Shown here: positions 1-64,000 of the stretch, piece after piece | Layout: each line of letters opens with the position of its first letter | Position numbering within the stretch: the first letter of the stretch is position 1 | Assembly: GCF_026151205.1 (NCBI RefSeq) | Contig: NC_087079.1 | Span: 2,134,028 to 2,198,027 of the forward strand | DNA from: Bolinopsis microptera | Lineage: Eukaryota > Ctenophora > Tentaculata > Lobata > Bolinopsidae | DNA length: 64,000 bases | Direction: 5' to 3' | Made by a program: the position numbers and the translations under genes | The notes under the pieces: model-generated | Told to the model about the DNA's origin: nothing | The model's database searches: none | Seen by the model: the letters and a program-made list of their open reading frames with translations, nothing else

Positions 1-234
1 GTCAAAAATTCTCATCAAAAATGTAGTAAAGTCTCAAAAAATTAATTAATTAATTTAGCATCTCGTCAAAATGGAATAGTTTAAAATCGGAACAAAATTA
101 ATGGCATATACTATAATAATGTGGAGTCTGCAGTAGTTCATTAAATCAAAAAGACGCAATTCAAAAATTGATAGACTGCATATATAAACAAAAAATGGAC
201 GATTTAAAAATAAAATTCGGGACACCATGAAAAA

Positions 235-1128
235 TTAGCTTCCAGAAACGGAATTCACATTGTTCAGGCCAAACGGATAAAGTGTCTTCCATTTGTTAAT
301 ATAAAACTGTTCTGACTTTCTAATATTATCTGGGGATGTAGAACACAAAATATCAAAATGGAAACTTTCATTGAAATCAGATCTCTCCCTCAAATTATGA
401 ACTGAAAAAAGATGTGCCCCTAAAACATTCTCGTCATCAAAATCTCTGTGGCTCTCAACATTCCCCTTACTACTCGCCTCTAAAATCTCATAATATTTAC
501 TGCGATGACCATTCACACGTTGGCTGAGGCTGGTGACTGTTTTTCCCACGTATACGTTATTAACAGTACAAAGTTTGCACGTCGCGCCGTACACAATGTT
601 GCGTGTCTTACAGTTACCACCTTGAGTTCTGACTGAGTGTCCATTATTGGAGACCATGGAATTGCCACTAACAAGGTGACAAGTTTGGCAGGGTCTGCCT
701 TTCTTCTTCTCACCAGGTTTGGTGCATGGGTCAGTTGTTCTTGACTCTGAACCTAAGGCAAGCTTCTTTCTCTTGAATAAAGTGTCCTTTAAGTTAGGGG
801 CTCGCCTGGTCACCACTTGGAGTTTAGGGATCCTCTCAGGGTTCTCACTGCTCCATGTACGGCTATTTGAGATGATGTTACTGGCCTCTTTAGCCTTTTC
901 CTTGGTTTCCTCATAGCCCGCACCGACTGTAACAAACCATGGTGTGAAAGAAGGGGGACCCTGATCCTTTGCCTTGTACTGTAAAGTTTTTGGTATCGAT
1001 CTGACATCACTGATGACCTCTCTCACCATATCAGTAGGATATGAAGACCGCTCAAAAAACAACTGAAGCTCTGCCAATCTCTCATCCAGCAAGACGTCAT
1101 CATTGATTATCCTTCTGTATCGAAGTGC
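235..1128 (-). mobile_element. Penelope-like element, 5'-truncated: end of RT plus GIY-YIG endonuclease
   Basis: This is the C-terminal part of a Penelope-like retroelement protein, open from about 1128 down to a stop at 235. Upstream of 1092 the frame continues with a sequence like SQALRYRRI, then LDERLAELQLFF, which matches the end of the Penelope-type reverse transcriptase. A basic linker follows, with a CQTC zinc-type pair (C135, C138, counted from codon 1092) and further cysteines at 161, 172 and 175. The GIY-YIG nuclease comes next: Y167, YVGK at 181-184, R192, H197 and E261, ending in a PFGLN motif. The expected catalytic Tyr, Arg and Glu are present, so the nuclease looks intact. The polymerase core is missing, because nothing RT-like is seen above about 1128. 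There is no ATG at 1092 (the codon is TTG). A splice-acceptor-like tract ending in CTCACAG lies just upstream, so an intron boundary is an alternative to simple truncation. Confidence 0.85.
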
Positions 1129-1136
1129 CTGTGAGA

Positions 1137-1160
1137 AGACTAAAATAATTATTTTAGTCT
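1137..1160. repeat. 24-bp perfect palindrome at the broken edge of the Penelope element
   Basis: The 12-bp half AGACTAAAATAA is followed directly by its exact reverse complement. It sits a few bases outside the point where Penelope coding sequence stops. Confidence 0.8.
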
Positions 1161-2000
1161 CTTGAGTCTTGACATCACTTTAGGGTTAGACGGGTTCCTG
1201 CTAGTGCTTTTAACCGGTAACATTTTAGCATTTTGCCCTGTGAAACCTGATTTTTGCCTCGATTATTGGTTTCACAATTCACATTATTACCTTTTCATAT
1301 GAGATTAGTAGAGTAAGTAAGTATCGGTAAGTATTTTATTATTTCTTAGTTACACAGATACTATTCTCAACTAGTGAACTCTCAGGAAATTATAAATAAA
1401 TCAATAATGATACTCAAACTTGTTTAACTTTTAAAACTTCCCGGCCATTTGATAAAACAGTCCTGGTCTGAAGTCATCAATACAAATAATGTAAATGTAT
1501 ACAGCAGTTAACTCATGAGCTCTTATTTAAATGATCATGGTGCACACCCGATGTATTCCCCAACTTTCTATGAGGGCAAATCCTCTGTCCTAATGGCTAT
1601 GAGATGTTTATAGTTGACCAAATTATGACGCTGAACTGTTGATGTTATATGGGGGGACGTGTAGCACTATCTCACTATCATTTGAACATTCATCTTTAGT
1701 AAATGAGCCATTTTGTAGGATATATTATTAAAAGTATTATCTACCAACTATTTACAGAATCCTTTACATATTTTACAAGTTTACACACTGTTTAGAACTG
1801 TTTAACAATGATCTAATTAAGTAATTGGTTACGATCTTGCTGTAATACAGTACTCCGTTATGTCAAAGCATACAGTATACTTTGGCACAAGCTCAATAAA
1901 TGGATTCAGTGACTTATTTAAGAATGCACATAAAAGATAAATAAACAGCATGAAATCTAATTATTAGTTAGGCCAAAAATAATACAATCTCTATGTTCTA
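1161..2000. other. No gene recognised
   Basis: AT-rich sequence between the Penelope fragment and the first CUB exon. It probably includes an intron of the CUB gene, because that exon starts in mid-codon, but no convincing upstream exon was found. Confidence 0.5.
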
Positions 2001-2085
2001 GTAAGAACATAGTTACCAGTAATAACATAGTTACCAGTAATAACATAGTTACCAGTAACCATAGTTACCAGTAAGAACATAGTTA
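2001..2085. repeat. Short tandem repeat, unit about 20 bp
   Basis: About four imperfect copies of a unit based on ACATAGTTACCAGTAA, placed about 80 bp upstream of the splice acceptor of the CUB exon. Confidence 0.75.
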
Positions 2086-2165
2086 GTCAGCAAAACCAGT
2101 TAGCTTGTTGCGCACCTTGTTATCAACCAGTGCTACCAAATCAAATAACCATGCTATTTCAACAG

Positions 2166-4117
2166 GTACAACAACGGTTCATACAACCCCAACACTCACT
2201 GTGAATACGTGATAGATCTCGACCCCGAGTGCGACATCGTCGTCTGTGCTCAATTCGACTTCAGTATGGCCGGAGATGACATGATCAGCATCAGCTCTGT
2301 TGAATCAAACGTACTGTTACTTTTACTGTTACTTTTACTGTTACTTTTACTGTTACTTTTACTGTTACTTTTACTGTTACCTTAACTGTTACATTTACTG
2401 TTACTTTTACTGTTACTTTTACTGTTACTTTTACTGTTACTTTTACTGTTACTTTTACTGTTACTTTTACTGTTACTTTTACTGTTACTTTTACTGTTAC
2501 TTTTACTGTTACTTTTACTGTTACTTTTACTGTTACTTTTACTGTTACTTTTACTGTTACTTTTACTGTTACTTTTACTGTTACTTTTACTGTTACTTTT
2601 ACTGTTACTTTTACTGTTACTTTTACTGTTACTTTTACTGTTACTTTTACTGTTACTTTTACTGTTACTTTTACTGTTACTTTTACTGTTACTTTTACTG
2701 TTACTTTTACTGTTACTTTTACTGTTACTTTTACTGTTACTTTTACTGTTACTTTTACTGTTACTTTTGCTGTTACTTTTGCTGTTACTTTTACTGTTAC
2801 TTTTGCTGTTACTTTTGCTGTTACTTTTACTGTTACTTTTACTGTTACTTTTACTGTTACTTTTACTGTTACTTTTACTGTTACTTTTACTGTTACTTTT
2901 ACTGTTACTTTTACTGTTACTTTTACTGTTACTTTTACTGTTACTTTTACTGTTACTTTTACTGTTACTTTTACTGTTACTTTTACTGTTACTTTTATTG
3001 TTACTTTTACTGTTACTTTTACTGTTACTTTTACTGTTACTTTTACTGTTACTTTTGCTGTTACTTTTACTGTTACTTTTACTGTTACTTTTACTGTTAC
3101 TTTTACTGTTACTTTTACTGTTACTTTTACTGTTACTTTTACTGTTACTTTTACTGTTACTTTTACTGTTACTTTTACTGTTACTTTAACTGTTACATTT
3201 ACTGTTATTTTTGCTGATATTTTTTGATGGCTAGCTTGGCGACACACCACACCTAGGTGGTATCGTTACAATATCTTGCATAAGTTATACCACATACGGC
3301 GGTAGAGGGTGGTACACTCGTGCCTCATATCAGTAGACTAAGTTTACAGACTTGAATCTGCACTATCACTTGGAGCTCTCTCACAAATTCACAACCATTT
3401 CAGATCAAATGGACGGGTGAGAAGCAACCCTTCAACTCCAAAGTGGAAGGTAACAAAGCTTCAGTACGATTCTCCTCGTCAGCTAATGATCCCCCAGAGG
3501 GAAGCAAGTGGTCTCTGGGAATTGTTTGTGTCCCTAAAACTGAGTATAAGTCAGTCTGCGAAGTTTGCGACGGTGAGTTATTAATTAAAACAAACTTCGT
3601 GGACGTGAAATTGAAATTGACGACTTGTAGTACAGTCTTTCTCTTGACTTCCTAATGCACTTTCTATTTAGCGGAAGCCATAAATCAACAAAATTTAAAC
3701 GCGGCTAAATTAAATTTGTTGTAGGAGATCATATACTCAAATAAATGAAGATTTGACGATGCCAAGCTTGCCATGACAGCGAAACTAGAAGACGTTTTAT
3801 AATTGTCAAGGTCTTGACTCATAAATCTTGCCATTTATGGCCTCAACTATGGACTGTGGAGCTCGTGGCATATATAGTGGGAGTCGGGATGATTTAGAAT
3901 TTGCGGTTGAAATCTCGCGGTATTTCCACTGTATACATTGAACGTATTGAGAATTTTTTAAACTGCCAATTTTTAATCACTGCACTGTAATCCGTAACCT
4001 TTTTGTTACAATTCATATCTAAATATTTACCTCATTTTCAATCAAAATATTTCAGAAATCGCAGATGCGCAGGTTGATGGACCGAATGGTGACAACATTC
4101 TGAAAGGTTTAGACTAG
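2166..4117 (+). CDS. CUB-domain protein, 3' part of a multi-exon gene
   Basis: Three exons were read by hand: 2166-2310, 3404-3572 and 4056-4117 (stop TAG at 4115). Acceptors are TTTCAACAG and ATTTCAG, donors are AAC|GTACTG and ACG|GTGAGT, and the phases join exactly (2, 0, 1). The joined protein carries one CUB domain. The first half has NPNTHCEYVID and a CDIVVCAQFDF strand; the second half has VRFSSSANDPPEGSKW. A short cysteine-containing tail follows, ending NILKGLD. CUB domains are extracellular beta-sandwich modules, so a secreted or cell-surface protein is inferred. The first exon starts in mid-codon, so the 5' part lies upstream and was not found. The intron between exons 1 and 2 is almost filled by a 12-bp minisatellite. 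A polyadenylation signal follows at 4268. Confidence 0.75.
2312..3217. repeat. 12-bp minisatellite, about 75 copies, in a CUB-gene intron
   Basis: Unit TACTGTTACTTT, nearly homogeneous, with scattered variants (TTTTGC around 2767-2820, TTTTAT near 2996, TTTAAC at both ends). The array starts directly after the GT of the splice donor at 2311. Because 12 is a multiple of 3, long frames stay open on both strands (Val-Lys-Val-Thr, Tyr-Cys-Tyr-Phe and poly-Leu); these are not genes. Confidence 0.95.
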
Positions 4118-4267
4118 AGAACGTCACACGATAATGGACAAATTTTCATGGACATTTGAGGGCCATGCTAGAACTGGACTAAAGTAGATGTTTATAATCA
4201 CGAGCTATATCTTGAAGTGATGTTCAGATTTGCTTTTAAAATATATAAATTTCGATTTTAGTAACTA

Positions 4268-4273
4268 AATAAA
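4268..4273 (+). promoter_or_regulatory. Polyadenylation signal AATAAA of the CUB gene
   Basis: AATAAA lies about 150 bp after the stop codon of the CUB gene, a normal 3' UTR distance. Confidence 0.55.
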
Positions 4274-4790
4274 AAGATATGTGAAGTCAATTGATATCTT
4301 ATAATGATAATCATTGATTTGGAGGATAATTTTGAGTCCCCCACTTTTAGATTTAGATTTCACTTGTTTGCTTCGCACTTTATTCCGTGTTCAATTATTT
4401 TAATTAGTTTTGACCCAGGTTAACTAAAAAATTGTTGATTAAAACTATGGTTTAAATGCTATGCTGACAACTTCGAAACATTATACAATAGCAGTACAAT
4501 AAACTTTGATTACTTGGTCGACTCAAAAACTTATCAATAATCATTGAACGCTGCTCAGTGCTCAAACCTCGTCGATTGAAATAATTCCAAAATTACCAAC
4601 AAAATCCTACAACTAAAAGTTAAATAGTCCTTAAGTCCTGCATCAGATACACATTACACAACTCGTATCAAAATGCTCAGTTAGTTGAACATTTCAACTG
4701 CAGATCTCACAGTGACACCCTCCTATACCACTGATATCTGAAATACCAGGAGTTCCCACGTCGTATTACCACTCCCAGTAGTTGTTTGTG
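4274..4790. other. Intergenic, convergent 3' ends
   Basis: Between the 3' ends of two convergent genes. On the minus strand an AATAAA (complement at about 4379-4384) could serve the small secreted-protein gene. Nothing else is seen. Confidence 0.5.
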
Positions 4791-5968
4791 TCATATCTCC
4801 TCGTTCAGTGTCCACATTACCGGCCCCAACATTCCTGGAAGTTTTATAATCTTAGCGTTTTATTTCTTAAAATTGTTCAAAATATTAGTAACTATACTTA
4901 TTTCTATAATAGTATAATGGTCGGGAGACGGCAAAATAAGGTCCGGAGGTCACGTGTTGGAGACACGTGTAAGATTTGAAGGTCACGTGTTGGAGGCACG
5001 TGTAAGATTTGACGATCACGTGTTGGAGACACGTGTAAGATTTGAAGGTCACGCGTTGGAGGCACGTGTAAGATTTGAAGGTCACGTTTTGGAGACACGT
5101 GTAAGATTTGAAGGTCACGTGTTGGAGACACGTGTAAGATTTGAAGGTCACGTGTTGGAAACACGTGTAAGATTTGAAGGTCACGTGTTGGAGGCACGTG
5201 TAAGATTTGACGATCACGTGTTGGAGACACGTGTAAGATTTGAAGGTCACGTGTTGGAGGCACGTGTAAGATTTGAAGGTCACGTGTTGGAGGCACGTGT
5301 AAGATTTGAAGGTCACGTGTTGGAGACACGTGTAAGATTTGGATAAAACTCACCTTCCTCCTCGTTGTTGAAATGCACTATCGTGTCCAGGTTATCTGTG
5401 TTATCAAAATCAAGCAACATATCTGAAAGTAAGACAACTATTAGAAAACTGTAGAATGACGAGAGTTTTTCCCTTTGTCCCTAATTCTACAACTAACGAG
5501 GATTTGTTCAAGTTTGCGCTACAACCACAATGAGCACAGTATATAGTACCACCAATTATATTTAATTTAAGTAGTACCACCAATATTTTTTAATTTCTCA
5601 AGAAAATAATTTTGACCATTGTCCCGCTTAAACGTTTTTTCCCTTTTACTCAGTGCCACAAATATTAAGAAAAATATCAAAATGCGGATGTTTGCAAATG
5701 TCTGTGTTTATTAACTCACGTTTTGAAATATCGTCTTCCTTTGTTCCAAGAGCATCCTTTACTGACTTCGCTGTGATTTGTAGACCCAGGAAACTGAGAT
5801 AGAAAGTGTAAGATTAGTAAGTATTAGGAAACGGAACTTGAAGTAACCTGGTAACTTAACTTGGAGTAACCAGATCTGGAGTTACCAGGTAACATTATCG
5901 TGATGTGCGGTATACTTATTAAAGATTACTTACTAGGTTGCTATAAGAACGATGAGGATGCGAACCAT
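4791..5968 (-). CDS. Predicted small secreted protein (about 73 aa), four exons
   Basis: Not a recognised family. Exons on the minus strand are 5991-5934 (ATG at 5968-5966), 5793-5720, 5422-5354 and 4834-4791 (stop TGA at 4793). All junctions have AG acceptors and GTAAGT or GTGAGT donors, and the phases fit throughout. The protein starts MVRILIVLIATYFLGLQ, a typical signal peptide, with cleavage likely near ITAKS. It continues with an acidic, hydrophilic region (KDALGTKEDDISK, LDFDNTDNLDTIVHF) and ends GPVMWTLNEEI. There is no cysteine and no clear dibasic processing site. The first exon follows an acceptor and its frame stays open above the ATG, so an upstream exon is possible. The last intron holds the 33-bp minisatellite, which starts 10 bp from the donor. 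Consistent exon phases make a real gene likely; the function is unknown. Confidence 0.55.
4948..5343. repeat. 33-bp minisatellite, 12 units, CACGTG-rich
   Basis: Twelve contiguous 33-bp units. A typical unit has two CACGTG palindromes, TCACGTGTTGG and GACACGTGTAAG; units 4 and 5 have lost the first one, leaving 22 in about 400 bp. Units 2-3 and 8-9 share the same variant pair (TTTGAC then GATCACG), which points to duplication of a block. Frames are open on both strands only because 33 is a multiple of 3. There are no variable spacers, so it is not a CRISPR. Confidence 0.95.
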
Positions 5969-6607
5969 TTGCACGAAACTGATCTCCCAACCTGAAATAA
6001 AGTTTAGGACCGTCTTTCTTTTATATTTGTCCCGCATCATCAAGTAGTGAGGATAAATCCGAGTGCTTGACATTTGTTTATTACTTGAGTATTAACTAAA
6101 CAATAAGTAAATGTCAAGTTCTATGACGTAGTCAGTAACAGATGCAACATATTAACTTGGTTAGTGGTACTATCAATTTGGTGGGACAGCTGCGATATTG
6201 CATGCTGGTACAATGTGGTAAGTGCTCTCAATTAAATTAACAATAAATAACAAACATCTGCAATAGTATTAGTACAGTTCAGCTGAGTGAACATTGCATC
6301 ACTTTTAAAAAATGGGAGACTGTCCTAGGTATGGTTATTTTTCAACCAAACACATGTCACCTTGCCACACAAAATTGGAATTCGAATGGCCAATTTAGTG
6401 TACCACAGCAGCTTAGCAGAAACAAATAAAGGCTAGGCCCTTTAACAGCCATACTTTTTTATCAAGACACTTATTTTACTTCGGTGTATTCCAACAGCCA
6501 CATTGTTACACAAGTGCAACCAGCCAATTACAGGAAGCCGAAGGATTTATTTGGCCAGTGACGGTTAAGGTAGTGTGTACCATACTTTCTTCGCCCGAGA
6601 CTTTGCT

Positions 6608-6812
6608 GCAATGTGCAACTCCTCATTTAACCCTCACACCCGATTTCTCGAATATTCGGGGGGCTGACCGGGGGGCTGCATAGACCACTCAGGATCCTTA
6701 GCTGAACGTCAACGACGCTCACCCCACGACCAGGCAGACAGTGGGATTTGAACTCGCAACCTTACGATTGTAAACTTAAAGCTGGCGTTCTAACCAACTG
6801 CGCTACCTGGCC
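6608..6812 (-). mobile_element. tRNA-derived SINE
   Basis: Read on the minus strand, the head at 6812-6728 resembles a tRNA: acceptor GGCCAGG pairs with CCTGGTC, with an A-box-like TAGCGCAGTTGG and a B-box-like GAGTTCAAATCC. The D and anticodon stems are imperfect and there is an extra tail, so it is a SINE rather than a working tRNA. The body runs on to about 6608. Part of that body (CTCCTCATTTAACCCTCA and the adjoining ACCG...GCAT stretch) recurs at 53431-53492, which supports a dispersed family. Confidence 0.7.
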
Positions 6813-7360
6813 TTATTATCATGATTATATTTGGTTTGCAATCTTCATGGCCCAATTATACCAAAGCAAAGCTAGGCGCGTCGCACGATTTTTATCTCTC
6901 AAAATTTCGAGCATGGACTTTGTTTAATCAAACTTTAACTACAAACTAGTCTTTCAAACTTTGTAAATCGGCGTTAAATTATTTCATTTTCTGGTCGCCC
7001 AAAACAAAATTTATGTCACAACCAATTAAATAGGCGATCACAATTTGGAAAATTGCAAAATATGGGTTTTTATTATGCATTACCTTATAAGACCAATAAT
7101 TTTGGTTCACAATAAATTGGTTACCATAATTTTAGTCACAAACTTCGCAAATTTTTAGTCTACAACTCACATTTTTTGACTTTTCGAGACCATTTACCAT
7201 TCCATTTATTCGATTTTTTATTATTTATTAAGCTAGTTTTTTCCCCGATTTTGAACATTAAACTTCAAGTTTAAACTTGTATCGTCGGGGGCGCAAATAT
7301 ACCGAGCCCATGTCGATCTATTCCACTTCAAATAACACCCGTGTTCCGTTACTTTGATTT
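6813..7360. other. No gene recognised
   Basis: AT-rich intergenic sequence. No splice-consistent exon or repeat was seen. Confidence 0.4.
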
Positions 7361-7530
7361 CCTAACCCTAACTTATAATTATATTAACCATTACCCCGAT
7401 ATTATATAACCATAACCCTAATCTTATCTCTAACTCTAACCCTGCCCTATAAGTACAACCCTATAAAACGGAAACCCAGCCGGCCTAGGCCTAGTTAACC
7501 CAAACCCTAAACCTAACTCTAACCAATAAA
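7361..7530. repeat. Degenerate CCCTAA-like tract
   Basis: Scattered AACCCTAAC, TAACCCTAA and CTAACTCTAACC motifs resemble decayed interstitial telomeric repeats (CCCTAA strand). Copies are irregular and broken up, so this could also be simple low-complexity sequence. Confidence 0.4.
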
Positions 7531-7564
7531 TAGACTGAAAATAAATTAACAAATTAGACGCCGA

Positions 7565-7619
7565 CAAATTTTGTTTTAATAAATTTTGTTTTAACATTTA
7601 ATAAATTTTGTTTTAATAA
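7565..7619. repeat. AATAAATTTTGTTTT repeats flanking the foldback composite (left)
   Basis: About three copies of AATAAATTTTGTTTT. Matching copies in the same orientation lie on the other side of the composite at 11467-11528. TTGTTTTAATAA directly abuts both outer edges, as a target-site duplication would. Confidence 0.7.
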
Positions 7620-8127
7620 TTTGACCAAAACCCATAATCATGGGTAGAGTGGACCGCTGCCAGTGTCTCTCTTTCCCAAACAAAAGGAAATGATATTAAT
7701 TTGATTGACCGTTCTCAAATGCAAAATGATACCGAGAATGAAATCGGTCGCTCGCTTTTCCCATTCATTCACGGCTTACGAATTGTAATAAGTTTCGATT
7801 GATTAGGTACATCAATCAGATGCTGTAAAAATCTCTTCGGGTTGCGTTCGGGTCGATACCTAGTATTTCGGGGTAAGGGTGGTAGTTATTACTTATTGAA
7901 TTAGCTGAAGTTTATTGAATCTTTATTGCCGAGTACAGCTGCCTTTGGGTAGTTCTTCTTAATCTATTACAATTGTAAATGAATGGGAAAAGCGAGCGAC
8001 CGATTTCATTCTCGGTATCATTTTGCATTTGAGAACGGTCAATCAAATTAATATCATTTCCTTTTGTTTGGGAAAGAGAGACACTGGCAGCGGTCCACTC
8101 TACCCATGATTATGGGTTTTGGTCAAA
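7620..8127. mobile_element. Foldback element A with 150-bp perfect inverted arms
   Basis: The left arm at 7620-7769 and right arm at 7978-8127 are exact reverse complements over 150 bp by direct comparison. They start TTTGACCAAAACCCATAA. A 208-bp unique centre separates them. No ORF is carried. A second copy of the family is at 10593-10926. Confidence 0.9.
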
Positions 8128-9150
8128 TATCATCTCTTTTTGATTATAATGTCAGGGTACTTTATAAAGTCGAAATATAAATTGATATCTTCATTAATAA
8201 GGAGGAAGTTTCAACAATTTCGAAATTTTTCCTTTAAAAACATTTCCTTGTGTTTAGGTAAGCATATCGGTCGATCACTGACTGAATATGCCACTTAATA
8301 CTCATTGAAGTTGGCATTAAATTCATTTATAATGACATTAAACTGTCGTGGCAAAGCAGAATTTGTTGGAAATCACGAATGAGCAAAATTCTCACCTTTC
8401 GCACGTGCAAACTTTGAGCGGACGTTGCGTGCGAATCCAATATTGAATCGCCGTAAATTTTTGCATGTAATTGTTTTATATATAGCTTGATAAGCACGCA
8501 AAGTTTCAAAGTATTTCAAGAAGAACTGTAATCACAACGGCACTCTAAAGTTGACAGAAAATGACGAAAACAGCAATTTTCAGTGATTTTAGCAATTTTT
8601 TATCAATTTGGGCGTGTCCCCACGTGTGCAACTTTTCGATTTTTAACTTTTAAACTAGCCTAATGCACAATTTATACCTATAGGAAGCAGAACTGAGCTC
8701 CACAACCCAAGGTATGGCCCAACACCAGAGAATACTAAATCGCAAAATTGACGTTTTTATAAAATAATTCTTGAAAAAAGCACAAACTTCAATGACGAAT
8801 ATCTTTATGAAGGAGCAAGCTAGAAAAACTTTCCGGTAGATTTTCAGAATGCTTGAACAATTATCTAAGGAGAAAATTTCCTCAGATTTTGAATACAATT
8901 ATTTTTTAATGGTGTAAAATCATTTTAAAAAGTTATTACTTTGTCAAAAATCAAGTTTTAAAAACGGTTAACTTGATGACGTCATCAAGGGGTGTTCATG
9001 ACGTCAAATAATTTGTTTATACAATGTAAACTAAAGTGTAAACAATTATTTTCAAGACCTGTGGTCGGAAATGGCTGTATCTTTTATACTTTTGAATCTA
9101 TGGACAATTAAATACAGGCTACAATTGACTGGCAAAGCGTCTATCCCTGA
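8128..9150. repeat. Arm X of a large imperfect palindrome
   Basis: This segment recurs in inverted orientation at about 9600-10592. Anchors include CGCACGTGCAAACTTTGAGC, GATGACGTCATCAAG and ATACTTTTGAATCTA. The two arms differ by many substitutions and small indels. With elements A and B at the outer ends, it forms a hairpin of about 3.3 kb. No gene is seen; short frames here are chance. Confidence 0.85.
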
Positions 9151-9159
9151 ATATATATA

Positions 9160-9590
9160 TCACAATGCTGGCAAGCATTACCGTCGCCCTTATATTCACA
9201 ATACTATTTACCCCCTATACTAGTATATCCCCTTTATTGTTTTCCAGGCATTAAGACTCATCGAAAGTAGTTCAGCAGGCATATTTAAGTTCAAACATTC
9301 TAATTCAATGTTAAAGATGACAGGAATAAGAAATAGTTATGTGGAGGTTTTTAAGAAATTTGCGCAAAATACGCGCCAGCATGTAATACGAAATTAGGTA
9401 AAAAACCCAAAATCGCCATATTCAGGTGCCTTAAAAACCATGTTAAAATTGAGTTAGAGATATGAAACTTTGCAGGGCGTCTAGACCTTGTCCAAATCGA
9501 CTGTAAAAAAAATTTCATGTTTCAGGAGTATCGGGAAGTGGGTTTTCTGGAACCCCTGTTTTACAACAGATTGTCGTGAAGTATATATAC
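9160..9590. repeat. Segment Y, inverted copy at 10935-11466
   Basis: Starts ATCACAATGCTGGCAAGCA and contains CATTAAGACTCATCG, GATGACAGGAATAAG and CCAAAATCGCCATATTCAGG. All recur inverted at 10935-11466, whose outer edge reads TGCTTGCCAGCACTGTGAT. Y forms the loop of the X palindrome and may also be the left terminal repeat of an element ending at 11466. Confidence 0.8.
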
Positions 9591-9599
9591 TATATATAT

Positions 9600-10592
9600 A
9601 TGTATGTATAGACGCTTTTGCAGTCAATTATAGCCTACATTTAAGTGTCCGTAGATTCAAAAGTATAAAAGATACAGTCATTTCGAACCACAGGTCTTGA
9701 AGATAATCGTTTACACTCCAGTTTCCATTATATCAAAAAATAATTTAACGTCATCATCATCACTTGATGACGTCATCAAGTTAAGTGTTTTTAAAACTTG
9801 GTTTTTAACAAAATAACAACTTTTCAAATCGATTTTAAATCATTAAGGAGTAATTTTATTCAAAATCTGAGGACATTTTCATATTAGATAATTGTTCAAG
9901 CATTCTGAAAATCTACCGGAAAGTTTTCCTATCTTGCTCCTTCATAAAGATATTCGCTATTGAAGTTAGTGCTTTTTTGAAGAATAATTTTATAAAAATA
10001 CAAAAGTTGTGAATTAGTATTCTCTGGTGTTGGGCCATCCCTTGGGTTGTGGAGCTCGATTGTGCTTCCTAAAGGTCTAAATTGTGTTATAGGCTAGTTT
10101 TAAAGTTGAAAATCGAAAAGTTGCACACGTGGGGACACGCCCAAATTGATAGAAAATTGCTAAAATTACTGAAAATTGCTGTTTTCACCATTTTTATCAA
10201 CTTTGGAGTCCCGTTGTGATCCAAGTTCTATATGAAATCTCCTGAAACTTTGCATGCTTATTAAATTATATATAAAATACTGCTATGCAAAAATTTACGG
10301 TGATTCAATATTGTATGCGCACGCAACGTCCGCTCAAAGTTTGCACGTGCGAAAGGTGAGAATTTTGCTCATTCGTGATCTCGAATAAATTCTGCTTTCC
10401 CGCGATATTTAAATGGGATTATATATGAATTTAATGCCAACTTGAATGAGTAAAAAGTGCCATATTCAGTCAGGTAAAATTTCGAAATCGATGAAATTAC
10501 CTCCTAATTATTAATATAAATATTAATGAAGTTATGAGTTTACATTTCAGCTTTGTAAATTATCCTGACATTATAATCAAAAAGAGATGATA
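9600..10592. repeat. Arm X' (inverted copy of 8128-9150)
   Basis: Reverse-complement copy of arm X, ending GAGATGATA directly before element B. That mirrors the junction of element A with arm X. Confidence 0.85.
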
Positions 10593-10926
10593 TTTGACCA
10601 AAACCCATAATCATGGGTAGAGTGTACCGCTGCCAGTGTCTCTCTTTTCCAAACAAAAGGAAATGATATTAATTTGAATAACCGTCCGCAAATGCAAATT
10701 GATACCGAGAATGAAATCGGTCGCTCGCTTTTTCCATTCGATCACGGCTTACGAATTGTAATTGGTAATAAAGCTTATTGATTAGAAAAAGCGAGCGACC
10801 GATTTCATTCTCGGTATCAATTTGCATTTGCGGACGGTTATTCAAATTAATATCATTTCCTTTTGTTTGGAAAAGAGAGACACTGGCAGCGGTACACTCT
10901 ACCCATGATTATGGGTTTTGGTCAAA
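10593..10926. mobile_element. Foldback element B with 142-bp perfect inverted arms
   Basis: Arms at 10593-10734 and 10785-10926 are exact reverse complements over 142 bp, with a 50-bp centre. Compared with element A, the arm differs at about 8 positions, yet both arms of B share every change. Confidence 0.9.
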
Positions 10927-10934
10927 TATATGTA

Positions 10935-11466
10935 TATATATAGATAGATATCACGACAATCTGTCGTAAAACAGGGGTTCTAGAAAACCCACTTCCCGAT
11001 GTTCCTGAAACCTGAAACTTTTTTTGCAGTCGATTTGGTCAACGTCTAGACGCCCTGAAAAATTTCAGATCTCTAACTCGATTTTAACATGGTTTTTAAG
11101 GCACCTGAATATGGCGATTTTGGGTTTTTTACCGAATTTCGTATAACAGTGCTGGTGAGTATTTTATGCAAATTTCTTAAAAATCTCAACATAACTATTT
11201 TTTATTCCTGTCATCTTTGACATCAAATTAGAATGTTTTGAACTAAAAATAAATCTGCTGAACGACTTCCGATGAGTCTTAATGCCTGAAAAACTCCTGC
11301 CGGAGGCCTTCGGCCGCCGTCTCCGGCCGGAGTGCACGCTTCGCGTGCACGAAAGAGGCTTGTAACGTGTACCAAAGGGGGTATAATAGTAAAGGGGGTA
11401 TAATAGTAAAGGGGGTACATAGTATACCCACAATAAATGCACCGGTCGTGCTTGCCAGCACTGTGA
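10935..11466. repeat. Segment Y' with GC hairpin insert
   Basis: Inverted copy of 9160-9590. It additionally holds a GC-rich block at about 11290-11351, with the hairpin GTGCACGC/GCGTGCAC at 11332-11350 and a CCGGAGGC...GCCGGAG-type stem, plus short GGGGGTATAATAGTAAA repeats at 11380-11420. These are absent from Y, so they were gained in Y' or lost from Y. Confidence 0.8.
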
Positions 11467-11528
11467 TATTTGTTTTAATAAATTTTGTTTCATTTCAATA
11501 AATTTTGTTTCTGCAATAAATTTTGTTC
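11467..11528. repeat. AATAAATTTTGTTT repeats flanking the foldback composite (right)
   Basis: Three copies, same orientation as those at 7565-7619. Confidence 0.7.
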
Positions 11529-12052
11529 GCAACAATTTAAGTTGGAGGATTTTGCCGCTTCGACGCGCCTTGCAAACTAGCATTCGAATGCATTCTTGCT
11601 TTGCATCGAAGACGACAAGACTGACGAGATCGTTGCTCTGCGAAGCAAAGCAACGATCTGGATCGGAAGGGTTGACAACGTCAATCAACAATTTAAGTAA
11701 GGATTTTAATTAAATTTATAGTATCCACCCCGGCGCGCACAGACGGGACCTCCCCTGGACGGTTTTATTGCTTATTCTGATAGGAAACGTTTTGTCATGT
11801 AGCCGAATGATCATAACAACTTCTTATTTGAGTTATCAATAATGATACAATTTGATTGCAAATTATTTGGCAAAAATTAATGTAAAAGATTCATAAAAAA
11901 TTGGTAGAATTTTATAGTTAACACTTAATATGAATAAGGGACTCCGCACATAACAAACTTTTTAAACAAATACGCGTCAAAGATTTGTAGTTCAAATTCA
12001 ATTAAGAATGTCATATTTTGTTAAAAGTTGTGTTTGCTTTTTGACCTTATAC
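11529..12052. other. Intergenic with a CG-rich dispersed repeat
   Basis: No gene is seen. GCCGCTTCGACGCGCC at 11550 recurs in related form near 57230, and a CGTTGCTCTGCGAAGCAAAGCAACG-like hairpin lies around 11631-11655. Confidence 0.45.
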
Positions 12053-12083
12053 ATTATACACAGGAGGAGCTAAGTGCAAAGAA

Positions 12084-12306
12084 ACTGTCACTAACTGCTA
12101 CAAACTGCCACTAACTGCCACAAACTGCCACTAACTGCCACAAACTGCCACTAACTGCCACAAACTGCCACTAACTGCTACAAACTGCCACTAACTGCCA
12201 CTAACTGCCACTAACTGCTACAATCGCGCCCACGCATTTGCGCGCGACAGTAGCAGTTAGTGGCAGTTAGTGGCAGTTAGTGGCAGTTAGTAGCAGTTAG
12301 TGGCAG
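12084..12306. repeat. Subterminal minisatellite, left arm
   Basis: Tandem ACTGCCACTAACTGCCACAA-type units run to about 12222. A GC-rich spacer (CGCGCCCACGCATTTGCGCG) follows, then the same unit in inverted orientation (GCAGTTAGTGGCAGTTAGTG). The arm therefore ends in its own hairpin. Confidence 0.9.
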
Positions 12307-12395
12307 TTTTTATGCGCGTCGGGATTTCAAATCGAGCGCTCATCAATTTTTATAATAGCAAGTCCGCAGCGTTTAGAGCTGCATTGTTGATTATT

Positions 12396-12470
12396 GGGCA
12401 TCGCTCAGCCTGTCATTCCGCCGAATCTCTATTCATTAATGAACATGATAGCCTGAGGTTCCCAGGTAAC
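12396..12470 (+). repeat. Dispersed 75-bp repeat, copy 1
   Basis: Contains CTCAGCCTGTCATTCCGCC near the start and AGCCTGAGGTTCCCAGGTAA at the end. Further copies are at 13769-13903, 23626-23745, 29671-29771, 30629-30701, 30830-30907 and 57300-57394. Confidence 0.75.
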
Positions 12471-13768
12471 ATTGTTGACTAAACCAGACTGTGCACGTTG
12501 TGCTAGATGTCAAATGTTGCAGATAGCGTATACGTTTTTTAAAACTATGTTTTGATTTGACTTGACTTAACTTGTAGTAAACGGTCGGCCGTTTTACAAC
12601 ACGGCAATATGACTGCTTGTGTTAGTTTCGACACTAAATATTTTGTTCTCGCTGCATGAGTATATAAATGTTTGATATGAATTATGAAATGAGAAGTCGT
12701 GTATTATGTAATATAATAGATTCAGAAGACTCGTAAATGTGCAAGTATATGAATATTTATATTATATCATATCCATTGAATTATATTCATGGGACCAGCA
12801 AAAGCTCACAGCTAACAGCATTTATTTTTATTTATGATAAGATGATAAGTTCATTATGAGCAATTTTTAATTTAGTTCGTATCAGGCTAGGAGTCTAGTA
12901 ATCGAGTTTTATTTGTTAATAAAAAAAACTTCTCTACGGTATTAGGAAAACTGCTGTGATAGACCGGAGCGCAGCAAAAAATTTAATAGCTTGTCCTGGA
13001 CCGAATTCTACCAAATATTTACTACAAGTATGACACTTTTCGGATTTAGAAGGGTGCTGTCCAGACTATGAGTATGTTAACGGTGCGCGGTGATATCATT
13101 GAAGCTAAAGTCGGCACTAAAAATTAAAGTAAATATACCTCACGCCACACACTAATTGCATACGTTTGTAATTTTATTGTCTCTTATCAGCTTGCTTATT
13201 TCTCCTACCCGAACGCCTAACGGAGAGATTACTTTGTTATTTTACGTATCTGACAGGTAAAAATTAATAACAATAAATTTCACCTACTGAACGTATTCAT
13301 AATAGAAAAGTTGCTAGTTTGGTTCTCCACCGTGCAATAGGATCTGTTTCACGTTCCGGTTCACTCTTTAAGATAAAAGCCTCTAATCGATGATTTTGCC
13401 CTTATAGCTTAGTTGTACTTGTAGTGAATTCGTACGGAACGTTCACTAAATAGTTTGTGAACGCGTTCGCTAAAAGATTTTAACGTTTGGAACATAAGGA
13501 ACGTTAAAACAGGGCCTCCCATTAAACAGTTTTGTGCGGAGAAAGAAGTGAAGAGAGAACGAAGCCAAAGAGTTCTCCGACAATTGTTCCAGCCAGCCTC
13601 ACCGCAGCAACGCCAACAGCAAGCAGGAACTTATCCTAATCCATGCAACCTATACAACGCTGACCAAGAATGGACACAGGACATGCCACGGTACCACTAT
13701 AATATTTGATTTGATTCTCCGTGATACTGATAGCACTAGCAGTAGCAGAATTTGCTGCTTATAATTCC

Positions 13769-13903
13769 TGGGCGTTGCTAAACCTGTCATTCCGCCCTAT
13801 CTGCTATAGACATATTTTTAATCGCCATAATATGTTCAATGTTAAATCAATGTGTTTAACTTAATAAATGCAAAAGCCTGAGCGAGGTACCGTACCCAGG
13901 TAA
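13769..13903 (+). repeat. Dispersed 75-bp repeat, long variant inside the 12.9-kb element
   Basis: Has the head CCTGTCATTCCGCCC and the tail TACCCAGGTAAA, with extra sequence between them. Its inverted partner in the right arm is at 23626-23745. Confidence 0.55.
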
Positions 13904-14179
13904 ATTGATCTTTGCAAGTTGAATTTGCGTTTCTGAAACCACTCTCTGCACTGGTAATTGTATTTAAAAGGGAACACAAAATGATGAACGTGACCAAAAT
14001 TATTCCCCGCGCGACGCGATAGCCGATAACTGATAAGATTCTCTTTCAGCATTCAGTTTAAGTTAATTCTGGGTAATTCGCGCGTAAAATCATATTGGCA
14101 CGTGTGCGTTCCATGTTCTCAGAATTAGGCAACGGTAAGTTTATAATCTTTAACTTTAACTGTTTGGAAACAGGTGCTG

Positions 14180-14389
14180 TTATTTTATGCTGGGAATCCC
14201 AAAAAGTGCTTGATCGGCCAGTTCATCATTGTGTCTCGCTAAATACTTGGCTAGCTTCATTATGCTTCGACTAATCATCACTGTTGGCTTGGGGATGGTA
14301 TTCAACTGTTGAGGGCTTACTGTAACAGCCATTGATACGCTTATAGTTATCAGACAGCAACTAACTGATATCCAATGGGTCTCAGCCAT
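14180..14389 (-). CDS. Short ORF conserved between the arms (left copy), unknown
   Basis: A frame starting MAETHWISVS and ending LADQALFGIPSIK, about 69 residues. The mirror copy at 23149-23358 is nearly identical over its last 46 residues, with changes only near the N terminus. No domain is recognised. Conservation may simply reflect similarity of the two arms, so coding status is uncertain. Confidence 0.25.
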   Translation of the reverse strand: MAETHWISVSCCLITISVSMAVTVSPQQLNTIPKPTVMISRSIMKLAKYLARHNDELADQALFGIPSIK

Positions 14390-14470
14390 AGATTTAGAAC
14401 AATATAGGCTCAACGGTGGCTCGGAAAAGTATAATCTTCATGGTATGGTCTTATATATGATTTTGGTCTA

Positions 14471-14860
14471 TTAGAACGAGTTTTAAGTGAAATATATCCT
14501 CCAGAGATGATTATGAATAAAAATAATACTTCAGTTCGTGAAACTGACTTTTTAGATATTAGTCTTACTATCACTATCAATATTTATAAGGGAAAATTTT
14601 TAAAAAAACTTTACGTCAGGAACGATTATAATTTTGATGTCATTAATTATCCCTATTACTATTAGATGGGAATAATCCCAAAGGCCAGTATTATGGTAAA
14701 TTTATTAGTCAGTTAGTTCGTTTAGCTCGTATTAATAGTTCTTATAACAGTTTTATTTTGGATTGTAAAAATTTAGTTCGTAAACTTGCACGACAAAGTT
14801 TTAATATTGCTGCACCTTGCGCAAACGGTTTGAAATCTTTGTCGACAAGTATATTTTAAC
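14471..14860 (+). pseudogene. Reverse-transcriptase-type protein fragment inserted in the left arm
   Basis: Two frames separated by a shift near 14660 read LERVLSEIYPPEM, then TDFLDISLTI, KLYVRNDYNFDVINYP, then GKFISQLVRLARINSSYNSF and LVRKLARQSF. The order (IYP, FLD, a YxF-V-NYP stretch, SQLVR-ARI) matches the region after the polymerase core of a group of invertebrate retroelement proteins; the exact family is not certain. Stops and the frameshift make it a relic. The mirror arm passes directly from TATAATC to the far flank, so this is a late insertion (about 14437-15175). Confidence 0.55.
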
Positions 14861-15245
14861 ATTTGGGGAAAATTTGGGATTAATTTTACTTCGAAATATG
14901 TATTTTAGCATGACGTGTCATTCTTTTTTTTTGTTCAGTTCGTTTTCAATTTTTAATCTTAATTTTAATTTTCAGTACGATTTACCTAACAAAATCATTT
15001 TTTACTTTTAGCTAGCAGAATGGTTTTCAGATTGCATTAATGAACTGTGCTATGAGCTGGTCCCAAGTCCAGACGCCATTTTATTCTTTGTAATTTTCAA
15101 TAACCCTGTCTAGTCATTGACTACTGATTTATGAAATCACTAATCCTTTCGATTTCTGTGCCACTAACTGCCTTGATTTCATCAGTCCCTATATTGATAG
15201 GTTCATGCGCAAATTTACCTAGTTTAGCCGTCATTAATTAGGTAC

Positions 15246-15425
15246 AGACCACTAAAAATAGTTTGTGAACGCGTTCGCTAAAAGATTTTAACGTTCGCAA
15301 CATAATGGTAAAGGAACGTTAATCAGATTTAAAATATCAACACGTCGACACGCCATCGTTTCCCGCAATTTTACATGTTCTAGATGAGTTAGGAGAGTTT
15401 TAGCGCGCATGCATGCACGTTTCAC
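15246..15425 (+). repeat. GAACGTTCAC/GAACGCGTTC module
   Basis: Begins near CACTAAAAATAGTTTGTGAA, includes GAACGCGTTCGC and TCGACACGCCATCGTTTCC, and ends GCGCGCATGCATGCACG. An inverted copy lies at 19368-19550 and a partial direct copy at 13436-13500. Self-complementary motifs recur within it. Confidence 0.75.
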
Positions 15426-15767
15426 TTTTCAGGCCCTAAAACTCCGCTATATAGTGTTTCTGGATAGAAGTCGACTATTTATGCTCAATTCTCGAGCCGA
15501 TAATAGTCTTGCTTAGATTTTCAGACAATAGTCTTAAGATTCCTGTTGGTTTCATTGGTGTAATTTATTACAAATATTATCTGTTCGCCTTAAAGTTAGC
15601 AAATTTTGCTTTTCGCAATTGAAACTATAAAAGCGATATGATTAGTCTTGCCAACAAAAGGTGGCTCGAGCTCCATTCCCCCCTACATTCAGTATGGTTT
15701 TGTGTTCACCCGGCTTATATATCAGGGATTTGATCAACACACGAATCAGGATGTCTGGAAGGAGTTT

Positions 15768-16163
15768 CGGCAGTATCGAGATAGCCCGACCACTGTCCGC
15801 GGACAACTGTCCACAAACACCTGTCTACCAGATCATTACTGCATAATGACAGTATCCCCTGAATCAAGCAGGGTTCACATCATCCCCTGAATCAAGCAGG
15901 GTTCACATCATCGCACGCGAATTTCAATCAGCGGTGGTGTCAAGGCTTATTAAACGATTAAGCAACCTTACGGGAGGCGGTGGGTCCATTAATTTCGTCC
16001 ATTAGACAGAAGAGTACCATGTCAGGAATTGGAATAGCTGTTGTTGTTGATGATGGCAACTGATAATACTTCACCAAAAACGAACGACTTATATACCACA
16101 TTTTAATCGTAATCATTTATTTCATTGAGCAATCAATATTATTCTACTACTTGGAAGGAGTTT
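15768..16163. repeat. Insertion in the left arm flanked by 12-bp direct repeats
   Basis: TGGAAGGAGTTT occurs at 15756-15767 and 16152-16163. The right arm has a single copy with no intervening sequence, so about 384 bp were inserted. It holds a 29-bp tandem duplication at about 15853-15910 and no gene. Confidence 0.7.
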
Positions 16164-16233
16164 CTAGATGTCATGGACACGTGGTGTGACGGCGCAACAA
16201 AGAAGAAGATACTTTAATTTCGCAGTACACGTT

Positions 16234-16389
16234 CTACCGAGAGAAAAGAGGCTTATTCTCTACTGACGCTGCCTCAAGTTTTAGCCAAGATTCTGACGGT
16301 CCAGTCTCTTGGTGGAGCAACTTCGGTTGAGAGGTACCCGAACTACAGAGTTTTCCAATGAAAGCGCTGTCGCAATCGACATCAGCCTC
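16234..16389 (-). CDS. Short ORF conserved between the arms (left copy), unknown
   Basis: Reads EADVDCDSAFIGKLCSSGTS and continues to VENKPLFSR and a stop. The mirror copy at 22381-22536 differs by one base (Leu to Ile). Upstream the two copies diverge abruptly at GAGGCTGATG, and the left copy has a TCTCACAGG acceptor-like sequence there, so it could be the last exon of a lost element gene. No domain is recognised. Confidence 0.3.
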   Translation of the reverse strand, partial: EADVDCDSAFIGKLCSSGTSQPKLLHQETGPSESWLKLEAASVENKPLFSR

Positions 16390-16951
16390 ACCCTGTGAGA
16401 CGAATTGGAGCTTGTACGACTGGGTGATAAACAAAAAAAGAAACCGCCCCACAGTTAACAAGCAGCGAGACCTTATTATTATTTATGTTATTATATTTAT
16501 GTTATTATATTTATGTTAACACAAGTTTGCGTCTTATGAAAAATTCACGAATTAAGGAGCAATAATTTTATTATTATTTGCTTATTGCTATACTAGTGAC
16601 TTATTTTTATTCATTGTTGTTTATTTACTGTCTAATTCCGACAACATAGTTTTATCTCATTGTATCCATTTAAAGTTAAAAACGGACATTAAAATGAACG
16701 CTCGGAGCCCGGAGGCATTCAAACGTTTACGTACGGGCGTTGACTTGAACGTAAATGGGCAGACTATTTAACTTTAAGGTTAAACGGATATTAATATATG
16801 TACGCTATGCCCTAGCTGGGGCCTCTTCTCAGACTCTCGAGCGTTCAATTTGAATTGGTGTCGATTCAAAATTAAAGTTAATTAAAGTTCAATAAGACAA
16901 ACTTATCATTGCTGGTTTGATTTTGGAACCTTCTCTAGACCTAGTAATTTT

Positions 16952-17379
16952 CAGAGTTGAAAAGTACGTGAGATAATTTTTTAAATACGCCGTATTTTGC
17001 GTATTTTTGCTTAGAAATAAAATACGTCAAAAATACGTTAAAATACGTTTTTCTTGAAATTTCATTCAAAGACTAAAGTTAAGTCATTCGTTTGCATTTT
17101 TTCAGACACATTTCTATTTAACTTCAACGCTTTAATGCTTTGGTATAGCACGTGCCCAGTACTCTGAAGTCATATGCGAGGTGAAAAACGACAGAGCTAC
17201 GCGAGTATTGATAAAATCGTAAATTTATATAAAGCAATAGTACTTATTACTTTATTGGAGCTATCAATGGTACAATTTAACACTTTTTACGTATTTTATT
17301 CAACGAAAATAAAATACGCCGTATTTAACGTATTTTTGATATTTTATAAAATTCGTAAAATACGTATTTTTCAACTCTG
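16952..17379. mobile_element. hAT-type MITE, 428 bp
   Basis: Terminal inverted repeats are CAGAGTTGAAAA and TTTTTCAACTCTG, continuing into ACGTATT-rich subterminal sequence. An 8-bp target duplication GTAATTTT flanks it (16944-16951 and 17380-17387). The mirror arm near 21810 keeps one GTAATTTT with no insert, which is an empty site. The 8-bp duplication and CAG-type ends fit the hAT superfamily. Short frames inside are chance. Confidence 0.85.
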
Positions 17380-19367
17380 GTAATTTTGGATTCGTAGGTA
17401 AGTTTATATGTGCGAGAATAGCTTCCCAGTCCCACGTCAAAGTGATTTATAGATTATCCTTATTTTAAGGGAATCGTTAGGTACCTATTCGTATACTTAT
17501 AGTATAGTTTTATTATTACACGTACGTGACCAATATTATTCCCCGCGCGATGTTATTACAAATTAGATTCTCTTTCACTTTGATCAGTTTCTTTCAAAAA
17601 CAGATTCGCGCGTCAAATATATTTAGTTTGCGCGCTTTTGGTACTCCCAAAAGTACGTCAAAATGCAATTCTGTGAATTGCATTATTATAAATTTATAGT
17701 CATAGGTAATAGGCTCCATGTCATTGTCCACAGGACTGGTCACCGTTAACCTTGTTTAACTTAAACTGGTCGGAAAACGCGGATGTGTTATGAAAAATAA
17801 TGTTTATCGCTTTGCCATTCGGCCGGTAGAATTAGATCAGAAAATCATGCGGATACCGATAAGACGATAAAACAGTTATCGAATTTTATACCTTTACCTA
17901 AGGCTAATGGTGATGCAACGCTAATGGAATACCTTGATCAGAAAGAAGTAAGAACTTTTGCTTTTGGCAAATCTAACAACCACGGAAATTTTCAGCGACA
18001 TCAACGCTAAAATCGGAAACGATTTTCACTTCAAGATCTACTTAGAGAAAGTAATGACATGTCGGTGGGGATCGCGACGTGATACAAGTAGTGTAGTATG
18101 GTATCTACCTTAAGTTATGGAACTGCTGAAGGTTATTCGTTAGAAGGCTTACATCTCGATTCCGGGGTGCGGATAGAAGAAAAACATTATTTATAGTCTT
18201 GGACACTTATAACTAGCTGATAGCACAGACTACGTTTTTGTTAGGAAGAATTAGGGTCCGCAAAAGATGACAGTCAGGATAAGTTCTATGTCTGTCATGT
18301 ACAATATATTATTATAGGAGAAACACTATTGCATAGAGAATATGCTATAGAAAGATATCATGTACATAAAGGTAAGTATACTTATTGGTAGAATTGTGGA
18401 ACACAACAAGAAAATTGAGAATAATCTTGTGCGAGGGTAGGGACCCAGATGGCGTTTCTAACCCAAATAAACTTTAAGGAGACTTCTCATCAGTAGCCGC
18501 ACCTCCTTAATCGGTTTCTGAACTGGAATTATATGGGCTTCCAGACGGCCAGACCGAGTATTACCATCCCATCCTTCTAGAGTTCATCACAAGTAGCACC
18601 CACCTTGAAGATCTTTGACACCCAGACACACCCCATTGGCGAACAAACTTTGGATATAATCTTACATGCTCCCGAAGGAATCCCTGGTTTATGGTCTTTC
18701 TCCTCAGTACCAGCACTTTCGCTAGAGTCACCAGCCCAATCATTGAAGTGTACAGAAGTACAGTTGTGTGTTAGATCAATTTCTTGGTCTAACATTTAAT
18801 ACTAATTCGTGCGTAAAATCAAATTCGCACGTGTGCACTCAATGCAGTTCTGGTCACGTACCGGTAACTTTAGTCTTTAACTTAAACTGTTTGGATAACA
18901 GATGTGTACATGAAATATATTAATGTTTATCAGCCGGTAAAGTATTTGGAGGGAAAAATCTCACATACACCAGACGAAAAATTGGAATGATTGGAGTTAC
19001 TTTTACTTATCATGTCTAAATATTAATAAGGTTTACTGGCTCAGTTTTTGAATGTATGGGAATGAAAATAATTTCACTCGAATTTCGACAGATCTTATAC
19101 TAACTTGACTGTACTTGTAGCAAACCGCATGACGTTTATTGATCATCAACTTTCAATAGTTCAAAGGTATTTTCATCCATAATTAATGATGACACATATA
19201 TCTGTTAATGCTCGATACTTCATTCCGTGTACTATACAGTGTACACAATTACGTAGAGATGCTGTACTGATAGACATTGCGGATGCTGACCATTATACGA
19301 TAATGAGACTAACATATTTTTTCATTAAATACCTAAATTATTAGCATTTAAAATATTTTCTGCTGAC

Positions 19368-19550
19368 ACGTGCATGCACGCGCGCTAAAACTCTTCTAAC
19401 TCATCTAGAACAAGTAAAATTGCGGGAAACGATGGCGTGTCGACGTGTCAATATTTCAAATCTGATTAACGTTCCTTTACCTTATGTTCCGAACGTTAAA
19501 TCTTTTAGCGAACGCGTTCACAAACTATTTTTAGTGAACGTTCCGTACGT
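19368..19550 (-). repeat. GAACGTTCAC module, inverted copy
   Basis: Reverse-complement copy of 15246-15425, about 90 percent similar by eye. Confidence 0.75.
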
Positions 19551-19761
19551 TCACTACAACTAAGCCGGGTGTCTATCAAAGTAAATACTCATACTTTGAC
19601 AATGACATCATATTTGCGGACCCTAATTCTTCCTGACAAAAACGTAGTCTGTGCTATCAGCTAGTTATAAGTGTCCAAGACTATAAATAATGTTTTTCTT
19701 CTATCCGCACCCCGGGATCGAGATGTAAGCCTTCTAACGAATTACCTTCAGCAGTTCGGTT

Positions 19762-19965
19762 CACGTACTGTAGTGCGACACGTACTCTAGTGCGACATGT
19801 ACCCTAGTGCGAAACCTCCAAGATCGACACTGTCGCAGTAGAGTACGCTACCTGGATCGTAGTGCGACACGTACCCTAGTGCGACAGAGAAATTTCAAGG
19901 CCGACACTGTCGCACTACAGTGCGCTACCTGGACTGTAGTGCGACACGAACTAAAGTGCGACAAA
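19762..19965. repeat. GTGCGACACGTAC-type repeats
   Basis: Repeated TAGTGCGACACGTAC in direct and inverted orientation, including GTCGCACTACAGTGCG. It marks one side of the transposase-bearing core; matching repeats lie on the other side at 21005-21132. Confidence 0.75.
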
Positions 19966-20084
19966 ACACTTTACGCAATAAAAATTTGACTTTCCATTTT
20001 TAAGTTTTAATGACAAGAGTGTAGTCGTGTATGAGTAAATATGGGGTTAAATATAAAATCAAAGATTACAATCCACGAAGATTA

Positions 20085-20690
20085 GGTCCACGAAGATTAG
20101 GTCCACGAAGGCAATAGCACCGATCATCTTAAAGTACTTCCGTACTGCTGAGTTCTCTGCGTTGTATTCCGGGACTAGGTCATGTTGCTGCATCTTCCTC
20201 CAAAGTGCTTGCTTGTGGTGGAAGAAGCATCCTCTCTTGGTAGTATACAGGTTGTCTCCACAGCGTTTATCAGGGCTCTCTCGTAGTCACTCATGACAGA
20301 TTGAGGGTCGACTCCAAAAGCAAGGAGCTCATCCAAGAGGGCTTCATAATGTTCAACAGCATCAGCAATTAGGTAGGTGTTTCGTAGGGAGGTCAGTATC
20401 GGAAGCTTTCCGTTTCATATGCTGCTTTGCTGTGTGGACAGAGTTTGCTGCAGGAGTAGGAGGGTGGGAATAAGTCTTCGTACTGGTCACAGTACCTAGT
20501 GTCGTTCATCAGACTGAGACGTCCGGAGCAGATCTTCCCAGTGGATCGCCAGTAGGTCCTGTCGTCGCGCTTCTAATTATCCAGGCAGTAGCGGTATCCG
20601 TCGTGGATAACGTTTCTTGAACCAGTAGTGCGTCCAGGAATGGAGGTGATTGAAGAATACATGTTGATGTTGTTCGATGCTTTGGTAGAA
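20085..20690 (-). pseudogene. FLYWCH plus MULE transposase remnant
   Basis: Read on the minus strand, a FLYWCH-type zinc finger comes first: VIHDGYRYCLDN, then an in-frame stop, then DRTYWRSTGKICSGRL (about 20620-20520). Further on is the MULE transposase pattern: AVEHYEALLDELLAFGVDPQ and MSDYERALINAVE (the acidic catalytic-type position). A frameshift follows, then GCFFHHKQALWRKMQQ (the C-x2-H stretch) and AVRKYFKMIGAIAFVDL (about 20245-20090). FLYWCH fingers and MULE transposases occur together in animal Mutator/Phantom-type elements. The stop and frameshift make this copy non-functional. Its position in the unpaired centre of the 12.9-kb palindrome suggests it is the element's own former transposase. 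Confidence 0.75.
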
Positions 20691-21004
20691 TCATCGTGAC
20701 TTTATATATGGCCCAAGAATATGAACTTGTTTTCCAAATCGGAGATATACCTTCATACGATACGTGTGATAGGAATGAGGATCATATGCTGCTTAAGAGT
20801 TACCCGGTGGATCACACACTGCATACGTGGCTTGAACTGACCCGAAGGAATTGTGATCAGTGGATCACTTCGAAACACGTGATGTGAACCGACGAATCGT
20901 ATTCGCAAGATCAATTCGAAATAAGTGACGTGAACCGACCCGACGAATCACTTAATGGTCCATAAGAAGGATAGGATGTGACCTGAGCTTGGAAATAAGT
21001 CAGG

Positions 21005-21132
21005 ATATTTTGTCGCAGTAGAGTACGCTACCTGGATGGTAGTGCGACACGTACCCTAGTGCGACAGAGGGTGTTTTTGTCGGACTTTGCACTAGAGTAC
21101 GTGTCGCATTACAGTTCGTGTCGCACTACAGT
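21005..21132. repeat. GTGCGACACGTAC-type repeats, second block
   Basis: Same motif family as 19762-19965, on the opposite side of the transposase remnant. Confidence 0.7.
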
Positions 21133-22380
21133 AAGATTACCCTTTCTCTAAGTAGATCTTGAAGTGAAAATCGTTTCCGATTTTACTTTTAGCGTTGATG
21201 TCGCTGAAAATTTCCGTGGTTTTTAGATTTGCCAAAAGCAAAAGTTCTTACTTCTTTCTGATCAAGGTATTCCATTAGCGTTGCATCACCATTAGCCTTA
21301 GGTAAAGGTATAAAATTCGATAACTGTTTTATCGTCTTATCGGTATCCGCATGATTTTCTGATCTAATTCTACCGGCCGAATGGCAAAGCGATAAACATT
21401 ATTTTTCATAACACATCCGCGTTTTCCAACCAGTTTAAGTTAAACAAGGTTAACGGTGACCAGTCCTGTGGACAATGACATGGAGCCTATTACCTACCTA
21501 TGACTATAAATTTATAATAATGCAATTCACAGAATTGCATTTTGACGTACTTTTGGGAGTACCAAAAGCGCGCAAACTAAATATATTTGACGCGCGAATC
21601 TGTTTTTGAAAGAAACTGATCAAAGTGAAAGAGAATCTAATTTGTAATAACATCGCGCGGGGAATAATATTGGTCACGTACGTGTAATAATAAAACTATA
21701 CTATAAGTATACGAATAGGTACCTAACGATTCCCTTAAAATAAGGATAATCTATAAATCACTTTGACGTGGGACTGGGAAGCTATTCTCGCACATAACTT
21801 ACGAATCCAAAATTACTAGGTCTAGAGAAGGTTCCAAAATCAAACCAGCAATGATAAGTTTATCTTATTGAACTTTAATTAACTTTAATTTTGAATCGAC
21901 ACCAATTCAAATTGAACGCTCGAGAGTCTGAGAAGAGGCCCCAGCTAGGGCATAGCGTACATATATTAATATCCGTTTAACCTTAAAGTTAAATAGTCTG
22001 CCCATTTACGTTCAAGTCAACGCCCGTACGTAAACGTTTGAATGCCTCCGGGCTCCGAGCGTTCATTTTAATGTCCGTTTTTAACTTTAAATGGATACAA
22101 TGAGATAAAACTATGTTGTCGGAATTAGACAGTAAATAAACAATAATGAATAAAAATAAGTCACTAGTATAGCAATAAGCAAATAATAATAAAATTATTG
22201 CTCATTAATTCGTGAATTTTTCATAAGACGCAAACTTTTTTATTTAAGAGAGGCTGGGCCAAGATAGCCCACGAGAGGATAGCATTGAGATGCTCTGCCT
22301 ACCTCTGGGGTGTGGCAACCTTGGGGAAGGTTGCCGGTGAAATCAGAGTGATTGGTGGAGGATGGTGTAAGATGATATAT

Positions 22381-22536
22381 GAGGCTGATGTCGATTGCGA
22401 CAGCGCTTTCATTGGAAAACTCTGTAGTTCGGGTACCTCTCAACCGAAGTTGATCCACCAAGAGACTGGACCGTCAGAATCTTGGCTAAAACTTGAGGCA
22501 GCGTCAGTAGAGAATAAGCCTCTTTTCTCTCGGTAG
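22381..22536 (+). CDS. Short ORF conserved between the arms (right copy), unknown
   Basis: Mirror copy of 16234-16389, one residue different (Ile for Leu in PKLIHQ). The open frame extends upstream to 22285 through sequence unique to this arm. Confidence 0.3.
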   Translation, partial: EADVDCDSAFIGKLCSSGTSQPKLIHQETGPSESWLKLEAASVENKPLFSR

Positions 22537-23148
22537 AACGTGTACTGCGAAATTAAAGTATCTTCTTCTTTGTTGCGCCGTCACACCACGTGTCCATGAC
22601 ATCTAGAAACTCCTTCCAGACATCCTGATTCGTGTGTTTATCATATCCCTGATATATAAGCCGGGTGAACAAAAAATCCTACTGAATGTTTATGTAGGGG
22701 GGAATGGAGCTCGAGCCACCTTTTGTTGGCAAGACTAATCATATCGCTTTTATAGTTTCAATTGCGAAAAGCAAAATTTGCTAACTTTAAGGTGAACAGA
22801 TAATATTTGTAATAAATTACACCGATGAAACCAACAGGAATCTTAAGACTATTGTCTGAAAATCTAAGCAAGACTATTATCGGCTCGAGAATTGAGCATA
22901 AATAGTCGACTTCTATCCAGAAACCTAGGAGAATCAGGGGACATGCTGTTGTCAATTTATGGGAGGTCGACTTTACTGCTTTGATCACAGACGTCCGATA
23001 CAGCAGCGGAAGCGCAAGATCTGCTGATGAGCAATTCCGTCGGTCTGTACCTAATCAATGACGGCTAAACTAGGTAAATTTGCGCATGGACCTTTCAATA
23101 TTATAGATTATACTTTTCCGAGCCACCGAATTGAGCCTGTATTGTTCT

Positions 23149-23358
23149 ATGGCTGAGACCCATTGGATATCGGTTAGTAGCTGTCTGAAAACTATAAGCG
23201 TATTAATGGCTGTTACAGTAGGCCCTCAACAGTTGAATACCATCCCCAAGCCAACAGTGATGATTAGTCGAAGCATAATGAAACTAGCCAAGTATTTAGC
23301 GAGACACAATGATGAACTGGCCGATCAAGCACTTTTTGGGATTCCCAGCATAAAATAA
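23149..23358 (+). CDS. Short ORF conserved between the arms (right copy), unknown
   Basis: Mirror copy of 14180-14389, starting MAETHWISVSS and ending ALFGIPSIK. No known domain. Confidence 0.25.
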   Translation: MAETHWISVSSCLKTISVLMAVTVGPQQLNTIPKPTVMISRSIMKLAKYLARHNDELADQALFGIPSIK

Positions 23359-23625
23359 CAACACCTGTTTCCAAACAGTTAAAGTTAAAGATTATAAACT
23401 TACCGTTGCCTAATTCTGAGAACATGGAACGCACACGTGCCAATATGATTTTACGCGCGAATTACCCAGAATTAACTGAAACTGAATGCTGAAAGAGAAT
23501 CTTATCGCGTCGCGCGGGGAATAATTTTGGTCACGTACATCATTTTGTGTTCCCTTTTAAATACAATTACCAGTGCAGAGAGTAGTTTCAGAAACGCAAA
23601 TTCAACTTGCAAAGATTAATTTACC

Positions 23626-23745
23626 TGGGTAACCTCGCTCAGGCTTTTGAATTTATTAAGTTAAACACATTGATTTAACATTGAACATATTATGGCGATT
23701 AAAAATATGTCTATAGCAGATAGGGCGGAATGACAGGTTCAGCAA
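23626..23745 (-). repeat. Dispersed 75-bp repeat, long variant (right arm)
   Basis: Inverted partner of 13769-13903. Confidence 0.55.
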
Positions 23746-24522
23746 CGCCCAGGAATTACAAGCAGCAAATTCTGCTACTGCTAGTGCTATCAGTATCACG
23801 GAGAATCGAAGCAAATATTATAGTGGTACCGTGGCATGTCCATTCTGGGTCAGCGTTGTATATACTTATATATGTTGCATGGATAAGTCCCTGCTTGCTG
23901 TTGGCGTTGCTGCGGCGAGGCTGGCTGGAATAATTGTCGGAGAACTCTTTGGCTTCGTACTCTCTTCACTTCTTTCTCCGCACAAAACTGTTCAATCCGT
24001 GGGAGGCCCTGTTATTCAAATAAAGTTCTGAACCCTCAATCAAGCGTTTAGTTCTAAAACTTTGGTAATGGAAATTGCAGTTTTGTAGCTTTTCTCATAA
24101 CTATCGTCCTATCGAACTGATGATCAATAAACATCACGCGGTTTGCTACAATCAAGTTAGTATAAGGAGTCGTTTACATATCAGCAGAGGGGTCTTCCAA
24201 ATTGCAAATGATTACGATTGACCATATAATATTTTAATTTTGGCACAATAGCACAATACTAATAGCGATACCCGGATTTAACATTTAAACAATTTGTAAT
24301 CGTATTGTCATGCAGTGTTTGTGTAACTGTAGTACTAGTTGGTAATCGCTTTTCTTGTCAAAAAGTTAATATTTGTTTCCTTCGATAGTAAATTATTTTG
24401 TCCCAAATTCATATATTTTCTAATAATACAAAATTGTTTTTAGACCAATTATACAATGTCAATAAGTCATGTGGCATGTAAGGCGCCAAAGACAAATTGC
24501 TAAAAGGCTCGGCGCAACTGCA

Positions 24523-24914
24523 GAAAACTGCCACTAACTGCCACAAACTGCCACTAACTGCTACAAACTGCCACTAACTGCTACAAACTGCCACTAACTG
24601 CTGCAAACTGCGCGCGCAGTGCGTGGGCGCGATTGTAGCAGTTAGTGGCAGTTAGTGGCAGTTAGTGGCAGTTTGTAGCAGTTAGTGACAGTTTTCTGCA
24701 GTTAGTGGCAGTTTGTGGCAGTTAGTGGCAGTTTGTAACAGTTAGTGGCAGTTTGTAACAGTTAGTGGCAGTTTGTGGCAGTTAGTGGCAGTTTGTGGCA
24801 GTTAGTGGCAGTTTGTAACAGTTAGTGGCAGTTTGTAACAGTTAGTGGCAGTTTGTGGCAGTTAGTGGCAGTTTGTGGCAGTTAGTGGCAGTTTGTAGCA
24901 GTTAGTGACAGTTT
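24523..24914. repeat. Subterminal minisatellite, right arm
   Basis: ACTGCCACTAACTGCCACAA units, a GCGCGCAGTGCGTGGGCGCG spacer, then about 17 inverted GTTAGTGGCAGTTTGTGGCA units. It is longer than the left array (12084-12306) and has the same internal hairpin plan. Confidence 0.9.
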
Positions 24915-24943
24915 CTTTGCACTTTGCTCCTCCTGTGTATAAT

Positions 24944-25639
24944 CCGATAGCTGAATATTTTATCTACAATACAGTATAATTTGTAAGTACACATTAACCT
25001 AATATAAAAAATGAGTGAATGCTAAAACGAAAAGAGATGTTGCTCAATTTTGAGGCGTAAAATATTCGAAACTTGCTATATAGGATATTGTGAAATTCCT
25101 AGCACGGGATCTCCTTACTCCACCCTGCTGAGCTGGTTCAAGCTGATTTTATTTTTAATGGTCAGATCACAACGTTTATAACTTCCATGCCCGCTACTAT
25201 TGTTAATTGTTATTACTACTATACTAGGGATAAGTTGCAAGGACTAATTTTAAGATTTACGATTCAGATCATCTAAATCATCGATTACTGCAAACAAATT
25301 ATTGGTCACATCAGAATTCACGACCTATACCGACCCAACTGAAAACAGATCCACTGAAGGTACCTAACACCGCGATTTGATAAACATTAGTGTCATTACA
25401 ACTATGTCTATATGACCAAAAAACTGGTCAAGAGTACAGAAGACCTCTATACAAATAAAACTCAAGGACTAATGAACTGTAGGTTTCCCGTTTCATGACT
25501 AATGCATCGACATATGATTAATTTCTGTATGGAGTTGGACCTCTATTATACCCCGACCCATCTAAAAACAGATGCGTTAGGGTTTTGTAACGTTAGGGTT
25601 TTATGACCTGACAATAAATCTCATATTTAAACATTATCG
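24944..25639. other. No gene recognised
   Basis: AT-rich intergenic DNA to the right of the 12.9-kb element. Confidence 0.4.
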
Positions 25640-25760
25640 TTGTAGCGCGATGCACTACTGGGTCGCGCGCGCATCAAATAATGCTTCTCGCAACCACCAC
25701 CGCCGTATGCAGATTGGCGAGATGCGAAGGATTGACATCGTGAATCAAACATTATCGTAG
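25640..25760 (+). repeat. Dispersed CG-rich repeat, copy 1
   Basis: CTACTGGGTCGCGCGCGCAT, CTTCTCGCAACCACC and GATTGACATCGTGAATCAA recur in the same order at 30908-31030. Confidence 0.6.
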
Positions 25761-25830
25761 CTTGTGGTAAAACTAAAGACCACAACTTATCACAAAACGC
25801 CCTCGACGCGCTTTTTATTTATACATATTT

Positions 25831-25945
25831 AGCTGAAACCTGAAGTGTGTTTTTGTATTTATAAATGTAGCTAAAGTCTAAAGCGTGTTTTTGTATTTAT
25901 AGATGCAGCTAAAGTATAAAGCATGTTTTTGTATTTATAGATAGA
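25831..25945. repeat. 38-bp tandem repeat, 3 copies
   Basis: Unit begins AGCTAAAGTCTAAAGCGTG and ends TTTTTGTATTTATAGATG; three copies in a row. Confidence 0.85.
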
Positions 25946-26996
25946 GATGGTGTCTCCGCCCTCTGGGGTCGTAAGCGGCTTATGTGCTGATCAAGATACA
26001 CGTTAAAATCTCAACAAATACAATATCATGACTTCATAACATATTATCGAGTTATATGACAATTAACTCTGACCGACTAGAGACCGCGTTGATAACCATT
26101 TCCCGTCTAGGATTCTAATGAGCTAACGTCTAGTCTGTTTATATAATATATCGTTAAAACATTCGTAAATCACAAGTTATATCATGGTCTAAAACTCCAA
26201 CAGTAATATCTTATATCACACGCTCACTTTCATTACTGTTAAATAGTGTGTGCAGTTTCACTTTCACTTTCAGGGAGAAAGTAGGTAATTTGATTTAGAT
26301 ATTTTAGAGATTGTAATTAATTTGGGCGGTTATCATTTTTAATTGGACGGAAATTTTGTGAGCGGACATAATTGTAGTCGTTTGAATCAGATTTGGACTG
26401 ACGATGAACTTTCTTTTGGGTCTAAATACTTGTTTTTCTTCTTTTAAAACCCCCGGCCGGAGGCGTTTGCCAGCATGGCGATGTGGCCCGTATCTTACCG
26501 TTGAATAGTGAGGTCTAGGTGTGCCTAAAACGTGCTTTCTTTGGAGTCAGCTGGTGTTGCCAGAACAGTTAAAATGGCTCATGCTCAGGTCAAGATCCGC
26601 CATGGTAATATGATCTCGCCAATACCAACACAAATTATCAGCTATAACAATTACATCCCAACTATCGACCACTATTTAACAACCACTTCCCGCACAGGAT
26701 TATAATGAGCTAAAATATGTTTACAGTGTTCACTATTTAGCAGAGCGTTCGTAGCTGTGATATCACGTCCTAAAACTTTAAGAGGAGTGACGCACCTGCT
26801 TTGTAGTTTATACTACTTACTTTATTTTTGTTTATATATTTAATTGTGCACATTCACAGAGTAAGTTCTTTATTTATATTTTACATGCTATTACTATATT
26901 CCTATTGCTGCCTGGGAGAAATTGTAAGGCCGTGCATTCATTAAAATTCCTGATATTAGTCTCTAGAAAGATGACTTAAGTTGACAGTTTTGCACT
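25946..26996. other. No gene recognised
   Basis: Intergenic. Two loosely similar stretches, near 26070-26130 and 26690-26760, contain GATAACCATTTCCCG/ACAACCACTTCCCG and ATTCTAATGAGCTAA/ATTATAATGAGCTAA, so an old repeat is possible. Confidence 0.4.
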
Positions 26997-27004
26997 CTAC
27001 CATT

Positions 27005-27425
27005 CAAGGTTGTTAAATACGTATTAGGAGGGAATACGTATTGGAATACAAATACGTATTAATCCTCGAAAATTGACGTATTACGAAAAGGTGTGTCGTG
27101 CAAAATCATTAAATATGTATTAATATGTATAATTGATAATTTCGCAAAAAATGTTAGCTTATCGGATTATCCATGAAATTTGATTACAAATTTAAGTTAT
27201 CATGTATAACTGCACTCCTTTAATGCATGAACAATGATGAGGGTGGCGCGCAGCTGTAATGTTTAATTTTGACAAATCAGTGTATTACGGCGTATTATGG
27301 CGTATTCGTGGACGTATTTAACAATCCATAGAAATTACCGTATTACGGCGTATTACGACGTATTCTTTATTAGAACCGAATACGTCGTATTCTTTCACGA
27401 AAATTTGACGTATTTAACAACCTTG
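27005..27425. mobile_element. hAT-type MITE, 421 bp
   Basis: Ends are CAAGGTTGTTAAATACG and CGTATTTAACAACCTTG, with an exact 8-bp target duplication CTACCATT at 26997-27004 and 27426-27433. The subterminal region is rich in TACGTATT and GGCGTATT motifs, like the MITE at 16952. It carries no transposase; the frame at 27297-27563 is chance. Confidence 0.9.
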
Positions 27426-28041
27426 CTACCATTAATAATAAAAATCGATCTTACGTATGTAACTAATCTCAGACTCATTCAGTTTCACCGAATGAATCAA
27501 CATTTTGTTCGCTTCGCCAATTGTCATCTTTTCATGAGGTTAATGTTCGCAAGGTCCAGGTAAAGTATGTTCAGTCGGCCTCTCCCTGCTCCCAGCAACC
27601 AAACTCCTCATTAGTCTCTTACAGAGTTACAGTGGTGTACATTTTAAGATAAAATATTTTTATTTGATGTTTTCATGGTTTTTGACTAGGTTCATAAAAA
27701 ATTTGTGCGTTAGTCTCTTAAAGTTAAAATAGAACAATTAAAAGGTCTTCAGGTTGTGCGATCTTGAACTTTCATAAACTATTAGCACAATGAAGCAAAT
27801 TTGTTGTGAGTTGTGACTAATCTCAGCCTCAAATGAGACAGAATTTAAATTTATGGTTTTTGTATTCGATGAATAATGAATATCAAACTAGTATAGCTTT
27901 ATTTTGAATAGATGAATGTAAACTTCAATCTATTTTTTTGGTTTGATTTATAGCAGAAACTATTACGAATCGTGACAGTCAGGTAAAGTTATAAGAACAA
28001 TATTTTGACGATGCTATAATTTGACAGGAACATGTTTCATA

Positions 28042-28956
28042 ATGGATGACGCAGAAATATTGGAGAAACTCCACTACAGAATCTGCGATGTCTTACTGGC
28101 GACAGTATTGAGTGTTTGCTTCTTGGTGGGATTTCCAGGCAACATTTTGTCTCTGAGATACTTTCTTTCTAAACCAGGACGAAGCTTATCAGTTAACCTG
28201 TACATAGCATCATGCTGTATCGACAGTGTTACCAGCATCTTCCACCTACCTGTAGCTGCAGTTCTGTTTAACCAACGGAACCCTGGGATAATGGACAATC
28301 CTACCTTTTGTTCATTTTGGTACATGATGTTTATATTTCTACAAAAGATGTCAATGTTCTTGGTCTTGTTAATGTCGGTGTCAAGAACTTTAGCCATCAT
28401 GTTTCCTTTCTTTAGAATTAATAAAAGAGCTGTTATTCTATCGATACCTGTCTACGCGGCGTATTTGATTTTGTGGTTCACAGTATACTATTACAATGCC
28501 AAGTCGGTCTTCACAAAGAACGATCCATTCTGTTATCTGGCGTCACAAAATCACCTCTTGGGTATTGCATACCAAATCCACTACAATATCTGCATTGGCA
28601 TTCCCCCGATAGTAATAACAGTGACTTTCACTGTTACAATTACGAAACTTACAACGGGACAAAAAGATCTTCAATCACTATCGAGGAAAAATAACTTTCA
28701 AGCATCCATGACGATATCCTACTTTACAGCAGTGTTTCTGGCTTGTAATTTGGCGGCCTTCACAAATGGAGTCTTGTATCTGGTTACTGTAAGGATTCTC
28801 AACAATACTACACTGCTAAAATCGGCAGAGTTCATGAGATTTTACTGGTGGTTTATGTCCAACCTTTTCTGCATGGTGTTAAATGCGGCGCTGAACCCGA
28901 TACTATATTTCTGGCGGATGAAAGAACTGAAAAAATTCGTCTTGAACTTCGACTAA
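28042..28956 (+). CDS. Rhodopsin-class G-protein-coupled receptor, single exon
   Basis: 304 residues if translation starts at the ATG at 28042 (MDDAEILEKLHYR). The open frame reaches 28021 only through a non-ATG codon. Seven hydrophobic segments are visible. TM1 has GFPGNILSL (N34). The cysteine pair C90 (start of TM3) and C164 (ECL2) should form the usual disulfide. The TM3 end reads SRT where most class A receptors have DRY, and TM7 has NPILY at 285-289. The C-terminal tail is very short (MKELKKFVLNFD). The missing acidic residue of DRY and the missing LAxAD aspartate in TM2 (IASCCID instead) mark a divergent receptor; the ligand cannot be inferred. TTTGACAG just upstream could be an acceptor for a non-coding first exon. 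Intronless class A receptors of this kind are common in invertebrates. Confidence 0.9.
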   Translation: MDDAEILEKLHYRICDVLLATVLSVCFLVGFPGNILSLRYFLSKPGRSLSVNLYIASCCIDSVTSIFHLPVAAVLFNQRNPGIMDNPTFCSFWYMMFIFLQKMSMFLVLLMSVSRTLAIMFPFFRINKRAVILSIPVYAAYLILWFTVYYYNAKSVFTKNDPFCYLASQNHLLGIAYQIHYNICIGIPPIVITVTFTVTITKLTTGQKDLQSLSRKNNFQASMTISYFTAVFLACNLAAFTNGVLYLVTVRILNNTTLLKSAEFMRFYWWFMSNLFCMVLNAALNPILYFWRMKELKKFVLNFD

Positions 28957-28990
28957 CAGGATGCAAGAAATATTTACATACTGCACTGTA

Positions 28991-29075
28991 CTGATAGTTG
29001 GATAATGCTTAGTTGGATAATATCCGCTTAGTTGGATAATATCCGCTAATAATGCTAGTTGGATAATATCCGGTT
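28991..29075. repeat. Short tandem repeat behind the GPCR
   Basis: Four copies of TAGTTGGATAATATCCG-like units, 35 to 120 bp after the stop codon. Confidence 0.8.
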
Positions 29076-29670
29076 GACTACTCCGTTATTAAATATTTAC
29101 ATCTTCAGCATAAAACATCAAATGGTTAAGCACTCAGCGCTGTTAATAAAGGATCTTTTCGAGCAGTAGAAGACGACTGATAAGTTTGAAGTTATGGTTT
29201 CTGTTGTAAAATTAGAGTCCAACATTCTCTAGATAATTGTTCGAGACAATGCCACGGAGGCATCTGGCATACATAACGCTAGGTGTATCTACCGGTTCAT
29301 CATTTATCTCGTTCTGCTATTCTGGTTATTTTATTACTCTTAGGAATTAATATCCGATGACACGGATTTACTAATTTGAACAGTCACTGCGAGTGCGGGT
29401 GGTTGATTAGTTAATCGCACAAATTTTTAACTCAAAAATATTGATAAAAAATGACACCACCGCAGCTGTCAATGTCATGTTATGTACGTGACAGTAATTT
29501 GTTAAACGTATTTGGTGAGAAGACGAAGCCTCACTTTACGACATATTGTGTCTGACTAAAGTCCAATAGACTTGAAATAAAGGATTTAAGGGTAACCTGT
29601 TTACCAGCAATTATAATTTTCCTTTGTAAAAATAATTATCTAGTCGTCTCCATTCATAACATTTAGTTAC
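29076..29670. other. No gene recognised
   Basis: Downstream of the GPCR; may hold its 3' UTR. Nothing else seen. Confidence 0.4.
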
Positions 29671-29771
29671 TTGGCGGCGCTCAGCATGTCATTCCGCCGA
29701 ATCTTTATCATTTATTCGGCGGAACATAATAATTCGGTTTATGAACATAATAGCCTGGGGTCCCCAGGTAA
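29671..29771 (+). repeat. Dispersed 75-bp repeat, with extra hairpin
   Basis: Head GCGCTCAGCATGTCATTCCG, tail CCTGGGGTCCCCAGG (a near-perfect stem). This copy carries an added ATTCCGCCGAATC/ATTCGGCGGAA hairpin. Confidence 0.75.
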
Positions 29772-30354
29772 AATATTTAGGTGCATTCCATTATCAATTC
29801 CATAAGAGTACTGATCACTTCAGTGGGAGCTTAAGTTCGATCGGTACCTAGTCAAGGATAATTGCAAAGATAATTGCTGACAAAAAGATTCTCTGTAAAT
29901 CCTGTATTTGGTTAAAATGTCAATATGGTACTGGTAGTTTTTACAAACTAGACAACCATATAGGGCAGGATTAAATTTTTAACTACATATAGTAGGGGGT
30001 GCACGATAAAAAATAAACTTGCTCGGATTTTAAAAATGTTTGTACCATTGTTTTCTAGAGACTGTGAGAATTTTCACAATACCAAATTTGTCATACCTTT
30101 TTGGAAACATCAGTGAGTTTCGCCTGACGCCTAGGTGCCATATATTTGATGGTGCACGGCTTTTGGAGCAAAATTAGCTGTAAAAGTCGCGTAATTTGAC
30201 CAAATTCGTTGATTTTTGTCATATTATTCAGATATATCTTCGGTTCCTTGAATGAGATCATTTTGAAAATTGGCGACAACCTTCCAATAGGGCTTTCACA
30301 ACTGTCCGAAAAATTTGGTGGATATCGGAGTTCTAGTTGATATAGTGATCAAAA

Positions 30355-30470
30355 TTTGTCATACGTTGTATGACCCGCCGCGCACGAAGTGCGCGGCTCC
30401 ACTTGTATCGTCAGAACGATACATAGTGAAACATAGTGAAACGACCGTGAGGGTCGCAACGTGATACAAA
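30355..30470. repeat. Multi-hairpin repeat, related copy at 57845-57905
   Basis: CATACGTTGTATGACCCGCC, the hairpin CCGCGCACGAAGTGCGCGG, TGTATCG...CGATACA and CGACCGTGAGGGTCG lie in a row. The first part recurs inverted at 57845-57905. Confidence 0.7.
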
Positions 30471-30628
30471 TCAAAATGGGGCAAAATACGCGTACGCTGA
30501 TTTTAGCTGTAACATAATGTTTGATGGTTGGATATGATATGCATATTATGCTTTAAATTTTTCGGACACTTTGATCCTTGTAAGTTTATGAATATAAAGC
30601 GCAAGCTTACCAATTTTTGTTGTAATCG

Positions 30629-30701
30629 GTTACCTGAGGACCCCAGGCTATTATGTTCATTAATAAAGATTTGGCGGAATGACAGGCTGAGCGCGGCCCA
30701 G
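30629..30701 (-). repeat. Dispersed 75-bp repeat, inverted copy
   Basis: Starts GTTACCTGAGGACCCCAGG and ends GCTGAGCGCGGCCCAGT. Together with 29671-29771 it brackets about 860 bp as an inverted pair. Confidence 0.75.
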
Positions 30702-30829
30702 TAAGTAATTGGAGGTCGGGAAAGATATTTAATATTTATTTGTTCATGTTTGAAGAAAATTGTGCTGGCCGAAATTAGCGCTAAAAAACCTTACTACAGT
30801 CGCGGCACGCGCGGCTCACTGTCGATGTT

Positions 30830-30907
30830 ACTGGGCCGCGCTCAGCCTCTCATTCCGCCTAATCTCTATCATGTTTATGAACATGATATCCTGAGGTCCC
30901 CAGGTAA
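30830..30907 (+). repeat. Dispersed 75-bp repeat, best copy
   Basis: CTGGGCCGCGCTCAGCCTC at the head, CCTGAGGTCCCCAGGTAAC at the end. GTTACTGGGCCGCG occurs at its start and again at 30914, as if the target or the head had been duplicated. Confidence 0.75.
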
Positions 30908-31030
30908 CTTGCGTTACTGGGCCGCGCCGCGCACTTAATTATGCGTCTCGCAACCACACCTAAATCGGCGAAATGCGCTTTTGGGCTTTGCCGAACTGCA
31001 ATGAATTGACATTCATCAATCAATCAATCA
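30908..31030 (+). repeat. Dispersed CG-rich repeat, copy 2
   Basis: ACTGGGCCGCGCCGCGCA, GCGTCTCGCAACCACAC and GAATTGACATTCATCAATCA, in the same order as 25640-25760. Confidence 0.6.
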
Positions 31031-31572
31031 AAATTATAATAAAAAGCCATTGATCCCGGATTTTGACATTTTGCAGTCAAAATTATATTAATAGGTTTAG
31101 TTAAGTATATTTGAAACTTTCCTATCATGTCAGGTGGAAATACCAAAACGACCTTTACAAATATTTAGCTGAGCTTAATTAGTCGACGGGGCTTCTTTGG
31201 GATTTAACATATCTTGAAGTAGCCTATCACCATGTCTTGAAACACTGGTAAAGTAAAGTAAAAATTATGACATCACATCATCACACATGTCTACAAAGTA
31301 TCATTACATTGTCAACTGTATGGAAAAATATATCATACATATTTCTCCAGTCAAGCTTCATATACATTATGTTACCAGTTACATGCATTATCAACCAGCA
31401 AATGTCGAAATTCCCACAATGGAAGACCTCAAATTGATCAATTCTCGGAAGACAATTGACAGAATCAATTATACATACATATGACCTTATTAAGAGTACA
31501 TGATGTTATTCTCTACCTGAAGTTAATAATTAGTTACATTATTAGCTATTTTAAATAGAACAATATTAATAG
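31031..31572. other. No gene recognised
   Basis: AT-rich sequence; the 65-codon frame at 31287 has no supporting features. Confidence 0.4.
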
Positions 31573-31692
31573 CAGCGTGAGAAACTGGTGAACGAGCCTT
31601 TGGTAAAAACAGATTCGGAAAAGTCAATGCAGCACTCGGTCCTCGGTATTGTCGTCGGTATATTGTCCATTATCTGCCTTCTGCTTTCATAG
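31573..31692 (+). CDS. Possible last exon encoding a C-terminal hydrophobic segment
   Basis: After an ATTAATAG acceptor-like site, the frame reads QREKLVNEPLVKTDSEKS, then MQHSVLGIVVGILSIICL, and ends at TAG. A polar stretch followed by about 17 hydrophobic residues at the very end is what a tail anchor or GPI-attachment signal looks like. No partner exon was found and the acceptor has a poor pyrimidine tract, so this is only a candidate. Confidence 0.2.
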   Translation, partial: QREKLVNEPLVKTDSEKSMQHSVLGIVVGILSIICLLLS

Positions 31693-32204
31693 TTTCAACA
31701 ATAGTGAGTTCTAAATATACAGCTCCAAACCTTTGTATGAATGACTGAAAAACCTGAGAATCCGCATTCCTATAACTCAAAAGCATGAGTAACTCGTGAT
31801 AGTATGATGTATGATTCTTAAAAACTCTAAATTAAATTTGTTGCTCCTTCAAGAGCTTACCTTTTGTATTTATCAAAGCTTTTTTTGGTTATCTCACTTC
31901 GAGTACCTCAATCGTGTCTTGTGCAGTGAAATCATTAATTGTTAACTGAAGAAAAAAATAGTCAAAACACTAGACAATGAAATTTGTATAGGGTTGTCAT
32001 GTGATTGCCACCCTATTAGCTTTAGCTTATTACTAATTAGTTACACATCCGATATTCAGTATTAATTGAACTTCGCTGATTGGGTTGCATCACCTGATCT
32101 TAGCCAGATTAGAGTGGTCATCGTTGCAGACAAACCATGTAATAGTGTAAAACAAGGTTGGCACCAGAACAGTCCTCACGAGGCGTACCGATGGTAAACT
32201 CTGC

Positions 32205-32385
32205 CTGCTCACAAAGGTACGGTAACGAAGTGGTGTACACGGGTAATTAAACTGTACAAGGATACGATAGAGAAGTGTCGTACACGGTACTTAAGAAATA
32301 CACGGGTACGATATTGAAGTATCGTACACGGTACTTAAAGAAATATACGGGTACGATACCGAAGTCTCGTACACGAATACCTGTA
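32205..32385. repeat. Tandem hairpin repeat, about 45-bp unit, 4 copies
   Basis: Each unit has an inverted pair such as GGTACGAT...ATCGTACAC around a GAAGT loop, and the units are joined by CGGTACTTAAGAAATACACG. In some units stem changes appear on both sides, for example GATATTGAAGTATC. Confidence 0.8.
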
Positions 32386-33572
32386 AATCTCTAGCTCTGC
32401 AACTTTAACTCTTACAGGCTACTGAGGGCCGTATAACTTTAAAAGATCGAATGACTTGATCGAGTCCTAAGTTAGGTAGGGTAAGGAAACAGGGTATTCG
32501 AACAATAAGTCTCGAAGGGCAATATATTACTATTTGATCAATAATATAATACTAGTGACGCATCGGCCACGTTACAGCGTTTTCGGCGGTGGTAATTTGA
32601 TAAACTTCACCCAGCAAGCCACTCGAAAAACTGGTTGTAATGGGGCAGATTAGAAATTAACCGCACTGCGTTGCACGGCAACACGTGCCCCCGTCTATCA
32701 AAATATATAACCTAACTAACTACCACGAGTCCTCCAAAATCATCCCTAATCTATAACACTAATATCTAATCTAATCTAACACTAATCCTAACGGATTTTT
32801 ATTCACTTAACTGCAATATCCTAACTAAAATATGACTACGTTAAAACTGCTGCAACCAGCCTACATATTACACTAGTAAACTGGTAGTCAAAAATCAAAA
32901 CCCTGATTTACCGTTAAATTTCTCCTTGTCCCAAACTGTATGGTAAATCGGGTGAAAAAAGGAACAAGAAGCTACTTAAGAAAAACGTTATCATTATGAT
33001 AACGTTTCTGCCAATTCATTTTTGGGTACAGTAAGAATTAATGATCTTATCATTCAATGCTCAGGAAGATTTTACTATGTTAAGATTTCAATACGGAAGT
33101 TAAAAGATCCTAAAATGCTGAACATGAAGTGAAGAATTCTGCACTGCAATGAATAGCAGTTCTCTCGAAACCAGTGTGTATGTAATCAAACTAATCTTAT
33201 TAACTTCATCTTAAACAAGAGGAGATAGTTTAGTTGAGATTTATTTTGTTACAATTTATTATAGATAAACTGTAATATTGGGAAAATGCAACTGCTTAAT
33301 CCCCCTTTAGGCCGAGTGGCTCCTTGCTAAATGGAATATCTCCTCCCACCAAACTTGATATGAGATATTCTTCATCCTCTAGCAGTGGGACTTCCACATG
33401 TGAGCTTGTTTTATTTTTAATCAGAAATAGTTAAAATTTGTTTGTATGTAAGCTGAGCAGATAACTACATTGACAAATAAGTCTAATGTAGTGGAATATT
33501 TGATATTTTCCTAGCTAGTAGTCGGAATGTCTGGAGCCAAATTTTGTGACAATTTTGATTCACTATAATATA
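32386..33572. other. No gene recognised
   Basis: Contains a degenerate CTAAC-rich tract at 32710-32800 and AACGTTATCATTATGATAACGTT (a palindrome) at about 32983-33005. No exon could be supported. Confidence 0.4.
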
Positions 33573-34016
33573 TAAGTATCTAAGTATCTAACTATCTAAC
33601 TATCTAACTATCTAACTATCTAACTATCTAACTATCTAACTATCTAACTATCTAACTATCTAACTATCTAACTATCTAACTATCTAACTATCTAACTATC
33701 TAACTATCTAACTATCTAACTATCTAACTATCTAACTATCTAACTATCTAACTATCTAACTATCTAACTATCTAACTATCTAACTATCTAACTATCTAAC
33801 TATCTAACTATCTAACTATCTAACTATCTAACTATCTAACTATCTAACTATCTAACTATCTAACTATCTAACTATCTAACTATCTAACTATCTAACTATC
33901 TAACTATCTAACTATCTAACTATCTAACTATCTAACTATCTAACTATCTAACTATCTAACTATCTAACTATCTAACTATCTAAGATCTGACTATCTAACT
34001 ATCTAAGTATCTAACT
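33573..34016. repeat. 8-bp satellite (CTAACTAT)n, about 55 copies
   Basis: Almost pure CTAACTAT repeats with AAGATCTGACT interruptions at the right end. It ends about 50 bp before the probable acceptor of the first recognised lipid-kinase exon. Confidence 0.95.
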
Positions 34017-34066
34017 ATCTAACTATCTAACTATCTAAGATCTGACTGTCTAAACCAAACCCGCAG

Positions 34067-36211
34067 TTGACCACGAGACAGCCACTACAGCCTCAACACC
34101 GGCTACTCTGAACTCAGATTATGCAATACCAGTAGTTCCTGGACCGAGCAGTTTAGTGACCATATCAGGCATTTCTACCACTCAAACCACCCAGGTTAAC
34201 TTAACTAACTTACCAACTAACTAACTAACTAACCAGGTTAACTTAACTAACTAACTAACTAACTAAGTAAACTCTTATTTAACTGAATTTCGGGAGTCTG
34301 GTAGATATTTACCCCCCGGGGGTATATAATAATTTAGACCTTATGTCAATATATCAATACTATTGCCCAACTATTACCATTGCCCAACTATTACCATTGC
34401 CCAACTATTACCATTGCCCAACTATGCAACTATTAATAATATATAGTTGGGCATCGGTATTTCACTTTTTCTGTGCATAATCAAAGAATTTAAGGCCCAT
34501 TTTGAACTTGATTTCCAATTAAAGAATTAATCAGACATACGTTTTCGGACCATCGCCGATAGTTACTGTTGACGAAGATGAACTTCAGAAAGAATGTACC
34601 GGAATCATGCTGAGAAACGGGAAAAAGTACACCAAGTTTTTCTATTTTTTGTTCAAATTATAGTTGTTTATGTCAACAAATGTTCAGTTGATGTTCATAA
34701 CTACTTAGCATAAATTTATTAGATAGCTAGAAGTATTCATTGATAAGATAATGATACTATCTTCATATCTAGTTGGTACATATAATTTGTGATGTTACAA
34801 CCTTGTGTCAGGTACAAAGTTTCACTCTCACTGTTCTCACTAACCTGGGAGAGGGAGAGGAAAGCGAAGCGAATAGGAAAAAGTTCGTCAGAACCATTTT
34901 TTTCAATTTGCAATATAATCTTCTTTTATACATTAATTATATCTATTTTCAATTAATGTTTTTCAACTGTAAATGTTCCAAATTTGACGATAAAATCTTT
35001 TAAAGATGTATCAAAATTAGAGGACCCTAATTTATTAAAACAATGCAAGATGTACCGATTACAAGTTAACCCTGACTTATTTAGAAGGACAGAAGAAGTA
35101 CGAGTTAAAGTTAGAAGACGTGTTGGGAGCCTGCTCTCATCTCAACTTTAACTTCAGACACCTATTCAGAAAGGGTCGTGATCTCTTCAAACTTAGAGTT
35201 TACACTTACAAAAAAGTTGGTGATTTAATTCGGTATATATCTCAACATTTAATTCATCATATAAACAACATTGGTATTTGTAATTTTGTTAGGGAACTAT
35301 AGTCTGTACAGCTGTAGTCTGTACAGTGTACACTCTTGAAAAGACGCTATGATTTTGGTCTTAACAATGATTTCGCTCGATTTTGGTCTTAACAATGATT
35401 TCGCTCTGAGAATCAGGGTCAGTAGCTCAATTGGTAGAGCAAGAGACGCGAAATCTCGAGGTTCTGGGATCATTCCCCAGTTGTCCCTAGTTTTTCAGAG
35501 TTAATCATCACATATAGACAGCATGAGAGTAGGCCTGGCCATCTCGAAGTGATAAAAATACAACAGAATATAATACACATATTACACATTTTAAAAACTA
35601 AGAACGCCATAATTTGATGTTAATTACCTATCTAATATCCAATATATCATCTATTATTTGGAAATTCGGATCAATTCATTAATCAGACAACGTTACAGAT
35701 GGAAGATGGAAAATGGAAAAATAGTTATTTCCAGTTCTTTTGTCATTCTTTGGTGGAAGTGCAAGAGTGGGCCAAAAGTATCAACATGAGAATAAACTGT
35801 TAGTGATTTTGTGAAATACTAATTAAGTTGAATGATCATGTTAACATTGGTTAAGCAACCAGTCTGAATTGGCTTTAAATACTGAACTAATTCATTCTGA
35901 AGTAAGCACTTTGAAGTGGTTACTTTTAGATTTGTAGTTTTATTTTAGAGATGTTTGTACATTGAGCCCTGATTTAACATTTTCATCTCACTTCCTTTTG
36001 ATCTAGGTACTTTACATAATAATACCTATTCTGTTATCTAATGTATGGTTCTACCCCTTATATTCACTACCCCTTATTTCAGTGCTACAAAGACCACGCA
36101 GAGTCCACGTGTTCGTTAACCCTTTCAGTGGGGAGGGGTTAGCTTGCAAAGTTTACAACACTAAAATAGCTCACATATTCCAAATAGCTGGGATTACTAC
36201 AACTGTTACAG
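34067..36211 (+). CDS. CERK: Ceramide-kinase-like lipid kinase, 5' exons only
   Basis: Six exons were read by hand: about 34067-34194, 34535-34635, 34812-34882, 35085-35215, 35699-35798 and 36083-36211. The phases fit at every junction. After a Thr/Ser-rich N terminus comes a PH-like region (YKVSLSLFSLTWERE, KYELKLEDVLGACSH, FKLRVYTYKK, GKWKNSYFQFFC, VQEWAKSINM). The start of the diacylglycerol-kinase-type catalytic domain follows: RPRRVHVFVNPFSGEG and VYNTKIAHIFQIAGIT. The NPFxGxG motif and the W...F.C stretch before it resemble ceramide kinase more than sphingosine kinase; a CERKL-type paralogue is possible. Ceramide kinase phosphorylates ceramide with ATP at membranes. The GGDG loop and all later exons are absent from the window: the last exon ends at a donor that runs into a 4.7-kb tandem array. 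The first exon's start is uncertain. Confidence 0.75.
34195..34265. repeat. Donor-adjacent CTAA repeats with duplicated junction
   Basis: CCAGGTTAACTTAACTAACT, which includes the exon's CAG and the GT donor, occurs at 34191 and again at about 34233, each followed by CTAACTAACTAA. Confidence 0.8.
34359..34428. repeat. 17-bp tandem repeat, 4 copies
   Basis: Unit CCCAACTATTACCATTG, within an intron of the lipid-kinase gene. Confidence 0.85.
35416..35487 (+). tRNA. tRNA-like sequence, probably a pseudogene
   Basis: It folds as acceptor GGGTCAG with TTGTCCC (one mismatch), D arm GCTC/GAGC, anticodon stem GAGA/TCTC and T stem CTGGG/CCCAG. The anticodon loop CGCGAAA lacks the invariant T33, and the T loop ATCATTC lacks the TTC start. 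It is most likely a tRNA pseudogene or SINE head inside an intron of the lipid-kinase gene. Confidence 0.45.
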
Positions 36212-39200
36212 GTAACTACTACTGTTACAGGTAACTACTACTGTTACAGGTAACTACTACTGTTACAGGTAACTACTACTGTTACAGGTAACTACTACTG
36301 TTACAGGTAACTACTACTGTTACAGGTAACTACTACTGTTACAGGTAACTACTACTGTTACAGGTAACTACTACTGTTACAGGCAACTACTACTGTTACA
36401 GGCAACTACTACTGTTACAGGTAACTAGTACTGTTACAGGTAACTACTACTGTTACAGGTAACTACTACTGTTACAGGTAACTACTACTGTTACAGGTAA
36501 CTACTACTGTTACAGGTAACTACTACTGTTACAGGTAACTAGTACTGTTACAGGTAACTACTACTGTTACAGGTAACTACTACTGTTACAGGCAACTACT
36601 ACTGTTACAGGTAACTACTACTGTTACAGGTAACTACTCCTGACTACTGTTACAGGTAACTACTACTGTTACAGGTAACTACTACTGTTACAGGTAACTA
36701 CTACTGTTACAGGTAACTACTACTGTTACAGGTAACTAGTACTGTTACAGGTAACTACTACTGTTACAGGTAACTACTACTGTTACAGGTAACTACTACT
36801 GTTACAGGTAACTACTACTGTTACAGGCAACTACTACTGTTACAGGTAACTACTACTGTTACAGGTAACTACTACTGTTACAGGTAACTACTACTGTTAC
36901 AGGTAACTACTACTGTTACAGGTAACTACTACTGTTACAGGAAACTACTACTGTTACAGGTAACTACTACTGTTACAGGTAACTACTACTGTTACAGGCA
37001 ACTACTACTGTTACAGGTAACTACTACTGTTACAGGTAACTACTACTGTTACAGGTAACTACTACTGTTACAGGTAACTACTACTGTTACAGGTAACTAC
37101 TACTGTTACAGGCAACTACTACTGTTACAGGTAACTACTACTGTTACAGGCAACTACTACTGTTACAGGTAACTACTACTGTTACAGGCAACTACTACTG
37201 TTACAGGCAACTACTACTGTTACAGGCAACTACTACTGTTACAGGCAACTACTACTGTTACAGGCAACTACTACTGTTACAGGCAACTACTACTGTTACA
37301 GGCAACTACTACTGTTACAGGTAACTACTACTGTTACAGGTAACTACTACTGTTACAGGTAACTACTACTGTTACAGGTAACTACTACTGTTACAGGTAA
37401 CTACTACTGTTACAGGTAACTACTACTGTTACAGGTAACTACTACTGTTACAGGCAACTACTACTGTTACAGGTAACTACTACTGTTACAGGTAACTACT
37501 ACTGTTACAGGCAACTACTACTGTTACAGGTAACTACTACTGTTACAGGTAACTACTACTGTTACAGGTAACTACTACTGTTACAGGCAACTAGCTACTG
37601 TTACAGGTAACTACTACTGTTACAGGTAACTACTACTGTTACAGGTAACTACTACTGTTACAGGTAACTACTACTGTTACAGGTAACTACTACTGTTACA
37701 GGTAACTACTACTGTTACAGGTAACTACTACTGTTACAGGTAACTACTACTGTTACAGGTAACTACTACTGTTACAGGTAACTACTACTGTTACAGGTAA
37801 CTACTACTGTTACAGGTAACTACTACTGTTACAGGTAACTACTACTGTTACAGGGAACTACTACTGTTACAGGTAACTACTACTGTTACAGGTAACTACT
37901 ACTGTTACAGGTAACTACTACTGTTACAGGTAACTACTACTGTTACAGGCAACTACTACTGTTACAGGTAACTACTACTGTTACAGGTAACTACTACTGT
38001 TACAGGTAACTACTACTGTTACAGGCAACTACTACTGTTACAGGCAACTACTACTGTTACAGGCAACTACTACTGTTACAGGCAACTAGTACTGTTACAG
38101 GTAACTACTACTGTTACAGGCAACTAGTACTGTTACAGGTAACTACTACTGTTACAGGTAACTACTACTGTTACAGGTAACTACTACTGTTACAGGTAAC
38201 TACTACTGTTACAGGTAACTACTACTGTTACAGGTAACTACTACTGTTACAGGTAACTACTACTGTTACAGGTAACTACTACTGTTACAGGTAACTACTA
38301 CTGTTACAGGTAACTACTACTGTTACAGGTAACTACTACTGTTACAGGCAACTACTACTGTTACAGGCAACTAGTACTGTTACAGGTAACTAGTACTGTT
38401 ACAGGTAACTACTACTGTTACAGGTAACTACTACTGTTACAGGTAACTACTACTGTTACAGGTAACTAGTACTGTTACAGGCAACTACTACTGTTACAGG
38501 CAACTAGCTACTGTTACAGGTAACTAGTACTGTTACAGGTAACTACTACTGTTACAGGTAACTACTACTGTTACAGGTAACTACTACTGTTACAGGTAAC
38601 TACTACTGTTACAGGCAACTACTACTGTTACAGGCAACTACTACTGTTACAGGTAACTACTACTGTTACAGGTAACTACTACTGTTACAGGTAACTACTA
38701 CTGTTACAGGTAACTACTACTGTTACAGGTAACTACTACTGTTACAGGTAACTACTACTGTTACAGGTAACTACTACTGTTACAGGTAACTACTACTGTT
38801 ACAGGTAACTACTACTGTTACAGGTAAACTACTACTGTTACAGGTAACTACTACTGTTACAGGTAACTACTACTGTTACAGGTAACTACTACTGTTACAG
38901 GTAACTACTACTGTTACAGGTAACTACTACTGTTACAGGTAACTACTACTGTTACAGGTAACTACTACTGTTACAGGTAACTACTACTGTTACAGGTAAC
39001 TACTACTGTTACAGGTAACTACTACTGTTACAGGTAACTACTACTGTTACAGGTAACTACTACTGTTACAGGTAACTACTACTGTTACAGGTAACTACTA
39101 CTGTTACAGGTAACTACTACTGTTACAGGTAACTACTACTGTTACAGGTAACTACTACTGTTACAGGTAACTACTACTGTTACAGGTAACTACTACTGTT

Positions 39201-40930
39201 ACAGGTAACTACTACTGTTACAGGCAACTACTACTGTTACAGGTAACTACTACTGTTACAGGTAACTACTACTGTTACAGGTAACTACTACTGTTACAGG
39301 TAACTACTACTGTTACAGGTAACTACTACTGTTACAGGTAACTACTACTGTTACAGGTAACTACTACTGTTACAGGTAACTACTACTGTTACAGGTAACT
39401 ACTACTGTTACAGGTAACTACTACTGTTACAGGTAACTACTACTGTTACAGGTAACTACTACTGTTACAGGTAACTACTACTGTTACAGGTAACTACTAC
39501 TGTTACAGGTAACTACTACTGTTACAGGTAACTACTACTGTTACAGGTAACTACCACTGTTACAGGTAACTACTACTGTTACAGGTAACTACTACTGTTA
39601 CAGGTAACTACTACTGTTACAGGTAACTAATAATGTTACAGGTAACTACTACTGTTACAGGTAACTACTACTGTTACAGGCAACTAGTACTGTTACAGGT
39701 AACTACTACTGTTACAGGCAACTACTACTGTTACAGGTAACTAGTACTGTTACAGGTAACTACTACTGTTACAGGTAACTACTACTGTTACAGGCAACTA
39801 CTACTGTTACAGGTAACTACTACTGTTACAGGTAACTACTACTGTTACAGGTAACTACTACTGTTACAGGTAACTACTACTGTTACAGGTAACTACTACT
39901 GTTACAGGTAACTACTACTGTTACAGGCAACTACTACTGTTACAGGCAACTACTACTGTTACAGGTAACTAGTACTGTTACAGGCAACTAGTACTGTTAC
40001 AGGTAACTACTACTGTTACAGGCAACTACTACTGTTACAGGTAACTAGTACTGTTACAGGTAACTACTACTGTTACAGGTAACTACTACTGTTACAGGTA
40101 ACTACTACTGTTAGGTACTACTACTTTACAGGTAACTATCCTGTTACAGTAACTACTACTGTTACAGGTAACTACTACTGTTACAGGTAACTACTACTGT
40201 TACAGGTAACTACTACTGTTACAGGTAACTACTACTGTTACAGGTAACTACTACTGTTACAGGTAACTACTACTGTTACAGGTAACTACTACTGTTACAG
40301 GTAACTACTACTGTTACAGGTAACTACTACTGTTACAGGTAACTACTACTGTTACAGGTAACTACTACTGTTACAGGTAACTACTACTGTTACAGGTAAC
40401 TACTACTGTTACAGGTAACTACTACTGTTACAGGTAACTACTACTGTTACAGGTAACTACTACTGTTACAGGTAACTACTACTGTTACAGGTAACTACTA
40501 CTGTTACAGGTAACTACTACTGTTACAGGTAACTACTACTGTTACAGGTAACTACTACTGTTACAGGTAACTACTACTGTTACAGGTAACTACTACTGTT
40601 ACAGGTAACTACTACTGTTACAGGTAACTACTACTGTTACAGGTAACTACTACTGTTACAGGTAACTACTACTGTTACAGGTAACTACTACTGTTACAGG
40701 TAACTACTACTGTTACAGGTAACTACTACTGTTACAGGTAACTACTACTGTTACAGGTAACTACTACTGTTACAGGTAACTACTACTGTTACAGGTAACT
40801 ACTACTGTTACAGGTAACTACTACTGTTACAGGTAACTACTACTGTTACAGGTAACTACTACTGTTACAAGGTAACTACTACTGTTACAGGTAACTACTA
40901 CTGTTACAGGTAACTATACGGTAACTACTA
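36197..40930. repeat. 19-bp array, about 250 copies, built from a splice-donor junction
   Basis: Unit CTACTACTGTTACAGGTAA. The first copy is the end of the lipid-kinase exon itself (CTACAACTGTTACAG, then GTAACT), so each unit carries CAG|GTAACT, a close match to the animal 5' splice consensus. Common variants are GGCAAC (destroys the GT) and ACTAGTAC, which occur in clusters and indicate block duplications. Indels become frequent only near 40100-40140 and at the right end (40880-40970). Period 19 keeps no long frame open. Confidence 0.95.
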
Positions 40931-41974
40931 CTAGTTACAAGGCAACTACTACTGTTACAGTGCAAGACTACTGTAATATGCCCAGATTGCTTCTTTGTAT
41001 ACTTGCGGTTACTAGCCACTAAAACTGGCTGTGGTAAGCTGCTTTACCACAAAAACACATTATTATGCAATCCTACAGAACTTAACAAGTTGTTAAAGGA
41101 AATCATCACTGGCTTTACACACCAATCTCCTGCTTCCCATTTGGCTAGTTGTCATGGTTACAGTGTTCCATTGGCTAGCTTTTTGAGCTTGGTGTTACTT
41201 CTGATTGTGTGTTTCAGGTAGAGAGTACTGGAAGTTGTGGGTACTTTGTGTAGTCTGCATGGGCTACATGACACACATTCTTTATCCTTTAATCTTTCTC
41301 AAACAGTACATAATATACAGGATTCAGTATTATAAACAACCACAGATATAATAAAAGGAGAAAGAAGCAATAAGTATACCCCATGTATCCAGTACCCAGT
41401 ATAACCAAAAAACACATTATGTTAGGGTTCCACCAAACACGGTGCAGTAATTAAATTACCACACCGCATAACATGGGGGGCTGTAGCAAATAATGTAAGA
41501 ATAAAAGAAAACAATTCTCGCATCCTAACTACTGATAACTACGGGGGTCCCTAATGAGTTGAAGAAGTACAACAGAAAAAGGTACAGATATTATAAGTTT
41601 GTGTTTTTGCCAGCTTAATTAAGGGCAAACTATTATGTTTTTTTTAAAGTTAGTTTATGATTTAGTTCTTCGTATAGTATTTTAAGTGGAGTATCATGTT
41701 TTTTATTTCCTGTTTAGCGTTCGACTGATTTCCTTTCCATTAGATTTCTTTCTTATGCACATCAGTGTGAATTTTATTGTGAAGACGTAAGTTTCCAAGT
41801 ATAGTAAATTTATTCCTGCAACTATCCATCACTACTGGCAGACCGGCTTCACTGCGACAGAATCTCTCTTTAAAAAGTTATTTATCAAACTATCGTAATT
41901 ATTTGATATTAATAACTTTAGCAGTATTATTGTCCCTTGTATTTACAATACGCAATCGACATAGCAGTTGCTGT
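40931..41974. other. No gene recognised between two arrays
   Basis: The missing catalytic exons of the lipid kinase would be expected here or further right. No GGDG-like exon or other conserved kinase motif was seen. A 72-codon frame at 41003 has no recognisable features. Confidence 0.45.
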
Positions 41975-43793
41975 TTTTAGTTAGTTAGATACTAAATACT
42001 AACCGGGCTCGCTACAAGGTGGTTGCATAGTTAAGATACTAAAACTAAACGGGATCGCTACAATGTGGTCTGCTTAGTTAAGATACTAAAACTAACCGGG
42101 CTCGCTACAATGGTGGTCTGCTTAGTTTAAGATACTAAAACTGACCGGGCTCGCAATAAAAGTGGTATCTGCTTAGTTATGATACTAAAACTAAACGGCT
42201 CGCTACAAAGTGGTTCTGACTGCTTAGTTAAGATAACTAAAACAACCGGGATCGCTACAAAAGTGGTCCTGCCTTAGTTAAGATACTAAACTAACCGGGG
42301 CTCGCTACAAGTGGTCTGCTTAGTTAAGATACAAACTGACCGGGCTCGCTACAAAGTGGTTGCCTTAGTTAAGATACTATAAACTACCGGGCTTCGCTAC
42401 AAAGTGGTCTGGATTAGTAAGATACTCTAAAAACTAACGGGATAGCACCCGCTACATAAAGTGGTTCTGCTTAGTTAAGTATACTAAAAACTAAAACGGG
42501 CTCGCTACAAAGTGGTTCTGCTTAGTAAGATTACTAAAACTAACCGGGCTCTCGCTACAAAGTGATCTGCCTTAGTTAAGATTCTAAAAATAAAACGGGC
42601 TCGTACAAGTGGTCTGCTTATTTAAGTACTAAAACTAACCGGGCTCGCTACAAAGTGGTCTGCTTAGTTAAGATACTAAAACTAAACGGGGCTCGCTACA
42701 AAGTGGTACTGCTTGTTAGTTAAGATACTAAAACTAACCGGGCTCGCTACAAAGTGGTCTGCTTAGTTAAGATACTAAAACTAACCGGGCTCGCTACAAA
42801 GTGATCTGCTTGTTAGTTAAGATACTAAAACTAACCGGGCTCGCTACAAAGTGGTCTGCTTGTTAGTTAAGATACTAAAACTAACCGGGCTCGCTACAAA
42901 GTGGTCTGCTTAGTTAAGATACTAAAACTAACCGGGCTCGCTACAAAGTGTCTGCTTAGTTAAGATACTAAAACTAACGGGCTCGCTACAAAGTGGTTCT
43001 TGACTAAGTTAAGATTCTAGAGACTAAACCGGGCTCGCTTCAAAGTGTTTCTGCTTAGTTAAGATACTTTAACTTAACCGGGCTCGCTTACCATAGTGGT
43101 CTGCTTGTTAGTCTAAGATACTTAAACTAAACCGGCTCTAACAAAGTGGTCCTGCTTAGTTAAGTTACTAAAACTAAAACGGGCTCGCTACAAAGTGGTC
43201 TGCTTAGTTAAGATACTAAACTAAACGGGCTTCGCTACAAAGAGTCTGCTTACGTTAAGATCTAAAAACTTACGGGCTCGCTACTAAAGTGGTTCTGCTT
43301 AGTTAGATACTAAAACTTAACCGGGCTCGCTACAAAGTGGTATTGCTTAGTTAAGATTCTAAAAACTAACACGGGCTCGCTACAAAGTGGTATGCTTGTT
43401 AGTTAAGATACTAATAAACTAACCGGGCTCGATACAAGTGGTTATGCTTAGTTAAGTTACTAAAATAACCGGGCTCGCTTCAAAGAGGTCTGTTGTTAGT
43501 TAAGATACTAAAACTAATCGGGCTCGCTACAATGTGGTTCTGATTGTTAGTTAAGATACAAAAAACTACACCGGGCTCGCTACAAGTGGCTGCTTGTTAG
43601 TTAAGGATACTAAAACTAACCAGGCTCGCTGCAAAGTGGTCTGCTTAGTTTAGATACTAAAACTAACGGCTCGCTACAAAGTGCGTCTCTGCTTAGTTCA
43701 AGTTACTAAACTAACCGGGCTCGCTTCAAAGTGGTTCTATGATTGTTAGGGTAAGTTAATAAAAACTAACCGGGCTCGCTACAAGTGGTATGC
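41975..43793. repeat. Indel-rich satellite, unit about 47-52 bp, about 37 copies
   Basis: The core contains TTAGTTAAGATACTAAAACT and CGGGCTCGCTACAAAGTGGT. Copies near 42640-42970 are regular, but most others carry one to several single-base insertions or losses per unit, far more than in the neighbouring arrays. A TTGTTAG insertion variant recurs. There are no spacers, so it is not a CRISPR. Confidence 0.9.
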
Positions 43794-43932
43794 TGAATAA
43801 GCGAAATGCCCGTCTTTGCTGCATGGTCACCTTGTTATCTCCACTTTGTTCATATCCCTCTTTCGCAGCACTGATTCCCTAGACCGGTGCTAGGTTCCTA
43901 GTCGTATGGGATTATGTCAGTGCGTGTGTATA

Positions 43933-46216
43933 TTATCCATAAACTCCTATGATTCCTATATGATACTTTTTGAACTTTGAACAGCGTTTCTGAGGGACAA
44001 CTTTGGGACTGTCTAAAAGAATACAGTCTGCTCTTTCTGTTCCGTACATGAGGCGAACAAGAAGTGCAGGCAAGGTGATCTTCTGTACACTAGTCATACA
44101 CGCATCAGCTGAAATGTTAAGAGAGGTAAAGAGTGTGTATTTTTACTAATTAAATATTTGAAATAATTACGCTGCATAGGGTTACACCGGTACATGAGGT
44201 ATACAATCATTAATAGTATTGAAACTATTATAATAATAACAACAAAGTAAAGTTACCTAACGCCCGAGTGAACTGAGAGTTGTCGACAATTTGAGGAGCC
44301 ACAAAGTTGACAGGCCCACTGACTTCCTCATTCTCAATCATCATCTCCAGGGCGCTCACTGTATCGTCAATGTGTATCCAGGGGAAGGGTTGCTCACCTG
44401 ATCCGACCACAGTTCCACCAAAAAGAAGGCCTTGTGGTAACAACATTCTCATAGGATCTGTGTTGTATGCCAGCACCACCCCTGATTGCGATGTTACAGT
44501 TACTTCTCACTACTGATTAAGCAGCTGAGTTGTTTGGTCAGAACAACGTTTTATATGATATTGGAAATAGGACCATTGGACCAATCAAAGATTTAATTTA
44601 TCATATTCCATCAAGACGTGCTCTCACTTTCTGATAAAGATAAAGAGGAACTTTAAAGCTTACCGAATCTAGGGTTAACAACTCTGGTTTGACATTCCTC
44701 TGTTAGTTTAGAGCTCTCCTCCCACTTCAAGCAGAGGTCGGTAAAGTAGGTTTCCTTTCCTTTAGCTACCGGAGGGTCTGACTCTGTGTATGTCTTCTCG
44801 GCATCCAGACCGTACACTCCTAAATAATGAATAAGGAATTTAAAAATAAATCATCATCATTTCGTTTGAGCGTCTTCTGTGGCATTCACACTTGAAATCA
44901 CGGGGAAAATAAGCCACCACGATCACGAGTTTTATGAAATGTGACACTATTCCTATGGAGATATAGATTATAGATATCTCTAACTAGTAACTAGGCAAAT
45001 ATTTGAAGAAGACCAACCTACCAACAGCAGAAGCAGATATAAAAAGTTTTGGAGGAGCCTCAGATTTAGCAATTGCTTTGGCAAGTTTTGTTGTTGTGTC
45101 GATTCTGAAAATGTTTGAACAATTGTTATGATCTGCCAGGTGTAATACAAAAGTAAATAACTTGCGATCTAAGAATTTCGATCTAAGAATTGTTACAGTT
45201 CCCTAAAAATATTTCGAACTACTGCTGTTACTAAACTTGGCTACTGCTAAACCTTGCTACTACTACTACTACTAGTGATTACCCACTAAATAGTAGTTAA
45301 CGAACCTGCTGCTGGTAATGGATTTCTTTATTGAATTTATCCAAGGTCCCGGCTTGCCAATTGATTGGCCAGATAAATTTATAACAACATCCGTGTCCAA
45401 AGGCAGTCCATCTTTATCAATATCTTTCTGTAGAAAAAAGTCTCTCAGTACGGGGGGAATGCAACGTCAATTAATGTCAATTAATGTCAATTAATGTCAA
45501 TTAATGTCAATTAATGTCAATTAATGTCAATGTCAGTTTGGGGTTTTTATGGAATACTGACATTAATTGACGTTGCATTCCCCCCCTCAGTACGCCGTAC
45601 GGTGAATGAGAACAAGAACTTACAAGGGGTAAATAAGGCACATCAAACTGGTTGCCATTGATTGTGATTTGTGATCGGTTTCAAACACTTAAAACAAATT
45701 GAGTTTGACTTACCCAGCTTATGAAATTCTTTGCCATCTGATGTCTTGCTCCATCAGCAGGAGCTACTTTTGACGCTTTATTCAAGGCCTGAAAATTTAA
45801 GATATGATTTAAAGATTTAACAGTTGCTTTTGTTGGCTCATCCACTCATTCACCCCCATCTAATCAAACCTATCGAAGACAACTGTTTCAATAATTTTAA
45901 TTCAATAAACAATCTGAGAAACAATAGAGGACGGACAATAATCTACAAAACCTTAAGGTATGTAAATACTGTTTAAGTACTTGTAATAAGTAAGTAAAGG
46001 ATTCAGTATCAGAGTATACTCCTGAGAAGAAGAACTCGCACAGATATTCGAAATATCGCTAATCATGGCCCCTAGCCTCTGTTATTATGTACCTACCCAT
46101 GCTTGTCTGGAAATCACGGAAACATTGTGACCCCCTTTGATGAGACTGCTGACAAGGTATTTCCCTATGTTACCAGTGCCTCCACCTATCACTATGTTCT
46201 TGACGCTCCCTGCCAT
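43933..46216 (-). CDS. SDR39U1: SDR39U1-type epimerase-family protein (317 aa), seven exons
   Basis: Minus-strand exons: 46216-46097 (ATG), 45788-45714, 45424-45306, 45104-45022, 44819-44664, 44481-44257 and 44108-43933 (stop TAA). Phases agree throughout and the total is 954 nt. The protein is an atypical short-chain dehydrogenase/reductase. The N terminus has the nucleotide-binding loop GGGTGNIGKYL (residues 11-21) and GHNVSVISR. VVINLSGQSIGKPG, SSRIDTTTKL, then LFISASAVGVYG follow, and later GEQPFPWIHIDDTVSAL and GPVNFVAPQ, all hallmarks of the family. Near the C terminus, LPALLVRLMYGTERA and LLDSPKVVPQK match, but the last residues (KFKKYHIGIIGVYG) diverge from the usual ending, so the true last exon may differ or be truncated. 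The third exon's acceptor is read as AGAAAG; the CAG four bases earlier would break the frame. The substrate is unknown. Confidence 0.85.
45453..45585. mobile_element. 133-bp MITE with 8-bp target duplication
   Basis: Perfect 28-bp terminal inverted repeats begin GGGGGGAATGCAACGTCAAT. The target duplication CTCAGTAC lies at 45445-45452 and 45586-45593. The left side holds six tandem TTAATGTCAA units that grew out of the inverted repeat. It sits in an SDR39U1 intron, 28 bp upstream of an acceptor. The 8-bp duplication fits a hAT-type transposase acting in trans. Confidence 0.9.
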
Positions 46217-46770
46217 ACTACTGCAAATTGCAATGTTACAATTTTACGCTTACAGTGGCACAAAACACTGATATTATATAATACATAATTAACCGGAATT
46301 CTTATATTGTATGGTATGTATGTACGAATATTGAAATACTTTTCAGCTACCAATAGTTTCCAGATGAATCATTTGAAATTGTTTGTTAACTGTTTTAAAT
46401 AAAAAATGAAGATGCTAATTGTCAGATCTAGAAAATATAATGTTGAATAATATTTCATCAGATACAAAACATGTAGACCAATTAAACAAAACATTTAACG
46501 CATTACATAATTTAGACCGATTCTAAAAGAAATCATAAAAAGACAGTGGTCACTGATAAAAAAAAGGTTACAAAAGTCATGAAAAATATCTCCCACTCCC
46601 GCAATACTAATGGAAGAAGCCTAGCAACAAAATAAACATTGACTTAAATCAATCATTTTTTGTCAAAAACTACCCCTTGAACATTTAAAAATTGAAGCGA
46701 TGTATATAAAATATAATTATGAATTATAACGTCATAACAAATACAATCACATACAAAAATGCAAAACCAA
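46217..46770. other. Intergenic: 5' side of SDR39U1, 3' side of the PLD gene
   Basis: About 550 bp between two genes on the same strand. It must hold the PLD 3' UTR and the SDR39U1 promoter. No strong element was recognised. Confidence 0.5.
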
Positions 46771-48126
46771 TCAAAATATCACAGCGGTCTCCTCACTTTC
46801 CACACCATCACCCCCAGGACCCCAGGGTCTAAGAGGTTTGGTATACTCGGAGGCCCAGTCCCTATCAAACACTCCAGCCACAGTCCCACACACACCACAC
46901 CCTCCCCCGTTCTCCATGATCATACTAATCCCCCCAGTACTGGTGAAGTAGTCTCCAGACCAGTTACTTGTAGACACGTACGTGTTCTTATCTGTAACAA
47001 CGAATTTAGCATGGTTGACTCGCGCGTACTGCAGACGCTCTTGTGCGGGTGTGTAGGCTGGTATGATGAACAGTTTGACTTTACTGACGACTTTATGGTC
47101 TCTTCCGCTGCCATCAAGAGCTGCAAGGCTGGAGAGATAGTGGTATTCATCAGATCGGGACAGGTTGTGCGGCATCAGACCTACCAGGAGCCTAAGTTCA
47201 ACTCCACGGTTAAACACAGCTCTGCGCAGCGCATCGTCTATAACTGGCCAGTATTTGTTAGGATTAGTGTAGATAATGGCGGGAAAGTAGTCCATTACTT
47301 CAATGTGGATGAACTTCTCAGCTGAGTCCAACACATGTATCAGACCATCAATTCCAACAGTTCGGCTTTTTGTACAAAACTGTGGTGGGCTTGAAACTAA
47401 AAAGGCTGTCATCACAGTGTTTGATTGCATAGTTTTAAACCTCATGGGATTGTTGCTGTTGTATAAAGTATCCAACGATGCAGGGAATTTATCAGGAACT
47501 GGGTTGGTTGTAAGATACCAGTAAATTTCAAACATCTTTTGAAGATCCTGAGCGATAACTCGACAGTTTATACCCAGGATTCCCAACTCTTTGACCTGCC
47601 GAAGGGATTGCCAGTCCATGTTTGCAGACCCAAGATAGAAGCTTGTCTGATCAGCAACCCACAACTTAGTATGGATTATCCCACCCCCAATCAGTTTCTC
47701 AAAGTCGAGATACCTCACTTCTGCTGCTCCAGCATCCGCTAAATCCTTGGTATCAGGATCAGGAAACTCCTTATCAGGAACATTGTGCACAATCCTCAAT
47801 CCACCTCCGGCTTCTTTTAATCTCAACCCAGTTCTCCGTAAACCACTCCAAATATCCCTCCCATCTTCATCAGATCCATCCTCGGCAGGTGGGCTGGGTC
47901 TCAGATCAAAGTAATACTCAGCGATATCAAGATTAAGTTGGGCTGCATCGAGTAGCTGAGTAAGAGCCATAGTGGTGGGCTCATTTCTTGGAAGGGAGGA
48001 GTTGGCGAAGGTGAGACCGTCAGGAATTGTTTCCACAATCCTTAGTTCTTCACAAGAAGTAGGGTCAAGTGACAGGGTATACGAGGAGAGGGGGAGCAGG
48101 AGCAGGGTCAGCAGAATTTGCTGCAT
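46771..48126 (-). CDS. PLD3/PLD4-type phospholipase D family protein (451 aa), single exon
   Basis: Starts at an ATG at 48126. Residues 1-19 (MQQILLTLLLLPLSSYTLS) form a hydrophobic signal sequence, so entry into the secretory/lysosomal route is inferred. Two complete HKD motifs are present: HTKLWVAD (H152, K154, D159), followed by GSANMDW, and HAKFVVTD (H372, K374, D379), followed by STSNWSGDYF. This layout, and the sequence around it (ELGILGINC, HIEVMDYFPA), is that of PLD3/PLD4. The mammalian members are lysosomal 5'-3' nucleic-acid exonucleases rather than classic phospholipases. Those proteins have a cytosolic N terminus before the membrane anchor, which is absent here. The gene is intronless while both neighbours on the same strand are split, so retroposition is possible. 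The tail (RPWGPGGDGVESEETAVIF) is not conserved as far as can be told. Confidence 0.9.
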   Translation of the reverse strand: MQQILLTLLLLPLSSYTLSLDPTSCEELRIVETIPDGLTFANSSLPRNEPTTMALTQLLDAAQLNLDIAEYYFDLRPSPPAEDGSDEDGRDIWSGLRRTGLRLKEAGGGLRIVHNVPDKEFPDPDTKDLADAGAAEVRYLDFEKLIGGGIIHTKLWVADQTSFYLGSANMDWQSLRQVKELGILGINCRVIAQDLQKMFEIYWYLTTNPVPDKFPASLDTLYNSNNPMRFKTMQSNTVMTAFLVSSPPQFCTKSRTVGIDGLIHVLDSAEKFIHIEVMDYFPAIIYTNPNKYWPVIDDALRRAVFNRGVELRLLVGLMPHNLSRSDEYHYLSSLAALDGSGRDHKVVSKVKLFIIPAYTPAQERLQYARVNHAKFVVTDKNTYVSTSNWSGDYFTSTGGISMIMENGGGCGVCGTVAGVFDRDWASEYTKPLRPWGPGGDGVESEETAVIF

Positions 48127-48758
48127 CTTAGGAGTAGGGATATGATTAAAAGATATTTGTTTTCATTTTATTTTATGTGTTTAAATCTTCTCAAATTGTT
48201 CAAATTGTTAATAAAAGTAGTCTTATTTTTCCTCTATTGAATTTTACGGTTACTTTAATAGATTGAATGACTAGTTTGCAAAGTCACTAACTGTCAGATT
48301 GCGAATGAGAGTCTTCGGAAACAGTTTAACTTAGGCTAAAAATAAAACTGACATTTAGTAGCCATTTGTAGAAAATAAATAGTCTCAAAATTATGTTACA
48401 GCAAAACGTTTAAACACATTATCCGACAATCAATAAATAAACTTGGGTTTAATGAAATTTCAAAAAGGCGTTGAAGAACGTTACGTGCAGGTGAATGCAA
48501 AACTCGACATTATAAAATGGACAGGCAAATACTGTGTAATATTATATGGTTAAAGGTACTATGAAACTTGATACAATACGTACCATGGGAATTTGAAATG
48601 AAAATATACCTAGTGAGTAAAGAGAAGCATACAAGGAAATGAAATGAATCAGGGTGAAAAACACAGTATCATTTATTTTCCTACTAACATTTTCTTTCAG
48701 TCTTTTCAAATCCCACTAAATAAATAGAAAATAACAGATAATATTAGCTTGAACGGAA
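48127..48758. other. Intergenic between PLD and IDH3B
   Basis: Holds the IDH3B 3' UTR (AATAAA complement near 48672) and the PLD promoter. Nothing else was recognised. Confidence 0.45.
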
Positions 48759-48886
48759 CTAGATACCAAGATTGGCTTGCAGTTCCATTATTTCGAGTTC
48801 ATCCAGAATAGCACGTGTCATGTCACGAGTCTTGGCTTTCCCACCGAGGTCTATTGTACGACAGCTTCGCTTGTTTAAAACATTCT
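48759..48886 (-). CDS. IDH3B: IDH3B alternative last exon b
   Basis: Acceptor ATTTCAG, then the frame [36 protein letters not shown] and a stop at 48759. It is clearly homologous to exon 49370-49479, accepts the same phase, and is six residues longer. Confidence 0.8.
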
Positions 48887-51800
48887 CTGAAATATTACGT
48901 CATAATTATATCATAATTACATCACGGCCATATCTTTTTATTCATATGTGTTATTATTATCTAATTCCATTCACTGGTAATAAATGAAACAATTGAAATG
49001 ATACAATTATTTATAAATAATAATATAGTCATGTGATGAGTGATCCGTGGAAGATTAGTCTACGTAATGCGGTCTATACCCTCTATAATACAAATTTTCA
49101 ATCTTGACCGAAACAGAATTCCTAAAGTTTTAAATGTATATGTGATTGATATGTACGTCATGCTAAATACTATGAGTTTCATTGGTGCACCATGACGACA
49201 GCTACAGGACGAGATGAGAATGGATGATCTCGGGATAGCATTGTGACAAGCCGGTGCCGTGCAAGCCACAGGGTTATAAGGTGCTCCTGGCTTTCTGATA
49301 ATGATGCTGGGAGATGTGTGTATGCTTCATACTTTGAAGATCTGTTCATGGTTACCTATAATCTTATGACTAAGCATACAGGGTGTCCAGTTCGTTCAAG
49401 ATAGCTCGTGTCATCTCTGGAGTGGTAGCATTCCCGCCAAGATCTCGTGTTTTACAGCTCTGCTTGTTCAACACTAACTCTGTCAGATTGGGGTGCGTGT
49501 GATAGTGCCAGGACAGTAAAACGGTCCGTTTACAGAGTTGGGTTTAACCATTATTATATAATATAATATATTTGTAATGATGCGGGCAATCACAGATCAC
49601 AGATCACAGATCACAGATCACAGATCACATATCACAGATCACAGATCACATATCACAGATCACAGATCACAGATCAATGATCTTTCTGAAAAGTCCTATA
49701 CCCCTACGATTTTACTTACTGACTGCTTGGATCAACTTGTCTCCAGCATCGTGGAGAGTTAGATGTTTCAGCATGAAAGCGGAACTGAGGACCATTGCTA
49801 CAGGGTTTGCAACGTACATTCCTTTCATTTCCATCCATGTGTGACGAGCACCAGGTTCAAATACCTGGACGTAAGAATTGAGTTGGCCAGTTTCTTTGAT
49901 CAAGCTTTAAAATATATCAATTTAAAATTAGACAAGTTCATCAACCGGAACCTTTATCGGTTTAAATTTTGAAGGGTCAAAGTAAAGAATAACTTTTCCC
50001 TATCATATTGCTGAGGAAGGTACTTTGAATTAAAATGAGATCTGATATAATACCCTAATCATACTTACAGCTATTTCACTGCCGTAACTCTTGCTGGGAA
50101 CTACTCCTGCTCCGCCAACTAAACCAGCAGCCAGGTTGGATACCAGGTTACCATACAGGTTAGGCATCACCTGAGACATGTATGTACACTAAACAGCGGA
50201 ATCATAATACATATTACATGACTCATATTGTTATTATATATCCACCAGCGTGCGCTTTTTCGCATAGCGGGCTCTCACCAGCCCGCTGTCAAAGGGCCCG
50301 ATATCTCTACAGCCCGCTCATGATATAGCCCGCTAACAAGTGACATTTAATTTGACCAGTAGCAATATAGCCCGGAGTTCTCTAAAATATTTTCAGTTTC
50401 TGTATCGTCTCCATGTAAAATTCCTTATTACACTGACTATATACATTTTATTTTGGTGTCCGGTAGGGCTGTTCATGCAGCTCGTGAGCAGATGACATGA
50501 TACTTTGATTTATATCAAAGTTATTATAACACACTACATAATACACATCAGCACTATAATCCCCCTATATTATTGATATTCATCGTCACTGACATTACAT
50601 TCATTATTCCCACGGCCCAGGAATGCAGTGCATCTCCAGCCCCTATATACGACACAGCCCTTTATGATTGACTTACATTGAACACGTGACGTGTTACCAT
50701 GGTTACAACAATTAGTGGCGACCTTTTCGAGAGATGACTTTTATACAAGCTCCATTGTTTATTTATAAAATTATATATTAACTGTAATACGCCCGCTGGT
50801 GGATATAATCCACATCACCTCGACCCGCGGGCGGAAAAATCGTATAGCACTCGGGCCCGATGGGCCCTCCGTGCTATACGAAAATATGTCCTCCTCGGGC
50901 TAGCGCCCTCGGGGACATATGAAATATTGCACGCGCGTGCGCGTGCAATATTTTGTTCCGCCCGCGAGTCTCCGGTGATATGTATATATATGAGACAAGA
51001 GGAACGCCATCTTAGGTCACGATCGCGACTCGCGAGGAGGATTAATACTTTTCCTAACGTAGGTCACTGAGGCAGTTTGAATTGTTTTAACTACATAATA
51101 TTTAAATGCTAAGATAACTTTTTGAAACCGAGTTTGTACTTACCATGACGTCAAATTGCTGTGGGTTTATGACGAGTTGCTGGCAAGTGTTGTCTACAAT
51201 CTGTTCATCGTAGTCGATTGTAGGGTACAGTTCGGACACCTGGTGATAATATGGTATTACTCACATAATATGGTATTACTCATATCATTTCAAACAAAAT
51301 GTACATTTGCATTCCACATTCATAGAAAAATGTATTTAGTAAATTTCGATCGGTTCTTACATCAAAATTTAAACCAAAGGACATTTATAGCACTGTAATA
51401 TAACTGGCTTGCTCAGCTCCAGATGGTAGAATTCCACATTAAAATACAAATTTCTAACTTTCTAAAGTGCAATGTTTCAAAACAAACCTCTTGGCAACAC
51501 GACTTAAAAAGACCATCACTCAGCTTCATAATGTTAGCCTTGTGAATGCAAGTCACTTTTTTTCTATTGTGCTCAAGGGCGTAGTCGAATGCGAACTTAG
51601 CGATCCTCATGGACTTTTCACGAGTGATAACCTTGAAGGACTCAACGACTCCTGGCACAGACTCGTGCTCCAAACAGCTGTACTCCCCTTCTGTGTTCTC
51701 ACGGATTGCAATCAGATCTATCCCTGCAAATGGTAAAGTTTTACATATCATTGCAATGATCTTTTTTATATTTATGCCATTTTCTCAGTGGCGAAAACCG

Positions 51801-53642
51801 AAAATTTTTGGATAAAAAGCAAATAATGGAAAATAAGGAGCTCTGATTGTACCTGTGTGGTGAGTTTTGATACCGTCAAAGCTCACGGCTCTAACAACAT
51901 TGGCGTATGTGTCCAGGTTTCCTCTGAACTCCATGTTATGATGTCTGAAGTCACCTGACCTGTTCAGCACACCTGACACAATTTGGTTTAGTTGAAAAAG
52001 AAATTATAACAGAACCATGATGAAGTTTTGTAATATATAATAACATATTAAATGATGTTCAAACTCAAAATTTGTGGAATTTGAGGATGATCTTATAAAT
52101 TAAATTAAATCTTAAGTTATGAGTTACACTTACACTATAAAAATCTATGTTCTGAAATTTATTTTACCTTTTAGTCCAACACCATTGCGTTTCAGTGAAG
52201 TGATGGCCATGTTGAAAGAACCCTCATCATTGAGTGTGTGTTTGGTGAGCTCAATAGTTTCAAACTCTACCGGAACAGCCATTTCCTTGAAGATGGTGGT
52301 CACAGACTCGCAGATCTCAGGACCCACTCCATCACCTGCACACACAATATAGTTATAGCTGTGGAATACATTTCATATAAACCAAACATGAATTCTTTGG
52401 ATATTTCCATTAGATTTTATGACTCCAAACATTAGAGTAAAATGGAGGGAATATAACATTAATATTTAAAGTTAGGTACTGCATAGCAACGGAACGTTTA
52501 ATGCTAAAAGAAAAAGAGACTGCAACAATCAGCTAAATTAGATTAAAAGGTACAGAAAATTAGCATGAATAGAAAGAATCTGAGGTCTTTATAATTGTCC
52601 ATGTGAGAAAAGTGTAAAGAATTTTGATGCCAATTTGATATTGAAGTTTTGAAGGGACGAAATGGCATAGAAATTTATATTCCACTGTAATGATAAAAAT
52701 GCTAGATACATTTTCTCCTTACATCCATAAATTTCATAAAATCTAATACGTTGAAGCATACGCCATATATATCTGCCATGTTGGGAAAAGTGCAAACCAA
52801 GAAATATTAATAAAGAACATTTTTCAGCACAATGTACGGGCAACAATGATGGTGAAAAAATCAGTCCCAAGCTCATCTTACCAGGAATAAGTGTACAAAC
52901 TGCAGTTCTTTTGGTCCACGATGCTACAATGACAAGAATATTAGCTGATTAGGTGCTGGCTTTTTGGCATCTGATTATAGAATTATCTTCCATAAAAGTT
53001 ACCACATCACAGACACTGGTCACATAATAAGAAAGAAAACTGATAGGTTTCTTTAATGTGTGATTTGGTATTCTCAAAGTTTAGATATTACACTGGTATT
53101 ATTTCGAGCATTGAACACTAGTTATGACTATTCAAACCAGATATTGTAGGATACAAGATTAGAGGGTCACAGGTTTCAATGCATCTGTAAAATCTACAAT
53201 GAGATTATTTAAAGCAATAAACTTATAAACATAGAATTGGCTCTTCCTAGCTTTGAGAGTCAATCTGAACACCTGTCATGCGGAATAACAACCCAGATAA
53301 ATACCATCACAGTTAGAATAAACCCCGAACTTATTACATAGATAACAGTAAATAGTTAATAATAGTACTATGTTTACAGTATGCACTGAAGGAATATCCA
53401 AGGAAGTTTCTTGAACTTCTAACAGGTACCCCTCCTCATTTAACCCTCATAAAGTTTTCCTATCATTCGGAGTCAACCGAGGAGATTGCATGAATATTTG
53501 CAAAATCTTAGAAGTGCTTACCTGGGATAAGTGTGACAGTTGTTTTTCCTCCATACTTTGTCCCTGGTTTAATGCCAGTTGTTGTGCTTGCAGCTTTGCA
53601 CCCAGTCAGTGAAACAAGAGGACGTGCTAGGGAACGCAACAT
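48759..53642 (-). CDS. IDH3B: Mitochondrial NAD-dependent isocitrate dehydrogenase, beta-type subunit
   Basis: Minus-strand exons: 53642-53522 (ATG), 52335-52168, 51972-51853, 51723-51488, 51239-51144, 50170-50069, 49864-49720, then one of two last exons (49479-49370 or 48886-48759). Phases fit everywhere, giving 365 or 371 aa. The N terminus [20 protein letters not shown] looks like a mitochondrial presequence. Then come [96 protein letters not shown] and [13 protein letters not shown] and [10 protein letters not shown] match the beta rather than the gamma subunit. IDH3 is the TCA-cycle enzyme converting isocitrate to 2-oxoglutarate in the matrix; beta is a structural/regulatory partner of the catalytic alpha subunit. 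An extra 42-nt exon at 52923-52882 may be spliced in. Confidence 0.92.
49370..49479 (-). CDS. IDH3B: IDH3B alternative last exon a
   Basis: Acceptor CTGACAG, then [35 protein letters not shown] and stop. It contains the TRDLGG motif near the C terminus of IDH3 subunits. Confidence 0.85.
49591..49676. repeat. CAGATCA repeat array
   Basis: About 11 imperfect CACAGAT/CATATCA units. On the gene strand it starts 43 nt after the donor of the IDH3B exon at 49720. Confidence 0.9.
50236..50808. mobile_element. Putative small DNA element with short inverted ends
   Basis: Left end ATATATCCACCAGCG, right end CGCTGGTGGATATAAT, about 570 bp apart, within an IDH3B intron. The left part repeats AGCCCGCT-type motifs (50260-50335) in both orientations. 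No ORF. The target duplication is unclear in TA-rich flanks. Confidence 0.5.
50811..50990. repeat. Three-hairpin GC-rich element
   Basis: Flanked by imperfect inverted ends sharing CGCGGGCGGAA. Inside are three hairpins in a row: 50840-50881 (stem TCGTATAGCAC), 50884-50920 (stem ATGTCC, CGGGC) and 50924-50951 (ATATTGCACGCGC). It is far more GC-rich than its surroundings. An analogous element is at 63780-63960. Confidence 0.75.
52882..52923 (-). CDS. IDH3B: Duplicated 42-nt IDH3B mini-exon
   Basis: Between TTGTAG and GTAAG, encoding about [14 protein letters not shown], next to exon 1's [13 protein letters not shown]. Both ends are phase 1 and the length is a multiple of 3, so it can be skipped, included, or used in place of another exon without a frameshift. 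Confidence 0.65.
53431..53492 (-). mobile_element. SINE body fragment
   Basis: Shares CTCCTCATTTAACCCTCA and then the ACCGAGGAG...GCAT block with the SINE at 6608-6812, same orientation. The tRNA-like head is missing. Confidence 0.55.
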
Positions 53643-53724
53643 GGTATTGACAATCCTAATAATTGAAGTTAGGTAAAATAATTTAACAATTTTTGGTTAG
53701 AATGTTCACTTTGAGACTAATGTA

Positions 53725-53739
53725 GGGGGGGGGGGGGGG
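53725..53739. repeat. Run of 15 G
   Basis: Homopolymer about 80 bp upstream of the IDH3B start codon on the gene strand (as poly-C). Confidence 0.9.
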
Positions 53740-54712
53740 TAAAAATCAATTTTCTAGTTTTAACTTAATAAGTGGTAGAGCTGTTGGAGATGAACAGGTA
53801 GGGAAAAAAACTGCATGAAAGTCTGACTTTTTGTTGCTGGGATGTTAGTGGTTTTCCTATAAAACTTGAACTGTAACTCAAAAATGTAAATTTCAACTTT
53901 TGGAAAAGACTGGCAAGACTGTAGTCTAGCACCAATGAAACAATAAGTTTTCAACTTGAGGAAATATTCTTTGGTGGTTGTATATAATTATTTATTAAAC
54001 TTTATTTAGTTGTTAGTATTTTTATCATGGTGCCAAGTGGTTGAATTTAGTGAGACAGGGTCACCATCTGTCATTTGGATTGATAAATGATAGGGAGTAA
54101 GGAGGGTTCTATCCAAACATCTGAGCACCCTGCTTCTTTCATTAGGTTTGTCATGATATCTCTCAAAGAGTTATGCCTCATTGACGCATAGCCACCCTTT
54201 TTTACAGGATGGAAAATGTCATTATTTTCTCGGAGTCAGCCAATTCACAGACTTTCGAATCCTGGTTATGGAGTAGCAGTCCCCAGCACCCCACCAGAAC
54301 GATTAAATGGGGACAAAAAATTGAGAATTAGTATGAATGAGGACTCCCCATCAATTCTTTTATTTGAAAATGCAACATATTTTGATATACTAAATGATAA
54401 ATAGTACTGCAATATAAGTTGCATAATGTGTGGCCGAATAAAAACTAACTAAACAAGAAAAATAAACTAGATTATATAATAATTAATTCGGCTGAACTAA
54501 CACATAGCAAGAGCCACATTAACGTTGGGGCCGTCTACCAAATTTGCATGACAAACAATAACAAGAAATCAAACATATCATGAATAATTATAAGTATTTT
54601 GATCAATACAATTCTGTCACAACTGAGCACAAGAAAAATAGGGGAGAGAAGCGGACAGAATTATAACCAACAAAAAACACATTTTTGGGAATCATATGAG
54701 AAGACTGATGAG
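53740..54712. other. Upstream region of IDH3B, no gene recognised
   Basis: Includes the presumed IDH3B promoter. The 62-codon frame at 54216 has no recognisable features. Confidence 0.4.
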
Positions 54713-54916
54713 CTAATCTGGCCAGACTGTATCGGCAGCCCATAGGTATTTGATCAGTTTAGCCTTAAAAGTAAAAATCCGCTCTGACTGCCGCATACAT
54801 ACTGATAGACTATTCCATTTCAGCATAGATCTATGTAAGAAGCTATTTCGGAAGGCACCTGAGCAGGGCACAGTAGTACTCATGTAAGTTGAAACTTGAA
54901 GTATCCGACCTATCAA
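54713..54916 (-). pseudogene. LINE ORF2 C-terminal fragment
   Basis: Contains FRNSFLHRSMLKWNSLSV and FTFKAKLIKYLW. This is the R-x-F...WN-x-L...FK-x-x-L pattern found near the end of many non-LTR retrotransposon polymerase proteins. No stop separates it, but it is isolated from the rest by about 1.3 kb. Confidence 0.55.
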
Positions 54917-55004
54917 TTATTTGAGCATTGTTCCTTAACATGACAGTGGAGTGCATAGGATTTTTAGGCGAGTAATCCGCTTTAAAAAAAATACTGAATT
55001 AGGC

Positions 55005-55245
55005 GCTAAACCAATAGGATATCAATACAGATTATAAAATTCCACTACTTTTGAGAAGGTTCAAGAGTCAAGACAGTTGATAAAACACTCGGTTATAAGT
55101 AAGATTTTAATTTTTAAAACATTGGGATTTGGGGGGCAGTCCCTGGAATTTGTTTACTGAATACGCTAAACCAATAGGATATCAATACAGAATATCATAT
55201 TCTACTAATTTTGAGAAGGTTCAAGACAATTGATAAAACACTCAC
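55005..55245. repeat. Direct duplication of about 85 bp
   Basis: CGCTAAACCAATAGGATATC through GAAGGTTCAAGA to TTGATAAAACACTC occurs twice (start 55005 and 55163), separated by about 70 bp. Confidence 0.85.
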
Positions 55246-56204
55246 ACAGTGTATTGGGTGCCCTCTGCATTGACAGCATAGGACTTTTTAAAAAAAATTT
55301 TAAAACTGGCCACGGGCCTAAATATTATTATTATCAATCAGCTACAATTCATAATAATAATAATAATAAATTAATGTTATTTTGATACAGCACCAAAAGG
55401 TTAAATAATTTAAATTTAACCCTTATGCTCAGCTGTAAATGATACCTAAATGACAGTAGAGATCGTGCATCTCGCCTTGGACTGGAATTAAAAACGGGAG
55501 TTTATAGCTACAAGTTAAATCCTGACTAAATAAGGCAGAAACACCTTTAACAAGAAGATATCCAAGAAAGGTTAGCAGGTTTTCTAACAAAACATATGAA
55601 AAATAGATGATGACCACAAGAAATCTATGTATGAGACTCCAAATATATATAACTCCAAATATACAAACAATCTGAATACTTCAATATACAATACAAAATT
55701 ATTAAAAAAGCTTACTGCAGAACAGTAACTGATGTTACAGAAAATCCAATACAGTCATGTCAAATTATCTGGGCAACATACAAGTCTAGAGACGGTGAAA
55801 TAAACAGAGTGGAATCTTAAAATACTAGAGACAAAATACAAAGAATAAGGCAGCTTTCTCCTGGGTGCCAACCCAAAAAATGTTGGTGTCCCGGGATAGA
55901 GCCTCCTTTTCTGACCTACACTAAAATTTTGTTGGAAGACACAGTGAAACACGGAAAAGAATAATATCTCGAATGTTGCCCGAAAATCCTGAAAAATTAG
56001 TAGCCTAAAATAATTTAATTTAAAGCGTAAAATTGACCTGCTATAGGATGAAGATTTTAAAAATCTTCTGATAATGTATTATTCACTCAGTACATATCAA
56101 AGGACTTTCATCAACATTACCAATATTAAAAACTGTCCAAAATATCTAAGAAAGTATTCTCTAGCCAAAGGGCTCAATATTTAAATCTAAATCTTCAATA
56201 TTGT
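55246..56204. other. No intact gene; probable decayed LINE interior
   Basis: Lies between two LINE-like coding fragments of the same orientation, but no recognisable reverse-transcriptase motif survives. Confidence 0.35.
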
Positions 56205-56625
56205 CTGGTTTATATCGCAACTTGGGCCCTCTGTCCCCCCTTATCGAAATAACTGTTAAGTTGTCTTTTATACCTCAAAGTGCAAGCGCTTTCCAAGATA
56301 TGTAACTGAGTCTGAATATCGCTGACCCGCTATATAAGTAGGAAGCGATACTGGAATTATGCTATTCACTATTTTATAGAAGGTCATAGGATCGTTATAA
56401 ATACAATTTTGTTAAACAGGGAGAATATTTAATTTTTTGGCTCTGTAGCAAGTTTATTGTCATTATAACTAGACTGGTGTACGGTTCACCATAGATACAT
56501 TTAATGGCCCGCTTTTGAATAGCAACAACCTTTTCAAGATGAATTGCAGTTTGAAAATAATATGATTTCTCAATGTATTGTAAATTACTTTCATTTTTGG
56601 AATGTTTCGAAAGAAGTTTTAACAA
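56205..56625 (-). pseudogene. LINE reverse-transcriptase 3' fragment
   Basis: Reads HLEKVVAIQKRAIKCI, the L..LQKRAIR-type helix after the RT domain of non-LTR elements. A region with MTFYKIVNSIIPVSLP (DL..YKI-type) follows in another frame. Frameshifts are present. It may belong with 54713-54916. Confidence 0.5.
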
Positions 56626-56835
56626 GAATTGAAGGTACCAGTTATATCAGTAATAAGGAAAAACACAATGATTATCTATGGTTTCATCCTTGTGTAGCAA
56701 AGAAACGTTTTATAAATCTTTACTCCACTGGGAAGTATGAATAAATTACATTTTGTAATGTTGTTTTTATTCATGATTAATATTTGATAAATTATTACCT
56801 TTAAATTTGATGGAGAAATACTTATTTTTCCATGT

Positions 56836-56922
56836 AGTGTGATGATACTTTGTAGACATTAGAAATGATGTTATGTCATAATTTTTACTTTACTTTTACT
56901 TTACTTTACTTTACTTTTACTT
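56836..56922 (+). repeat. LINE-associated segment with (TTTAC)n, copy 1
   Basis: GTGTGATGATACTTTGTAGA and TGATGTTATGTCATAA, then TTTTACTTTACTTTTAC. The same order occurs at 58206-58283 before the endonuclease ORF. Confidence 0.7.
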
Positions 56923-57119
56923 TGAGGGGACCTTATGACAAAACTATGTTCAAATATTAACCTAATAAACGCGCTAAATAGAACGATCTTTTCTACTTTT
57001 TATCAATAGTGAAATAAATTGTTTTTCTAAGTAGTCCAAGTCTGGAGTTAGCTGTGCAAACAAGCGCTTTACGTTATGATTGATTGATAATGTCAACCAT
57101 TTGAGATCCAATGATCGTT

Positions 57120-57260
57120 GTTTTGAAATGATAGTGCGCGCGGCGCGTCGAAGCAGTGACATCCTCCAAGCAAAAATAAAAATTGTGTATTAGTTTTGGG
57201 TTGATATGCAAATGAAAGCCTTGAATATTGGAAGACTTTGCCGCTTCGACACGCCGCGCG
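57120..57260. repeat. CG-rich inverted repeats
   Basis: GCGCGGCGCGTCGAAGC at about 57128 and GCTTCGACACGCCGCGCG at about 57242 are inverted copies; a third occurs near 57535. Confidence 0.7.
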
Positions 57261-57299
57261 AAATATAAATATCATTTTTGCTTCGCATCGTAGATTGTT

Positions 57300-57394
57300 G
57301 TTACCTGGGGACCTCAGGCTATTATATTGATGTTTATATAATCATATCACATATAGAGATTTGCATTGGCGGAATTACAGGCTGAGCGCCGCCC
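57300..57394 (-). repeat. Dispersed 75-bp repeat, inverted copy
   Basis: Starts GTTACCTGGGGACCTCAGG and ends GGCTGAGCGCCGCCC. Confidence 0.75.
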
Positions 57395-58205
57395 TAATAA
57401 AGATTGTTGGTTTGTGCCCTTGCGGTTCATTCGGTTTTTGATTAACAATGTTAACCCGGCGAAATCGTTGTTTAACAAAGCAAATCAACGATTTTGCTTC
57501 GACAATCGAAATTGAAAAGCAAAAATATAAGTTCGCGCGGCGCATCGAAGTACAGTGGCTTGTATGTTATATCACGTTAACGGGTGATACTCGTAAAATA
57601 TTTGTTTTGTATATTAGGACCGTTGACGCAGACGAGTCCAACTCGGCACGCGTCCTTTTAGGTTGTAAATTTAAAAGTATCACGTCGTGACTGACCACCA
57701 CGGTCGTTTCACTATAGTAGAGTTTCTACGCGATTTAGATACAGTTTACATAGCCATGTGTCTATGCGTACTGCGTGACGCGCTTGTTTCACAAGACGGT
57801 CGCGCGCTACTGTACAAGCGAGAGGGCTTTGGTTAGAGCAATAGATACAGGGGAGCCGCACACTCGTGCGCGGCGGGTCATACAACGTATGACATTCGTT
57901 ATGGAACTAAGTATAGATTACATAAATGTACAGGGTGTGCCAAAAGTCAGTGGACATATGTTGGCCTTAATAGCTCAGTCACTGAGTGCCCAATTGAAAT
58001 AATTCTTTTTGGTATGACTTACTACCACCACTGGTTCGAGGAATTTGTCTAATCGAAAAATATTCGAGTTCATTTTTTTCAAATCAAGGTTCATTTTTGC
58101 ATTTATGTTTATTTGATAGTTTGGATAGTCGAATCGATGATCGAGCTATAGTCGAATTTTATTGAATAGTGTCTGGCCATTCGAATTACGTTTTGTCCTA
58201 TTTTT
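57395..58205. other. Repeat-derived sequence, no gene
   Basis: Holds the CG-rich repeat near 57535, the hairpin repeat at 57845-57905 (inverted copy of 30355-30410) and a lone TACAGGGTGTGCCAAAAGT at 57929, resembling one end of a Tc1/mariner-type MITE. Confidence 0.5.
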
Positions 58206-58283
58206 TTCACATAGTGCGATGATGATTTGTAAACATGTGTGATGATGTGATGTCATAAATTTTACTTTACTTTACTTTACTTA
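58206..58283 (+). repeat. LINE-associated segment with (TTTAC)n, copy 2
   Basis: Same sequence order as 56836-56922, ending in TTTACTTTACTTTAC. Confidence 0.7.
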
Positions 58284-58299
58284 AGGCTTTTTTTTTCAG

Positions 58300-59304
58300 A
58301 TGGACCGTATGGGTAACGCCAGCGGCGGAGAGACGACAACATCGCCCTCCGTAATGTTTACCTCAGCTACAGGACAATCCCTGTTTGCTACACTCCTCAT
58401 CAGCTTCGCCACCTTTAACATACGTGGCCTCGGTTCTTGTGATGATCCAGACGACATCCACAGCAAACGGGAGCAACTGGGTACCGATTGTCTACGGTAC
58501 GGCATAGATATCTGCGCTATTCAGGAGACTAAGGTTGTAAAACCGGATTCTTGCAGTCTTAGCAACGGATACAAACTATTATTGTTTGAGCAGAAAAATG
58601 GCCGGCACTATGGACTCGGTTTTGTTATCAGTCCCCGATTTATTGACTATGTGGTATGCTGGAACAGTATCAGTGATCGAGTAAGCTTTTTGGACCTAGA
58701 ACTCCCTACAAAATCTGGAAAATTTATCAAATGTAGGGTGGTCAATGTATATGGGCCACACAAGAAACTTGCAGAAAATGATCAACAACTGTTGATTAAT
58801 TTTTACGGCCAAGTTAGGGATGCTCTAAACGTCCCTGCTAATGTTGAGATATTTGTTTTGGGAGATTTTAATTCAAAGTTGGGAAAAATGACTGCTTCAG
58901 ATAAGGACTTTGGTTTTGGTCGTTTCATGGGTAAACATGGTATGGGTTTGCGCAACGATATGGGAGAAAACTTGTTAGACTTGTTATCAGAATTTGACCT
59001 CTTTGCCTCCAACACTGGTTTTTATCATCCTGCTCGACATACGACCACCTACACTGGCTGGAGGAAGGACTGGAGTGCCGGGCGAAATAGTAAAAAGACG
59101 ATCCCGGTCTATCCTCAGATCGATTTCATCCTGTGTCGAAGTAGGTCGAAGCCAATGCTACAAGATTCAAGATCTTATGCAGGCACCTTGACATACTCTG
59201 ATCACAGATTTGTTGTCACTAGAGTAGACTTTAAGGACATCTGTCTTTGCTATAAACGCCACTCCAAGTCATCCTTAAAGTTCAACACCTCTGATAACTA
59301 TTGA
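58300..59304 (+). CDS. Retrotransposon-type endonuclease (exonuclease/endonuclease/phosphatase fold)
   Basis: 334 residues from an ATG placed directly after a TTTTTTTTCAG acceptor-like site. All core motifs of the apurinic-type endonuclease fold are present: TFNIRGLG (N40), IQETK (E76), VVNVYGPH (Y151), LGDFNSKLG (D189, N191), IDFILCRS (D275) and YSDHRFVVT (S300, D301, H302). This fold nicks target DNA in non-LTR retrotransposons. No reverse transcriptase follows: the frame ends at 59304 and the next 3 kb have no RT motif. It is therefore a truncated LINE, or an exon of a domesticated gene. The open frame and intact catalytic residues suggest a recent insertion or selection. The first 30 residues (Ser/Thr-rich) are not part of the fold. 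Confidence 0.85.
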   Translation: MDRMGNASGGETTTSPSVMFTSATGQSLFATLLISFATFNIRGLGSCDDPDDIHSKREQLGTDCLRYGIDICAIQETKVVKPDSCSLSNGYKLLLFEQKNGRHYGLGFVISPRFIDYVVCWNSISDRVSFLDLELPTKSGKFIKCRVVNVYGPHKKLAENDQQLLINFYGQVRDALNVPANVEIFVLGDFNSKLGKMTASDKDFGFGRFMGKHGMGLRNDMGENLLDLLSEFDLFASNTGFYHPARHTTTYTGWRKDWSAGRNSKKTIPVYPQIDFILCRSRSKPMLQDSRSYAGTLTYSDHRFVVTRVDFKDICLCYKRHSKSSLKFNTSDNY

Positions 59305-61632
59305 TAACATATTGTTAAGTTAGGAATGAACCTGCAATGATATTCCTGGACCAGCTGTGGTCCAAAGTGGCTCAAGAAAGCTGTGCAGCCTGCAGGCACC
59401 TGGGCCTGTGCCGCTTATCATAAGTGTGATCAACTTGCACTGAAAACCGTTTGTAGGAAAAAACCAGTGGAGGGGACATTCCCATTATAGCTGTTAATGC
59501 ATTGGGTATATAATTGTCGTTATTATGTTAAATATAACGACAATATACCCAACGCATGTTGTGTATATATGTTAAATGTTATCTATTATAGCCTCTATGT
59601 CCCTGATATATTCTGGATTTTGGACCAAGCAGCGATATTCACTCACTCTGCACCCTGATTTTGAAGAGTCGGCATTAGAAATGGTGATCAGTCTCTGAAA
59701 ACGCAGAGGACCCTCAGTGACATAGTCCTTGGTGATTGAATTGCTGGATGTGAGTCATCCAAGAGCAGTCTTGTGATAGAATCACATCCCTGACAGTTTC
59801 TACTGGCTCAATTACTTCACTTGTTGTAAGACTGTAGCAGTTAATTTGTGAATGGCAGATTTCATAGGAGAAGCCAATTATTGTGTGTGTAGTTGAGGAT
59901 CTCAAATTTAGCTTCATTAAGCTGCATATTATTTTTTAGAGCCCAGATAAATTATAGTGAGATCTACCATGTATGGTTAATGACTATTCTACCAGTTGCA
60001 ATTTAGAATATTATTTTAGTTTAAATTTTAATCGGTGATATTCTCACTTGGTGAAATGTAGACACTAGGAAATATTTGTTCCCTTTTGTTAGACTAGGTC
60101 CTGATACAGCTCCTCTATTAAATGGCTGGTTACAATGTAACCATATGACTGTTTGGATAATACATAGTGTACCTGGTCCACTTTAGGTACCCTAAAATTT
60201 GAAATTTTCGATATTCTGTTCAAGATAAATACTTATACCTAATCTTTGCAGCATGAAATAAGACGAGACATGGTGGACATGGAAGAAGATGTAAGTAGTT
60301 CTTTTTATCTTTGTTAATTTGATCAATACTGCACAATACAACACCTGTACTTTAAATAGCATAGCTTCACTATGAAGTATGAAGACATTGACACAAATGC
60401 CTACACTAAGTAACACCAGAATTAGAAAATACTTAAAATTATTACTTTTTTATTCGAAATTTGCACAGTTGATTGTTTTCTCTTACATTTCACTGCAATG
60501 ATTAATATTCTGGCGGGAAGACGTTATTAATTAACACACATTCAGTGCGCAAACGACACCATCACTTAAAAGTCAAACATCGTTTTCGATCATATTTAAA
60601 AATTCTTATATTGATTCACTGGATCATCAAACTGTAAGAACCACTCAATTAAACACTCTTAACCTCATGATATTCTACCTCACATTATTTTTTCGAGCCT
60701 CAAAAGAGTAAAGAGCTTTAAAATTGTAAGAGTTATGAAATTTCCAGCATTCCGTTTCCAGCTGTTTGGGTAAAATCGAACACTCTAGACTCCAACATCA
60801 TCAATCACATGACGCAGCTATAACATGACGTTAACCACTAAACTAGCTACTGAAAATTAACTACTAAACTCATTAATTTTAATTTAACACCTAAAGTGCT
60901 TTACGGGCTCATGATTCAAGAACTTACTTATATATTAGCTGAAGGGCATTCACTACAACTACAGTAAAACCTCTACATACCGTATCTCTCTAATGGGGTC
61001 TAATCTCTATACCTTGAACCTATATATTATACTATATACATATATATCGTGCTAATTTTTCTTCGGTCTCTAACCTGTGTTTGGTCAGTTCATGAAGGAT
61101 TTGTGATTTATCAGAGCTTACATCACTATATATCACTTCGATCTAGCATGTGTCGTAACCATTATTAAACGCAGTTAAGAGATCGTGTGTGAACAAAAAC
61201 TCTCAACAACATCATGTCAATGAAACTCTAATTCACACCACAAAGAAGTCTCCACAGCGTACAATAAATTATCAAACTAGTGGCGGACATTTCATTCAGT
61301 TAGTTTAACCAGAATTTTTGCTTCGAAATGAACTTTCCGGCTAAAATAACATAACATTAAAAACGTTTTCTTTAAGTCTATAATTATTGTCACACTTTGT
61401 CAATCGTTCTCTGAACTCCCAATATCAAGCGTGAACACTACAATCTCTGAATGGCTATATAAAAGCAAGGCAAGTAGTTTATGCCATATAGGGTTCCCTT
61501 CCCAAAGCAATATACACTGAAGCTATAGGTCAGAGGTATTACATTAAGTACGGGACTTTATTACCTGCTTACGTTTTGTTGGTCTACTGTGTTTAGTGCA
61601 ACTTTCAGTGTTTAATGAGACTAGTGGAATCA
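59305..61632. other. No gene recognised
   Basis: AT-rich. Short open frames lack any recognisable domain or splice-consistent partner. It contains the 59499-59557 hairpin. Confidence 0.4.
59499..59557. repeat. Long hairpin
   Basis: GGGTATATAATTGTCGTTAT and ATAACGACAATATACCC flank a 10-base loop; the right arm lacks two bases. Confidence 0.8.
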
Positions 61633-61690
61633 TCATGTCACGTTGTGTGTGACGTCATCATGTCACGTGGTGTGTGACGTCATCATGTTT
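61633..61690. promoter_or_regulatory. Tandem TGACGTCA (CRE-like) repeats
   Basis: Two 26-bp copies of a unit containing GTGTGACGTCATCATGTCAC, each with a consensus cAMP-response palindrome TGACGTCA. No adjacent gene was identified, so any regulatory role is inference. Confidence 0.35.
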
Positions 61691-63016
61691 ATAACCACGT
61701 AGTGTCCTGTATCGGAAGGTTAATATAGTCTAGCTGAAATAGATACAGTGTCACCCCCTCCCCCCCTACAGTGGTTTAAATAACTAGTTTACAGGTAGTA
61801 CCTGGTGGTTTAGTGATGTGGGGGAGATAGTCCTTAGTTCTGCTATATCTGGTCGGTATATTGTTAGTTTATTAGACACAATTACAATATACTGTAGTTT
61901 ATTAGTTACATTATATATGTTAGACGACTCACTGTGGCAGTTTGTTTTTAACCAGTCAACTTCTCCGTTCTTGGCAGTGTCGAAAGCTTCTTCAGTCAGG
62001 AGTCACTCTTTCTCATTCTTCTTCAAAATTAATTATAGCAATATTCATACTTCATAGTACAGTCAAGAGACAACAAAATCCTCATAATCTTCAGCATCTG
62101 GTGGCCTTAATCTATAATTCTAAAATTAATTATTTTCTTAACTCAGTGCCCTGACATACCCAATCTTTACATTCAGTGGAAACACTTTGTTAATTGCTAA
62201 CTTTATATTACACCTCAGTTAATTCCCCCTTCTTGCACTTACTGTACTTTACTGTTGAATCTAAGTGATTGCATCCAGTAAGTTGCTTCATAGTTTCATA
62301 ACATTACAATTTGTTACGTATATATATATTTTATTTGTCGCCTTTGCTTCTATCTTTATAGCCCCTCCCAAGATTTTTCGTTATTTTTCTTGCTTTGCTT
62401 GCTCTATTTGTAGTATTCTGTTATTGCCCTGCCCACACGACCAGTGCTATGGGGGACAAGATATTATAACCATTAGATCTGCACTTTTTGTTAGAGTTAT
62501 TCAGAGTGTTTGTTACACAAATGTTGCTTATTTTGCCTGTGTTTTCTGTAGTTTGAGTATGCTTACACACTCCTTCTGCCAAACATTGTGTAACAGTTGA
62601 AAGTATATATTGCAGTAATGTAACCATGTAGTATTATTACTTAATATTGTAAACTGTCCCATGTATCATGACACTATTTTCCACTTCAGTAACTCTCCAA
62701 CAAGGTAAACGCTTTAAGTCTTTATTTCTAGATTATCTCTTTAGTTGTGGGGTTGTATTAAGTTACGTTATAATGGCTTGAGTGATATGAACATGTCAGC
62801 GCCCTGTCAGCCTGGTCTCATCTCCCTTCAAACAATTAACAATGAGCTGATCTTTTCAGACTTGTTTAACTAACATTGAGGTTCTGTCCAGTTTCATAGT
62901 TCAATATGGTGAACGTTTTTATCATTATTGATTGTTATTCATATTTGTATTATTAACCTATAAAGACATATTTTAACACACCTCATTCGTATTGTATACT
63001 GTTAGTGAGACACGTA
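61691..63016. other. No gene recognised
   Basis: T-rich sequence with short frames of 60-110 codons and no known domain. Confidence 0.4.
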
Positions 63017-63368
63017 CAGGGTGTTTCATAAATAGTGTCCTGATCTTGATTTATTGTCAAATTTAGTACAAATGGAATAACTTTTCAAATTTTGGTTGTA
63101 AGTGTAACAAATATATCAAAAAATATAACACTTGTCACACTGCCTCCACAAATCCAATAAGTCTTCATAATATCGAGTTTTGTTTCTTTTGTGAACCCCA
63201 TTTTCTTAAAATTCGAAATTAACAAAGTTAAATCGCTGGAACTAATGAGCGTAACAAATTAAATTTGTAAGCTTTATGAACTAATGGTAACCGATAATGG
63301 GCATTTTGCTCCTTTATAAAAAAAATTATTGATTTTAAAAATCAGGACATTATTTTTGAAACACCCTG
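63017..63368. mobile_element. Tc1/mariner-type MITE, 352 bp
   Basis: The ends are 28-bp inverted repeats with two mismatches, starting CAGGGTGTTTCA and ending TGAAACACCCTG, and both ends are flanked by TA. TA target choice and CAGGG ends are typical of Tc1/mariner-derived MITEs. No ORF. Confidence 0.9.
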
Positions 63369-63779
63369 TATAATGTGATGATCATTTTTATCAAAATTTC
63401 ACCAACTGTATGATGTGTTGGTGTTGATGCAGTACCTACTGGATGATGGATACCCATTACCCGGTCTAATATGCCTTTAAATATCTTAACAAGTGAGACA
63501 CCACAACTTGGCACTACAGATCTTTACTTTATCTATACAGATAAAGTATAAATACTTTTGTGCTCCTTACATTGAGCCCCGTTAAGACTACACAATATAA
63601 CCGTGTTGTAAAGCTGTATAATTGTAAGGTTGTTTGTGGTTGCGTTTGTGGCTTTGTTTTCATAAGTTCCCTTATACCTGTTTAGTGTTTACACGGGTTA
63701 CCGTTTGTAACTTACCTGGTTAACATTGGTTAATTAACATGTACAATATGTATTAAACATCTTTATAATAACATAAACC
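63369..63779. other. No gene recognised
   Basis: Intergenic, nothing seen. Confidence 0.4.
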
Positions 63780-63960
63780 CGCCACGCAAAGGGTTTATAT
63801 AACAGATCATCCCGCGCTAGCGGGATGATCTGATAAACACATACGAGTGCGCGCAGCGCACGAGTTTTGTGTTAATATGTAATCCCGAAGCGCCAGCTGA
63901 GGGATTACATTTATTTAGCCCTGAGCGTGAAGTGTTTATGGATTATAATTATCTCCGGCG
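63780..63960. repeat. Three-hairpin GC-rich element, second example
   Basis: A 30-nt hairpin with a perfect 13-bp stem at 63803-63832 (CAGATCATCCCGC, loop GCTA), GTGCGC/GCGCAC at 63847-63861, and TGTAATCCC/GGGATTACA at 63878-63909. Organised like 50811-50990 but with unrelated stem sequences. Confidence 0.7.
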
Positions 63961-64000
63961 ATTTCGACAAGGGATTTATACTTTAGAAGAGAGTGATAAA

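Follow-up and report, generated by a model that had tools for sequence, protein, structure and literature searches.

The kinase exon and its 19-bp donor array

The window analysed here is a stretch of 64,000 nucleotides of Bolinopsis microptera contig C8 (C8:2134028-2198027), within a genome of 264.65 Mb. It contains one exon of a ceramide/sphingosine-kinase-like gene that runs directly into a long tandem array, and both lie in a block that is present a second time on the same contig, at a locus referred to below as copy B. In the sequences given here, a slash marks the splice junction.

31490..43877 (approximate), plus strand: block common to the window and copy B (BLASTN); the window copy is partial and ends within a sushi exon
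36083..36211, plus strand: exon 1 (numbering as used here) of the ceramide/sphingosine-kinase-like gene, with the nucleotide-binding NPFSGEG part, phase 1 on both sides (reading frame, Pfam DAGK_cat)
36212..40960, plus strand: 19-bp donor-junction array, CAG/GTAACT, 250 units, GT intact in 209 (TRF and unit parse)
41981..43794, minus strand: donor-junction array of the sushi exon, 47 bp x ~37, ...TGTAGCGAGCCCG/GTTAGTTTTAG, degenerate in the window (TRF, BLASTN)
43756..43878, minus strand: open reading frame with a sushi-exon remnant, truncated where the duplicated block ends (ORF list; no Pfam match)

A preliminary description of this DNA had reported about 250 tandem copies of a 19-bp unit and had read that unit as a copy of the exon/donor junction, and both statements hold. 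TRF returned a period of 19 with 250.8 copies and 97% matches at 36196-40960, which moves the end of the array from 40930, as first given, to 40960; a wraparound parse started from the first intron base, 36212, which is also the first donor, gave 250 units. The kinase exon upstream terminates in ...GATTACTACAACTGTTACAG, so that the unit is the exon end plus the donor. An array of 4.7 kb, built from a 19-bp unit with 97% matches, rules out a chance origin.

The exact unit, GTAACTACTACTGTTACAG, accounts for 191 of the 250 units, a GCAACT variant for 31, and a CTAGTAC variant for 9. CAG/GTAACT had been ascribed to every unit; its GT is kept in 209 of 250 and absent from the other 41. The variants that had been said to destroy the GT in clusters are real, the 41 units without GT being spread over 26 runs. 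Nearly all of this donor loss came about through one single base change. Relaxed selection was considered as the reason for the decay and rejected, because a single base change, carried through the array as its units turned over, is enough to account for it.

A second copy of the locus

When a 401-bp junction query was searched against the genome, one other full-length match was found, on the same contig and 64 kb downstream of the window copy (copy B, C8 ~2229156-2242147). The array of copy B comprises 259.9 copies with 99% matches by TRF and was parsed into 260 units, of which 234 are exact and 258 keep the GT. The last 16 exon bases read ATTACTACAACTGTTACAG in the window and ATTACAACTACTGTTACAG in copy B, each one base off the unit and at different positions. 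Both changes are synonymous, and therefore the exon end in the common ancestor of the two copies would most simply have been identical to the unit in its last 16 bases.

The two copies are very similar on their 5' side, with 1470 of 1471 bases identical at 34060-35530 (2 gap events in 1471 bases) and ~97% identity in some other parts. To the right of the array, 66 gap events were counted in the 986 bases at 40985-41970, and the window copy there is probably unpolished sequence; a right flank as gap-rich as unpolished long reads makes the 3' end and the exact unit count of the window copy uncertain. The window copy arose by partial duplication not long ago or else is a haplotype put in the wrong place, and copy B is the more reliable of the two. 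That the array, at least in the window, is an assembly artefact, namely a second haplotype of copy B that was wrongly placed at a distance of 64 kb and has a raw-read right edge, is highly improbable. The combination of a nearly identical 5' flank with a gap-rich right edge would fit such an origin. Against it, insertions of several hundred bases (BLASTN) and the array variants differ between the copies, as they also could between two haplotypes, and the array of copy B is clean and lies in a gene with further exons, which makes the phenomenon independent of the window copy.

Identity of the gene and boundary of exon 1

The earlier assignment to a lipid-kinase gene is confirmed at copy B. Taken alone, the window exon matches positions 1-35 of Pfam DAGK_cat with E=0.0064 and 16.5 bits, below the Pfam cut-off of 23.6; the protein encoded by exon 1 is identical in copy B. 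No catalytic exons were found downstream of exon 1 in the window by a six-frame motif search, whereas such exons are present at copy B, and a PF00781 profile search of the genome gave a match at C8:2249505-2249687, downstream of copy B. Exons 1-5 of copy B lie at D5955-6083, 20365-20428, 21510-21652, 21758-21832 and 21980-22069 (D coordinates are counted from contig position 2228001 onward), have GT/AG ends and share one frame, which stays open in a sixth exon to ...GSPQDICKH. The five-exon protein of 166 amino acids matches DAGK_cat with E=1.7e-25 and 89.4 bits (cut-off 23.6) and contains CIGGDG. The window holds a partial copy of the gene; the complete gene lies 64 kb farther along, at copy B.

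An ungapped alignment with sphingosine kinase 1 (3vzb, E=5.7e-15) covers residues 1-89 of the copy B protein and spans the junction of exons 1 and 2. Because the protein spliced at the first array unit aligns in this manner, the view that this unit (at the copy B position corresponding to 36212) is the true donor of exon 1 is supported by homology. Five PDB sequences were matched by the copy B protein, four of sphingosine kinase 1 and one of acylglycerol kinase; the later exons presumably resemble ceramide kinase. The gene was taken first for a ceramide kinase and later for a sphingosine kinase; neither name was kept, and ceramide/sphingosine-kinase-like is used instead.

Donor and acceptor arrays in one intron

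The intron between exons 1 and 2 of copy B is 14,281 nt long, with donor copies at its start and acceptor copies at its end. That the acceptor of the next exon is itself an array goes beyond the preliminary description. Directly before exon 2 stands a repeat with a 44-bp unit, TGTAATTTCAG/TGACTGACAGGCAGGAGATATGTTAACACTAAG, which reproduces in shortened form the acceptor together with the opening bases of exon 2, TTTCAG/TGACTGAACGGGCTGGACACGCAGGAGATAT. TRF gave 73.4 copies across 3233 bases with one interruption, and TTTCAGTGACTGA occurs 68 times in the last stretch of the intron, the true junction counted in.

To compare the sites, exon 1 plus k units was joined to exon 2 onward for all donors with GT at 19-bp steps (n=258). 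The frame remains open through exon 5 for 1 of 258 donors, the first (k=0), and for 1 of 69 ATTTCAG acceptors, the last. A stop was met with each of the other 257 donors. It had been pointed out that each extra unit shifts the frame; this is correct, and values of k that are multiples of three fail too, through a stop. On this reading of the frame, the sites predicted to yield the kinase protein are the exon-proximal ones, donor and acceptor alike. Scanning for the first AG would choose the wrong acceptor, and the exon-proximal pattern is what exon definition would predict.

These results bear on the idea that the extra sites are used, either with several donors spliced as in human IFI6 or with the units serving as ratchet points, which we consider unlikely. 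The human IFI6 minisatellite is said to have been described by Turri et al. in 1995. The repeat units of this gene (6-16, G1P3) act as multiple donors in its mRNA, according to the available part of PMC4526556. The array described here is similar in that tandem units each carry a splice donor at the 3' end of an exon (GT in 209/250 and 258/260), but whereas downstream units of IFI6 are used in mRNA, a single one of the 258 donors tested here, the first, is predicted to be able to give the kinase, the other 257 of 257 leading to a stop. The present arrays further differ in having ~250-260 units and in being matched by an array at the acceptor end of the intron.

In the ratchet variant, each unit would offer a donor, GTAACT, as well as an end resembling an acceptor, and mis-chosen donors would be cleaned by further splicing within the array. 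The 19-bp consensus does combine a donor with an end that resembles a 3' splice site, ...TGTTACAG, and the exact unit has GT as its first bases and AG as its last. Ratchet points of recursive splicing consist of an acceptor-like end directly followed by a donor, which is the arrangement of TGTTACAG/GTAACT in the unit; unlike them, the putative sites here number ~250 in tandem, at 19-nt spacing and at an exon end. An intron needs more than 19 nt, so only skips of several units would be excisable.

It is likewise improbable that the array is kept as a platform for U1 snRNP, be it for telescripting, in which the dense donors would shield the long intron from premature cleavage and polyadenylation, as a U1 sink, or for retention of the transcript on chromatin. 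This idea draws on the 256 occurrences of CAGGTAAC and 6 AATAAA motifs in one 14.3-kb intron, on telescripting being reported in human, mouse and Drosophila (available part of PMC5499120), and on the donors being kept in 258 of 260 units of copy B versus 209 of 250 in the partial copy. The last comparison is weakened by the nature of the loss in the window copy, nearly all of it one base change that array turnover could spread, and the acceptor array, which would not be bound by U1, would need a separate reason.

Arrays at other splice junctions

Junction-derived repeats are not limited to this intron boundary. The sushi exon lies on the opposite strand within the big intron of copy B, where it matches Pfam Sushi with E=1.6e-7 and ends in ...CAAGCAGACCACTTTGTAGCGAGCCCG/GTTAGT. 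Its 47-bp unit includes 27 exon bases plus the donor, and the copy B counterpart of the array has 44 copies with 96% matches. The exon 6 donor of the kinase gene, ACACGG/GTAAGAAACAACC..., is found 11 times with poly-C spacers between the occurrences. Further arrays in the window lie at or near candidate junctions.

33569..34053, plus strand: TATCTAAC x 61 array, ending ~14 bases before the candidate acceptor CCCGCAG/TTGACC of a candidate exon (TRF)
2166..2310, plus strand: CUB-like exon whose donor, AAC/GTACTG, opens straight into a 12-bp array (sequence)
2312..3224, plus strand: this 12-bp array, TACTGTTACTTT x 76, starting at intron base 2 (TRF)
4947..5341, minus strand: 33-bp x 12 array, starting 12 intron bases past the donor GGAAG/GTGAGT (TRF; exon by ORF only)

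The CUB-like exon together with the next exon matches CUB (PF00431) with E=3.5e-4, 0.1 bit below the Pfam cut-off. Just outside the window, at contig position 2133353, a 46-bp repeat in four copies reproduces an acceptor junction (exon by ORF only). Besides the donor of the CUB-like exon, two donors are followed by arrays that begin 5 and 12 intron bases after them, and two further arrays lie 38 and 43 bases away from a junction. In a random sample of 16 x 10 kb, one clear donor-junction array was found (sample L027, 5817-5989, 17 bp x 10), adjoining a 52-aa ORF without a Pfam match (exon by ORF only). Several of these associations came to light because the DNA next to arrays was inspected, and this ascertainment bias precludes deriving a rate from them.

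Genome-wide frequency of tandem junction words

Tandem donor words were counted over the whole genome as three occurrences of AGGTAAGT spaced 4-34 bases apart. There were 958 matches for this word, compared with 0 for the reversed word, 213 for AGTGAAGT, 479 for TGAAGTGA, 270 for GATGAGTA, and 63 for ATGAGTAG, an excess in raw matches of about 2- to 15-fold over the four controls with any match. Counted as distinct arrays on C1 and C2, the donor word forms at least 9, AGTGAAGT 3, and GATGAGTA 2. Outside arrays, the frequency of the donor word does not exceed that of the controls (8 occurrences in 266 kb versus 4-18). The zero for the reversed word was at first taken as decisive and then dropped, as other control words form arrays too, and the claim was cut to a moderate excess. 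Genome-wide support for junction arrays is accordingly moderate.

Two sample-based tests gave no significant signal. Array units were scored with a donor weight matrix built on human donor frequencies. In random stretches, donor-like units reached p<=0.05 in 2 of 27 arrays (1.4 expected) and p<=0.25 in 10 of 27 (6.8 expected), which is not significant; in this region, where the set of 23 arrays includes both 19-bp arrays, the figures were 2 of 23 (1.2 expected) and 12 of 23 (5.8 expected), not a clear enrichment. An ORF ending in a donor at an array edge was likewise not significantly frequent, either in the region (5/25, p=0.64) or in random stretches (12/36, p=0.07). The acceptor word TTTCAG showed no clear excess in tandem genome-wide, with 5878 matches versus 7558 for TTCTAG and 1366 and 982 for two reversed words. 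In the first 3.69 Mb of C1, it forms 12 distinct arrays versus 6 for TTCTAG, and plain DNA contains it 2.4 times as often as TTCTAG. The acceptor word was rejected as genome-wide evidence, because TTCTAG matches are more numerous and TTTCAG is commoner in plain DNA.

It might be argued from these data that the genome is simply rich in minisatellites and that some arrays touch exons by coincidence, and both the ease with which unrelated words form arrays and the two non-significant tests agree with this. The units, however, include bases from the end of the exon itself (27 of them in the case of the sushi array), arrays stand at both ends of one intron and at a third junction of the same gene, and the donor word is in excess across the genome; coincidence is judged very unlikely.

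Discussion

The best explanation, to which we assign a probability of about 0.6, is tandem duplication across a splice junction, followed by growth into a minisatellite inside the intron and by selection of the exon-proximal sites through exon definition. A short piece of DNA across the exon/donor junction would have been duplicated in tandem, and the array would then have grown by unequal exchange within the intron; the same process may have acted at the acceptor of this intron and at other junctions nearby. In the RNA, U1 could bind any of the ~260 donors. Under exon definition, the short exons of 129 and 64 nt would each be recognized as a unit across themselves, so that the innermost site would win and the outer copies, probably mostly silent, would be removed as intron. 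It is this preference for the innermost site that would let the arrays be tolerated. Functional roles of the extra donors are possible. Neutral duplication by itself does not account for why arrays should prefer junctions to mid-intron positions.

Duplication of AGGT segments as a source of introns is reportedly treated by Rogers (1989), Hellsten (2011) and Zhu and Niu (2013), the last with a multiple 24-bp duplication in fission yeast, and potato RdRp is said to be a further case. Tandem duplication of AGGT is an established model of intron gain, with multiple copies in two fission-yeast genes (available part of PMC4974935). The 19-bp unit resembles the model in containing CAG/GT, whereas the 47-bp sushi unit has CCCG/GT instead. 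The model differs in that it makes new introns from exonic sequence with few copies, whereas the arrays described here multiply a junction that was already present, in tens to hundreds of copies inside an intron. In another ctenophore genome, that of Hormiphora californensis, TRF repeats make up 13% of the sequence and many genes are nested in introns; the link between repeats and splice junctions is part of the Bolinopsis case and is not among the facts reported in the available part of that source (PMC8527503). Among titles and abstract beginnings of the open-licence literature, no description of an intron with an array at each end was found.

More tentatively, a general process may operate in this lineage, in which splice junctions, both donors and acceptors, turn into minisatellites, introns grow from their ends, and the spliceosome relies on strict exon definition against hundreds of perfect decoys. 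Work on splice-site choice typically compares just two or three rival sites. The single animal gene described here presents 258 near-identical donors and ~69 acceptors, of which one pair is predicted to be able to give protein. With one pair predicted to be productive among so many, long reads could directly reveal rules of proximity, exon definition, and U1 occupancy, and the kinase intron is in this sense a natural test of how the cell chooses splice sites. If junctions are preferred seeds of minisatellites, introns would have a way of growing longer from their ends, and repeat expansion would be linked to splicing.

Sequence flanking the kinase exon

To the right of the 19-bp array, window positions 40950–43877 differ from copy B, the fuller copy of the kinase gene downstream on the same contig, in a gap-rich manner, although the two copies are similar elsewhere. 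This mismatch suggests unpolished long-read sequence, and repeat copy counts within 40950–43877 are unreliable. On the other side, the kinase exon lies a short way 3′ of a tRNA-Ser-like sequence (35415–35489, + strand; anticodon CGA; Rfam tRNA, 43.3 bits), which may be a tRNA gene or a SINE. At 34190–34270 there are two copies of a putative splice donor, CAG|GTTAACTTAACTAAC, with a TAAC array after them.

In tandem at window 48759–49543 (− strand) lie two putative exons that resemble each other, each a candidate for the final exon of an isocitrate dehydrogenase gene; they are perhaps alternative ends. The Iso_dh Pfam match falls only in a different exon, in neither of these two.

Retroelement-like ORFs and arrays of a possible mobile element

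Mobile element-like features were found in the window and in two separate genome stretches, L009 and the random stretch L033:

L009 1545–2066 and 4988–5491, both − strand: ORFs resembling pieces of a LINE-type retroelement
Window 12082–12308 and 24525–24914, mutually opposite orientation: AACTGCCACT / AGTGGCAGTT arrays
L033 2620–2741: array like those in the window

Of the two L009 ORFs, that at 4988–5491 lies mostly inside an insertion carried by copy B and lacking from the window copy. The AACTGCCACT / AGTGGCAGTT arrays of the window, with the similar one in L033, look like pieces of a dispersed mobile element.
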